A stretch of 49,829 nt of DNA from Planctomycetia bacterium (GTDB lineage: Bacteria; Planctomycetota; UBA8108; UBA1146), in assembly GCA_009937185.1 (NCBI GenBank), contig JAACCY010000169.1, positions 1 through 49,829 on the forward strand, read 5' to 3'. Under the pieces are notes generated by a model that saw only the letters and a list, made by a program, of their open reading frames with translations, was not told the DNA's origin and ran no database searches. Each line of letters starts with the position of its first letter. The first letter of the stretch is position 1. Positions 1-49,829 of this stretch are shown here, in pieces. The position numbers and the translations under genes are program-made.

Positions 1-1
1 T

Positions 2-493
2 ACTGCCAAGGCCGCTTTTGATGTCGACGACTATGCTCACTTCGTACGGGTCCAGAGCGAATCGGCGTTACGCCACCTGGCCAATGATTACGCCTATGAT
101 CACGGTGAAAACTCGGATGAACTACAAAGCGAATACACCCTGAGGAGCTCGACTGAGCAAGTCAGCGAGGCGTTACGGATCGAACTCTCGAAACGTCTGG
201 AAAAGGCCGGAGTTGAAGTTGAAGAAGCACGACTCAACCACCTAGCATATGCACCGGAAATCGCCAGCGCCATGCTCCGCCGCCAACAAGCCGATGCCAT
301 CATCGCAGCACGAGAAAAGATTGTTGACGGAGCGGTGAGCATGGTCGAAATGGCGATCGATGGTCTCGAATCAAAAAATGTGGTGAATCTGGACGAAGAG
401 CGCAAAGCCGCCATGGTCAGTAATCTACTGGTCATCCTCTGTAGTGATAGTGATGCACAGCCAGTCGTGAACACAGGAAGTCTCTACACATAA
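2..493 (+). CDS. SPFH/band-7 domain protein, C-terminal part
   Basis: Partial gene: the reading frame is already open at the left edge and ends at TAA 491-493, leaving 163 residues of the C-terminus. SPFH (stomatin/prohibitin/flotillin) proteins form membrane-associated oligomeric rings or scaffolds. The visible part shows a late SPFH domain followed by a long charged helix. It includes an Ala/Glu-rich stretch ([20 protein letters not shown]) and then [18 protein letters not shown], which is typical of the distal helical region of bacterial SPFH proteins of about 300 residues. The next gene, a small Arc-like protein, is a partner I recall beside such SPFH genes in other bacteria. Family assignment is fairly firm; cellular role is unknown. 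Confidence 0.8.
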
Positions 494-559
494 TCAGGAT
501 TAGTAATAAACTGACAAGATCAGGCACGGAATCACAACGACGTCACTGGAGTTAAAATC

Positions 560-754
560 ATGGCCAGGAAATCTCTTCTGTTGCGCTTCGATGAACGCAT
601 CCATAACGAGTTACGTCACTGGGCAAGTGACGAGTTGCGAAGCGTCAATGCTCAGATTGAATTCCTGTTGCGTCAAGCGGTGATGCAGCGACGTGGTAAA
701 GATCCGCTGGCAGACTCCCATCCAACAGAAGAAGGAGAGGAGCTCGAGACTTGA
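560..754 (+). CDS. Small Arc-like ribbon-helix-helix protein
   Basis: A 64-residue basic protein beginning MARKSLLLRFDERIHNEL. A short beta strand (KSLLLRF) is followed by two helices with the ASDELRSVNAQIEFLLRQA signature of Arc/MetJ-type ribbon-helix-helix DNA-binding proteins. Such proteins dimerise through the strand and use it to read the major groove. GGAG lies about nine bases before the ATG. The gene sits 66 bases after the SPFH gene in the same direction, so the two are probably co-transcribed. Despite the antitoxin-like fold no toxin gene is beside it, so I read it as a regulator or structural partner of the SPFH protein and not as half of a toxin-antitoxin pair. Confidence 0.75.
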   Translation: MARKSLLLRFDERIHNELRHWASDELRSVNAQIEFLLRQAVMQRRGKDPLADSHPTEEGEELET

Positions 755-846
755 AGTCACGAGTTCCTCGTTTTTAAGTAAAGAAATCGCTCTCTTTGAT
801 AGCAGACAGATACAGACTTCAACTCGAATAGTGAAATGGAATAACG

Positions 847-2184
847 ATGTTCTTTCCTGAAGAATCACAGGTACGGCCGTATCGGCTTCTTTGTTTGCTC
901 TCGGCTTTATTGATATGTGTTTCCGGATGTATGGGTTTTCCAGGGCGTACTCCTCCCATGACAAAAGAAGTTCGGCAGAAATATATTGAGTCCTTCGACA
1001 TGATGACAAAGAAGATCGAAGACTCATTTTGGGATCCTGAACTTCTTGAGAGCCGTTGGGGTGGATTGAAGGAAGAGTGTCGCGAAAAGGTGTTGGCCGC
1101 TGAGGGGATAGATGAGGCCCGGGGTGCTATGAGGCAACTGCTTTCGGCTCTGAAGCTCTCTCATTTCGGTCTGATGTCCGCAGCTGCTAGTGAAGAATTT
1201 CGAAGAGGCCATCAGCCAGGAGAAGCAGGGATGATTCTCAGGGCATCCGATGATGATCAAGTGATCGTTGTCAGAGTTGAACCGAATGGGCCCGCGGATA
1301 TTGCAGGTATTCAGCCTGGGGATGAAATTCTTCAAGCTAAAGATCTAGAGCTTGCCTCTCGCATTAAAGAATGGAAAATTGCAGGAAATCGATATCTTGT
1401 TGTTCAGGCTTTAAGATCGATTTGCTCCGGGAAGGCGGGAGCATCGCGAGAGTTGTTAGTGCTAGGAGAATCTGGAGAACGAAAAGTAACTATTATCTTG
1501 GAGGCCGCAGATAAAGACATTCCACGTGTAGGTGTCGGCAATATTTCACCGATTCCTCTCCGCATGGAAAAGAAAATTCTAGAAGACAACATTTTGTATC
1601 TGCGTTGGAACATGTTTCTGGGCCCAAGCTTGGTGATGCCTTGGATTGAGGAATCTCTCAGCGAACACTCTGAAGCCAGGGGACTGGTCATCGACCTTAG
1701 GGGCAATCCCGGCGGAATTGGAATTATGGCCTGTGGGATATCTGGTTGGTTGATTCCTGAAGAGGGATTTCAATTGGGAAAGATGATCATGCGTGATTCG
1801 GAACTCAATTTTGTTGTGAATCCAAGAATGGGGGGGTGGGTAAAACCCGTGGCACTGCTCATCGACGAGGGCAGTGGATCGACTTCAGAAATTATGGCCC
1901 AGGGATTGAGGGATGCTGGAAGAGTTCGCCTGTTTGGTCGAACGACGGCGGGGGCGGCCTTACCTTCCATCATTATTGAGCTTCCTTCTGGTGATATGTT
2001 GCAATACGCGATTTCCGATTACATATCGGCATCGGGCCATCGAATGGAGGGGGTCGGTGTTCAGCCGGATGAGAGAATTCCGGTGGATTCGGCCCTGATC
2101 CGTAAATATGGAGACCCAGTACTTCATAGGGCTCGAAATTGGCTTGTGGGTAAACCGGGTGGACCTGATAGCCCTCAGAGGTGA
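847..2184 (+). CDS. S41-family (tail-specific protease-like) PDZ lipoprotein
   Basis: A 445-residue lipoprotein: a hydrophobic signal ends in the lipobox VSGC with Cys28. Residues ~125-220 look like a PDZ domain (VRVEPNGPADIAGIQPGDEI). Residues ~245-430 form the S41 peptidase core, with VIDLRGNPGG and the nucleophile region DEGSGSTSEIMAQGL, where Ser345 aligns with the catalytic Ser of CtpA/Prc. The Lys that completes the Ser-Lys dyad of classical CtpA is absent: the equivalent stretch reads LFGRTTAGAA. It may therefore belong to a tricorn/IRBP-like branch using other residues, or be a binding protein. It precedes the LolA-like gene by 112 bases. Family firm, activity uncertain. Confidence 0.85.
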   Translation: MFFPEESQVRPYRLLCLLSALLICVSGCMGFPGRTPPMTKEVRQKYIESFDMMTKKIEDSFWDPELLESRWGGLKEECREKVLAAEGIDEARGAMRQLLSALKLSHFGLMSAAASEEFRRGHQPGEAGMILRASDDDQVIVVRVEPNGPADIAGIQPGDEILQAKDLELASRIKEWKIAGNRYLVVQALRSICSGKAGASRELLVLGESGERKVTIILEAADKDIPRVGVGNISPIPLRMEKKILEDNILYLRWNMFLGPSLVMPWIEESLSEHSEARGLVIDLRGNPGGIGIMACGISGWLIPEEGFQLGKMIMRDSELNFVVNPRMGGWVKPVALLIDEGSGSTSEIMAQGLRDAGRVRLFGRTTAGAALPSIIIELPSGDMLQYAISDYISASGHRMEGVGVQPDERIPVDSALIRKYGDPVLHRARNWLVGKPGGPDSPQR

Positions 2185-2296
2185 TGCTGAACGTCTTGCG
2201 TAAATCTCGCAGATAATAAAACTCATGGAAAGAAGTTCGAGGCCTTTCCTGACCTTCTGTATTTAGCAGAAATAATTCCTGAAAGAGGAATCAAAA

Positions 2297-3181
2297 ATGA
2301 ATAAACCTCTCATTGTTTTTTCACTGTTGGCTGCCTTGCTGTTCTCAACGTGTTGGGTAACCCCGCTGACGGCTCAAGATGAAACTGCTGATAAGCCCGT
2401 TAAAGAAGCAGCAGAGAATGCCGCAGAGGATGCCGAAGGAAAAGAAGTACTCGCTGCATTACAAGGCCGGATGATAAAAGTATTGGGAGGCAAAGAAGCT
2501 CTCGAAAAGTTCTCGAATAGAGTCACGACTTCCACTGTAAAGATTATCGCTCAGGGAATGGAAGCGGAGTTGGTGACTTTTTTAGATAAAAACGGAAGTT
2601 ACCGTGAATCTATGTCCCTGGAAGGATTTGGCGATTTTATCCAAGGTATCTCAGGTGACGTCACCTGGGCTCTGGATCCCATCAATGGTCCACGTCTTGT
2701 TGCTGGTGCGGAAAAAGTACAGCTGAGGAGAGGTGCTCGCCTGCATCCCGCTCTTTGGTTAACGAAAGATTATTCGAGTGCAAAGGTCATAGGCGAAGAG
2801 AAAATTAAAGATCAACAATGTGAAATTTTTGATCTCGTGACCACGGATGGCAAGACTGAAAAGTACTGGGTTTCTGAGAAAGGTCTTGTTTGCAAAATGA
2901 CGATGACAGCTGATTCTCAAATGGGAAAAATCCCAATGGTGATCACACTGGAATCGTGGAAAGAGATAGACGGAATACAATTTCCTGAGATCGTCAGAGT
3001 CAAGCAAGCTCTTCAGATGATGGAAATCCACCTTGGGAAAATTGAACACGACGTGGAAGACACTGCAGCTATGACGGCTATTCCTGAGAAAGTTCAAAAG
3101 CTGGTCGACATGGAAAAATCGAAGAAAGAAAAAGTGCTTGATCCAGATAGTGGTGCATCAAAAGGTTCCGAGGGGCAATAA
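2297..3181 (+). CDS. LolA-like periplasmic/secreted protein
   Basis: A 294-residue protein with a clean signal peptide (cleavage probably after PLTAQ, residue ~27). An acidic linker is followed by a beta-rich domain (residues ~55-250). Alternating strands such as VTTSTVKIIAQGMEAELVTF, DQQCEIFDLVTTDGKTEKYW and VCKMTMTADSQMG resemble the half-barrel of LolA/LppX-type outer-membrane lipoprotein carriers and their DUF4292-like relatives, which bind lipids or lipoproteins. Planctomycetal genomes hold many such paralogues of unknown job. GAGGAATC precedes the ATG. Transcription ends at the hairpin immediately downstream. The fold call is from pattern only. Confidence 0.6.
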   Translation: MNKPLIVFSLLAALLFSTCWVTPLTAQDETADKPVKEAAENAAEDAEGKEVLAALQGRMIKVLGGKEALEKFSNRVTTSTVKIIAQGMEAELVTFLDKNGSYRESMSLEGFGDFIQGISGDVTWALDPINGPRLVAGAEKVQLRRGARLHPALWLTKDYSSAKVIGEEKIKDQQCEIFDLVTTDGKTEKYWVSEKGLVCKMTMTADSQMGKIPMVITLESWKEIDGIQFPEIVRVKQALQMMEIHLGKIEHDVEDTAAMTAIPEKVQKLVDMEKSKKEKVLDPDSGASKGSEGQ

Positions 3182-3201
3182 TCTCGGCAAAAATCTCGGC
3201 A

Positions 3202-3241
3202 AAAAAACCCCCACGACCTCGCCGGTCGTGGGGGTTTTTTT
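3202..3241. terminator. Strong bidirectional intrinsic terminator
   Basis: An 11-bp GC-rich stem (3208-3218 paired with 3224-3234, loop TCGCC) is flanked by an A7 tract on the left and a T7 tract on the right, so it works in both directions. It sits between the convergent LolA-like gene and the SurA-like gene and should end both transcripts. Confidence 0.95.
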
Positions 3242-3264
3242 ATGGGTACAAGTGGGAATAGAGC

Positions 3265-4341
3265 TCAGAATTTTGGTAGTTCTACACCATGAAGATAGAT
3301 TTCGATTTGAGCATCTTTCCAAAGATTTCTCTGAAACTTGATCCGATTCTCTTCTCGTATTTTATTTAACAAGATTCTTCGGATTTGCCCTTGGGCGTCT
3401 GAGAAATCTAGTGCGCCACCAGAGATGCGCTCGACGAGCAAAATCTTATGTGAGTACCCCCGACAGGCAAACCAATCAGAAATGTCCTTTTCTTTTAGAC
3501 TTTTGACAATTTCAGGAACAGGTGGGAATCGGTCATCGAGCTCTGAATCACTCATGGAGTATAAGCCGCCGGCTGAAGATCTTGGCCCGCTTGAAAATGA
3601 AGAGATTATTGAGCTGAAATCTTTGCCTTCAGAAAGCGCAGTATCTATTTCCGCGATGATTTTGGAGTAATCCGTGTCTTCTAACGGAATAAGAAGTTGT
3701 CGAAATTTTACCCGACCTTCTTGTGCAAACTCATCGACGTGTAACTTGTAATAGTTTCGTATGGCCTTTGGAGAGATACTCTGAGTAATCTGTAGTTTCT
3801 TATTCTTTAGTTCGCTGATGAGCAAATCTTCGTTAACACGGGCTCGGAGTTCAGTTTCGCTTTCTCCGAATTGTTGTTTCCACAAAAACAAATAGTCATC
3901 AATAGAAAAGCGTGTGCCTTCTACTCGACTTAGTCTTTCGACAGTTCTTTGGAGATAATTCTCAACGGCATCTTCAGGAAGAATAAGGCCTTCTCTGATC
4001 GCTTGTTGAACCAACAGTTTCCGTTCTATCATCTCTGTTAATATTATGGGTTTAAGTTTGAGTCGTTCGATCTCAAGAACGGACTCCGGGAATCTTCCCA
4101 GATTGGGTTCGATTCTACGTTCAATCATTTGTAACACTTCGCCAAGAGTGATCACTTCTCCATTGACCTTGGCTGCAAATCCATTTTCAAGAGGAAGCGC
4201 CTGGGCATGAAGAACTGAGTTTTTCAGCACAGTATTGATGCAAAGAATTGGAATGATCCATAGCAATAGAACACCAGCGAGACGTGGTCTTTGTCCTGCT
4301 GGAGTAATACGCTTTTGACAGGAATCATGAGCAAGATTCAT
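3265..4341 (-). CDS. SurA/PrsA-like peptidyl-prolyl isomerase (PpiC)
   Basis: Periplasmic folding factor, 358 residues from the chosen ATG. I place the start at 4341 because AAGGAGAG lies eight bases before it; an in-frame start 24 codons further upstream has no such site. The N-terminus carries a membrane/signal segment (AGVLLLWIIPILCINTV) ending near HAQA. It continues with a SurA-type N-terminal helical domain (AAKVNGEVITLGEVLQMIE, then helices rich in Glu/Leu). A parvulin domain follows at residues ~205-315 (VKFRQLLIPLED, GGLYSMSDSELDDRFPPV). It is alone on the minus strand and divergent from trkA. The parvulin active-site cysteine/histidine pattern is degenerate, as in many SurA domains, so chaperone activity may dominate. 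Confidence 0.8.
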   Translation of the reverse strand: MNLAHDSCQKRITPAGQRPRLAGVLLLWIIPILCINTVLKNSVLHAQALPLENGFAAKVNGEVITLGEVLQMIERRIEPNLGRFPESVLEIERLKLKPIILTEMIERKLLVQQAIREGLILPEDAVENYLQRTVERLSRVEGTRFSIDDYLFLWKQQFGESETELRARVNEDLLISELKNKKLQITQSISPKAIRNYYKLHVDEFAQEGRVKFRQLLIPLEDTDYSKIIAEIDTALSEGKDFSSIISSFSSGPRSSAGGLYSMSDSELDDRFPPVPEIVKSLKEKDISDWFACRGYSHKILLVERISGGALDFSDAQGQIRRILLNKIREENRIKFQRNLWKDAQIEIYLHGVELPKF

Positions 4342-4527
4342 CTTTGATCTCTCCTTGAAAAAAAAATCGTATCGACAAGGCAGATTACCACAAGCACCTC
4401 TTATGCTACCCAAGATCGGGCAATATGCTGGAATCTGAACCTGCTTACAGAATAAACGCCTCGTCTACGAGATCCAGACCTGTCAGGAAACGTGGAGTTT
4501 TTCATGGATTTCTTTATCGTCATCCAC

Positions 4528-4554
4528 AGGAGGTGGGTCATTGGTGACCTCCTT
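4528..4554 (+). promoter_or_regulatory. Inverted repeat in the trkA leader
   Basis: AGGAGGT at 4528-4534 pairs with ACCTCCT at 4547-4553 around a 12-base loop; inside lies a second repeat, GGTCA-N4-TGACC. The hairpin would hide a perfect Shine-Dalgarno-like sequence about 45 bases before the trkA start, but no T tract follows, so it is not a simple terminator. The inner element GTGGGTCA...GGTGACCTCCTT recurs at 38171-38193. Function unknown. Confidence 0.35.
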
Positions 4555-4579
4555 CTGAAGCATGACCGGGGGGATACGG

Positions 4580-5962
4580 ATGCGTATCGTTATTGTTGGG
4601 GCTGGAGTGGTGGGATTCCACCTGGCAGAAAAACTGTCGGATGATCATCATAAGATCACAATTATCGATTCCAACAGCGAGCTCATCCAGCGCATCGATG
4701 AGCGATTGAACGTTCAGGCAATTCTCGGAAATGCAGCCAGCCCACGTGTTCTCCGCAAAGCGAAAATAGGAGCAGCAGATCTAGTTATTGCTGTAACGGA
4801 TCGAGACGAAACCAATATTACTGTTAGTCTTTTGGCAAAACATTTGGGTGCAAATAAGATAGTCGTCAGATTACGCAATGCAGAATTGTCGGCTGATAAA
4901 GACTTGATGCAGCTTTACGGTGCAGAGGCTACCGTGAATCCAGTGACTGTTACCGCGGAAAAGATTCAGCGCCTCATTCATAATCCAGGCTCATTTGATG
5001 TCTCATCATTTGCGGATGGGAAACTTGATTTATGGGGTTATGAAATTTCGAAGGGTTCCCCCCTCGATGGTGTCATCCTCAAAGATTTGAAAAAACGATT
5101 CGATAAGCTTCCAGGTCTTATCGTTGCAATTTTCAGAGATGGGGAGCAGAGCATCGCTAGGGGCGACGATGACCTTCGTGCGGAAGATCATATTTACGTC
5201 CTCATGCCTGAGGAAGAGTTGAAAAATTTCCGAAAGTTTGTGCACCCGGAATCAGAGAGAGTGGAAAAAGTTGTGATCGCTGGTGCCACTCGCCTTGGGC
5301 TAGAAGTGGCACGAAGAGTTGAGCAAAATCCACAAAAGGTTCGTTCTCTCATCATTGTTGAAAAAGATCGCGCACGTGCAGAGAAAGCCGCTGAAGAGCT
5401 AAATAAAGCATTGGTGCTGCATGGTAGCGTTACAGATACCAGCTTTGTCTCTGAAAATGAGATCGCAGATGCCGACTACTTCCTTTCCTTAGAAAGTGAC
5501 GACGCTGAAAACCTAACGAATGCAATGCTGATCAAGAAACAAGGTGTACGGCGAGTACTTGTCAGAAGTGAAAATGACCAGTTCCTTCCGGTTTTCCAGC
5601 AAACGAATTTTGGGGAAGTGGTGAACCCAAGAAGAGTCACAGTCAGTGATATATTGCGGGTGATAAGAAGGGGTGGAGTAGTGGCAGTGTCTCAGGTGGG
5701 AGCCTTGGGCGCAGAGGCCAGAGAATACGAAGTCACAGAAAGCCAAGCGGTATGCGGTAAGAAGATCTCAGACCTCAACCTTCCGCAAGACAGCATCATT
5801 GGTGCTATCAGAAGGACAGATGAAAATAGAGATGTCGAAATTTTTACAGCCGTTGGCGATACTAAAATCCTTGCAGATGACCATGTGATTATTTTTGCAC
5901 TTCCGGCAGCAGTCAGTGAAATTGAAAAAGTCTTCACCCGTAGAAGAGGATTCTTACGTTGA
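4580..5962 (+). CDS. trkA: Trk potassium uptake regulatory subunit TrkA
   Basis: Cytoplasmic nucleotide-binding gating ring of the Trk K+ transporter, 460 residues, the normal length. I start it at 4580 (MRIVIVGAGVVGFHLAEKL) because that puts the Rossmann strand at the N-terminus and a GGGGGG run seven bases upstream; an ATG six codons earlier is possible. There are two RCK units. The first has GAGVVG and a typical acidic strand end (IIDSN); the second begins near residue 230 (VVIAGATRLGLEVARRV). Each is followed by a RCK-C domain, of which the second ends near DDHVIIFAL. Its stop overlaps the trkH start by four bases, so the two are translationally coupled. Confidence 0.95.
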   Translation: MRIVIVGAGVVGFHLAEKLSDDHHKITIIDSNSELIQRIDERLNVQAILGNAASPRVLRKAKIGAADLVIAVTDRDETNITVSLLAKHLGANKIVVRLRNAELSADKDLMQLYGAEATVNPVTVTAEKIQRLIHNPGSFDVSSFADGKLDLWGYEISKGSPLDGVILKDLKKRFDKLPGLIVAIFRDGEQSIARGDDDLRAEDHIYVLMPEEELKNFRKFVHPESERVEKVVIAGATRLGLEVARRVEQNPQKVRSLIIVEKDRARAEKAAEELNKALVLHGSVTDTSFVSENEIADADYFLSLESDDAENLTNAMLIKKQGVRRVLVRSENDQFLPVFQQTNFGEVVNPRRVTVSDILRVIRRGGVVAVSQVGALGAEAREYEVTESQAVCGKKISDLNLPQDSIIGAIRRTDENRDVEIFTAVGDTKILADDHVIIFALPAAVSEIEKVFTRRRGFLR

Positions 5963-7515
5963 GAGTAAGATCACTCCTTGCCATTCTGGGATTATTGCTA
6001 TTAGTCTTGTCGGGGGTCATGTTGATCCCGCTCGGTGTTTCTTGGTTCATGGGATCTACAGAAGATTATCCTGCATTTTTATCATCCATAGCGATCACCT
6101 TTACGGTGGGAGCTGTGTTTTGGATTTTGAATCTCAACAATCTCAAAGAGATTCGTGTTAGAGAAGCTTTCACTGTCGTTGGGTTGAGCTGGGTGATGGT
6201 GAGTTTCTTCGGAGCCTTGCCTTTTTGGTTATCTCCTTCAGGGATCCCCAATTTGCTGGATGCCTATTTTGAGACGATGAGTGGCTTTACCACGACCGGT
6301 GCATCCATTTTGAAAGATGTTGAGGTGTTATCTCCCGGACTGTTGTTTTGGCGTAACCTGACTCAGTGGCTAGGGGGAATGGGTTTCGTCTTGCTGACTC
6401 TTGCAGTGATGCCACTGTTGGGATCCGGAGGAGTCCACATGTATCGGGCTGAAATTCCGGGTCCAGCCAAAGAAAAGTTAACCCCCAGAGTGACGCAGAC
6501 GGCACTTTATCTTTGGGGCCTGTATATACTTTTTACTGCGCTAGAGATACTGATGTTGATGCCGGCAATCGGTTGGTTTGACGCCATCACCCATTCATTG
6601 AGCACTCTCTCTACGGGTGGATTTTCGACAAAAAATGCGAGCATAGCAGCTTTCGATAGTGCCTATGTGGATGCCGTGGTCACAGTATTCATGTTATTGG
6701 CTTCGATAAATTTCGTTTTGCACTATCGATTCTTGTTTCAATTTCAATTCAAATCGTTCTTTGATGGAGAGTGCCGGTTTTTTATCGGTGTGGCACTCAC
6801 TTCTATGCTTTTCATTACGGTGGTTCTCACTTTCTTGACTGATTATCCGGCTAAAAGTCAGCATCCTGAAATATATTCAGGATTGGGTGAGTGCTTCCGG
6901 GTGGCTAGTTTTCAAGTGGCGACTTTATTTTCAGGTTGTGGGTTTGTGACCGCCGACTTTGACCATTGGCCAAATATCTGTCGTGTGCTTCTTGCGGTTT
7001 TGATGATGATTGGTGGATGTGCCGGATCGACATCTGGTGGTGTCAAGGTGGTTCGATTCTTGACTCTGATGAAGTTTAGTCTTCGTGAAATCGCATTATT
7101 GATCAGGCCCCAAGCCGTTATTTCACTCAAGCTGAATGGGAACAATATTGAACGCGAAGTGGTTTCGAGAGTGCTGGGATTCCTAGCATTGTGGCTGTTG
7201 TTGTTTCTTCTTTCAGTGGCTTTGATGTCTTTCATTATTGATCCTAGTTGGTCTAGTGAATCAGGGAGTCTCGACCCGGTAGAAGCGAGCAAGGTGAGCG
7301 GTGCACAAGAGGATGATCATCTGGTAACAGCTTTCGGTGCAACTTTGGCGACTTTGACCAATGTGGGACCGGGTTTCGGTGGGGTTGGACCCATGGAGAA
7401 CTATGCCAATATTCCTGCTGCCGGAAAGGCTTTGATGATCCTGTTGATGCTTCTCGGAAGGCTGGAGATCTACGCTGTTCTTGTCATCTTCTTGCCCTTC
7501 ACATGGAGGCGTTGA
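5959..7515 (+). CDS. trkH: Trk potassium transporter membrane subunit TrkH
   Basis: Integral inner-membrane K+ channel subunit of 518 residues, the partner of TrkA. It has about ten or more hydrophobic segments and the four repeated selectivity-filter loops of the superfamily. Examples are MSGFTTTGAS (around residue 110), HSLSTLSTGGFST (around 215), FSGCGFVTADF (around 325) and a final loop near TLTNVGPGFGGVGP. Translation starts at TTG, which overlaps the trkA stop as TTGA; a weak start inside a four-base overlap is a common way to hold subunit ratios. The C-terminus is close to the end of the gene, 12 bases before the convergent pirin gene. Confidence 0.95.
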   Translation: MRVRSLLAILGLLLLVLSGVMLIPLGVSWFMGSTEDYPAFLSSIAITFTVGAVFWILNLNNLKEIRVREAFTVVGLSWVMVSFFGALPFWLSPSGIPNLLDAYFETMSGFTTTGASILKDVEVLSPGLLFWRNLTQWLGGMGFVLLTLAVMPLLGSGGVHMYRAEIPGPAKEKLTPRVTQTALYLWGLYILFTALEILMLMPAIGWFDAITHSLSTLSTGGFSTKNASIAAFDSAYVDAVVTVFMLLASINFVLHYRFLFQFQFKSFFDGECRFFIGVALTSMLFITVVLTFLTDYPAKSQHPEIYSGLGECFRVASFQVATLFSGCGFVTADFDHWPNICRVLLAVLMMIGGCAGSTSGGVKVVRFLTLMKFSLREIALLIRPQAVISLKLNGNNIEREVVSRVLGFLALWLLLFLLSVALMSFIIDPSWSSESGSLDPVEASKVSGAQEDDHLVTAFGATLATLTNVGPGFGGVGPMENYANIPAAGKALMILLMLLGRLEIYAVLVIFLPFTWRR

Positions 7516-7527
7516 ATCCCGCTCACT

Positions 7528-8235
7528 TTATGCGAGGTCAAACAGCAACAAATCGGATTCTGCCAACGAGTGAATCGAATACTTTTCGATAGCTTCGATT
7601 GCTACGCCGTCTCCACTCTTCAGGTTGTGTTTTTCACTCTCGGATTCAAGGCTGATATCCCCGGAGATCACCTGGAGCCAATGGCCTCGTCCTGAGTAAA
7701 TGGTGACCTCATCTTGATCACCGGGCATAAAGTTTCTTCGCATGATTCTGGCGTCTTGATGAATCATGAGGCACTGTTCTGATTCTTCATTGCTGACCAT
7801 GAGTTGCCACTGACCCGATCTACCTTTCGGATCAAATGCCATTTGATCATAGCGAGCATTGACACCGTGAGTTCCGGGAATGAGCCAAATCTGATACAGA
7901 TGAAGTTCCGAATCTTCAGCATTTCTCTCGCTGTGAACGACTCCTCTCCCGGCGCTCATCACCTGAATTTCTCCTGCTCGAATGACTCCTTCGCCACCGG
8001 TGGAATCCTGATGCGCGATAGAGCCTTTTAGGACGATGGTGATGATTTCCATCTCCCGATGGGGGTGTGCGGGAAATCCTGTATTTCCGGAAATACGGTC
8101 CTCGTTCATGACCCTCAGGCTACGCCACTGCGTCCACCCCGGATCTTGATATTCTCCGAAGCTGAAGCTGTAGTTTGCTTTCAACCAGCCATAGTCTGCT
8201 GTTCCCCGATCCTGTGCGTAGCGAAGTTTTAGCAA
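7528..8235 (-). CDS. Pirin-family cupin protein (YhhW-like)
   Basis: A 235-residue bicupin of the pirin family. Members bind Fe or a similar metal in the N-terminal cupin, and some, such as E. coli YhhW, have quercetin 2,3-dioxygenase activity; physiological substrates are mostly unknown. The four expected ligands are visible: HPHRE (two His) and VHSE (His and Glu), within the pirin signature GFPAHPHREMEIITIVLKG. It begins YGWLKANYSFSFGEYQDP, also typical. The start codon overlaps the stop of the preceding M20 peptidase gene by seven bases, so the two form an operon. No flavonoid genes are nearby; a stress or redox role is as likely as dioxygenase activity. Confidence 0.9.
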   Translation of the reverse strand: MLKLRYAQDRGTADYGWLKANYSFSFGEYQDPGWTQWRSLRVMNEDRISGNTGFPAHPHREMEIITIVLKGSIAHQDSTGGEGVIRAGEIQVMSAGRGVVHSERNAEDSELHLYQIWLIPGTHGVNARYDQMAFDPKGRSGQWQLMVSNEESEQCLMIHQDARIMRRNFMPGDQDEVTIYSGRGHWLQVISGDISLESESEKHNLKSGDGVAIEAIEKYSIHSLAESDLLLFDLA

Positions 8236-9593
8236 TCTTTCATCTCTTCTAGCAACCAGGCCATCGTCTCAATCCCTCGTTGGTAATCGGGAAGATGGAA
8301 TTTTTCGTTAGGAGAGTGTGCGTTGTCATCGGGGAGTCCCAGCCCGAGGAGAATGGTGTCGATGCCGAGTGTCTCTTTGAGATCACTGACGACCGGAATA
8401 GAGCCTCCCTCTCGAATCATGACAGGGGCTTTGCCGAAACCTTTTTCTACAGCGCGAGACGTGGCGTCGAGCCATGGACTGTTTTGTTCGACGAGCACGG
8501 GGCGGGCGCCATGATGGCAATGAACGGTCAGGGTGCAGGTATCAGGGCAAATCGAGTGCAGATGATTTTGGACCAATTCTGCAATCTCATCCGGGTGTTG
8601 ATCCGGGACGAGTCGCATCGAAACTTTGGCACTGGCGTGTGCAGGCAAGACAGTTTTTGCACCTTCTCCGGTCCAACCACTGAGCAATCCATTGATATCG
8701 AGTGTGGGGCGAGCCCATTTTCTTTCAAGAGTTGTGAACCCTGCTTCTCCATGAACACGAGGAACTTCTAAATCAGAGCGGAACTCTTCCTCTTTGAATG
8801 GCAACTCTCGAATGGAGGCACGTTCTTCTTCGGTGAGTTCTCTGACTTGATCATAGAATCCTGGAATGGTGATGTGGCCTTCTTCATCTCGTAGGCTTCC
8901 AAGCATTCGTGTGAGGGCATTAGCGGGATTTTCGACAGCTCCACCAAAAGAACCGGAGTGCAGATCTCTATTGGGGCCTTGAACATGAAGCTCGAGGTAT
9001 ACCAGTCCTTTGAGCCCGACGGTGATCGCAGGCATGCCGGGACCAAACTGGGAGCAATCAGCTACCAAGGCGACATCCGCTGCCAACTCTTCCTTGTGAG
9101 ATTCGAGGTAGCCGGCGAGATGGGGAGACCCGATCTCTTCTTCACCTTCGATCACAAACTTGACGTTGATGGGTAAGGAACCTCTTGTGCGCAGGACTCC
9201 GCAGACTCCGCGGACGAGGGCTAAAGCCTGGCCCTTGTCGTCGGTGGCTCCCCGGGCGATCAGATCTTCTCCCTCGAGGGTGGGCTCAAATGCCCCATGT
9301 CGCCACAACTCAAGAGGCTCGGGAGGCTGAACATCGTAGTGGCCATAGATCAGAAGGGTGGGAGCTCCCTCTGCCCCAATCCATTGGGCGAAACAGACCG
9401 GATGTCCTTCAGTTTCGTCGAGGCGAGCCTCGAAACCCGCATCACGTAATTCCGCCTGAATCCATTGCCCTGCCTTCTGAACCTCTGACTTGAGGTTCGA
9501 ATCGGTGGAGACACTGGGGATTCTGAGCCATTCGATCAGTTTTTGGACGTGTTCTTCACGCCCTGCGGACAGCTGTTCAATCACATCCTGCAT
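8229..9593 (-). CDS. M20 family dipeptidase/carboxypeptidase
   Basis: Zinc-dependent exopeptidase of 454 residues. I use the start at 9593 (MQDVIEQLSAGREEHV), which has AGGAGG five to six bases upstream; a longer form by 12 codons lacks one. The M20 metal site is complete: YGHYDVQPP (His, Asp), ATDDKGQ (bridging Asp), EGEEEIGS (catalytic Glu plus ligand), VADCSQF (Asp) and DNAHSPNE (final His). The order and spacing match the dipeptidase (CNDP-like) subgroup with a lid domain inserted in the middle, carrying DLHSGSFGG. It is probably cytoplasmic since no signal is present, and completes peptide breakdown. Translationally coupled to the pirin gene. Confidence 0.93.
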   Translation of the reverse strand: MQDVIEQLSAGREEHVQKLIEWLRIPSVSTDSNLKSEVQKAGQWIQAELRDAGFEARLDETEGHPVCFAQWIGAEGAPTLLIYGHYDVQPPEPLELWRHGAFEPTLEGEDLIARGATDDKGQALALVRGVCGVLRTRGSLPINVKFVIEGEEEIGSPHLAGYLESHKEELAADVALVADCSQFGPGMPAITVGLKGLVYLELHVQGPNRDLHSGSFGGAVENPANALTRMLGSLRDEEGHITIPGFYDQVRELTEEERASIRELPFKEEEFRSDLEVPRVHGEAGFTTLERKWARPTLDINGLLSGWTGEGAKTVLPAHASAKVSMRLVPDQHPDEIAELVQNHLHSICPDTCTLTVHCHHGARPVLVEQNSPWLDATSRAVEKGFGKAPVMIREGGSIPVVSDLKETLGIDTILLGLGLPDDNAHSPNEKFHLPDYQRGIETMAWLLEEMKDC

Positions 9594-9744
9594 TTCGTCC
9601 TCCTGCTTCCTCGGTCTGCTGGTACACACTCAAAGTGTTCCTTACCATAAACCCAAGGACGGGACTGGGGGAGTTGAAGGTGACGGGATTCCTCCGGATC
9701 TGATTAAAAATTAGGACGAAGCCCTGCTGAGGGGCATTAAACTG

Positions 9745-9760
9745 CAAGATTATAATCTTG
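9745..9760. promoter_or_regulatory. 16-bp perfect palindrome containing TATAAT
   Basis: CAAGATTATAATCTTG is a perfect palindrome 20 bases before the selenoprotein start codon, and TATAAT at 9751-9756 is a consensus -10 hexamer. No good -35 lies 17 bases upstream, so this may be an activator- or repressor-controlled promoter for the small SelW-like gene and perhaps ettA. Confidence 0.4.
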
Positions 9761-9780
9761 TCTCGGGAAGGAGAAGGCAG

Positions 9781-10008
9781 ATGGATATCAGTATTGAATA
9801 CTGTGTGAAGTGAAACTACACCCCACAGGCCACCAGTTTGGCGGCTGACCTAAAAGATAAGTTCGGTGTAGATGCTCGTCTCATCGAAAGTGGAGGCGGC
9901 GTTTTTGAGGTTGTGATCGATGGAGAACTTGTATTCAGCAAGAAAGAGCTCAGTCGATTCCCGGAGCATTCAGAAATCTATTCCGCGATTGAAGACCGCC
10001 AGGTCTGA
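9781..10008 (+). CDS. SelT/SelW/SelH (Rdx) family selenoprotein with in-frame UGA
   Basis: A gene of 75 residues that ordinary translation would cut at codon 11. AAGGAG lies seven bases before ATG 9781. The product starts MDISIEYCVK, then TGA (9811-9813), then NYTPQATSLAADLKDKF, and ends with GGGVFEVVIDGELVFSKKEL...RFPEH. Read through the TGA this is a complete Rdx-family protein. The redox motif is C-x-x-U (Cys8, Sec11), and the C-terminal GG.FEV..DG.LVFSKK signature is exactly that of SelW-like proteins. Family members are small thioredoxin-fold proteins thought to work in thiol redox reactions. A hairpin suited to a bacterial SECIS follows the TGA. The ettA gene starts 39 bases downstream. 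No selenocysteine machinery is in this window. Confidence 0.85.
9826..9847 (+). promoter_or_regulatory. Candidate bacterial SECIS hairpin
   Basis: Just after the in-frame TGA the mRNA can fold as CAG(9826-9828)/CTG(9845-9847) and CC(9830-9831)/GG(9843-9844), then CC(9833-9834)/GG(9840-9841). There is one bulged G, one A-C mismatch and a five-base apical loop AGTTT. The loop lies 22-26 bases after the TGA, within the window used by SelB-dependent bacterial SECIS elements, and the GG/CC closing pairs with G in the loop fit the loose consensus. Hand-folded only. Confidence 0.55.
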
Positions 10009-10047
10009 TCACGGTCACGTGACACATTTAGAGAGACGGGTAAAGAG

Positions 10048-11733
10048 ATGAGCAGCGATTCTCAGGAAGTCATCTTCCAGGTCACCGACGTCCACAGATC
10101 CTTTGGGACGAAGGACGTTCTTAAAGGAGTCACCTTAGGCTTCTTCAGAGGCGCCAAGATTGGATTGATCGGAATTAACGGTTGTGGAAAGTCCACGCTG
10201 TTGAAGATCATTGCAGGTGTGGATGATGGTTATGATGGAATTGTGACTCTCGCCAGAGGGGCCACCATTGGTTACGTTCCACAGGAACCTTCTCTGGATG
10301 AGACAAAGACAGTTCGAGAGAACGTAGAGATTGGAGCCGAAAAGGTTCGCAATCTTCTTGAAGAATATAATGCTGTAACAGAATCTCTCGCCACTGAGTT
10401 GTCCGACAAAGCGATGCAGGAGGCCTATGACCGCCTCGCTGAACTTCAGGAAAAAATTGATGGCTCTGATGCATGGGAGATTGATCGACAGATCGATCAA
10501 GCGATGCACGCCCTCAATTGTCCTGCAGGGGACTCGATGGTCGCACACCTTTCCGGTGGCGAAAAAAGACGGGTTGCCCTGTGCAGAACTCTGTTGGCGC
10601 ATCCCGATATCTTGCTTCTTGACGAGCCTACCAACCACTTGGACGCAGATACTACAGCATGGTTAGAGAGACACCTCGCTAACTATGAAGGTACTGTTTT
10701 GCTCATCACTCACGACCGCTATTTCTTGGATAATGTTGTCGGTTGGATGTTGGAGATCGATCGAGGGCGTGGAACTCCCTTTGAAGGAAACTACAGTCAA
10801 TATCTTGAGCAAAAATCGAAGATATTGGAAGTTGAAGCTCGGCAAGAAGATGATCGCCGGAAGCAACTCAACAAGGAATTAGACTGGATTCGCCAAACCC
10901 CTAGAGCACGAGCCAAGAAAAGTAAAGCTAGGGTTGAGTCATTCCATAAGCTTCAGGAACAAGTATACGAATCGCGAAAAGATGTTCCTGCATTGGCGAT
11001 TCCATGCGAGACCAAATTGGGAGACAAGGTTCTGCAAGTTAAAGGAATGACCAAGTCCTACGACGGAAGAACTCTCTTTGATGATCTCTCTTTTGAACTT
11101 CGTCCGGGCGCTATCGTTGGCGTTATTGGCCCCAATGGTGCGGGCAAAACCACATTGATGAGATTGATTGCCGATCAAATTGAACCGGACGCTGGAAAAG
11201 TTGAATTAGGCTCTACGGTTCAACTTTGCTTTGCGGATCAGAGTCGTCAGGAATTGGAAAACAACAATACGATCTACGATAACATTTCTGAAGGATACGA
11301 CGTCTTTCAGGTGGGTAAGGTCGAGATTGCCAGCAGAGCGTACGTGGCTCGATTTGGATTTACCGGAGAAGAGCAAGAGAAGAAGGTCGGGGATTGTTCC
11401 GGAGGACAGAGGAACCGAGTTCAGATGGCGAAGATGCTTCGTCGTGGCGGAAATCTGGTCATCCTCGACGAACCGACCAACGACCTAGATATCCCAACTC
11501 TTAGACTTCTCGAAGAAGCTTTGGAAGCATTCCCTGGATGCGCCATCGTGGTCAGCCACGACAGGTACTTCTTGGATCGAGTGGCGACCAATATCCTCGC
11601 TTTAGATGGAGAGGGTGGGGGCCGGTTCTTTGAAGGATCCTACGAAGCATACGCAGAGAAAATCCGTCAGGAGCGCATAGAGCGCGGTGATGATCCTGAT
11701 GTTCCAAGGGGAACTCACCGTAGATTCGCCTGA
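10048..11733 (+). CDS. ettA: Energy-dependent translational throttle protein EttA (ABC-F ATPase)
   Basis: Soluble tandem ABC ATPase of 561 residues (E. coli EttA is 555). It binds the ribosomal E site and gates the first elongation step according to ADP/ATP ratio. Domain 1 has Walker A GINGCGKST, signature LSGGEKRRV and Walker B ILLLDEPTNHLD. A long charged linker with the arm region follows (residues ~240-320, with RQTPRARAKKSKARVE typical of EttA). Domain 2 has GPNGAGKTT, CSGGQRNRV and LVILDEPTNDLD. It lacks membrane segments. It follows the selenoprotein gene by 39 bases in the same direction and may share its transcript. Confidence 0.95.
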   Translation: MSSDSQEVIFQVTDVHRSFGTKDVLKGVTLGFFRGAKIGLIGINGCGKSTLLKIIAGVDDGYDGIVTLARGATIGYVPQEPSLDETKTVRENVEIGAEKVRNLLEEYNAVTESLATELSDKAMQEAYDRLAELQEKIDGSDAWEIDRQIDQAMHALNCPAGDSMVAHLSGGEKRRVALCRTLLAHPDILLLDEPTNHLDADTTAWLERHLANYEGTVLLITHDRYFLDNVVGWMLEIDRGRGTPFEGNYSQYLEQKSKILEVEARQEDDRRKQLNKELDWIRQTPRARAKKSKARVESFHKLQEQVYESRKDVPALAIPCETKLGDKVLQVKGMTKSYDGRTLFDDLSFELRPGAIVGVIGPNGAGKTTLMRLIADQIEPDAGKVELGSTVQLCFADQSRQELENNNTIYDNISEGYDVFQVGKVEIASRAYVARFGFTGEEQEKKVGDCSGGQRNRVQMAKMLRRGGNLVILDEPTNDLDIPTLRLLEEALEAFPGCAIVVSHDRYFLDRVATNILALDGEGGGRFFEGSYEAYAEKIRQERIERGDDPDVPRGTHRRFA

Positions 11734-11751
11734 TTCTCATATCTGAACAAT

Positions 11752-11767
11752 AACCCTCGAGAGGGTT
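11752..11767. other. Short perfect hairpin after ettA
   Basis: AACCCTC-GA-GAGGGTT forms a seven-base-pair stem 18 bases after the ettA stop. There is no T tract, so it is at best a weak or Rho-assisted stop or an mRNA-stabilising hairpin. Confidence 0.3.
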
Positions 11768-11807
11768 GTCGGGTGGGGGAATTGCCCGGTAGTCTGTCTG
11801 TACTTAG

Positions 11808-12695
11808 GTGCCGCTGAAATGGATGGAGAACTTCACAGTGATCAATGCCGCGAAATTTTTGATTCTACTGACCCTATTATTCGCTCTGGGGTGTGACAAT
11901 GGGAGTTCTTCAAATGTGACGACGGGCGATACGGGAGGTAAGCCCCCCGGACCCGACGATCCATGCCCATCCCCGTTGGGTGTAGAAATTCAGGTTTATA
12001 TCAACGAAGTCATGGTTGATAACACTTCCGCTGTTCCGAATGGAAGCGGTGAGTTTTACCCATGGGTTGAATTCTACAATCCGGGTCCAGATTCGATGGA
12101 GCTGGGAGGGGCGTATTTCTCTGATTCGATTGCCGATAACCAGAGATGGCAATTTCCATGTCAGTTCCCTGAAACGAATCTGCAGGCCGGAGAGTTTTTA
12201 GTAATGTTCTTTGGCGGTGACGGAAATCCAGATGATCTTCACATTGATTTTCTCCCTGAGATTTCGGGAGAACATATATATGTTCTGAACCAGTCTTCTG
12301 ATTTCTTTTACTTTAACGCGGACCTGCTCGATCAGAATCAGAGCACAGGACCCTTTCCGGATGGCGGAGGAGATGCCGTTCCTCTTTCGGTTCCCACACC
12401 AGGAGGACCGAATGCTGAGCCAATACCTCCAGTAGTTTTCGTCAGAGGAGATCTCGATCTCGACCTCGACGTTGACGAAGATGATCTCGCACTTCTCACG
12501 GGGCACTTTTCAGGATCACCTGTGATCACACTTTGTGCAGATCGCCTCGATATCAATGACAATGGTGAAGTGACAATTAGTGACCTGTCGTATCTGATTC
12601 AGGCCCTTGAGCCCAATGGGCCAGTGATTCCTGAGCCATTCCCTTCTGAGGGAGTCGATCCGACTCCGGACAATATCGATTGCGAGGGCCCCTGA
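11808..12695 (+). CDS. Lipoprotein with lamin-tail-like and dockerin-like domains
   Basis: About 295 residues from GTG 11808; ATG 11823 is an equally possible start (290 residues) and neither has a strong ribosome site. The N-terminus is a lipoprotein signal (FLILLTLLFALGC, acylated Cys followed by a Gly/Ser/Thr/Pro linker). Residues ~65-170 resemble the lamin-tail domain used in bacterial exoproteins: VYINEVMVDN, a WVEFYNPG motif, LGGAYFSDS and a QAGEFLVMFFGG edge strand. The tail carries two calcium-loop repeats (RGDLDLDLDVDEDD and DINDNGEVTISD), as in dockerin type I. Probably surface-exposed. The next gene begins one base after the stop, so they are coupled. Confidence 0.65.
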   Translation: MPLKWMENFTVINAAKFLILLTLLFALGCDNGSSSNVTTGDTGGKPPGPDDPCPSPLGVEIQVYINEVMVDNTSAVPNGSGEFYPWVEFYNPGPDSMELGGAYFSDSIADNQRWQFPCQFPETNLQAGEFLVMFFGGDGNPDDLHIDFLPEISGEHIYVLNQSSDFFYFNADLLDQNQSTGPFPDGGGDAVPLSVPTPGGPNAEPIPPVVFVRGDLDLDLDVDEDDLALLTGHFSGSPVITLCADRLDINDNGEVTISDLSYLIQALEPNGPVIPEPFPSEGVDPTPDNIDCEGP

Positions 12696-12696
12696 A

Positions 12697-13554
12697 GTGA
12701 ACGCCTCATTATTACCTAAAGTGTTACTGGTCTGCATGTTAGCATTACCGGATTTAGTGCTTTCCCAAACCTCAGGAGACCCCTTTATTGTCAGTGCGAG
12801 TTCTTCTGAGCATTTTTCAGGAAACACCGAACAGGGTCAGACTTTCATCTTTCTAGACCACTCTGAACCGATTGAAGGATTTTCTTTTGGTCTGACTTAT
12901 GGGGATGAATCTGTGGATCCGTTGGGGATAGAACCCGGATTTGATCTGATAACAGCGACGGGTGCAGACGGACCAGATTTCTTTATCGTCGATTTGATTC
13001 CTGTTGGAGTGCCGTCCAATGCAAATGGGGTCACTCTCGCCTGTTTGAATTCTTTGACAGTTCCTCTGGATGAAATCCCTGCCGGAGTGGGTTCAGAGAT
13101 TGCCATCATCGATTACCAGATCGCAGCCTTGCCCGGAGAGATTCCCATAGACTTTTCTGGAGAGTTAGGGAACCCCGTCATCCTATTGATAGCAAGTGTG
13201 GGAGGGCAGGACAGATTCCTTGAGCCCGTTTCTGGATTTCTCACAGTATTGGATGCACCTCCGCCCCCTTCAGGACCTCTATTTGTTCGAGGAGATGTCA
13301 ACGGCGATGGAGTGCTCGATCTTTCTGATCCCATTCGTATCGGTGTGTTTGTCGCTCGTGGAGTGAATCAACTGCCTTGCTTGGCGGCTGGAGATATCGA
13401 TGACAATGGCTTAGTCCAGTTGAATGATGTGGTTCAGTTACTGAGCTACCTCTTCAGTTTTGGCCCTGAGCCAGCCATGCCATTTCCAGATTGCTCACAA
13501 GATCCCACGCAGGATTTGGAATGCATCGACAGCGAATGTACAGCTTCACCTTGA
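12697..13554 (+). CDS. Secreted protein with cohesin-like region and dockerin-like tail
   Basis: 285 residues from GTG 12697, one base after the previous stop. The signal peptide is MNASLLPKVLLVCMLALPDLVLS. Residues ~30-185 are beta-rich: IVSASSSEH, then GQTFIFLDHSEPIEGFSFGL, then a GSEIAIIDYQIA strand. This is the arrangement seen in cohesin-like beta-sandwich domains of planctomycetal exoproteins; that assignment is tentative. Pro-rich PPPPSG then leads to two dockerin-like loops, RGDVNGDGVLDLSDPI and GDIDDNGLVQLNDVV, and a Cys-containing end (PFPDCSQDPTQDLEC). The tail matches those of the neighbouring gene and the gene at 38405, suggesting a shared sorting or docking role. Confidence 0.65.
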   Translation: MNASLLPKVLLVCMLALPDLVLSQTSGDPFIVSASSSEHFSGNTEQGQTFIFLDHSEPIEGFSFGLTYGDESVDPLGIEPGFDLITATGADGPDFFIVDLIPVGVPSNANGVTLACLNSLTVPLDEIPAGVGSEIAIIDYQIAALPGEIPIDFSGELGNPVILLIASVGGQDRFLEPVSGFLTVLDAPPPPSGPLFVRGDVNGDGVLDLSDPIRIGVFVARGVNQLPCLAAGDIDDNGLVQLNDVVQLLSYLFSFGPEPAMPFPDCSQDPTQDLECIDSECTASP

Positions 13555-13566
13555 TGTGGAATCATT

Positions 13567-13584
13567 CGCTGAAGCCACTCAGCG
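13567..13584. other. Hairpin between convergent genes
   Basis: CGCTGA-N6-TCAGCG lies in the 92-base gap between the dockerin-type gene and the large minus-strand lipoprotein gene. Six base pairs without a T tract: a weak stop at best. Confidence 0.25.
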
Positions 13585-13646
13585 GGTTGATCTTTGCGGA
13601 GATTTTAGTATGTGGGACTAAATGTATTTAGCATCCAGGCCCGCCC

Positions 13647-16600
13647 CTAGTCTGAACGAGTGTTCCAGGTCTTCTCGTATTCGAGTCGATCGGGAGGGTT
13701 CTCGTTGACCTTGGGTGGATAGCCGCTCATATCCATAAAGGGCAAAGGATCGACACCGCGCCTTTCGGCGGTGTAGGGGTCGAGATCTTTACACCAGCCA
13801 AAGGTGTCCAGCATATATGTTCTCTTCCAGCCGGTTTTTAGGGGAGGAAGGCCACTGGCATCGTATTCAAGAAGCAGTTCATCTCCGCCTCCGAGAATCA
13901 CAAAACGATCATCCGCCTCCAGAATCAACTCGTCGACTCTTCCTAGGCGGGTGACATGACCCCTGTCCATCGCACGGTAATCCAGAGTGGGTTGCCGTTC
14001 TGAATAATGATAGGTCGCGGGTAAGCGACCATCATCGCTGTATTCTTTGGGATACCCACCGTCCCTGAGAAGGGCGGACTTCAGAGGCAGAACATGTTTT
14101 CTTTGGGGGTCACGAACAGGAGCGAGAAAAACTTGATCCCAGTATAGTTCTAGATTCGAGGCGAAGCGGAATTGGCGAGCTCCTTGGGCGAGTACCTCAG
14201 AGACATCCAGCACCATCGTCTTGGGCATCCCCGCAGGGTATCCGAACTCATTCCCAATCAGATTCCAGGGTGAAGCGTCATTCTTTCTCCACGAGATGGT
14301 GGGAGCCGAAAGTCGCTGCTGACCCTGCCATGCGGCAAAATTCACTCTGGAATAGGGATATTCCACCCAGCCATCGAGGAAGAGAGCGCTGCGCTGGTTC
14401 ATGTCTTCTATTTTGAGATCAGTAAACTCAAAAATCCATTCCTGTGGTGAACAGTAACCCACCCATTCAGGAATGAGGGAGCGGGGGCCCGCGTAAACCC
14501 GATCGCTTTCGAGTACCTTTGAGAGTTCCACTGGGCCTTCCAGATCGTAGACGTGAGTAGGGAAGGTACGCTTGGACTTCTCGATAAGGAGAGGTTCTCC
14601 TGAGGGAGGTGCTCCTCGAACGGGGAAATATTCTTCAGGGTAGCACTCTTGTGCAGGAGGATGATCCACGGCGATCAGGCTGAGGCGATCGGTGTAACAG
14701 ATTTCCTGCATAGGCTCCATCACGCTCAATCGAACCACTCCATCGATGGGTTCGATCAGATCAGGTTTGATGCGTACTACTTCTGTGGGTTCAGAAGGAG
14801 CGAATTCACCCGGCCCAATCCAGAATCCCAAGCCTCCGCCTCCCATGAAATCAGTAATGAAATTCCAGCGTCCATTGCCAAAGGTAAAGAGGACAGGACA
14901 AGAAGACGCTTTGCGTTGTACTTCTTCAATCTCCTGACAGGTATCGGTGGGAACATTCAATTCGGCCTGAAGAACACCATCGGGCCAATTGAGGGTGATG
15001 TTATCAATAGAGTTTCTATTACCGACGCCTATCACGAGCGGTTGGAATCCCCGGGCTTTATGGCCCCGAGTGCCTTCTTGATATCGAACCGTCGCGAGAC
15101 CGGGACTGCGAAGTTCTACCCGTGTACCGAAGCCGAGCAGATTGGTACGACGGTCGTCGCCATCTCTGCGCCCCCCCAAATGGGCACGAAATGAATGAAG
15201 GCTTGGGTTTTTTTGGGTGAACAGACTTCTTTGAAGACCCAGTGTTTCACCAAATCCACTGATCAGATCGATGTCGCCATCGCCATCGATATCTCCACTC
15301 GCGAGAATGGTCCCCTCTGTTGATCCGAAAGATACAAAATTGGGATTCTGAATACCGCAGCGAAAAGCATCGCCATCGAATTTGTGATTACAGACCATGT
15401 CGAGTGAGCCGTCATTATTAAAGTCACATGGAAAAGTTTCTTTGATGTCGAGGACGTCCACTCGTTCAGGAGGTGGAAATGAGTGAACGAAGAGGGCTTC
15501 ACCTACTGGAGATTTGAAGTTTGCATTACGAGTGCTCATTCGAAGTTTATCTCCGGAAATGAACATGAGATCTTCTCGAAGGTCTCCGTTGATGTCTGCA
15601 AGACTCGCATTGCGAATGTTGGGGTCATTTTTGGAACCCGAAAGCAAGGGCCTACCAGCGGGTGATAGAGTGAAATTCCATTCGGGAGCACCTGAGATCC
15701 AAGTGAGACCCTCACTCGTAAGGAGCAGTAAATCCGGATCACCATCTTCATCCAAGTCGCGAACAGCGATGAGTTCTTTCACTATTGGCATACTTGGAAG
15801 GCCGGGAGATTCTTCTAGCGGACGAAATATTTTGCCTTCATTCAGAGCTAATGAAAGAACACCATCAGCATCAAGAAGCAGAAGATCGAGATCGGACTCC
15901 ATATCGATGTCAGCAAGAGTCAAAGAAACAAAGTTTCCTGGAAATCGACAAATCTCTTCGGTAAAGGAAGGGACTTCTGTCCCGTCTCCTTTCAGAACTA
16001 GAACGTGCTCTTTCTGAGCGACGATGAGATCGACCAAACCATCTTCGTCGACATCTCCCACGCAACATGCCTGTGATCCGTCAAGGGCAGGAAGTCGAGA
16101 GGCCATGTGTTCTGGCTTCCGAAGATCCAGAGAGAATCCCTGGGACCCACCGACCCAAAGACTGGGAATACAATCTAGGTCTGAATCGACAAGCGCGAGG
16201 GGCGCATCTGTTAGTATTGAGAGTTCAGGAGCTAGGAGTTCTTTCTTAAAATTATCTGAGTCGGAAGTGTCTGTGTTGGTGAGCACTACCGAGGGTTCAA
16301 TCCAATCACGTATTGCTTCAGAGATCTTTCCCTGCTCTGTGTATTTTGTGCTGTGAGCTCGACCGCGCCCGCTGGCTTCCAGTTTTTTGAAGGTGGCTAG
16401 CGCTTGATTGGCCTCTTCGATTCTGCCGGAGCGACGCCACATCAATTGAAGATTATTCCAAGCACCTCGAATAGTGGGATCTAATTGAACAGCCATTTCA
16501 AAGTGTGGAAGAGCTGCGCCTGGATTGTTGGCTCTTAAGTAACCGATAGCGACCTGATAATGACAGTCAGGATCTCTAGGGGCATACTTTAACGCGTCCT

Positions 16601-17021
16601 TGAATTCTTTCAGTGCGCTTTCTTCGTCTCCCTTGAATCGATAGATAATGCCTAAGTTGTAGGGGACTCCCGGATCACTGGGGCGAATCCTACGAGCTTT
16701 TTCGAAATTTAGGACTGCGTGGTCGACCCCTTGCTCAGCTTGGTTGAGTTGAGAAACTCCAAGGTTGAATAAAGGAACGAAGCTCCCTGGAGATTTTTGA
16801 ACTAATTCGGAAAGTACCTTTTCAGCGTCTTTGAATCGGTGCTGAGATAAAAGTGCGAGTCCTTCAAGATGTTGAGAAATCAATTCGTCGCTTGGGGGAG
16901 TGGTGTTTTTACTGATGCATCCGTTAACAAGGGTTAAGAATATCACGGACAGCGGAATAAAAACTACAGTGAACCAGAGTTTGTGGGTTCGCTGGTGAAC
17001 AATTTGAATTCTGGTCGACAA
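13647..17021 (-). CDS. Large TPR / FG-GAP (VCBS) / ASPIC-UnbV lipoprotein
   Basis: 1124 residues. Translation starts at TTG with AAAGGAG five bases upstream. The N-terminal signal ends in a lipobox-like LVNGC (Cys35). Residues ~48-215 are tetratricopeptide repeats (RFKDAEKVLSELVQKSPGSF, DPGVPYNLGIIYRFKGDEES). Residues ~285-610 carry repeated FG-GAP/VCBS calcium-type blades, e.g. VGDVDEDGLVDLIVA, DINGDLREDLMF, DFNNDGSLDMVC, DIDGDGDIDLISG. Residues ~630-700 match the ASPIC/UnbV domain (VGVGNRN-like and LNWPDG). About 420 further residues are unassigned and Trp/Tyr-rich. Such architecture is common in Planctomycetota and related marine groups as outer-surface proteins of unknown function. It stands alone on the minus strand. 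Confidence 0.8.
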   Translation of the reverse strand: MSTRIQIVHQRTHKLWFTVVFIPLSVIFLTLVNGCISKNTTPPSDELISQHLEGLALLSQHRFKDAEKVLSELVQKSPGSFVPLFNLGVSQLNQAEQGVDHAVLNFEKARRIRPSDPGVPYNLGIIYRFKGDEESALKEFKDALKYAPRDPDCHYQVAIGYLRANNPGAALPHFEMAVQLDPTIRGAWNNLQLMWRRSGRIEEANQALATFKKLEASGRGRAHSTKYTEQGKISEAIRDWIEPSVVLTNTDTSDSDNFKKELLAPELSILTDAPLALVDSDLDCIPSLWVGGSQGFSLDLRKPEHMASRLPALDGSQACCVGDVDEDGLVDLIVAQKEHVLVLKGDGTEVPSFTEEICRFPGNFVSLTLADIDMESDLDLLLLDADGVLSLALNEGKIFRPLEESPGLPSMPIVKELIAVRDLDEDGDPDLLLLTSEGLTWISGAPEWNFTLSPAGRPLLSGSKNDPNIRNASLADINGDLREDLMFISGDKLRMSTRNANFKSPVGEALFVHSFPPPERVDVLDIKETFPCDFNNDGSLDMVCNHKFDGDAFRCGIQNPNFVSFGSTEGTILASGDIDGDGDIDLISGFGETLGLQRSLFTQKNPSLHSFRAHLGGRRDGDDRRTNLLGFGTRVELRSPGLATVRYQEGTRGHKARGFQPLVIGVGNRNSIDNITLNWPDGVLQAELNVPTDTCQEIEEVQRKASSCPVLFTFGNGRWNFITDFMGGGGLGFWIGPGEFAPSEPTEVVRIKPDLIEPIDGVVRLSVMEPMQEICYTDRLSLIAVDHPPAQECYPEEYFPVRGAPPSGEPLLIEKSKRTFPTHVYDLEGPVELSKVLESDRVYAGPRSLIPEWVGYCSPQEWIFEFTDLKIEDMNQRSALFLDGWVEYPYSRVNFAAWQGQQRLSAPTISWRKNDASPWNLIGNEFGYPAGMPKTMVLDVSEVLAQGARQFRFASNLELYWDQVFLAPVRDPQRKHVLPLKSALLRDGGYPKEYSDDGRLPATYHYSERQPTLDYRAMDRGHVTRLGRVDELILEADDRFVILGGGDELLLEYDASGLPPLKTGWKRTYMLDTFGWCKDLDPYTAERRGVDPLPFMDMSGYPPKVNENPPDRLEYEKTWNTRSD

Positions 17022-17382
17022 GTGTACTCCTTTAGGATTCGTGATCTCGGAAGGAACAGCCTATCACGAATATTAATAGTGTCTTAAGCCGTCTACGCCA
17101 TCAAGATCAGACGTGGCTGTGAGAGATGAGTTGTGGCATAAAAATAGTCCTCGACCTCTTGATGCAGTGAAGGGTACCGGAACACTTTGGGCAGTGAAAA
17201 CAGCCCGGATGATTCCATGGATCACCTTTCTTGGCACCTCCGTCAGATAACGGCACCCGCATCAGCGCCTAGTTGGCGGTCGTTGGATGAGAAGATGGCG
17301 CATTAAAAGTGCTGTCAATCCCGTTCTAAAGTAAGAAAATAATTGCCAATAGGATTTGAAACTGAATTGAGAAGAGTCATTC
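17022..17382. other. 361-base divergent intergenic region
   Basis: It separates the large minus-strand lipoprotein from the TonB-type operon and must hold both promoters. I found no RNA gene, long repeat or terminator. A 29-codon frame (MDHLSWHLRQ...) near 17217-17306 has no ribosome-binding site and is not supported. A GAGAAGAG lies just before the operon's first ATG at 17383. Confidence 0.5.
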
Positions 17383-18231
17383 ATGACGACCCAGCATAGT
17401 TTCGGAACGTTGCTTTTATTGGCAGCCTTCCCGATTTTTTTAGCAGGGACTCCTGTTGGAGGACATTACGCGGTTCCTGAGTCTGATTCGAAGTTGAATC
17501 GAAACGACGATATCTCTGACTTGAAGCAAGAGCTTCAGGATATTCAGAAAAAGATCCGTCGAAGATCTCAGGAAGAGCTCCAGCGAAGAAAGTCCCAAAT
17601 AGAAAGACTAGATCAATTACGATTTGAAGAGCGAAATCAGAAGAGATTGAATGCCGCTATTCAGAAGCAAGTATCGGAGCTTGAATCAAAGTTCACCGAG
17701 TCTGTCGTCAAGTCTGAGGAGGCTGCCGAAGAGATTACGAAGATCCGAACCAAGGAATCCAGCCTCAAGTCTGCGGTTGTATTATTTCTGGAACAACTTC
17801 GGTCTCGTATTCAAAAAGGGATCCCCTGGAAGATTCAGGAAAGATTAGGGACTCTTGATACGACACTTCAACTCGTCAATAACGAAGATACCTCTGCGCA
17901 GGCAGCCATTGCTGCTGCGGGGAGAATGGTAAAAGAGCAGGAGGCTCTTGGGCGCTTGATTGAGTTTGGTATCGTAGAAGTTGAAGTCGATGGAAAAACA
18001 CGCGGGATACAAGGTTTCCACTTTGGGCTCTTAGGAGTCGTGTTCTCTGATGTAGATGGAAATATCTTTGGGTGGGCGGGACCAGGACAAAGTCTGGAGT
18101 CAGGCCTTTTGAGTTCTTCAGATGCCGAAAGTTCACAAGGTTATTTGAAGGCCGTAGACATTCTTCAACGCCGTAGAGCGCCCAGTTTGGTAAATCTCTA
18201 CATACCCTCCCTTCGGCTGAAGGGAGAGTAG
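17383..18231 (+). CDS. DUF3450-like periplasmic coiled-coil protein of a TonB operon
   Basis: 282 residues: a signal peptide (LLLLAAFPIFLAG), then a long heptad-patterned coiled coil (residues ~45-125, QELQDIQKKIRRRSQEELQR onward). A compact alpha/beta domain follows (GIPWKIQERLGTLD, VEVDGKTRGIQGFHFGLLGVV, GNIFGWAGPG). The order coiled coil, GIPW block and GxxxGxxGV block is that of DUF3450 proteins, which in Vibrio-type TonB2 systems sit first in the operon. It probably acts in the periplasm next to the long ExbB protein. The following gene starts two bases after its stop. Confidence 0.75.
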   Translation: MTTQHSFGTLLLLAAFPIFLAGTPVGGHYAVPESDSKLNRNDDISDLKQELQDIQKKIRRRSQEELQRRKSQIERLDQLRFEERNQKRLNAAIQKQVSELESKFTESVVKSEEAAEEITKIRTKESSLKSAVVLFLEQLRSRIQKGIPWKIQERLGTLDTTLQLVNNEDTSAQAAIAAAGRMVKEQEALGRLIEFGIVEVEVDGKTRGIQGFHFGLLGVVFSDVDGNIFGWAGPGQSLESGLLSSSDAESSQGYLKAVDILQRRRAPSLVNLYIPSLRLKGE

Positions 18232-18233
18232 GC

Positions 18234-19790
18234 ATGAAGCGATCATTCCTACTTATGGCGGTCATATTCTTTGCCACAACTCTTCATGCCCAAGAGGGAA
18301 TAGGAGTCGATGCGGGAACTTCCCCAAGTGCTCCCCCCATCGCGAGTTCCCCTGAATCTTCTGTATTACTAAAAGCGATCGCAGAAGCGAAATCTGAACT
18401 TGAAGCTCTTGAAGTGGAATGGGCTACTGAGAATGAAGGTCTCGGAAGAGACATCCGAGATCAAACGGCGAAAATTTTTGAAGCGTCTGGCCTCGAAATG
18501 GAATTGAGATCAAAGCTAGAAGATCTGGGAAAAGAGTTTGAAGAAAAAGAGTTTTCCCGCTTTGAATTAGAAATGAATAGAGAAGCCCTCAAGGATAAAT
18601 CAGACGCAGTGGCTAGTGAAATTCGTAATCAAATCATTGATCTAAAAGATCGCTTTACGACAGGTGTCTTCACACTAGAGAGCCCCAGTTTTTGCAAGGA
18701 GCTTTCTAGCAAGATTGATCAAGATGAATGGGAAGAAGAGAAAGAACTTCTTTTCCTATTGGATCGATTTGATTTAGTTCTTGAGGCTACCGAAACTTCT
18801 ACTCGATTCATGACTCCAGTACAGGTGGTTGCCAATAACAGAATCATTGATAACGCAGAAGTATTGAGGCTGGGACTGGTCGACAGTTATTTTATTCAAG
18901 GAAGTTACGCAGGCCGGCTTGTTCATGACGAAGCAACCGGGGAGATACCCGAAGGTATTACCGAAGGATTGACCTCAGATGAAAGCCACTGGGTGAGCAA
19001 GTTCGTAACTGCTCCCGAAGCTGGAGGAGTATTACCAGTCGATGTGAGCGGAGGAGCAGGCTTTGCATCCCTCGCAGCAGAGGACACCCTGAAAGAGTGG
19101 TTCGAAAAAGGCGGCTCTTTCATGTGGGGCCTTGTTGCTCTCGCCTGTTTCTCTTTGGTCATGATTGTTGAGCGCAGCATTGTTTTATTCATCAGGTCTA
19201 GGGGTGTTCAAAAATCCGTAGATCTTGTTATGGCAGATGTCCAGCGAGGCAATCTTGATCAAGCAATGCTGACGGCAAAAAAATTAGACAACTCAGTGGG
19301 AGTAGTGATGCTTGCCGCTTTAGAAAATCGTAATCAATCGGATGAGGTGATTGAGAGCGCTATTGAGGATTCCATCATGAAGGTGACGCCGGTGTATAGA
19401 TCTCGCCTAGCGATGATTGCACTCTGCGCAGCCGTTGCTCCTCTGATGGGATTATTGGGAACAGTCACCGGTATGATCGGTACTTTTCAGAATCTTGTCA
19501 TCTTCGGCGCCGGTGATCCCAGAAATCTTGCTGGAGGAATTTCAGAGGCATTGATCACAACTCAGGCAGGGCTTTACATCGCAATTCCAAGTTTGCTCAT
19601 GAGAGGAATATTGGGTTCTTTTGCTGAGAGTGCCGTTGGTAAAATTGAGTCCGGTGCCATGTCAGTAATGATCGAGATATTGAAAATACGTGAAGGAAAG
19701 ACTTTTGAAGAAGGCTCATCTGGCGAAGGTGATCTTTCAGAGTCTTCTTCCGGAGTAGGTTCGTCGCAAGAGAAGATCATCAAAAAATGA
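18234..19790 (+). CDS. Long ExbB/TolQ/MotA-family protein with periplasmic coiled coil (TtpC-like)
   Basis: 518 residues. Signal peptide (MKRSFLLMAVIFFATTLHAQ), a Glu-rich coiled-coil periplasmic region (~45-180), then a beta-containing region (~195-275). The membrane proton-channel core starts around residue 295 (GSFMWGLVALACFSLVMIVE). The core includes the conserved VAPLMGLLGTVTGMIGTF helix and the final ITTQAGLYIAIPSLLM helix of ExbB/TolQ. This extended form corresponds to TtpC-like proteins of TonB2 systems, which link the proton channel to TonB in the periplasm. Its stop overlaps the next start (ATGA). Confidence 0.85.
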   Translation: MKRSFLLMAVIFFATTLHAQEGIGVDAGTSPSAPPIASSPESSVLLKAIAEAKSELEALEVEWATENEGLGRDIRDQTAKIFEASGLEMELRSKLEDLGKEFEEKEFSRFELEMNREALKDKSDAVASEIRNQIIDLKDRFTTGVFTLESPSFCKELSSKIDQDEWEEEKELLFLLDRFDLVLEATETSTRFMTPVQVVANNRIIDNAEVLRLGLVDSYFIQGSYAGRLVHDEATGEIPEGITEGLTSDESHWVSKFVTAPEAGGVLPVDVSGGAGFASLAAEDTLKEWFEKGGSFMWGLVALACFSLVMIVERSIVLFIRSRGVQKSVDLVMADVQRGNLDQAMLTAKKLDNSVGVVMLAALENRNQSDEVIESAIEDSIMKVTPVYRSRLAMIALCAAVAPLMGLLGTVTGMIGTFQNLVIFGAGDPRNLAGGISEALITTQAGLYIAIPSLLMRGILGSFAESAVGKIESGAMSVMIEILKIREGKTFEEGSSGEGDLSESSSGVGSSQEKIIKK

Positions 19791-20506
19791 TTTTGGAACT
19801 GTTTTCAAAACTAGGAAAACTCATCGAAGAGGGCACATACCCAGTGATGATCCCTCTCATAGTGACGTGCTTCATTATCAGTTATTTGACTGTGGAACGA
19901 TTTAGGTATCTCTATGAGCCACGCACACTCTTCAAGTTTTTCCCACCCATAGCAAGAAAACTTGCGAGCGATAAATCAACGTTCGAAAAATCGAAGATCA
20001 AATTTTTAAGCGCGGATACCAAAGTGACGCGTGATAATTTGCGGATTGCATGCCTTAACTATTCCACACCGCTTTCTTCCTTCTTGCTGCGTTGTATTGA
20101 GGGAATGGGAGCCCAGGGCGGCAAGGTTCGAAAGTTAGAAATTGAGCATGCGGAATATACTGAGAGATTAGCGATAGAGAACAGTATTCCGGTGTTATCG
20201 ACCTTCGCTCGAACGGCTCCGTTAATGGGCTTAATGGGCACTGTCACGGGAATGATAGCGACATTCTCGGCAATGATGCTTTCTTCTGGGAGCGACCCTA
20301 AAGCATTGTCTTCGGGGATCTCTATCGCTCTTTTGGCGACCAATGTAGGGCTAGTGGTTTCGCTTCCAGGAATAGTTGCCTTGAGCGTGTTGTCGCGGCG
20401 AGGTCGTGTTCTTCAGGAACAAATTAGAAATACAGCACTGGTACTTCGAAATAGCGGAGAAGACGTTACGAGCCAGACCGGATGGGACAAAGCAGATGAA
20501 AAGTAA
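19787..20506 (+). CDS. exbB: ExbB/TolQ-family proton channel subunit
   Basis: 239 residues with three membrane helices: PVMIPLIVTCFIISYLTVERF near the N-terminus, then TAPLMGLMGTVTGMIATFSA, then IALLATNVGLVVSLPGIVAL. The large cytoplasmic loop sits between the first and second. It forms a pentameric proton channel with ExbD that powers TonB. Starts within the ATGA overlap with the long ExbB gene; its end overlaps exbD by 11 bases. This is the second ExbB-type protein in one operon, a hallmark of the DUF3450/TtpC/ExbB2/ExbD2/TonB2 arrangement. Confidence 0.92.
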   Translation: MILELFSKLGKLIEEGTYPVMIPLIVTCFIISYLTVERFRYLYEPRTLFKFFPPIARKLASDKSTFEKSKIKFLSADTKVTRDNLRIACLNYSTPLSSFLLRCIEGMGAQGGKVRKLEIEHAEYTERLAIENSIPVLSTFARTAPLMGLMGTVTGMIATFSAMMLSSGSDPKALSSGISIALLATNVGLVVSLPGIVALSVLSRRGRVLQEQIRNTALVLRNSGEDVTSQTGWDKADEK

Positions 20507-20900
20507 GAGAAGCAGTGCGCTTGAAGAAGCCTCAGTGAATATGTCTCCTATGATTGATATGACCTTCCTGTTGCTGATTTTCTTCATCGTCAACATGAAC
20601 TTTACCAAGGAGACGGGTATTGAGATCAAGAGACCCAGCGCAGTCACCGCCGAAGCAAAATCGGGTGACGTGATATTGGTAGGTATTTCTTCAGCTGGCA
20701 CCATTCATATGAACGGCAAAAGAATTGATCTGAGTAATGTGCGGCCCGCTGTTTCTCGAGCACGAAATAAGACTCCTAAAGCGGCCTGTGTAGTGGTTGC
20801 GGATGAGGCAGTGAGAACCGGATTACTGACTCGAGTTATCGATGAATGCAAATTGGCGGGAGCAGGAGATATCAGTGTTGCGACAAGGAGCGGTGGATAG
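20496..20900 (+). CDS. exbD: ExbD/TolR-family protein
   Basis: 134 residues. I start it at ATG 20496, 11 bases before the exbB stop, which gives a normal ExbD N-terminus. An upstream in-frame ATG at 20406 would add 30 residues wholly inside exbB. There is a single transmembrane helix, MSPMIDMTFLLLIFFIVNMN, with the conserved membrane Asp that carries protons. A periplasmic domain follows (residues ~45-130, GTIHMNGKRIDLSNV, VVVADEAVRTGLLTRVIDEC). The gene's stop TAG overlaps the GTG start of tonB by one base. Confidence 0.92.
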   Translation: MKSKRSSALEEASVNMSPMIDMTFLLLIFFIVNMNFTKETGIEIKRPSAVTAEAKSGDVILVGISSAGTIHMNGKRIDLSNVRPAVSRARNKTPKAACVVVADEAVRTGLLTRVIDECKLAGAGDISVATRSGG

Positions 20901-21712
20901 TGTCACCCACGAATCAGTATAGAGTCTCTCGAGGGCTCAATCATGGCGTAAAGACACTTCTTGGAGGAGGTTTTCTCACCCTGTTTGTGCTTCTGTTTTT
21001 GGCATGGTTACAGCCTGTTGGAGTTCAAGAAGAAAGAGCCGTTCAGCCGCAGTTCAGATTTACAGTTGCGGCAGATAAAGTAATAAAGGCTCCTCCCCAA
21101 AAACAACCTCAACAAGATTCGAAAAAGACTTTGATCAAGCGGGAACAGTCTCAGTCGCAGAAAAAGTCTGTCATCCGGAAAGCCAGACCACCTCGTCCTT
21201 CCGTTGCTCCTAGATCTTCTACTTTGAGAGCTGGAGTTCGCAGCTCTTTTTCAGGTATGACTTTGATGGCGGGCGGAGGTGCGGGCCAATTTTCTCTTCC
21301 GGTCGCCCAATCATTTGATGCGATCGCAAGTGAGGCCATGGAATGGTTGAGTTATCAGGAAGAGCGAAAACGTATTCGCGAGCTGAGGGGTCGCAGTGAA
21401 AGTGATCGGTCGAACCAAAGGAGGGGGCTTTCTCGTGTGGCGCGACCTGTATTTTTGAAAGAACCCAGTTATCCTCCTGTCGCACTCCAAAAGCAAATAG
21501 TCGGCTTTGTCAGATTGCGCATGCTGATCGATCGAAGTGGAAAGGTTGAGGAAGCGGAGATATTGGCCTCCCAACCAACGGGCATTTTTGACGAAGCTAT
21601 TAAAAAAGTTATGGGGATTTGGACCTTCGAACCTGCTAAAGATGCCACCGGTAAACCCATCGAGTCTTGGGTGGAATACAAATACGTATTCAAGATTGAA
21701 GATGCCAGATGA
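20900..21712 (+). CDS. tonB: TonB-family energy transducer
   Basis: 270 residues from GTG 20900, which overlaps the exbD stop; a longer frame exists but lies within exbD. The N-terminus is cytoplasmic, followed by one membrane helix (TLLGGGFLTLFVLLFLAWLQ). Next comes a basic Gln/Lys/Pro/Ser-rich periplasmic linker (~55-130) and a C-terminal TonB domain (~185-270): KEPSYPPVALQKQIVGFVRL, DRSGKVEEAEILASQP, and a WTFEPAKDATGKP strand. The C-terminal fold identifies TonB rather than TolA. No TonB-dependent receptor is in the window, so the cargo cannot be inferred. Confidence 0.9.
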   Translation: MSPTNQYRVSRGLNHGVKTLLGGGFLTLFVLLFLAWLQPVGVQEERAVQPQFRFTVAADKVIKAPPQKQPQQDSKKTLIKREQSQSQKKSVIRKARPPRPSVAPRSSTLRAGVRSSFSGMTLMAGGGAGQFSLPVAQSFDAIASEAMEWLSYQEERKRIRELRGRSESDRSNQRRGLSRVARPVFLKEPSYPPVALQKQIVGFVRLRMLIDRSGKVEEAEILASQPTGIFDEAIKKVMGIWTFEPAKDATGKPIESWVEYKYVFKIEDAR

Positions 21713-23298
21713 TGCGATTGTTCATATTGATGAGTCGAGAGGATTCTTCCGTGAAGATTTCCCATGGAATGACCGCCATACTTATTTTGTTGGCTTTACT
21801 GAGTCCTGGTTGCAAAACGATGACGGAAGCTCAACGTTTTCAGATGGAGCAGGAAGATAAGCAAGCAGTCGTTGCAGCACAAGTTCAAGAACGAAACTTC
21901 AATACGGTAAATCAAATCGATGAAGAAGAACGTAAACTTAAACTTAGAGTTTTGCTTGTGAACCAAAGAATCGAGAGACAGAACCTCTATAAGGAATCGA
22001 TTCGACTAGTTCAGTCGGGAATGCCTGTAAAAGCTCTTAAAATATTAAATCGTCTTGTCGAAGAAAATCAGGAGTCTGTTGCCATTTATGAAAAGGCACG
22101 GTCGGAAGGAATTGAAGACGAAGTCCTCGCTGATAAAAACGAAGACCTTATTATTCCGCCGATGGAGCCTACTGAAAAAGCCAACATGTTAGTACTTATC
22201 GGAGCAGCAAATTATGATGCAGGGTCTATGGAAGATTCGATGACTGCTTATAGAGAAGCAACAGTTGTCGATCCTTCCAATAGGTCGGCTCGCATCAATT
22301 TGGGAAAACTGCTTTTCATGGCTGGTGATTTTGAGGGTGCGCTGAATTCGTTTCAAAAAGAGATGGCCGCAGGGTTTCGAAGTGGTGAGTTGTTGTTTTT
22401 GTCTGCACAGGCCCTATTAGAAGTGGGTAGAGAAAAAGGCGACATGACACTTCTTGAGGCCGCTAGAAGTGCGATTGCTGAAGCACGCGTTCAAGACCCG
22501 ATGAGTGAAGATTTGCTGCGGTGGGGAGCGAGTCTTAGCATTGAGTTGAAAAGGTATGAGGAAGCAGAGAGACAGCTTCTGAGTATTTTATCTCGAACGC
22601 CAGGCGATAAGTATTATTTGGGTCTTCTTGCCGAATGTTATCGAAATTTGCAAATGTGGGAAAAGGCTGCAGATACTTTAGAGTTGATGATTCGGGTTTC
22701 GGGCGCGGATAAAAACGCTTGTTTGAGGCTTCATGATATTTACCTCAGAAATTTAGAACAGCCGGACAGGGCTGCTTATTGGTTTGTGAATAGCTATGGC
22801 GGTTCTATTCACTCGATTCCGGAAAACGAGAAAGTTTATTACGGAGTACTTCTGGAGGAAGCGGGCAAATTAGTTGAGGCTCTTGAAGTGTTTGATTCTG
22901 TAGGGGGGTCTGAAGACAACAGAGCAGATGCGCTCTCTCGGAAAGCATCACTTCTTATAAGCATGCAAAGGGGACCCGAAGCGGCGAGTGCCTTGGAGGC
23001 CGTCTCCAGACTGAGAAAAAATGATGGGAAAACGTACCTTCTACTCGGTGATCTTCACATGGACGAAGGAAATTTGAAGGACGCCATGGAAGCCTACGGT
23101 GAGGCTTCTGCGTTACCAGAATCGAAGGCAGAAGGATTTGCTGGTTTGGCTGAGGTGGCTTACGAGCAGGGCCGATTGAATTTGGCCATCAGTAATTACG
23201 AAAAGGCCATTGCTGAAAAACCTGACGACCCACGATTCCGAAGTGCGCTCGAACAGATTCGAGAAGAGAAGAAGTTGCTCGAGACAAATCAGGGGTAA
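21709..23298 (+). CDS. TPR-repeat lipoprotein closing the TonB operon
   Basis: 529 residues; its ATG overlaps the tonB stop as ATGA. A hydrophobic signal (MTAILILLALLSPGC) ends in a Cys that is probably lipidated, although the residues before it (SPG) are not the most common lipobox. The rest is almost entirely tetratricopeptide repeats: MPVKALKILNRLVEENQESV, GSMEDSMTAYREATVVDPSN, ERQLLSILSRTPGDKYYLGL, and a perfect one near the end (GRLNLAISNYEKAIAEKPDD). TPR proteins end many DUF3450/TonB2 operons and may organise the complex at the outer membrane. The initiating Met may lie inside the signal. Confidence 0.8.
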   Translation: MMRLFILMSREDSSVKISHGMTAILILLALLSPGCKTMTEAQRFQMEQEDKQAVVAAQVQERNFNTVNQIDEEERKLKLRVLLVNQRIERQNLYKESIRLVQSGMPVKALKILNRLVEENQESVAIYEKARSEGIEDEVLADKNEDLIIPPMEPTEKANMLVLIGAANYDAGSMEDSMTAYREATVVDPSNRSARINLGKLLFMAGDFEGALNSFQKEMAAGFRSGELLFLSAQALLEVGREKGDMTLLEAARSAIAEARVQDPMSEDLLRWGASLSIELKRYEEAERQLLSILSRTPGDKYYLGLLAECYRNLQMWEKAADTLELMIRVSGADKNACLRLHDIYLRNLEQPDRAAYWFVNSYGGSIHSIPENEKVYYGVLLEEAGKLVEALEVFDSVGGSEDNRADALSRKASLLISMQRGPEAASALEAVSRLRKNDGKTYLLLGDLHMDEGNLKDAMEAYGEASALPESKAEGFAGLAEVAYEQGRLNLAISNYEKAIAEKPDDPRFRSALEQIREEKKLLETNQG

Positions 23299-23310
23299 AT
23301 CGAACGTTGA

Positions 23311-23580
23311 TCTTTTCTGTTAGAAAATGAATCTTCAGTGGATGAGAGCATTGCGATTGCCCGGGCTTATACAAGGGAGAATCCTAAGACTCTGGTGATC
23401 GCTACCACCGACCATGGTTGCAGTTTCTCGCAATCGCTGGTGATAAACCCCGAAAAAGACGACCTAGCCGCGACTTTCGGATTTCAAATTTTACACCTGT
23501 CTTGTCTATGGCTCGCCCTGAGATTCTATAGATCGAGCCATGACCCTGCGGTGTCGATGGGGTCTCAGCCTGTCAGTTGA
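23311..23580 (+). pseudogene. Alkaline phosphatase C-terminal remnant
   Basis: Between the TonB operon and the epimerase gene, an open stretch reads SSVDESIAIARAYTRENP followed by KTLVIATTDHG. This closely resembles the conserved alkaline phosphatase segment in which a VDE...A..YA...P.TLVIVTADHE helix-strand unit supplies a metal-binding Asp-His. Nothing upstream continues the enzyme: a stop lies at 23308-23310 and the TPR gene ends at 23298. Downstream of TTDHG the similarity is lost and the frame ends at 23578-23580, inside the end of the convergent epimerase gene. I read this as a decayed fragment. No start codon with a ribosome site is present. Confidence 0.5.
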
Positions 23581-24575
23581 TTCCTCAGAGAGGATGGCAG
23601 GTCTCGATGTTCGAACTTGAATCCCATGCGAGTCAGTGACTCTGGAATCACACGAGATCCACGCAGGACGAGGTTTGTCCCCATTTCTCCATACAGGGCT
23701 TGAATGGCCAATGCCGGAACAGGAGGGGCCACTGGGCGACCGAGATGGGAAGCCAGTAGAAGGGTGAACTCGGAATTGCGAACTGCTCCGGGTGCGGTGC
23801 AGTTGATAGGCCCTTTGACTTTTTGGTTTTGCAGCGAGAACAGGATGATCTGAATCAAATCGTCCAGATCTACCCAGCTCATCCACTGCTGACCGTGAGA
23901 AATCCTTCCCCCCAGGAAGCATTTGAAAAGGGGGACTAATTTTTGGAGGAGACCTCCGTGGGGCGACAGGACCAATCCGATCCGTAAAAGTACCCTGCGG
24001 ATTCCTTTTTCTTCCAGAACTTCTGAGGATTGTTCCCAGCCGCTGCAGACCTCCCCCAAGAAACCATCTACGAAAGGATCTTCTTCAGTTTGGGCTTTGT
24101 CCGTAGTTTGGGAATACCCGCCGATGGCACTGGCAGAGAGAAAAATCCTTGGCGGTGATTCTAGTGGGCTGAGCAATTGGCAAAGATTTTGAGTGCTTTC
24201 AATGCGGCTATTGCGGATGCGTTCTTTGCGGTTTTTGTTCCATCGTCCGCCAGCAATATTTTCTCCAGCCAGATGGATCACCGCATCGAACCCTTCGAAC
24301 GCCGCACGTTGATCGGCCGGGATCTGTTCAAAGGGAATGAGCGGTTGCCATTCGATTTCGCCTGAGGATCTGGGGGGCCTTCGAACCGCTTTTACGACAC
24401 GGTATCCCTGTGATTCAAGCGTCTTAATGAGCTCGGTGCCCACAAGGCCCGAAGAGCCAGTGATGAGAACTGACTCACCCCTCTGGGGGGGAGAGGTGAG
24501 TTCAGAATCTCGGGAAAGTGGATTTGGCAATGGGGTCTCGATCTCAAATGTTGCTGGGTGCCAGCAGTCGTTCAC
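23565..24575 (-). CDS. TIGR01777-family NAD(P)-binding epimerase
   Basis: 336 residues of the extended short-chain dehydrogenase superfamily, close to E. coli YfcH. The Rossmann motif is ESVLITGSSGLVGTELIKTL (around residue 35), followed by DAVIHLAGENIAGGRW, the TIGR01777 signature. Then come the FLSASAIGGYS catalytic region and RIGLVLSPHGGLL. The C-terminal DUF1731-like part ends with PESLTRMGFKFEHRDL. The first 33 residues precede the Rossmann fold and translation starts at GTG 32 bases inside the preceding regulator gene, so the pair is coupled. Substrate unknown. Its link with a CarH-like regulator suggests a light- or oxidant-responsive role. Confidence 0.88.
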   Translation of the reverse strand: MNDCWHPATFEIETPLPNPLSRDSELTSPPQRGESVLITGSSGLVGTELIKTLESQGYRVVKAVRRPPRSSGEIEWQPLIPFEQIPADQRAAFEGFDAVIHLAGENIAGGRWNKNRKERIRNSRIESTQNLCQLLSPLESPPRIFLSASAIGGYSQTTDKAQTEEDPFVDGFLGEVCSGWEQSSEVLEEKGIRRVLLRIGLVLSPHGGLLQKLVPLFKCFLGGRISHGQQWMSWVDLDDLIQIILFSLQNQKVKGPINCTAPGAVRNSEFTLLLASHLGRPVAPPVPALAIQALYGEMGTNLVLRGSRVIPESLTRMGFKFEHRDLPSSLRNQLTG

Positions 24576-25416
24576 AAAACGCCCTGAATTGTTTCAGGGA
24601 TCTGAACTCGATTAAGTTAGGGATAGGACGTCTTGTCAACTTGCCAGTTTGACGGCCCCCCGCTACCAATAGTACGCCTAAAGAGTGCAGCTCTTCTGCT
24701 ACGGAGTGGATCTTTCTTTGAAGCATGGGTATCGGGTCACTCGAGGTCGTTGAGAGCCACGCAAGCCTGGGCCTTTCCTTCCGAGCGTATTCTACGAGCG
24801 ATTCGAGAGGCAGATTAGGTCCAAGATTCACTGATTTGAAGCCGAGATCTTGTACCGCCAAAGCTGCCATCGTTGTGGGGATCCTGTACGGATCTCCTGC
24901 AGGAGCGCCGCCGATAGCCAGAACTCTTCCTTCTGCTGTCGGGAGTAAATTTTTGAGTGTCCCCAGTGTTTCCAAGAGCATCTGGGTTGCTGCGTGCTCG
25001 ATGGCGATCCCTGAATGAGTTTTGACCCATTGCATTCCCAGCCGAGAGATAACAGGTGTAACCACGTCTTCGAGGAGTTCGACGAGAGGCATTCCAGAGA
25101 GGAATAGTCCTAAGACGATTCTTTGGGACTCGTTAAGGTCTTCAGCCTTAAGAGCCTCATGGAGGATTTCGAAGGGTTCGCGGCCTCCTGATATTCCGGT
25201 AGGCAAGATGGGCTCAGGAAGGCCTATCGATTCTGGATTTCTAAATGGGATCCCAAGATCCCGAGACATACGGATCGCTTCCGAAATACTGAAGCGGCGG
25301 TGGCCACCTCTAGTGCGATCACTGTTGAGGATCCCCTTGTCGGACCAACGCTTAAGGGTCGAGGGGCTCACGCCGAAAGCATTTGAGAGAATAGTGGGTG
25401 AAATGTAAGTATTCAT
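24544..25416 (-). CDS. CarH/LitR-like MerR regulator with B12-binding-type domain
   Basis: 290 residues from ATG 25416. Residues 1-70 are a MerR winged helix (SPTILSNAFGVSPSTLKRWS, RTRGGHRRFSISEA). Residues ~80-155 match the four-helix module of CarH-type B12 photoreceptors, including the diagnostic Wx9EH (Trp130, Glu140, His141). Residues ~162-285 form the Rossmann-like cobalamin domain (VLAIGGAPAGDPYRIPTT, LVAGGRQTG). The ExxHxxG-type motif is replaced by DPYRIP (Tyr177 where CarH has His), and the residue after Trp130 is Val, where Thermus CarH has His132. It may thus not bind adenosylcobalamin in the usual way. A longer frame starting at TTG 25473 would place the promoter inside the gene. 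Confidence 0.85.
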   Translation of the reverse strand: MNTYISPTILSNAFGVSPSTLKRWSDKGILNSDRTRGGHRRFSISEAIRMSRDLGIPFRNPESIGLPEPILPTGISGGREPFEILHEALKAEDLNESQRIVLGLFLSGMPLVELLEDVVTPVISRLGMQWVKTHSGIAIEHAATQMLLETLGTLKNLLPTAEGRVLAIGGAPAGDPYRIPTTMAALAVQDLGFKSVNLGPNLPLESLVEYARKERPRLAWLSTTSSDPIPMLQRKIHSVAEELHSLGVLLVAGGRQTGKLTRRPIPNLIEFRSLKQFRAFCERLLAPSNI

Positions 25417-25422
25417 ACCCAG

Positions 25423-25451
25423 AGTATAGTGACCGATATGAACGATTTCAA
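25423..25451 (-). promoter_or_regulatory. Promoter of the CarH-like gene, predicted leaderless
   Basis: On the minus strand TTGAAA (25451-25446) and TATACT (25428-25423) are separated by exactly 17 bases, a near-consensus sigma-70 pair. The expected transcription start falls at about 25416, the A of the ATG, and there is no ribosome-binding site, so the mRNA should be leaderless. A 12-bp motif copy covers the -35 and the spacer. Confidence 0.7.
25439..25450. promoter_or_regulatory. Operator-like motif copy 1, overlapping the -35
   Basis: TGAACGATTTCA on the plus strand, reading TGAAATCGTTCA toward the regulator gene. It overlaps the -35 and the spacer of the regulator's promoter, where binding would block or distort the promoter. 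An identical 12-mer lies at 25651-25662 and an 11/12 copy at 25607-25618. Confidence 0.6.
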
Positions 25452-25560
25452 GCGGTGTTTCAAAAAAAGTCAATTCTCCTTAAACGGCCTTTTGTTGCCG
25501 CTGTTGAGCGTTTGTGGTCCAATTGGGCATATTTCGACTGTTCGGGATATAGAAAACTGA

Positions 25561-25662
25561 TGAACGAAATGGTGACAATTTGGACGATTTTGCCGACGAG
25601 GCAGGTCGAAATCGTTCACGAAGGAGCATTTTGTCGTTCTTTGCGGAGTATGAAATCGTTCA
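25561..25662. repeat. Cluster of four further operator-like motif copies
   Basis: Upstream of the CarH-like gene the 12-mer recurs at 25561-25572 (8/12), 25581-25592 (9/12), 25607-25618 inverted (11/12) and 25651-25662 inverted (12/12). Start-to-start spacings are 20, 26 and 44 bases, roughly whole helical turns for the first and last. The motif is not found before the lipid genes. Likely autoregulatory binding sites. Confidence 0.5.
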
Positions 25663-25782
25663 CAGGGTTGGGAGTCGTTGATAAGGCATGAAGGAAGCCG
25701 GCGGGATCCGACCCCAGTTTGGCGAGGGTGCCCCCACGAGCGAGGAGTGCACATCAATATACGCATTCAGAATGCAGTGCGA

Positions 25783-27060
25783 TCAGATGTGGCCTAAGAG
25801 GGGTGGCGTCGTGGCTCCGGGTCTTTCCATCACGAACTGGGCATCTCCGATGGTTCTTTCCGCGAACCCTCCCTCGCAGTAAGACAGATAAAAGTCCCAC
25901 ATCCGCATGAACTTGTTATCCAGTCCGAGTTCCATTGCTCCATCGAGGCGAGCGTGAACATTGGCTCTCCACTCGGCGAGAGTACGGACGTAATGGGAGC
26001 CGATTTCTTCAAGATGCACGAGTCGTAGATCGGAGCTGGCAGAGGCGGCGGTGAGCAGAGCAGATACCGAGGGGATACAGGAACCGGGGAAGATATATCT
26101 TTTGATGAAATCAACTTCTCTGGAAGCCGTCTCGAATCGGTGATCTTGAATCGTAATGCTTTGAAGGGCGAGTCGGCCTCCTGGACGAAGCAGTTCGCTA
26201 CATCTATTCCAAAAGGTTTTGAATTGGTTTTTCCCGATGGCTTCGATCATTTCTACACTGACCAGTTTGTCGTAGACACCATCTAGTTTCCGGTAGTCTT
26301 CAAGACGAAGGTCGATTCGATCTTGAAGACCCGCCTCGTCGATCCGTTTTCTGGCCATATCATGTTGTTCGCGTGAGATTGTCGTGGTTGTAACCTTGCA
26401 GCCGTATTTGCTCGCGGCATGAATCGCCATTCCTCCCCAGCCCGTGCCAATCTCTAGAAGATGGTCTTCTGGCTTGAGGTAGAGCTTTCTGCACAGTCGA
26501 TCCATTTTCTCGATGCTGGAGTCCTCCAAGCTTGAAGTGGAGTCCTTAAATATGCCGCATGAGTAGCACATGGTTGGATCGAGCATCATCTGGAAAAACT
26601 CATTCGACAGGTCGTAGTGTGCGGAGATGTTTCTTTGGGCTCCTTTAAGGGAGTTCCAGTTAAAAAGGTGATATCCCCAGAGGAAGGGCTTCGAAAGCCA
26701 CTGCCAACCCCCATCGATCGAATCGAGAGAATCTAAGTTTCGGGCCAGAATACGAATGACGGCGGTGAGATCGGGAGTATTCCACCATTCCTGAATATAG
26801 GCTTCTGCGGATCCGACAGATCCGCGTAAAAGAGTGTTTCTGTAGAATCTGGAATCGGTGATGCAAATAGTGGCTTCGAGAGAATCTTCGGAAGCGGATC
26901 CAAATGTATGGGTATCAGGTCCATCTACGATATGTAAAAGACCCAGTTTGATAGAGGAGAGCGTCTTGAGAACAAGGTGACGAGCCAGGCCACCCCCGGA
27001 GCGATTTTGAGAAACTCTATGATGAGATTTTGAGTGGTTTTTGTCTTCTATCGTACTCAT
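25783..27060 (-). CDS. Cyclopropane-fatty-acyl-phospholipid-synthase-like SAM methyltransferase
   Basis: 425 residues with the two-part build of CFA synthases: an N-terminal lipid-domain (residues ~35-110, with SVGSAEAYIQEWWNTPDL) and a class I SAM-methyltransferase domain with motif I LLEIGTGWGG at ~201-210. Family enzymes methylate unsaturated chains within membrane phospholipids. Of the bicarbonate-site residues of E. coli Cfa, equivalents of Cys139 (Cys168, YSCG), Glu239 (Glu273, MIEAIG), Ile268 (Ile302) and Tyr317 (Tyr357) are present. The His266 position is Gln300 (ALQSITI), as I recall for the UfaA-like subgroup. Its start overlaps the DUF1365 stop (ATGA). It may make a methylated rather than cyclopropane product. 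Confidence 0.88.
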   Translation of the reverse strand: MSTIEDKNHSKSHHRVSQNRSGGGLARHLVLKTLSSIKLGLLHIVDGPDTHTFGSASEDSLEATICITDSRFYRNTLLRGSVGSAEAYIQEWWNTPDLTAVIRILARNLDSLDSIDGGWQWLSKPFLWGYHLFNWNSLKGAQRNISAHYDLSNEFFQMMLDPTMCYSCGIFKDSTSSLEDSSIEKMDRLCRKLYLKPEDHLLEIGTGWGGMAIHAASKYGCKVTTTTISREQHDMARKRIDEAGLQDRIDLRLEDYRKLDGVYDKLVSVEMIEAIGKNQFKTFWNRCSELLRPGGRLALQSITIQDHRFETASREVDFIKRYIFPGSCIPSVSALLTAASASSDLRLVHLEEIGSHYVRTLAEWRANVHARLDGAMELGLDNKFMRMWDFYLSYCEGGFAERTIGDAQFVMERPGATTPPLLGHI

Positions 27061-27866
27061 GAGTTCTTTGCCTTCTCTTCTGCGCGACTTCCGTCTGTTT
27101 CTGCGTTCGGATGAGGGATATACGGGACTCCCCGCAGTTTCAGTTTAGTCGCTTGCCAATAAATGGCCAGCCAGCCTGCCAGTGTGACACAGGGATTTCT
27201 AAACAATACCTTTGTCATCATTGAACTACTCCAGGGCCAACGTTGACCCTCTAGTTTTACGTCGAAAACTTTTTTTCCCTCTGAAAAATTTTGCATCCAA
27301 ACAGAGAGCGTCTTGCCCGGTTCGGTGAAACCCCAGTCATACACATGATCCATCTTGAAGAATGGAGATACATGAAACTGTTTTTCAAACCTGTTATGGG
27401 TGAATTGGTCTGTGAGGGGAGCTTTCCTCTGATCGGTGACGTATGCATGACGTTCAAGCCACGGAGTATTTGTGATTTCAGAGACAACCGCTTCAAGCTT
27501 TTCTCCACTGCTGTCGAAGCAGTAGTAAAAAGAGACAGGGTTGAAAATGTATCCGAAATACCTGGGATGGGTTAAAAGTCTTACGGGACCCTCTGGTCGA
27601 AAACCTATCTCTGCATTCACCTTGTCCTTGACGACCTCTTTGAGAGGACGACTGGGGTCACCCATGTAATCTGATCTCTTGTAGCTGACGATGTTCGAGG
27701 CTTCGTGTGACCAAAGTGGGTGTTGGCCAAACAAGATGGGGATCTCATCTAGATCTAAATAGAGGTGGTGAATTTTGTATGTGAATTTTATTTTCTTGGG
27801 TGTGTAGCGATCGTGTTCCACATGACCCACATAAATGGCACTGGCAAAATCTCCGTTAGATTCCAT
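27057..27866 (-). CDS. DUF1365 family protein
   Basis: 269 residues. Start set at ATG 27866 (MESNGDFASAIYVGHVEHDR) because GAGGAG lies eight bases before it; an upstream in-frame start has none. The family signature is clear: ASAIYVGHVEHDRYTPKK, then LDLDEIPILFG, LLTHPRYFGYIFNPVSFYYCF and ITNTPWLERHAYV. The function of DUF1365 is unknown, but it almost always sits between a flavin oxidoreductase and a CFA-type methyltransferase, as here. It overlaps both neighbours (11 bases with the oxidoreductase, four with the methyltransferase). A role in fatty-acid or phospholipid modification is inferred from context only. Confidence 0.9.
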   Translation of the reverse strand: MESNGDFASAIYVGHVEHDRYTPKKIKFTYKIHHLYLDLDEIPILFGQHPLWSHEASNIVSYKRSDYMGDPSRPLKEVVKDKVNAEIGFRPEGPVRLLTHPRYFGYIFNPVSFYYCFDSSGEKLEAVVSEITNTPWLERHAYVTDQRKAPLTDQFTHNRFEKQFHVSPFFKMDHVYDWGFTEPGKTLSVWMQNFSEGKKVFDVKLEGQRWPWSSSMMTKVLFRNPCVTLAGWLAIYWQATKLKLRGVPYIPHPNAETDGSRAEEKAKNS

Positions 27867-29136
27867 GAGAAAACTCCTCAAGGTTTCTATTGAACTTTTT
27901 CGCGACTCTCAGTGCGCTATTTACGCCATCCTCATGAAAACCATTGGCCCAATAGGCACCACAGAAATGAACACCCGCAATCCCATCGATCTCATGGTGA
28001 CGATTTTGCGCAGAAATAGCGCTGTTGCTAAAGAGAGGATGCTCGTAGACCATTTTCTCAATAATGCAGTCCGGATCAATTTGAACGTCGGTGCCTACGC
28101 ACTGATCGTTGAGAGTGACGACGTAATCTACGGGTGCGTCGTTGAATCCCTGAAGACTGTTCATCCAGTAGTTCACTTGAATATCTTGTTTATTATCAGA
28201 GGTTCTGACGTTCCAAGCTGCCCGGGCATTAGGAGCGGATGGCAGCCAACGCGAGTCATGATGAAGAGTTGTGGGGTTCGTGGAGAAACGAAAACAACTC
28301 AGTATTTCCGTTTCTTTCTCGGTGGAGTCACCCAGTAATCGAAGAGCTTGGTCACCATGACAAGCCAAAATGACTCGATCGAAAGTGTGTTCTTCGCCAC
28401 TTGCCGTTGTCAGTATTACCTCGGCACCGGATCTATTTATCGATTGAACAGGGCAATTGAGCCGAATCTTATCTCGAAATGGTGCAGTCATGGGATCTAT
28501 GTATGCACTGGATCCACCGACGACAGTTCTCCAGACAGGACGATCGCTTAATTGCAGAAAGCCATGATTGTCAAAAAAGCGTATCAGCGATAAAAGTGGA
28601 TAATCACGGATCTGGTCAAGCGGAGTTGACCACACTGCTGAAGCCATGGGTATGAGATGGTCATCGATAAACGCTTTGGGAAAACGATTTTCATCGAGCC
28701 AGGTTCCTAAAGTGACATCTGCATCCAATGTTCGAAGGAGATCAGGTGCCATTTTATAAAATCTTAGGATCCCTCTTATCATGTTCCAAAAACGTTTTCT
28801 GAGAAGATTCGATGGACGTGCTAGAAGTCCTTTTAGATCGGTAGCATTGTATTCAAAACCGGAATCCGAATTGAAGACACTGAATGACATGTTTGATTCG
28901 CGACTTTTGACACCGAGTCGGTCGAAGATTTCTACGAGATTTGGGTAGGTTTTTTCATTAAAGATAATGAACCCAGTGTCGACGGCGCGCGTCCCTGTTT
29001 CTTCTTGGACATCGATGGTGTGTGTATGCCCGCCGATATAGCTGCCCGCCTCAAACACTGATATATCATTCCCACGGTTCAACAGGCGAGCGCAGACTAG
29101 GCCCGAGATTCCGGAGCCAACGATGCCTATTCTCAT
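27856..29136 (-). CDS. FAD-dependent oxidoreductase (COG2907-type amine-oxidase family)
   Basis: 426 residues. The FAD-binding Rossmann motif is at the extreme N-terminus (MRIGIVGSGISGLVCARLLN), followed by VFEAGSYIGGHTHTIDV and AVDTGFIIFNEKTYPNL. These are typical of the COG2907 family, which groups with protoporphyrinogen- and phytoene-desaturase-like flavoenzymes. The C-terminal GVHFCGAYWANGFHEDGVNSALR segment completes the FAD site. Members co-occur with DUF1365 and CFA-type enzymes and are thought to oxidise or desaturate fatty acyl chains. Its ATG overlaps the desaturase stop by four bases and its end overlaps DUF1365, so the middle of this operon is tightly packed. Confidence 0.9.
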   Translation of the reverse strand: MRIGIVGSGISGLVCARLLNRGNDISVFEAGSYIGGHTHTIDVQEETGTRAVDTGFIIFNEKTYPNLVEIFDRLGVKSRESNMSFSVFNSDSGFEYNATDLKGLLARPSNLLRKRFWNMIRGILRFYKMAPDLLRTLDADVTLGTWLDENRFPKAFIDDHLIPMASAVWSTPLDQIRDYPLLSLIRFFDNHGFLQLSDRPVWRTVVGGSSAYIDPMTAPFRDKIRLNCPVQSINRSGAEVILTTASGEEHTFDRVILACHGDQALRLLGDSTEKETEILSCFRFSTNPTTLHHDSRWLPSAPNARAAWNVRTSDNKQDIQVNYWMNSLQGFNDAPVDYVVTLNDQCVGTDVQIDPDCIIEKMVYEHPLFSNSAISAQNRHHEIDGIAGVHFCGAYWANGFHEDGVNSALRVAKKFNRNLEEFSHGI

Positions 29137-30074
29137 ACTAACCTTGATGATTCTCTAACACTCTTTGGAATGGGTTTCAGATTCTTCACCAAGCCAAGGC
29201 ATGAGAGCGTCCAGAGAATGTAGTAGGTGATATCAATTTCCCACCAGTAAAACCCTTGACGGACTGTGTGTTGATAGTGGTGGTGGTTATTGTGCCAACC
29301 CTCTCCAAGTGTCAGAAGGGAGAGGATGAAGTTATTCCTACTATCGTCGCCGGTGGTGTATCGACGCGATCCCCAGCGGTGAGCCAGGGAATTAATGGTA
29401 AATGTGCCGTGCCACAATAGAACAGTGGAGACGAACCCTGACCACACTAGCATCTGCCAACCATTCGTTCCGAATTCCGGATTGTAGGTTTCGAGACCCC
29501 AGCCGAGCAGGAAGCAAAATCCCCAATAGGCGATTGGGACGACGTAATCATATCTGTCGAGGAATCTTAACTCAGGAAATCGATTCAAGTCTTTGACGAG
29601 ATGATCTTTGGTACTGAAATTTTTATCAGCAAGGAACCAAAGCACGTGACTCCACCAAAAACCGTCTTGCTTTGGAGAATGAGAATCCGGCGGATCGTCA
29701 CTGTGTTGATGATGATGGCGATGATGGGAGGCCCACCATATCGGTCCCCTTTGAGCGGAACTTGCTCCTAAAGTTGCACCAAGGAATTGAACGATTCTGC
29801 CAGTTTGAAAAGACCTATGAGAGAAGTAGCGATGATAAAACCCTGTGATCCCAAACATTCTGATGTAATAGAAGAAAACACAAAACCCGACAGCGATGGG
29901 GCTCACTCCTACCCAAAATATGGCAATGAGAGCGAGATGGCTTAGCCAAAAAGGGCTGGAACGAATCCAGTCGATGTGACGAGGGTTTTCTTCGGAAGAC
30001 TCTATAAAAGTGGAATTATCCAGAGCTGCCTTTAGGTGGTAACTCAGTTTCCTACTTAAAGTCTTAACTATCAT
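29133..30074 (-). CDS. Membrane fatty acid desaturase (three histidine boxes)
   Basis: 313 residues with hydrophobic segments and the three iron-binding histidine boxes of stearoyl-CoA-type desaturases: HRYFSH (81-86), HHRHHHQH (117-124) and HNNHHH (261-266). These enzymes insert a double bond into acyl chains with O2 and an electron donor. The order and spacing match acyl-CoA Delta9-type enzymes, though bacterial members can act on phospholipid chains. It lies between a CFA-family methyltransferase (58 bases upstream) and the flavin oxidoreductase (four-base overlap), which suggests it supplies or further modifies the unsaturated substrate of those enzymes. Confidence 0.92.
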   Translation of the reverse strand: MIVKTLSRKLSYHLKAALDNSTFIESSEENPRHIDWIRSSPFWLSHLALIAIFWVGVSPIAVGFCVFFYYIRMFGITGFYHRYFSHRSFQTGRIVQFLGATLGASSAQRGPIWWASHHRHHHQHSDDPPDSHSPKQDGFWWSHVLWFLADKNFSTKDHLVKDLNRFPELRFLDRYDYVVPIAYWGFCFLLGWGLETYNPEFGTNGWQMLVWSGFVSTVLLWHGTFTINSLAHRWGSRRYTTGDDSRNNFILSLLTLGEGWHNNHHHYQHTVRQGFYWWEIDITYYILWTLSCLGLVKNLKPIPKSVRESSRLV

Positions 30075-30132
30075 GATCGATCTCCGGGCTGTTGTTTAGT
30101 ATTGATATCGTGAGGGTAACCAATTGGTGTGC

Positions 30133-31161
30133 TTATTTCTTCAATAAGAAGTGGGAAACGCCCCATTGCTGACAGTTCTGGTAACCAAATAGTTCAGAGC
30201 ATGCGATGAAGAAGATTTTCCACCTTTGAAACCAGACTTTTGCCAATCTGGATCCATACGTACTTTGGAGAATAGGCATGATCTCCGCTTTACGGGTGTT
30301 CATATGCTCAAGCCAGTGATCTGAAGTTCTTTGGTAATGAGTCCCATTTACAAACCAAGAGGATTCGAGAGAAAGAGGAACATCTAAGCGATCAAAGATG
30401 TGATGACTTGGCATCATTCCGCCCGAGAAAAAATGTTGAGCCATCCACTCGTCGTCATTTTCTTTGAGGAAGTGATAAGCATAGATTCTGTGACTGAAGA
30501 CATGGAGAAACAGTTTTGCATTCTCCGTCATGACGTTTTCTAGTTTGCCAATTAGAAGTTCCCAGTTTTTCATGTGTTCGAACATTTCGATTGAAATGAT
30601 GCGATCGAATTGACCTTCAGGTTCGAAATCGTTCATGTCGCACGTGATGACTGTCAGATTCTTAAGACCGCGCGATTCAGCTTGAGAGTCAATATACGCT
30701 TTTTGAGAAGAAGAATTGCTGACCGAAAGCACCGAGGAGTCGGGGTATTGCTCAGCCATCCATAAAGAAAGTGATCCCCAGCCGCACCCCAGTTCAAGAA
30801 TACTCATCCCGTTCTCGATTTGAGCTCTTTGGCAACTGAGGGTGAGCATTGCGGTTTCAGCTTCGTCGAGAGGTGTATTTGAGTTTTCATAATAGCAACT
30901 GGAGTATTTTCGGTGTTTTCCTAATACTTCACCAAAGAATACTTCGGGTACTTCATAGTGTTGCTCATTAGCGAGTTCTGGGACTTCCGCAATAGAGGCT
31001 TCTCGCATGGAGTCGACGAATCTGCCGAGAGAGTTGAAGTGGTTTCCCGTTGCCTCATGCTGTGCTTCAAGCAGGCGTTCTTTGACAAGGTTTTTTACGC
31101 CCCAGCGAATAAGGGGATCTGGAAAGACGCCTTTTTCAGCCAGTTCGATCATTATCGACAT
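30133..31161 (-). CDS. CFA/coclaurine-N-methyltransferase-like SAM methyltransferase
   Basis: 342 residues from ATG 31161, which has GAAGGAT before it; a TTG start at 31230 would add 23 residues. It is a short form of the CFA family that lacks the long N-terminal lipid domain: YEVPEVFFGEVLGKHRKYSS, then motif I ILELGCGWGSLSLWMAE, IISIEMFEHM and LFLHVFSHR. The length and these motifs match the group that contains plant coclaurine/pavine N-methyltransferases and bacterial relatives. Unlike the second methyltransferase of this cluster, the active-site His position is retained (FLHVF). First gene of the minus-strand arm. Substrate unknown: an acyl chain or an amine are both possible. Confidence 0.85.
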   Translation of the reverse strand: MSIMIELAEKGVFPDPLIRWGVKNLVKERLLEAQHEATGNHFNSLGRFVDSMREASIAEVPELANEQHYEVPEVFFGEVLGKHRKYSSCYYENSNTPLDEAETAMLTLSCQRAQIENGMSILELGCGWGSLSLWMAEQYPDSSVLSVSNSSSQKAYIDSQAESRGLKNLTVITCDMNDFEPEGQFDRIISIEMFEHMKNWELLIGKLENVMTENAKLFLHVFSHRIYAYHFLKENDDEWMAQHFFSGGMMPSHHIFDRLDVPLSLESSWFVNGTHYQRTSDHWLEHMNTRKAEIMPILQSTYGSRLAKVWFQRWKIFFIACSELFGYQNCQQWGVSHFLLKK

Positions 31162-31221
31162 GAGAGATCCTTCTGTTGGAGGTTTTGGACGAGCCGGATG
31201 ATACGAAGAACTGATCATCGG

Positions 31222-31245
31222 GCAAGTCAAGAAATCGGGACTTGC
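31222..31245. promoter_or_regulatory. Inverted repeat in the divergent promoter region
   Basis: GCAAGTC-N10-GACTTGC, a perfect seven-base dyad with 24 bases overall length, lies in the 137-base gap between the minus-strand methyltransferase (start 31161) and the plus-strand DUF2878 gene (start 31299). Its size and position suit a dimeric regulator controlling both arms of the cluster. It differs from the TGAACGATTTCA motif. Confidence 0.45.
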
Positions 31246-31298
31246 TAGACATTTACTCGAAAGACCCTCAATTTAACTTTTTGTAAAAGGAGACAGGC

Positions 31299-31889
31299 AT
31301 GACCATTTCTGTTTTGAGATCCTTGGTCCTTTATTACACGGGCTGGTTCGGAGCGATTGTTTATGCTTCGCGAGGCGAACCTGAGTTGGCGACTGCGATT
31401 ATCGGAGTCGTTGTGTTGTTTGGCTTCCTAAATGGAGGCTTGACTGAAGTCTATCTCGGAATTCTTGCGATAATGTTGGGAATGGCCGTAGAAAATATCT
31501 TAATAACGATTGGCGCGACCTCTTATCCTGAGAGTTCTTATCTATCTTGGTCTGGCTTTGTTCCCTTTTGGATGCTTCTCCTTTGGCCACTTATCATGCG
31601 AACTCTTGCTGTAGGTGAATGCCTTGGGTGGATAAGAGGGAAGTGGGTTATCGCAGCCCTGCTAGGTGGAGTAGGTGGGGGATTGGCTTATCTCGGAGGA
31701 ACCAAATTTGGGGCTCTAGAGTTTCCCTCAAGCCAGATGTATTCAGTGGTCACGATTGGTTTGGCCTGGGCAGTAGTTTTTCCTCTTACGATTAAATTCC
31801 GAATGTTCTTTGAAGCTTCTTTGTTCAATCCTGGAAAGCCTGCAATGAATGACTCCACTAAGAACCTAGATTCAGGAGACACCGAATGA
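31299..31889 (+). CDS. DUF2878 membrane protein
   Basis: 196 residues, mostly hydrophobic, with about five or six membrane helices (LVLYYTGWFGAIVYASRG, ATAIIGVVVLFGFLNGGLTE, FVPFWMLLLWPLIMRTLA, VITIGLAWAVVFPLTIKF). The G-E-P...TEVYLGILAI pattern fits DUF2878. AAAGGAG precedes the ATG. DUF2878 is found beside DUF1295 and CFA-type genes in many Gammaproteobacteria; the function is unknown. Its stop overlaps the next gene (ATGA). Confidence 0.8.
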   Translation: MTISVLRSLVLYYTGWFGAIVYASRGEPELATAIIGVVVLFGFLNGGLTEVYLGILAIMLGMAVENILITIGATSYPESSYLSWSGFVPFWMLLLWPLIMRTLAVGECLGWIRGKWVIAALLGGVGGGLAYLGGTKFGALEFPSSQMYSVVTIGLAWAVVFPLTIKFRMFFEASLFNPGKPAMNDSTKNLDSGDTE

Positions 31890-32704
31890 ATGATTTTATT
31901 TCCAGTCTTGGTCCCATTTCTTCTGCAGTATGGGGTTGGCTCATCATTGCCGTGTTCATGCACTTTCTTTGGATGTGGCAAAAAAAGACAGGGCGTGCAG
32001 GCTTTGTCGATGTGGCGTGGTCAATAGGTACGGGTCTCATGGCAGTGGGTTTTTGCTTAGTGGGATCAGGGGACCCTCAGCGAAGAATCATTTTAGGAGT
32101 ATTGATGGGGCTTTGGGGGCTTCGATTGGCGGTGCATCTATGGAAGCGCCTCGGCAGAGAGGGAGAGGACGGTCGCTACGAAAGTTACAGACAGGAACAT
32201 GGGCAACAAAAAGCAGACCGCTTTTACATGATTTTCTTCCAGTTCCAGGCCATTTTTGCACTCATTTTCGCCAGTCCAATTCTCGTCGCTGCGTTTACTC
32301 CACCAAACATCGAGATCCAGCTTTTGGATTATCTGGGTATTGGGATTTGGATTTTGGCTCTTGCTGGAGAAACATTGGCAGATAACCAGTTGGAAAGATT
32401 TCGGAAAAATCCCGAAAATAGGGGAGAAGTATGTCGTATTGGACTTTGGAAATATTCACGTCATCCGAATTACTTTTTTGAGTGGACTCATTGGTTTGCA
32501 TACGTGGCAATTGGCTGGCATGGGGATTGGCGATTTTTCACTTTGATCGGTCCCGTTGCGATGTTGATTTTCTTATTCAGAATTACAGGGATTCCGATTA
32601 CAGAAAAACAGGCTTTGAAAAGCAGGGGTGAAAAATACAAGAGGTATCAAGAAGAGGTCAGTGTTTTCATTCCCTGGCCACCTAAGAATACAAAGCAAAA
32701 ATAG
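31886..32704 (+). CDS. DUF1295 (steroid-5-alpha-reductase-like) membrane protein
   Basis: 272 residues with about six membrane helices and the conserved C-terminal signature CRIGLWKYSRHPNYFFEWTH at ~184-203. DUF1295 proteins resemble steroid 5-alpha-reductases and isoprenylcysteine methyltransferases, whose C-terminal RHPNY motif binds a nucleotide cofactor. Earlier motifs WSIGTGLMAVGF and LWGLRLAVHLW support the call. Coupled to DUF2878 by a four-base overlap. In context it may reduce a double bond in a modified fatty acid, but no member close to this one has a substrate I can name. Confidence 0.85.
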   Translation: MNDFISSLGPISSAVWGWLIIAVFMHFLWMWQKKTGRAGFVDVAWSIGTGLMAVGFCLVGSGDPQRRIILGVLMGLWGLRLAVHLWKRLGREGEDGRYESYRQEHGQQKADRFYMIFFQFQAIFALIFASPILVAAFTPPNIEIQLLDYLGIGIWILALAGETLADNQLERFRKNPENRGEVCRIGLWKYSRHPNYFFEWTHWFAYVAIGWHGDWRFFTLIGPVAMLIFLFRITGIPITEKQALKSRGEKYKRYQEEVSVFIPWPPKNTKQK

Positions 32705-32712
32705 AAATCCTT

Positions 32713-32743
32713 GAAATAGCTATTTCTGATCAATTGCATTGAT
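32713..32743. other. Two adjacent palindromes after DUF1295
   Basis: GAAATAGCTATTTC (32713-32726) is a perfect 14-base palindrome, followed at 32729-32743 by ATCAAT-TGC-ATTGAT. Neither has a T tract. They could be operators for the DoxX gene or a weak end signal for the DUF2878-DUF1295 transcript. Confidence 0.3.
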
Positions 32744-32881
32744 TACAGAGGTTTAAAGGACATCTACAATTGAACCGCTAAAGGTGTCGAGTTCCTGAAG
32801 AATTCTCTCCCCTTGATGATAGAGCATTAGTGATTCACTCTGTCGAAGTAAGAGATTCATGAAGGCGAAAGGTGGAGAGAA

Positions 32882-33313
32882 GTGATAGGCAATACCGAAA
32901 AAATTTACCCCCTATGGGGAAATCTAGGTCTACTCGTTCTTAGACTCTTTGTCGCGTATCTTGTTATTGAAGCAGGTTATGGCAAGCTCTTTACCGAGGG
33001 CCGAATCGAAGGATTCTCGGGTTATCTGACCTCATTAGGAGTGCCGTTCCCATTGATCTCCGCTTATCTGGCGGCCTTGACCGAGTTTTTCGCACCGATG
33101 TTTTATGTGATCGGTTTTGGAACACGTCTCGCAAGCATTCCTCTGGCGGTGACTTATGCAGTGGATACCTTTGTGGCGCACGGCGAAGATGTCATGGCTC
33201 TGAACTACTCCGAATTTGGGATACCCCTTGGGATTCTGATCAGCTGTCTCGTCATTCTCATCTATGGAGCAGGATCATTTTCCGTTGGAGGATCAGCGGA
33301 TCAAGAAGAGTAA
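32882..33313 (+). CDS. DoxX family membrane protein
   Basis: 143 residues with four membrane helices. It begins LWGNLGLLVLRLFVAYLVIE and carries GYGKLFTEGRIEGFSGYLTSLGVPFP, the DoxX hallmark, then LAALTEFFAPMFYVIGFGTR. Translation starts at GTG with GGTGGAGAG upstream. DoxX-like proteins act in membrane redox or quinone-linked processes and the specific role is unknown. It is preceded by a 177-base gap, so it is a separate unit from the lipid cluster; convergent with pyrE. Confidence 0.88.
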   Translation: MIGNTEKIYPLWGNLGLLVLRLFVAYLVIEAGYGKLFTEGRIEGFSGYLTSLGVPFPLISAYLAALTEFFAPMFYVIGFGTRLASIPLAVTYAVDTFVAHGEDVMALNYSEFGIPLGILISCLVILIYGAGSFSVGGSADQEE

Positions 33314-33361
33314 CTTCTATATAGAGGTGATCTGGTCAGTCGGCAGAGATGACTTTGGAAG

Positions 33362-34057
33362 TCAGGAAGTGCAATCTCTAGGGCCATACTCTTTCAAGTA
33401 ATCCAGCATTCGATTTCGGATACTGTCGTCGATATAAACAGTTCCAGCAATTTCCTTGAGATGTAAGTAATCGAGAACTTGTTGGATCTGGACGATGGCA
33501 AGGCATGGCATTGAAAACTCTTCTGAGAGTTGATCCAGGGCTGCCCGGTGGTCGGTTCCGCGTTCTCTTCTATCCACAGAAATCATGAGTCCGGCGAGTT
33601 GGACATCGCCACAAGCCATAAGTTTAGGGACTGTTTCTCTGATTGAAGTTCCTGCAGTGGTTACGTCTTCAACAATGAGGACTCTGTCGCCGTCCTGTGG
33701 GATACACCCCACCAGTGATCCACCTTCGCCATGATCTTTGACTTCTTTTCGGTCAAAACAGAATCCGCAATCGATGCCATGTTCGCGAGCAAGGTTTGTT
33801 GAGATTGCGGCCGCCAGAGGTATGCCTTTGTAAGCGGGGCCGAAAAGGATATCGAACTTGTTAGGAAATTGGCTGGCAATCGCATGGGCGTAAAAAGAGG
33901 CGAAGCATTCAAGTTGTGATCCAGTTCTCACCATTCCGGTATTCACGAAATAGGGAGTACTTCTGCCGCTTTTTGTTGTGAAATCACCAAAGCGAAGAAC
34001 TTCGCAATTCACGAGGAATTCAATGAAGTCCATTTGCATTTCTGAAAGGTTTCTCAT
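33362..34057 (-). CDS. pyrE: Orotate phosphoribosyltransferase
   Basis: 231 residues; converts orotate and PRPP to orotidine 5'-phosphate in pyrimidine synthesis. Signatures: TTKSGRSTPYFVNTGMV near the N-terminus, FGPAYKGIPLAAAIS, FDRKEVKDHGEGGSLVG (the flexible catalytic loop with Lys), and the PRPP-binding VLIVEDVTTAGTSI. Length and order match type I enzymes. An upstream Met at codon 7 or 9 is an alternative start. It follows the transglutaminase-like gene by 47 bases on the minus strand, but no functional link is expected. Confidence 0.95.
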   Translation of the reverse strand: MRNLSEMQMDFIEFLVNCEVLRFGDFTTKSGRSTPYFVNTGMVRTGSQLECFASFYAHAIASQFPNKFDILFGPAYKGIPLAAAISTNLAREHGIDCGFCFDRKEVKDHGEGGSLVGCIPQDGDRVLIVEDVTTAGTSIRETVPKLMACGDVQLAGLMISVDRRERGTDHRAALDQLSEEFSMPCLAIVQIQQVLDYLHLKEIAGTVYIDDSIRNRMLDYLKEYGPRDCTS

Positions 34058-34104
34058 AGTGCCGCTCTAGTTCTCTTCAGGGCTTTAGTCAGCATAAGTT
34101 CGAC

Positions 34105-36471
34105 TCAGTCAGTATGCGAGATTTCTATCTCTGTACAAAACATACCAGTGTCATCGCCGCGTTCCGACAACGTTTTTACTAAGGTACCGATACTACGGAA
34201 TGGATTGAAAGTCATATTCGTATTTGAGTTCAATATTATTTGAACTGGATTGTCTAAATTCAGCATCGAATCGTCGAGTCTGACAGTAATGACCGAGACG
34301 TCTTTAGAGGTATCCAAAGATACTATATTTTCATTGAGATTCGCTACTATTCGACTTCTGCTAACAGGCTGATCTACGGATAACCAATAAGACCTATCAT
34401 GTTTCACGTCGTCTTGAAGCCACACGATTTTTTGCGGTCGGAGATTTCGTATATTCTTGGCCATCCAAGGGATTGCTTGAGCATCTTCCCTGTCCATCCA
34501 GTGACCTTTGTTAGGATAAATTTCAACCCAGTGATCGTATCCAGCAGGATCCTTTGAACGAAGTTTTTCGAGGAGAATCTTCCATTCTTCAGCTTTACTA
34601 TTTCGGTTGTAGGAAGAGTCTTTTCCTCCCATATGGATGGTGAAGGGCAGATTGAGAAGGGAGTCGGGCCGTGCGTCGTTGGGATGACCCGCCATCATTG
34701 CGGCTGCTGCCCAGCGGTCTGCCATACGTGGCGCTAACTGATAGACACCATCTCCCCCCGCAGAATATCCAAGAAGATAGACTTTATTCGGATCGACATT
34801 ATGAAAATGAATCATATTTTCAATCAGTCGATCGAAAGCGGTATCAATGTGCCCCTGATGCCAGAGGTTCCAAGTGTTTGTCGGTGCTCTGGGGGCTAGG
34901 TATATTCCTTCTTCTGGTGAATAAAGACGCTTTTGATTTTCCCATTGCTGATCATTTACGCTCGCAGGGGCACCCCCGCCACCATGAAGTGATATCCATA
35001 GACTACGGCGCTCTTTGGAATTTTCTCCGAATACTTTGAAGTCAAAAGGCATCTCAAATTTTTCGATGGAGATGGTTTTGTTCTCCATCTCGTCCTTGCG
35101 CTCTTTCTGGATATTGCGGGAGTAGGCCTTCCACAAACTGGTCTTTGCCCGCTCAGCGTCTTCGCGGGTTAAGGGAACTCTTGCCAAGGGGAGCTGGGCG
35201 ACTTGAGTGAGCCTCTCAGGATATTGCGAGATGATCAGATCCATACACATCAATGCATGCTGAGACTCTGAGGCTTTTCCGGGTTCGGAGAGTTGAAGTT
35301 GTAAAACATAGTCGCTGGTACTGGGAGTGACGAGGGTTGCCGCTACGAGCGGGCCTTTTTCGCAACTCACAAGAGTTGTCGCATTCTTCTTTACCTTGAA
35401 GGTTAATAAATCATTTGAATCATGGCTATCGTCCTTAGATTCTCCCTTGAGCTTCTCTCCGGTAGAGGTGTAGGCCATGACACTGCTTTGGACACGCTGT
35501 CCTCTGTGATCGAGTACGGAGATCTTTAGGAATGATTCGTTCTCTGTAAGCGTGGGTTGGTCTTTGGAATAACGGTGAGTGATATCAATAGCACCAACGG
35601 AAGTGTCTTCGGGTTTCCACACCATAGGAAAATAGAGTTTATCGTTGGACCATTGGACAGCATAAATTGCAGTGGCAGGGTTGCTGGAAGAGGCTCGGCT
35701 TGCACGTCCTAAGAACCAGCCTTTGTTCAGTTCTTCACCCGTGGGTTCTGCGGCCCCTGTAAAGTGCCAACCCTCATCCCATACTTCCACCCAAGAGTGG
35801 TTTCCTGAAGAATCAGACCAAAGTGGGGTTCCTACGAAACGTGCAGGGATTCCCACTGATCGACAGGCATCGATGAGAATGACAGAGAGCCCTGTACAAG
35901 AAGCCAGTCCAGCCTCTATCGATTCATAGGGGCTCTGGTCAGCTTTCGGTCTCTTCGTCGAATATTTCACCTTAAGAATCCCAAAGATTTTGTTATTGAG
36001 AATCGCAGCCGCCTCGCTGGGGCTGGATGCTTTTTCGATGAGGGGAAGAAATCTGTTACGGAAGTCCTCTCGCCAGCGATCTCTGCGTTCATTGATATTG
36101 GCATAAGGGAGTAAGGAATCTCTGACGACCTTTTCGGGTACCTTTTCCGACCAAGGAGCATTTTTCCAGGCGATGATAGCTCCCTCAACATGTTCGAGGA
36201 GGAATGAAGCATCTAGATTTTGAAGATCTTCAGTGGGCATATGCTGGATGAGCCATAACAAATGAGGTTTCCCTGCAGAGGAAACATTTTTGAGGGCTTT
36301 CTCTATTTCACTTCGGTTGATCCCCGCGGTTTCGGTCCAGTCTGTTCCAACCTCATCCTTCGTTGCGGAGAGCGCTTCGACATGGAGGCTCAGGCTGGAC
36401 AAGAAAATGAGCGTGAACACTATGAGGTGCCTTGGATAAAACGATGGAGAGTGAATGGGTTTGAGATTCAT
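34105..36471 (-). CDS. Secreted transglutaminase-like plus alpha/beta-hydrolase fusion
   Basis: 788 residues with a signal peptide (LIVFTLIFLSSLSLHVEA). Residues ~180-260 form a transglutaminase-like cysteine-protease fold: Cys in GLASCTGLSVILID, His in GNHSWVEVW, then DEGWHFTGAAEP. Residues ~500-700 form an alpha/beta hydrolase of esterase/PHB-depolymerase type: LWISLHGGGGAP for the oxyanion hole, nucleophile GYSAGGDGVYQ, and acid/His from HMGGKDSSY and NKGHWMD. Both catalytic sets look intact. The pairing suggests an exported enzyme attacking a cross-linked or ester-bearing polymer. A beta-rich lipoprotein gene ends eight bases upstream, so they share an operon. Confidence 0.85.
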   Translation of the reverse strand: MNLKPIHSPSFYPRHLIVFTLIFLSSLSLHVEALSATKDEVGTDWTETAGINRSEIEKALKNVSSAGKPHLLWLIQHMPTEDLQNLDASFLLEHVEGAIIAWKNAPWSEKVPEKVVRDSLLPYANINERRDRWREDFRNRFLPLIEKASSPSEAAAILNNKIFGILKVKYSTKRPKADQSPYESIEAGLASCTGLSVILIDACRSVGIPARFVGTPLWSDSSGNHSWVEVWDEGWHFTGAAEPTGEELNKGWFLGRASRASSSNPATAIYAVQWSNDKLYFPMVWKPEDTSVGAIDITHRYSKDQPTLTENESFLKISVLDHRGQRVQSSVMAYTSTGEKLKGESKDDSHDSNDLLTFKVKKNATTLVSCEKGPLVAATLVTPSTSDYVLQLQLSEPGKASESQHALMCMDLIISQYPERLTQVAQLPLARVPLTREDAERAKTSLWKAYSRNIQKERKDEMENKTISIEKFEMPFDFKVFGENSKERRSLWISLHGGGGAPASVNDQQWENQKRLYSPEEGIYLAPRAPTNTWNLWHQGHIDTAFDRLIENMIHFHNVDPNKVYLLGYSAGGDGVYQLAPRMADRWAAAAMMAGHPNDARPDSLLNLPFTIHMGGKDSSYNRNSKAEEWKILLEKLRSKDPAGYDHWVEIYPNKGHWMDREDAQAIPWMAKNIRNLRPQKIVWLQDDVKHDRSYWLSVDQPVSRSRIVANLNENIVSLDTSKDVSVITVRLDDSMLNLDNPVQIILNSNTNMTFNPFRSIGTLVKTLSERGDDTGMFCTEIEISHTD

Positions 36472-36479
36472 AGGGCTCC

Positions 36480-38030
36480 TCAGTCAATGAAGTGAAAGTT
36501 AGAATTTCCAATTTGGAGAACACCTTCTCCTCCGATGAGGATTTCTTCCTGCCCGTTGACGTTTCTAACAAAGCCGTAAACGGTGAGAGTTTCTCCAATG
36601 TTTACGCCAAAGGGATAAGAGGGGAGGTCGGGCAGATTTAAGAAGCCATCGGGGGGGTCATTCACTCCGCCCCCGTCAGTGATGATTCCATAAGGGATCA
36701 AGACTTCTACAGCCCCTGAACCGTCATTGATGCGCGCTCTGTAACCAGCAGTATCGACCCTCCAGGCATTGGCACCGCCGGGATATGGACTGCCTACTAC
36801 GGGTGGCGTGACGAGGGTTCCTGTCGTGGTCACCCATCGCCCTAGATCTGCGGATTGAATCCCACCTGTGGAGAGGCTGGCAACAACGGGGTAACTCGGA
36901 CTGACAGCGACTCTTCGTACTTTTCCAGGATTACTGACAAGAACCCTGTCACCTGCCGCTGTGGTTGAAAGAGTACCTTCGACATGAACTACAACGGGAA
37001 CATTGTTGTTTGCAGCGAAGGGCCATGGATCGACAAGATCCCTAAAGGTAGGAAGGTCGAAAGGGAGAGTGGCGCCATTTCCGAACTCGAGGGTGCCATC
37101 GCCATCATAATCGACATATGAACCCACTGGGTCAGCAATATTGACGTAGATACCGCTTCCGTTCGCAGAGTGTAGGGAAAACCCATAATCTAATTCTGCA
37201 CTCAGGGCACTCGGGACGAGACCGATGACACCAGTAGTCAGGACGGTTTCTCCATCGGGTATCAAGCGACAGTCTTCTATAGAAATGGAGACATCGAAGT
37301 TGCCTCGGGGAAGAACTTCATAGGTATCGAGTTGCCTAAAGAGAATACCGGTCATCTGGACGTTGGCACCTTCAGTCAGGAAAGAAAGAGTATTTGCAGA
37401 GAGGCCTGCACTGACGTTCCAGAAAGTATCGGCAGCTCCAGAATTATCATCGATATGGATGTTCCAACCGAGAAGATTTGTTGAGCTATCCTCGACTGGT
37501 ACTACGGAGAGCCCACTGCCCTCAGGGTCCACTACAATTTGACCCTCAACGCTGACGATTTGGGATTCTGATTCAGAAGCTGTACCTGTAGCGATGGCGT
37601 TGGTCGAAGGGGTTTGTGGAAAGAAAAGGAATCCTCCGCTAGAGGAAATCACGAAGTCCTCTTCGCTACCTAGAGATAGGGTAATAAATTCATCCAAACT
37701 TCCTACAACTCCAGTGACTTGGACTGATCTACCGAGCTTTAATCCAGAGAGGTCGATGGACGCTCCTGGGTCGACAGTGATGTAAATACCGCTAAAGGAA
37801 TCCTGAAGTGCGAACCCTATTTCTCCTGTCGTGCTCTCCATTACCCCTGCTTCGACTGAAACGTATCCCGCTGTAGTGACAACGGTTCCCGGTTCTAGGG
37901 CTCGGACTTCCGCTAATGTCGGCAAAGGATCAGGAGACGATACGCCGCCTCCACAGCCGATCAATGGAGTCAGCAAGATTGAAATGAGTAGGAATGAGTA
38001 CCACAGACGAGGCAATTGGCTGTTAGGCAT
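36480..38030 (-). CDS. Beta-rich lipoprotein with repeated OB-like modules
   Basis: 516 residues from ATG 38030, chosen because AAGGGAGC precedes it and the signal then starts at once; a longer frame begins 41 codons upstream. Lipobox LIGCGGG. The body is repeated beta modules with a common plan: TVVTTAGYVSVEAG...FALQDSFSGIYITVD, then VTTTGTLVTPP..., and a last unit ending ETLTVYGFVRNVNGQEEILI. The recurring V.TTG.V...GF.L.D..SGIYV pattern resembles bacterial OB-fold exoprotein modules seen beside nuclease or phosphoesterase domains, but no enzyme is attached here. Co-transcribed with the transglutaminase/hydrolase gene. Function unknown. Confidence 0.65.
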   Translation of the reverse strand: MPNSQLPRLWYSFLLISILLTPLIGCGGGVSSPDPLPTLAEVRALEPGTVVTTAGYVSVEAGVMESTTGEIGFALQDSFSGIYITVDPGASIDLSGLKLGRSVQVTGVVGSLDEFITLSLGSEEDFVISSSGGFLFFPQTPSTNAIATGTASESESQIVSVEGQIVVDPEGSGLSVVPVEDSSTNLLGWNIHIDDNSGAADTFWNVSAGLSANTLSFLTEGANVQMTGILFRQLDTYEVLPRGNFDVSISIEDCRLIPDGETVLTTGVIGLVPSALSAELDYGFSLHSANGSGIYVNIADPVGSYVDYDGDGTLEFGNGATLPFDLPTFRDLVDPWPFAANNNVPVVVHVEGTLSTTAAGDRVLVSNPGKVRRVAVSPSYPVVASLSTGGIQSADLGRWVTTTGTLVTPPVVGSPYPGGANAWRVDTAGYRARINDGSGAVEVLIPYGIITDGGGVNDPPDGFLNLPDLPSYPFGVNIGETLTVYGFVRNVNGQEEILIGGEGVLQIGNSNFHFID

Positions 38031-38404
38031 TTCGAAGCTCCCTTTTGCAGTTTCTTTCGTATTCCCTGGTCGCAAGTACTGAGACATTAACAAATTGGCT
38101 GTTGGTATCATTGAGGGTACCTCATCGGAGAATTCGTATTGGACGTTATCCATCTGATTCGAAACAATCAGTGGGTCAAGAGGTGACCTCCTTAAACTGA
38201 CTTACGTGTCAATACTGCCATACCTGCATGTTAAGCCATACCTCCCAACAATGGATTTCCCTGTTATTTACATAGACATGTTGTGCAAGGATAGGCTTCT
38301 TATGAGATTAAGATTTCTTTGGAGGAATCAGTTCAGCCAATATTATTGTGTTGAGTGTCTGACTCTGTTTTCTTCCGGATTATTTTTGCTGAGAGCGGCA
38401 GGCG
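38031..38404. other. 374-base divergent intergenic region
   Basis: Holds the promoters of the beta-rich lipoprotein (minus) and the FG-GAP/dockerin protein (plus). At 38171-38193 lies GTGGGTCA-N3-GGTGACCTCCTT, nearly the same element as in the trkA leader at 4533-4554. A 73-codon frame across 38206-38427 has no ribosome site or family signature and I do not call it a gene. Confidence 0.5.
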
Positions 38405-39886
38405 ATGTTAATGAGTTTCACAAATAGAGTGACGATTCAAACAAGCTCATTTTTGATACAATTATTTCTATTTTTTCTGTTGGCTGTTCTTTCGAGCAAT
38501 GTGATCTGTGCCCAGGTTCCGTCGGGTACCGGTAGCGGTAAGTTCGTCCCATTGCCGAGCATTCCGCTCCAAAGTGATTTTACCTGCTTAACAGTTCACA
38601 ATATTAATCCTACTGAAGATGATCGCCCCGATGTCATCATGGTGACAGAGCTGGGCAACTTGCTGGAATTTTATTATTCAGGGCCAGATGGGGAACTCGC
38701 TCTGGCGGGGTCATATCAAATTCAAAATAGTGGTGTTTACACAGATATCGTGATGGTCGATTTTGATTTCGATGGCTTCAAAGAATGTCTCCTGCTGACC
38801 TCAGAGGGTCAGATTGTTCTGATTACCACGGAGCAAGGTCAATTGGCAGTAGAAGAAGTTGTGATCATTCCGGGTGTTAATTTTGTTACAGGCCTACACA
38901 TCGTAGATATTGATGGGGATTCCCTAGAGGATATTCTTGTCTTAACCCAGCCAGGTATTGCTGGTGGTGGTGAAACATGGGTTCTTTCTTCAGCGAATAA
39001 TTCCCAGTTACAGTTGTCTTCGTTATCCTTTCCCGCTGCAGTTGCCGTTGATTCTTATGACCTTGATGGCGATGGCGACTTTGATCTTGTTTTTGCTGGA
39101 GCACAGGTCAGAACATATATCAACGAAGGTGCGGGGAGATTCTCCCTGCTAGAGGAATGGGATCTGCCAACATCTGCTTCAGAGGTCTTCGTCTGCGAAG
39201 TGTTGAAGGATAATCCAGATGGTGATGTTTATCTGGATATTGTTGCCTTCCCTGCTAGTGCCCCTGGTTGCTTTATTCTGGCAGGCACCAGTAGTGGTCT
39301 TCATTCCGGTCCTGTATTGGCATATGAGGGAGAACTAGAAGAGGTTGAAGAGCCCCTGTTTGCGCAACTCAGAGGTGAAGGTACTCACGATCTCGTCTTT
39401 TTCTCTGAGTTAGAAAATGAGATTCATATTTTCAGCGCAGATGGTGAGGATGGGAACGCATTTCACGGCATTAGAAAATATGATGCACTTGCTGGAGTCG
39501 CATCCATGAAGACTGCGGATATCAATTTTGATGGAGTGTTGGATCTCATCACGGTTTCTCCCGTCGTTCAGGAAATTCAGGTTTTCTTGGGAATCATCAG
39601 AGATGCCGATTTTGAACGTGGGGATGTGAACAGAGACGGAAGCATTAACATCGCAGATCCTGTTATGGGTCTCGGGGTTCTCTTTTCGGGGCAAGGTGTC
39701 ATTTCTTGTCTGGATGCTTTGGATTGTGACGATAACGGCGAGATCGATATTGCCGACCCGATCATCCTGCTTTCCTCACTGTTCTCGGGTGGTGGGAATT
39801 TGCCAGAGCCTTATGGCGAATGCTCAAGTGAATCTACAGATGACTCTTTGGATTGTGCCCCGTTGAATGCTCTTGAGTGTCCATAA
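38405..39886 (+). CDS. Secreted FG-GAP/VCBS protein with dockerin-like tail
   Basis: 493 residues; ATG 38411 is an equally good start. The signal peptide is TSSFLIQLFLFFLLAVLSSNVICAQ. Residues ~45-395 are beta-propeller-type blades of the FG-GAP/VCBS kind (DFDFDGFKECLLLTSEGQ, DIDGDSLEDILVLTQPG, DLDGDGDFDLVFAGAQ, DINFDGVLDLITVSP), which bind calcium through the DxDxDG loops. The C-terminus has two dockerin-like loops (RGDVNRDGSINIADPV and DCDDNGEIDIADPI) and Cys-bearing ends. Surface or secreted location expected; ligand unknown. Unlike the large lipoprotein at 13647 it lacks TPR and UnbV parts. Confidence 0.75.
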   Translation: MLMSFTNRVTIQTSSFLIQLFLFFLLAVLSSNVICAQVPSGTGSGKFVPLPSIPLQSDFTCLTVHNINPTEDDRPDVIMVTELGNLLEFYYSGPDGELALAGSYQIQNSGVYTDIVMVDFDFDGFKECLLLTSEGQIVLITTEQGQLAVEEVVIIPGVNFVTGLHIVDIDGDSLEDILVLTQPGIAGGGETWVLSSANNSQLQLSSLSFPAAVAVDSYDLDGDGDFDLVFAGAQVRTYINEGAGRFSLLEEWDLPTSASEVFVCEVLKDNPDGDVYLDIVAFPASAPGCFILAGTSSGLHSGPVLAYEGELEEVEEPLFAQLRGEGTHDLVFFSELENEIHIFSADGEDGNAFHGIRKYDALAGVASMKTADINFDGVLDLITVSPVVQEIQVFLGIIRDADFERGDVNRDGSINIADPVMGLGVLFSGQGVISCLDALDCDDNGEIDIADPIILLSSLFSGGGNLPEPYGECSSESTDDSLDCAPLNALECP

Positions 39887-40196
39887 GACCTACAAGAGTG
39901 GTAGGGTGAACCTCTTTAGAGCTATGCGAGCACACCGTGAACATCGATGAGCAAGTGGCGATTGTAAATCTGTAAGCCTGGCGATATTCACTGAAGGTTA
40001 TGTTTTCTAATCAATTTTGAGTGCGATTGAATCCGGTGGCATCCTCCGAGGCCATCCTCCAAACTGGGTCATGGAGACGCTTTCAACGACTCGTTAGCCC
40101 ATGCTGGGCCAGATGCTTCTCCACATACTGAATCAACGTGCTACTGCATTACAGTATGGCTGAATAGATCACCCAATAGTTTCACTCGGAGGGAAC
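39887..40196. other. 310-base intergenic region before thyA
   Basis: No open frame with coding support, RNA gene or terminator was seen. It contains a short imperfect direct repeat (CATCCTCC at about 40039 and 40053) and a GGAGGGAAC ribosome-binding site just before thyA. It must hold the thyA-folA promoter. Confidence 0.4.
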
Positions 40197-40994
40197 ATGA
40201 AGAGTTATCTCGAGTTATTGGTCGACGTATTTGAAAATGGAACACATAGGGAAGATCGAACCGGCACAGGGACCCGTGCTGTTTTTGGAAGACAGTTACG
40301 CTTTGATCTCTCCAGAGGATTTCCGCTTCTAACGACCAAAAAGGTGCATTTACGTTCCATCGTCCACGAGTTGCTCTGGTTTATTGCCGGAGACACCAAT
40401 GTGAAGAGACTGCAGGCTGAAGGCGTCAGTATTTGGGACGATTGGGCAGATCCTGTGACGGGAGATTTGGGGCCTGTTTACGGAGCTCAATGGCGCAGCT
40501 GGCAAGGTGCAGGTCAGGAGACATTTGATCAACTGGCGCAGGTCATCCATGAGATCAAAAATAATCCGTATTCCAGAAGATTAGTCGTCAATGCTTGGAA
40601 TGTTTCCCAACTAGATGAAATGGCTTTACCACCCTGTCATTGTCTATTTCAGTTTCAAGTTTCCGAGGGAAAATTGAACTGTCAGTTATATCAGCGAAGT
40701 GCCGATATCTTTCTTGGAGTCCCTTTCAATATCGCCAGTTACGCACTCTTGACTCACATGATGGCGCAGGTAGTTGGATTACAAGCGGGAGATTTCGTAC
40801 ATACGTTCGGGGATCTCCACCTCTACGACAATCATGTTGAGCAGCCAAAAAAACAACTGGCTCGAGATCCTAGATCTTTGCCGACTTTAGAGCTGGATAA
40901 GTCCATCGACGAGATCGATGACTTCCAATATAAGCACATTAGTATCTCGGGTTATGATCCGCATCCGCCGATCAAAGCGCCGGTGGCAGTTTGA
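40197..40994 (+). CDS. thyA: Thymidylate synthase
   Basis: 265 residues, the usual ThyA length (E. coli 264). Converts dUMP and methylene-tetrahydrofolate to dTMP and dihydrofolate. The catalytic Cys147 is in [12 protein letters not shown]; the dUMP phosphate site includes DRTGTGTR (21-28) and [10 protein letters not shown]; the dimer-exchange and folate regions [20 protein letters not shown] and [15 protein letters not shown] are complete. Ends KAPVAV as expected. GGAGGG lies five bases before the ATG. The stop overlaps the folA start by one base, coupling the enzyme that makes dihydrofolate to the one that reduces it. Confidence 0.97.
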
Positions 40995-41488
40995 TGACTC
41001 GAGTTTCATTAATAGTGGCGATGGGAACTTCACGGGTGATCGGTAATGAGGGCGAGATCCCTTGGAATCTTCCTGCCGACCTTGCGTATTTCAAAAAAAT
41101 AACGATGGGGCACCCCATCGTTATGGGACGAAAAACCTATGAATCCATAGGACGTCCACTTCCAGGGCGTAGGAATATTGTGTTATCTAGGACACAAAGT
41201 TTGATTCCAGGAGTAGAGCTTTTTTCCTCGGTAAAAGAGGTCATAGAAGCATTCTCGGAAGAGGAAATTTTTATTATCGGGGGTGGGCAAATCTACGAGA
41301 CTTTTTTAAGTTGCGTAGAGACGATCTATTTGACAGAAGTTGCCGGAGATTTTCAGGGAGACGCATTCTTTCCAGAACTTGATTTAGAGGAATGGGAAGA
41401 GATCTCTCGGCGCGATCGATTTGCTGATGAGAAAAATCAGCACGACTGTTGCTTTAGGGTCCTAAAGCGGATCTCTGCTTCGATATAA
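40994..41488 (+). CDS. folA: Dihydrofolate reductase
   Basis: 164 residues from ATG 40994 (TGATG overlap with thyA). Regenerates tetrahydrofolate with NADPH. Clear signatures: SLIVAMGTSRVIGNEGEIPW at the N-terminus, the catalytic acid Asp29 in WNLPADLAYFK, the cofactor loop MGRKTYESIGRPLPGRRNIV, and IIGGGQIYETFL. The C-terminal strand FRVLKR is present. Length is normal (E. coli 159). A weak terminator hairpin begins inside its stop codon. Confidence 0.96.
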   Translation: MTRVSLIVAMGTSRVIGNEGEIPWNLPADLAYFKKITMGHPIVMGRKTYESIGRPLPGRRNIVLSRTQSLIPGVELFSSVKEVIEAFSEEEIFIIGGGQIYETFLSCVETIYLTEVAGDFQGDAFFPELDLEEWEEISRRDRFADEKNQHDCCFRVLKRISASI

Positions 41489-41508
41489 GCGGTTTAGCCG
41501 TTTTTTTT
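41487..41508 (+). terminator. Weak intrinsic terminator after folA
   Basis: A short stem AAGCGG/CCGTTT with loop TTTAG is followed by eight T's (41501-41508). Only three strong pairs, but the long T tract and its place at the end of thyA-folA support termination. Confidence 0.6.
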
Positions 41509-41685
41509 GAAAGAACCTAGAAACCTGATCAGCACTCTGGTGTTTGATGAGTATGAAGTCATAGAGAAAGAATTGAAATCTCACCAGGAGGCAATATTTC
41601 TCAAAGCAATCATTACTATTCGGGTAAGGTATAGATCAGGCTTTGTCATTTAGCGATGGGTGTTCTGAGCCCCGAAAGTAAAGTT

Positions 41686-41709
41686 CATGAATGAATATGC
41701 ACATTCATG
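41686..41709. promoter_or_regulatory. Inverted repeat before the EF-hand gene
   Basis: CATGAATG-N8-CATTCATG is an eight-base perfect dyad ending 24 bases before the start codon at 41734. It could be an operator or an mRNA hairpin affecting translation. Confidence 0.35.
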
Positions 41710-41733
41710 CTTCATCTTCAGAAAGGAATAAAG

Positions 41734-42924
41734 ATGAAAAAATCGATACTTAATTGGACAGTGTTGCTGAGTTTTGTATTCAGTTTGCAAACTCAAGCAC
41801 AGGACCCAAAGCCAACTCCAGGAGGAGATGCGGACGCACCTAAGCCACCCGTGGTGACTCCCGGCGAAGATGATCCTGCTCCTACTCCGCCAGTTCCGGC
41901 GCCTGCTCCCCCGAGAAGGGAAGGCAGAGGCGGACTGATCGATCGCTTTGATCGTAACGGAGACGGTGTGATTGATGAAAAAGAACTTGAGCGAATCCCC
42001 GAGGGGATTCGTCGTCGCCTTGGAGAAGCAGACACCAATGGAGATGGTGTGATTTCCGGTGAAGAGCTCGGGGGACTAGGACGCAGACCTGACAATCCTC
42101 CGGAAGGTGGAGGAGAGGGTGAGAATCCTCGTCGTAGAGGTGGACGTCGTGGTGGTGGAGCCATCATTGAGCGCCTCGACAGAAATGGCGACGGAGTGAT
42201 CGATAAAGAAGAACTCAGAGAAGGTGGCCCACTCGGCAGAAGGATCGGTCGGGCTGATCGAAATGGTGATGGAGTGATCACTCCTGAAGAGCTTGATGGA
42301 ATGCTCGGAGGAGGGAATCGCCCTAGACCTGAAGGTGAAGGAGAGGGTGAAGATCGTCCAAGACGTCGCGGCGGAGCTGCGGAGCGCGCAAAGGGCGTCA
42401 TCGAGCGCTTTGACCGTAATGGTAACGGAGTCATCGATAAGGATGAGCTTCCGGAAGGTTGGGGCGAGCGTTTGGGCCCTGCTGATACCAATGGAGATGG
42501 CGTGATCTCTCTCGAGGAGCTCGAGGGATTGATGGAGGGAATGGGTCGTCGGCCTAGACCCGGTGGCGAAGGAGAAGGCGATGGGCCTCCTCGTCCCAAT
42601 CCTGAAGGCGGTCGTCGCGGCGGAAGCCTCATTGAGCGACTCGATCGCAATGGTAACGGTGTTATCGACCTAGATGAATTAGACGAAGGAATGCGCGGTC
42701 GTTTGGCTCCCTTGGATGCCAATGGTGACGGTGTTATCGATGAAAGTGAACTTGAAGGAATGCGTCGCAGACGTGGTCGCGGCGGAGATAGAGATGGTGA
42801 AGGTCGTCCTCCTCGCCCAGAAGGTGGTCGCGGCGGTGGTCGCGGTGGAGATCGCGGTGGAGATCGCGGTGGAAACGGCGGCGGAGATCGTCCGGAACCT
42901 GGAGTTCGCCCCCTTCCTCTCTAA
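41734..42924 (+). CDS. Secreted EF-hand protein with eight calcium loops and Arg/Gly-rich linkers
   Basis: 396 residues from ATG 41734, which has AAAGGAATAA before it. Signal peptide MKKSILNWTVLLSFVFSLQTQAQ, then a Pro/Ala/Asp-rich spacer. Eight EF-hand loops occur in four pairs, e.g. FDRNGDGVIDEKEL with ADTNGDGVISGEEL, later FDRNGNGVIDKDEL with ADTNGDGVISLEEL, and last LDANGDGVIDESEL. The pairs are separated by Arg/Gly/Pro/Glu-rich linkers and the protein ends in GGRGGGRGGDRGGDRGG. The DNA shows a repeat of about 228-237 bases, indicating duplication of a pair-plus-linker unit. Expected to bind calcium outside the cytoplasm; target unknown. A strong terminator follows. Confidence 0.85.
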   Translation: MKKSILNWTVLLSFVFSLQTQAQDPKPTPGGDADAPKPPVVTPGEDDPAPTPPVPAPAPPRREGRGGLIDRFDRNGDGVIDEKELERIPEGIRRRLGEADTNGDGVISGEELGGLGRRPDNPPEGGGEGENPRRRGGRRGGGAIIERLDRNGDGVIDKEELREGGPLGRRIGRADRNGDGVITPEELDGMLGGGNRPRPEGEGEGEDRPRRRGGAAERAKGVIERFDRNGNGVIDKDELPEGWGERLGPADTNGDGVISLEELEGLMEGMGRRPRPGGEGEGDGPPRPNPEGGRRGGSLIERLDRNGNGVIDLDELDEGMRGRLAPLDANGDGVIDESELEGMRRRRGRGGDRDGEGRPPRPEGGRGGGRGGDRGGDRGGNGGGDRPEPGVRPLPL

Positions 42925-42981
42925 AACCTTGACGAAATAATTTTGCCCACACTTGGAGGATATTCACCTCCTTTAGAGCCG

Positions 42982-43019
42982 GTTGCCACGGAATGTTTTC
43001 ATTCCGTGGCAACTTTTTT
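42982..43019 (+). terminator. Strong intrinsic terminator after the EF-hand gene
   Basis: A 13-bp perfect stem GTTGCCACGGAAT/ATTCCGTGGCAAC (42982-42994 and 43001-43013) is followed by a run of T's. It also shows that the leuS frame extending back to 42983 is not translated from there. Confidence 0.95.
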
Positions 43020-43132
43020 ATCTCGATATAACCGTGGGTGGTTTCTGCACGCATCGTTGCTTAGAATCAAGACTTCTGAGGATGGAGTCCTTCAGGGATA
43101 GCAGCAAAGCCAGACTCTTTCAGGTGAAGATG

Positions 43133-45544
43133 ATGCCCTATAGTCCCCAAGAAATTGAACCGCGCTGGCAAGCTCATTGGCAAGAGAATGACTTGTTCAG
43201 AGCGGGTGATCGTAATGAGTTGCCGAAGTACTATGTCCTCGACATGTTCCCGTATCCTTCGGGAAGCGGATTACATGTGGGTCATACGGAAGGCTACACA
43301 GCGAGTGATATCGTTGCTCGATATAAGCGAATGAAGGGCTTCGATGTTCTTCATCCGATGGGGTACGACGCTTTTGGATTGCCCGCAGAGCAATATGCGA
43401 TAGAAAAGGGAGTTCATCCCGAAAACTCGACCCGAGAAAACATTGAGATGTTTAGTCGCCAACTTCAGGCGATGGGTTACTCCTATGACTGGGATAGAGA
43501 ATTCTCAACCTGTGACCCGTCTTATTATCACTGGACGCAATGGATTTTCCTTAAGCTCGTCGAGCATGACCTCGCATATCAAGAAGAAGCGATGGTGAAC
43601 TGGTGCCCTGCTCTGGGTACGGTGTTGGCTAATGATGAAGTCATCGACGGTAAGAGTGAGCGAGGGGGGCACGAAGTCGTTCGCCAACCCATGAAGCAGT
43701 GGATGCTCAGAATCACCGCGTATGCTGATCGACTTCTCGCAGGATTAGATGAGGTTGATTTCCCAGAGTCGATCAAATCGATGCAGAGAGATCGAATCGG
43801 TCGTTCCGAAGGGGCAGATGCAACCTTTGAGATAGAGGGCTCGGAACTGACTATCGAAGTCTTTACCACGCGCCCAGACACCCTCTTTGGAGCTACATTT
43901 TGCGTTCTCTCTCCAGAACATCTTTTAGTCAACGAAGTCACTTCCGCTGATTATCGTGAAACTGTGGATGCCTACCGGGAAGAAGCGGCACGTAAAAGCG
44001 ATATCGAACGATCTGGTACTGACGCAGGTAAGACAGGAGTTTTCACCGGAGCGTATGCCTTGAATCCTGTGAATGGTGACCGGATGCCTATCTGGATTGC
44101 TGACTATGTCCTCATGGGATACGGCACAGGGGCCATCATGTGTGTTCCTGGCCATGATCAGCGTGACTGGGATTTTGCAAAAAGATTTGATCTTCCCATC
44201 ACCGAAGTTGTCAGCGGTGGAGATGTTCAAGTTGAGGCGTATTCCGGAGATGGCCAGCTGGTGAACAGTGGATTCCTCAACGGATTCAATAAATCAGAAG
44301 CGATAACGAAGATGATTTCCTGGTTGGAAGATCGTGATCTCGGAAAAGGTATCGTTCGTTATCGATTGCGAGATTGGATTTTTGCACGTCAGAGATACTG
44401 GGGTGAACCTGTTCCTGTTGTGTATGATGAAAACGGTGAGGTACATCCTCTTCCCGAATCTGCATTGCCACTTGAACTTCCTCATTTGGAAGATTTTGCT
44501 CCCACTGGGACCGGAAAATCTCCATTGGCTAGAGCCACAGATTGGGCTTCAACAGAAGTTCCTACTACAGGGGCTCCGGGAAGTAGAGAACTTGATACGA
44601 TGCCGGGAAGTGCCGGATCTAGCGCTTATTTCCTGAGGTTTATTGATCCAAAAAACAACACAACACTCGTCGATCCAGAGAAGGCAAAAAGATGGATGCC
44701 GGTGGATTTGTATCTGGGTGGTGCTGAACATGCTGTGGGGCATTTGCTTTATTCGAGATTTTGGACCAAATTTCTCTTCGACCTGGGTGTTTGTCCGGTG
44801 GATGAGCCCTACGCAAAATTAGTCAACCAAGGGATGATCTTGGGCGAAGATCATCGAAAGATGTCGAAGAGATTTGGAAATGTCGTCGATCCCCTCGACG
44901 TCATCTCAGATCAAGGTGCAGATGCATTGCGTGTCTATGAGATGTTTATGGGGCCGATGGAAGCAGATAAGCCGTGGTCCACTGGGGGTCTTATGGGGGC
45001 TCGCCGGTTTCTAGACCGCGTGTGGCGACTGTTCTTCGATGAAGATGATCAACTTCGCGATCTTGAAGCCAAGCCCAATGATGATCAAATGCGATTACTC
45101 CACAGGACGATCTCAAAGGTGGATTCAGATACTGAGAGTTTGAGTTTTAATACCGCTATTTCTCAGATGATGACCTTTGTTAATGAAATGACGGCTTCAG
45201 AATCTCGCCCACGCGATATCTTGGAACCGTTTTGTCTTCTCCTTGCTTCTTATGCTCCACATCTTGCTGAAGAGTTATGGCAAGTTTTGGGGCATGACCA
45301 TTCAATGCTCTGGGAAAGTTTTCCCCAAGCAGAAGAGCAGTGGTTGGCGGTATCAAAGGTGGAGGTTCCGGTTCAGATCAACGGAAAGGTCCGAACCCGT
45401 ATGGAAGTTGAAGCTGAAATTTCAGAAGAACAGATTCGAGAACTTGTTCTTGCTGACGAACGTGTTCAGGAGTACACAGAGGGCAAGGATCTAGTGAAGT
45501 TTGTTTGGATCCCGGGAAGAATGGTCAACCTAGTCGTTAAATAA
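43133..45544 (+). CDS. leuS: Leucyl-tRNA synthetase
   Basis: 803 residues from ATG 43133 (MPYSPQEIEPRWQAHWQEND); ATG 43130 directly before it is equivalent. AGGTGAAG lies upstream. Attaches leucine to tRNA-Leu. Class I motifs: HVGHTEGYT (HIGH) around residue 48 and KMSKRFGN (KMSKS variant). The CP1 editing domain has TTRPDTLFGATFCV and GYGTGAIMCVPGHDQRDWDF. The catalytic-core landmarks NWCPALGTVLANDEV, RQRYWGEPVPVVY and YLGGAEHAVGHLLYSRFW are all present. Slightly shorter than the 860-residue E. coli enzyme, mainly in inserted domains. The C-terminal VPVQINGKVRTRMEV domain is present. Confidence 0.97.
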   Translation: MPYSPQEIEPRWQAHWQENDLFRAGDRNELPKYYVLDMFPYPSGSGLHVGHTEGYTASDIVARYKRMKGFDVLHPMGYDAFGLPAEQYAIEKGVHPENSTRENIEMFSRQLQAMGYSYDWDREFSTCDPSYYHWTQWIFLKLVEHDLAYQEEAMVNWCPALGTVLANDEVIDGKSERGGHEVVRQPMKQWMLRITAYADRLLAGLDEVDFPESIKSMQRDRIGRSEGADATFEIEGSELTIEVFTTRPDTLFGATFCVLSPEHLLVNEVTSADYRETVDAYREEAARKSDIERSGTDAGKTGVFTGAYALNPVNGDRMPIWIADYVLMGYGTGAIMCVPGHDQRDWDFAKRFDLPITEVVSGGDVQVEAYSGDGQLVNSGFLNGFNKSEAITKMISWLEDRDLGKGIVRYRLRDWIFARQRYWGEPVPVVYDENGEVHPLPESALPLELPHLEDFAPTGTGKSPLARATDWASTEVPTTGAPGSRELDTMPGSAGSSAYFLRFIDPKNNTTLVDPEKAKRWMPVDLYLGGAEHAVGHLLYSRFWTKFLFDLGVCPVDEPYAKLVNQGMILGEDHRKMSKRFGNVVDPLDVISDQGADALRVYEMFMGPMEADKPWSTGGLMGARRFLDRVWRLFFDEDDQLRDLEAKPNDDQMRLLHRTISKVDSDTESLSFNTAISQMMTFVNEMTASESRPRDILEPFCLLLASYAPHLAEELWQVLGHDHSMLWESFPQAEEQWLAVSKVEVPVQINGKVRTRMEVEAEISEEQIRELVLADERVQEYTEGKDLVKFVWIPGRMVNLVVK

Positions 45545-45583
45545 GGCAGGCCTTATTCTCAGACAGGTTTTTCAGGCAAGAAT

Positions 45584-45615
45584 CCCTAGTGCCGTTGGGC
45601 CCTAGTGCCGTTGGG
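45584..45615. repeat. 16-bp perfect tandem duplication
   Basis: CCCTAGTGCCGTTGGG is repeated twice head to tail (45584-45599, 45600-45615) in the 274-base gap after leuS. Probably slippage; no function evident. Confidence 0.7.
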
Positions 45616-45722
45616 CTTCTGTGGCCTCTTGAATAAATCCGCGGCTTCTTGGATAAAGAGGCGCAGAGATGATCGGAATCCACAAAATCTAGAAATCGGC
45701 ATCCGTGCCGGGTCTTCAGGAA

Positions 45723-45762
45723 CGACCGAGACCGCCATATGGCGTCTCGGTCGATTTTTTTT
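45723..45762 (+). terminator. Strong intrinsic terminator downstream of leuS
   Basis: The stem CGACCGAGAC/GTCTCGGTCG (45723-45732 and 45744-45753) has an inner GCC-ATAT-GGC extension and one bulged C. A run of eight T's follows. It ends the leuS transcript about 180 bases after the stop. Confidence 0.93.
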
Positions 45763-45818
45763 ATAGTCTTCAGGGGATGAGAAGATTTAAATAGGTAGAA
45801 GAATAGTCAGGAGCAATG

Positions 45819-46265
45819 ATGAATGAAGAACTGATCGAGGAACTGACCAAGTCGTACTGGATGGAGATCGAGACGACGATAAGTTACATCGCAGCCTCGA
45901 CGAATCTGGTCGGAGTACAGGCAGAGCCTATCAAGCAATCTCTTGCCGCCGATGTGTTGGAAGAAATTCAACATGCACAGATTCTTGCTAAGAGAATTCA
46001 TATCATCGGAGGTGTGATTCCAGGCAGCATGTCTTTCAGTGCTGGCCAATTAACGATGCAACCCACAGAAGAGTCAACGGATGTTGTCTCTGTGATCAAA
46101 GGGGTTATCGATACTGAAGTAGCCGCTATTAATCAGTACAAGAAAATCATCACACTATGTGAAGATGATCCTGTCACTGAAGATATTTGTGTCACCTTAC
46201 TCGCCGATGAAGAAGAGCACCTCAGAAGCTTTCAAGGATACTTGTACGAGTTTGAAAACCGTTAG
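45819..46265 (+). CDS. Ferritin-like diiron protein
   Basis: 148 residues from ATG 45819 (45816 is an adjacent alternative); AGGAG lies a few bases upstream. An all-helical four-helix bundle is indicated: [20 protein letters not shown], then [16 protein letters not shown] with an ExxH, then [16 protein letters not shown], then [15 protein letters not shown] with a second ExxH. These supply the Glu/His ligands of a diiron centre, as in bacterioferritin and Dps-like or ferritin-like domain proteins. No heme ligand Met is obvious. It may store iron or detoxify peroxide. Convergent with fumC, overlapping its stop by three bases. Confidence 0.85.
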
Positions 46266-47641
46266 GTCATTTCTGAAGGAACGACCCAGGAATCAAATTC
46301 TTCACCTGTGCAGTATCCTTTTTCTATCGCCACTTCTCGGAGAGTCTTGCCTTCGGCGTGGGCTGTCTTTGCCACATCTGCCGCTTTGTCGTAGCCGATG
46401 TGAGGATTCAAAGCTGTGACTAACATCAGTGATCGGTGTAGTAAATCTTCGATGCGTTCTTGAATCGGCTCGATACCTTCCGCACAATTTTCCCTAAAGG
46501 AATCTATTGAAGCGGCAAGGAGATCGATGGACTGCAAGACGCAATCACCGATCACAGGCATATATACATTGAGCTCAAAATTGCCCAGCGATCCGCTGAA
46601 TCCAATCGCTGCATCGTTGCCCAGTACACGGGCACACACCATCGTCATCGCTTCAGATTGAGTGGGATTCACTTTTCCGGGCATGATGGAGGATCCGGGC
46701 TCATTTGCAGGAATGGTGATCTCCCCAATGCCACAACGAGGTCCACTTGCGAGCCAGCGAACGTCATTCGCAATTTTGTGAAGGGCGGAAGCGAGAGTTT
46801 TGAGTGCTCCTGATAATGCGACGAGAGCTTCCTTGCCACCGAGTTGAGCAAACTTATTGGGGGCGGGAATAAACGGTATTCCTGTCGTCTTCGACAAGAC
46901 AGCTGGAACTTTTTCCGCATAACCTTCCCGAGTGTTGAGCCCGGTTCCAACGGCAGTGCCGCCAATCGGAAGTTCATGGATCAGTTCCAATGCAGATTTC
47001 AAATTATGATCTGCTATGCGTAATTGATCTGACCAGCCACTGATTTCCTGACCAAGAGTTAATGGAGTGGCATCTTGCAGGTGAGTTCTTCCAATTTTCA
47101 CGATGCCAGAATTTTTTCTGGCGAGATCCATAAAGCAATCTCGAAGTGCAGATATTGCTGGGATCAGTCGATCGTGACATTCCGATGCGCATGCGACATG
47201 TATCGCTGTCGGAAAAGAATCATTGGTGCTCTGGGCATGATTGACGTGGTCATTTGGATGTACCGGTGATTGACTTCCGAGAGGCTGACCCAGCGTCTGG
47301 TTTGCTCTATTAGCGATGACCTCATTAGAGTTCATGTTCGATTGAGTGCCGGAGCCCGTTTGATAGACAACGAGAGGGAAGTGGTCATCCAAGTCACCGC
47401 GGATGACTTCATCTGTCGCGCCAATGATGGCTTCTGCAACTTCATTAGGAATTCCACCCAGTTCTGCGTTCACTTGAGCCGCCGCTTGCTTGACGAGGCC
47501 CATCGCACGAATCATTGGGCGTCGCATTCGTTCAGAACCGATACGGAAATTTTGTAGTGACCTTTGGGTCTGTGCTCCCCAGAGTCGATCTGAGGGAACT
47601 TGAACTTCTCCCATAGTGTCTTTTTCGATTCGGTAATCCAT
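46262..47641 (-). CDS. fumC: Class II fumarate hydratase
   Basis: 459 residues from ATG 47641, with GAGAGGAG seven bases upstream; an earlier in-frame start lacks one. Converts fumarate to malate in the TCA cycle without an iron-sulfur cluster. Signatures: [20 protein letters not shown] at the start, [40 protein letters not shown], and the superfamily signature [16 protein letters not shown] containing the catalytic Ser. [16 protein letters not shown] supplies the His/Thr substrate contacts. Length is close to that of FumC of E. coli (467). Confidence 0.97.
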
Positions 47642-47813
47642 AGCGACTCCTCTCGGGAACAAGGTACACGATAGATGCCATAGGAGGCCACCGAAGCCGA
47701 GTCATTACCGGTGAAGTGAAGGCTCGATCCTGTCCAACCCTAGTTCTACAATCAGGCCCGTGACTTCAACAACTAGGTCCCACGCGCCCTTTTCAGCACT
47801 TAGGAGAACCCCA

Positions 47814-49829
47814 ATGACCAAGATTTTTCCGATAGTGGCCTTCGTCCTTATTTTTTCAGCTGTTCTTGGAGTCATCAACATTCTTTCGGCACAGGACGCG
47901 CCGTGGGAAGAGATGGATTACGGACCGTTTTTGTCTGCTGCGATAGAAGTGACCCCAGACAACATTGCTTGTAAGGGAGTGGCAATTCCGCTCACAGACG
48001 ATGGAAGTCGTGCGGTGCTCTTTGATACGGCGGAGTTGCGGTGGGCGGCTGCGTGGGAAGGTGAATTTGTTGAACTCAGAGGCATCGTCTACGACGGGCC
48101 TCATGGAACATGGCCTCGTATCTCGGGCGATCCTATTTGGACGAATCCACAGGGTCCAGGGGTGGTAGCTCAAGGTCAGTCTTTCGAAGATCCTAGAAAG
48201 GTACCCTATGGACCTCTACCTGAGGGTGGCGGGCGATGGAAAGGATTACAAAGAGATCTCAGCGGAATTCTTCTCCATTATTCGATAGGAACTGCGGATA
48301 TTTTTGAGCGGCCACTCCATCTAAACGGGGAAGAAATTGAAGTTTGGAAGAGATCCATACATTGTAATAATCTCAAAGGAGGATTGCAGTTTTCTTTGAT
48401 GGAAGCAGAAGAGGGCGCAAAACTTTCGGAGGTTCGATTACTTCCAAATGAAGTCAATAAATCGGAAAGCCTTCTCGAGCTTTCAGATGGCCGGAAATTC
48501 CTGATTGACCTCAAGTCCTCAAAATCGAATAACAACTCTGCAAAGTTACTTCTTCGCTCAGGTCGATTAATTCTTGAGGTGACATCAGCCGGAGACGATG
48601 AAATTTACACACATTTACATCTCTCTAAATTTGAAAACTCAGATTCTGTACAACAATTTCGATCGGTAGTGAATCGTAGGTACTTTCGTGATCCTTCTCC
48701 ACTTGGAGAAATCTGGGGACAAGGTTCGAAAGCAATTTTTGAAGAAGAAATCGAATTGAATGGAAAGCTTGCAGTTAATCCTGATTCAGAAGAAGAATCG
48801 GAGTACATGGTTATTCCTGCAGGAACAGAGATTGTTGAGAGAGATATAGACTTATTTTCTGGAGAAACCGTAAGCCTCTATGGCATGGAAGGATCAGTTC
48901 TTTCAGAAGAGATAACTGAAAATCCAACAGAATCTGCTGTTCTCGTATTTAAAGGAAAATCGAAATCGTATCTGAAACTTATCGCAGGTTGGAATTGCGA
49001 CGAAAGTTCCGGAGAGTTAATGGAAAATATTGTCGACGCTGAGAAAGATCTCAATTTAGAAGGTGTAACTTGGCGTAGGGGAGTGCGCGGCAGGGCTCTT
49101 GATTTCGATGGGACTTCGAGGGCGATTTGGACACGACATGAAAACTTCGAATTTTATACACATGGACTGACTTTTGGTGCTTGGGTATGCACAACAAAAG
49201 ACGGATCTATTTTTTCTCAGACACGAAGTGACGGACCATGGATGGAGGGTGGAAAAGCCTTTTTCATTCGAGATGGGCGTCTATGTTTTGATATCGGCTG
49301 GGTGGGGGCTGTTAGCGGAAATCGAGAAGTAACAGATGGTCGCTGGCATCATGGGGCGTTTTCATGGAATCCATGGACCCGGCAAGTTCGATTATTCCTT
49401 GATGGTACAGAAGACGGGGAGGGAATACTCGAATTGGAAGGCCCCATCGAAGACGCAGTTATCCAGATAGGTTTCACTGCAGATAACTTTCCAGAAGAAC
49501 CATATTTTAGTGGCTACATCGATGGAATCCGAATGTATGCCAAGGCAGATGCTGATGAATCAGATGTGATGGCGATTGCTGCTGAGTCAGGGGAGCCATT
49601 GGTGAGGTCAGTGGCGGTAACCGGATTAAACAAAGCTCGATTCAAATTAGTTTCTGGCGAAGACCCAGGGGTGAAACTTGTTGTTCAGCAAAGCCTTGCA
49701 GATCAAAAGGGCACATCATACGAGTGGTCTGGCCCTGTTTCACGATTGCCTGAATTCATCGATTCTTTGCAAGAAGAAGGGGTGACTTCTGAAACCCCGT
49801 TTGAAATGGACCAGATCACTTGGCCCGAA
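47814..49829 (+). CDS. Large secreted DUF6797-like / LamG-domain protein, N-terminal part
   Basis: The frame is open from ATG 47814 to the right edge: 672 codons without a stop, so the gene continues beyond the window. AGGAG lies seven bases before the ATG. Signal peptide VAFVLIFSAVLGVINILSAQ. Residues ~35-175 begin PWEEMDYGPFLSAAIEV and include VAIPLTDDGSRAVLFDTAEL and DGPHGTWPRISG, which resembles DUF6797, found at the front of large planctomycetal exoproteins, some with heme c domains. Residues ~425-580 form a LamG/concanavalin-like sandwich (ALDFDGTSRAIWTRHENFEF, TFGAWVCTT, DGRWHHGAFSW, SGYIDGIRMY). Whether a heme CxxCH follows cannot be seen here. Confidence 0.8.
   Translation, partial: MTKIFPIVAFVLIFSAVLGVINILSAQDAPWEEMDYGPFLSAAIEVTPDNIACKGVAIPLTDDGSRAVLFDTAELRWAAAWEGEFVELRGIVYDGPHGTWPRISGDPIWTNPQGPGVVAQGQSFEDPRKVPYGPLPEGGGRWKGLQRDLSGILLHYSIGTADIFERPLHLNGEEIEVWKRSIHCNNLKGGLQFSLMEAEEGAKLSEVRLLPNEVNKSESLLELSDGRKFLIDLKSSKSNNNSAKLLLRSGRLILEVTSAGDDEIYTHLHLSKFENSDSVQQFRSVVNRRYFRDPSPLGEIWGQGSKAIFEEEIELNGKLAVNPDSEEESEYMVIPAGTEIVERDIDLFSGETVSLYGMEGSVLSEEITENPTESAVLVFKGKSKSYLKLIAGWNCDESSGELMENIVDAEKDLNLEGVTWRRGVRGRALDFDGTSRAIWTRHENFEFYTHGLTFGAWVCTTKDGSIFSQTRSDGPWMEGGKAFFIRDGRLCFDIGWVGAVSGNREVTDGRWHHGAFSWNPWTRQVRLFLDGTEDGEGILELEGPIEDAVIQIGFTADNFPEEPYFSGYIDGIRMYAKADADESDVMAIAAESGEPLVRSVAVTGLNKARFKLVSGEDPGVKLVVQQSLADQKGTSYEWSGPVSRLPEFIDSLQEEGVTSETPFEMDQITWPE

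Follow-up and report, generated by a model that had tools for sequence, protein, structure and literature searches.

Positions 9781-10008 of the window (the whole 49,829-nt stretch of planctomycete DNA analysed here) most probably hold a gene for a SelW-like bacterial selenoprotein, in which selenocysteine (Sec) would be decoded with the aid of a hairpin inside the coding region. From the sequence comparisons described below, we assign this reading a probability of about 0.94. The reading frame starts with the ATG at 9781, contains a lone internal TGA as codon 11 and ends with the TGA at 10006-10008. The features of the gene and its downstream context are listed in Table 1.

Reading frame and protein family

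The translated product of 75 residues begins MDISIEYCVKUNYTPQ. Family profile searches were run with Cys substituted for Sec. The product matched the Pfam family Rdx (PF10262) with an E-value of 2.1e-19 and 69.9 bits against a cut-off of 22.6, and full-length matches were obtained to NCBIfam NF041051 (95.9 bits, equivalog cut-off 88) and to TIGR02174 CXXU_selWTH (60 bits, cut-off 34.2). Comparison of a SelW profile with solved structures yielded the Rdx protein Atu0228 (2fa8) with an E-value of 8e-12 and, weakly, mouse selenoprotein W (2npb; E = 0.002). From this profile match to solved Rdx structures, a thioredoxin-like fold is predicted. Within the host genome, the protein had a single match, which is the gene itself.

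The original prediction had described a frame interrupted by one TGA, an Rdx/SelW-type product with a Cys-x-x-Sec motif and a ribosome site ahead of the start codon. Re-reading gave the identical frame, all three family profiles scored above their cut-offs, and both the motif and an AAGGAG stretch were found where expected (Table 1). Purine-rich or GGAG-like stretches are present in comparable upstream places in the selW genes of relatives.

Table 1 Features of the selW-like gene and its downstream context in the window.
Feature	Position	Strand	Description and basis
Shine-Dalgarno-like AAGGAG	9768..9773	+	7 nt 5' of the ATG; read directly
selW-like gene, Rdx family, CxxU motif	9781..10008	+	75 codons plus stop; frame and family profiles
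CxxU redox motif, Cys8-Val-Lys-Sec11	9802..9813	+	16/16 order relatives and 80/80 wider loci (best 80 of 112)
Internal UGA, predicted to be read as selenocysteine	9811..9813	+	TGA in 16/16 order genomes and 80/80 wider loci (best 80 of 112)
Bacterial SECIS-type hairpin	9828..9846	+	4 bp, A/C mismatch and 3 bp; loop GUU 9836-9838; -8.2 kcal/mol
ABC-F-type ATPase gene, downstream context	10048..11733	+	ABC_tran twice and ABC_tran_Xtn

Decoding machinery and the selA gene as assembled

The host genome (G000) is a planctomycete metagenome-assembled genome (MAG) of 2.77 Mb, divided into 254 contigs and 87% complete. It contains selB (365.9 bits against a cut-off of 242, no stops), a tRNA-Sec with the anticodon TCA, and selD, which lies directly upstream of the tRNA gene (L009:301-1404, contig C70) in the gene order selA-selD-selC. 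Because selD carries an in-frame UGA at an active-site position (SCAGUAAK), SelD itself is probably a selenoprotein. A tRNA-Sec match over the family cut-off was found in 17/17 genomes of the host's order, the best match in G002 being weak and possibly a tRNA-Ser. Further selenoproteins were sought family by family, and at least five additional thiol-redox genes with an in-frame UGA were located in the host (L140, L141, L142, L143, and L137 on contigs C251, C20, C116, C72, and C212). Their motifs are TPGU in a peroxiredoxin-like protein, YSUGIC, DWUGPC, and TWUGPC in thioredoxin-like proteins, and CHYU in an AhpD-like protein; the TWUGPC gene has one TGA in 14/14 genomes. These genes match known marine selenoprotein groups (PMC2398784).

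The original prediction had held that the organism makes selenoproteins, and had named a genome without selB, selC, and selD as evidence to the contrary. All three genes and a selA homologue are present, and the claim is well supported for the lineage. For the strain it is weakened by the selA gene (518.5 bits), which in the assembly has one in-frame TAA and one in-frame TGA. The stops lie at L033:1963-1965 and 2617-2619 (C70), and both codons are leucine in the nearest relative. Elsewhere in the order, no stops were present in 13 near-full-length copies of selA or in the copy in G001, which is split across two contigs.

These stops admit a reading in which the lineage uses Sec but the strain has just lost SelA, so that UGA acts as a stop and selW is a relic giving a 10-residue peptide. 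We consider this unlikely, though more probable than the other alternatives. In its favor, selA stands alone among the genes compared: about 40 others in two stretches were set against the nearest relative, and no conserved gene body was broken. Two further genes that appeared broken were dismissed, as their stops fall in upstream or terminal extensions of the open reading frames and not in conserved bodies, so that no gene other than selA is clearly broken. With the others unbroken, a generally high error rate is not an obvious cause of the two selA stops. Against a loss of SelA, comparison of the remainder of selA with the nearest relative shows 36 synonymous codon differences and 7 that change the amino acid, which indicates that the gene was under purifying selection until recently. 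Moreover, the SelW protein is identical to that of the nearest relative, and no damage is seen in selB, selC, selD, or several other UGA genes. A MAG this fragmented could also plausibly contain base errors or mixed strains.

The selA stops may have arisen from a local assembly error, from strain mixing or from a very recent loss; an artefact or strain mixing is favored because every other Sec gene inspected is intact. It seems improbable, more so than the relic reading above, that the strain has been caught in the act of losing Sec, with a newly disrupted selA alongside intact copies of selB, selC, selD, and at least seven UGA genes, selW among them, or that Sec-tRNA is made without a normal SelA. 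In view of the two stops, we infer selenoprotein expression for the lineage and do not extend it to the host strain. The selA question bears on whether the strain still makes the protein and leaves the identity of the SelW gene untouched.

A separate difference from the nearest relative was observed on the minus strand of the window (27856-29202), where a TAG lies near the first codon of the gene at 27856-29136, apparently in an upstream extension and not in the gene body.

Conservation of the internal UGA and the coding-region hairpin

A selW-like gene is carried by 16 of the 17 genomes of the host's order. The internal codon is TGA in all 16, and the changes in the gene are mostly synonymous. 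A wider scan of named bacterial genomes gave 112 related loci, the best 80 of which come from Planctomycetota, Desulfobulbaceae, Desulfuromonadales, Neomarinimicrobiota, Gemmatimonadetes, Acidobacteria, Chloroflexi, and others. The CxxU position is TGA in 80/80 of these best loci (79 by script and L065 by reading). Neither a Cys form at codon 11 nor a TAA, TAG or sense codon at the equivalent of 9811-9813 was found in the 16 order genomes or in the best 80 of 112 loci; since the scan keeps the closest 80, Cys forms may occur elsewhere. This result agrees with the very few Cys homologues reported for SelW-like proteins in Sec-using organisms (PMC1794560). A sense codon restored in related strains had been named in the original prediction as a sign of sequencing error, and none of the relatives restores one.

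The internal UGA is followed by a hairpin that can be written as GGCC-A-CCA-GUU-UGG-C-GGCU, with a spacing of 22 nt between the UGA and the loop. The published limits for bacterial SECIS (bSECIS) elements are a loop of 3-9 nt with a G in the first two positions, a distance of 16-37 nt from the UGA, an upper stem of 4-16 bp and an energy of at most -7.5 kcal/mol (PMC13188914). The hairpin lies within these limits, having a 3-nt loop with G as its first base and 7 bp with one mismatch (energy in Table 1). The fold alone is weak evidence because the SECIS model accepts 12.8% of the window's 2173 TGA triplets. Fold energy alone was likewise rejected as evidence, since the 120-nt fold from the ATG was no better than shuffled sequences (z = -0.45). 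A search of 9600-10100 against Rfam gave no SECIS family and sub-threshold chance matches only.

Across the order, codons 16-22 (13 to 33 nt past the UGA) show almost no synonymous change. The fraction of identical codons is 0.95 for codons 17-21 versus 0.50 for codons 23-71, and the conservation of codons 16-22 was matched by 2 of 200,000 random column sets. Among 72 distinct sequences, the pairing of the hairpin is kept in 85.8% of cells versus 26-50% in slid versions. Two-sided changes in paired cells numbered 58 versus 21.2 ± 3.4 in shuffles, a control that is inflated by the relatedness of the sequences. The pair types are CG, UA, UG, and GC for columns 21-33 and GC, UG, UA, AU, and CG for columns 22-32. 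The slid control and this variety of pair types are best explained by a real hairpin. Judged by conservation across these genomes, the hairpin is evolutionarily constrained and stands above chance, and the SECIS-like hairpin that had been folded by hand at a suitable distance from the TGA is thus upheld by both the bSECIS limits and the covariation.

Alternatively, a Cys-type SelW gene could have acquired the TGA by a nonsense mutation, or the TGA could be an error of sequencing in such a gene; either would show an identical in-frame TGA in a single sequence, and the MAG origin of the data might invite such a reading. However, independent genomes carry the same TGA (16/16 order relatives and 80/80 wider loci, the best 80 of 112) with no Cys form, and the hairpin 3' of it is under constraint; we rejected this explanation as highly improbable. 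A genome-wide reassignment of UGA, for example to Trp, or readthrough without Sec would account for the open frame and nothing more. UGA also works as a stop, terminating selW itself, in the genes inspected it falls where redox motifs have Cys or Sec, and tRNA-Sec and SelB are encoded; the chances of this second explanation are equally slight, and it was also rejected. A chance open frame, conceivable for a gene as short as 75 codons, is of negligible probability given the Rdx match (E = 2e-19) and its retention in 16 genomes, where most changes are synonymous, and was dismissed.

Proposed function and relation to known selenoproteins

In the selenoprotein reading, ribosomes would arrive at UGA 11, where the hairpin at 9828-9846 would recruit SelB with Sec-tRNA(Sec). 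Sec would then be inserted, and translation would end only at the TGA at 10006. This would yield a small Rdx protein of the thioredoxin fold, in which the Cys8-x-x-Sec11 pair may perform thiol/selenol redox chemistry on a partner. SelW-like proteins are thought to have such an activity from their CxxU motif, and their function has been described as unclear (PMC1088965). Sec insertion, the redox role and a working SelA in the strain are what we infer here. The neighboring genes (TrkH, pirin, M20 peptidase, and ABC-F ATPase) gave no hint of a specific SelW partner.

SelW-like proteins are the most abundant known selenoprotein family of marine prokaryotes, and the selW gene found here therefore extends a known group. 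It resembles the SelW-like selenoproteins of the Sargasso Sea and GOS data (PMC1088965, PMC2398784) in encoding a small Rdx protein with CxxU, in the SECIS hairpin within the coding region and in having few Cys homologues; the host alone differs, being a member of an uncultured marine Planctomycetota order. Among the best 80 of 112 loci, Planctomycetota bacterium isolate BS30m-G49 is the nearest named record. The name of NF041051 (SelTWH_Campy, SelT/SelW/SelH family (seleno)protein), to which the product matches at full length above the equivalog cut-off, points to Campylobacter-type members, whereas the gene here is planctomycetal. Mouse selenoprotein W and Atu0228 belong to the same fold family by profile but are distant in sequence, and in eukaryotic SelW the SECIS element is located in the 3' UTR (PMC1088965). 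For the Porphyra-associated planctomycetes P1 and P2 (PMC4807772), full Sec-insertion gene sets and UGA-containing selenoproteins are likewise described; fdhA and fmdB are among those named there, while the UGA genes in the host's order are SelW-like, SelD, thioredoxin-like, peroxiredoxin-like, and AhpD-like.

We regard selW as a true selenoprotein gene and its recovery as an annotation rescue, not a surprise. Set beside the marine selenoproteome papers, it is an ordinary finding, and it leaves existing knowledge of SelW-like proteins unchanged. A gene that would be missed by callers treating TGA as a stop only has been rescued, and it offers a clean case of a SECIS hairpin visible as a frozen block of synonymous codons. 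With it, a marine order of Planctomycetota can be counted among those organisms encoding a sizeable set of redox proteins based on selenocysteine.
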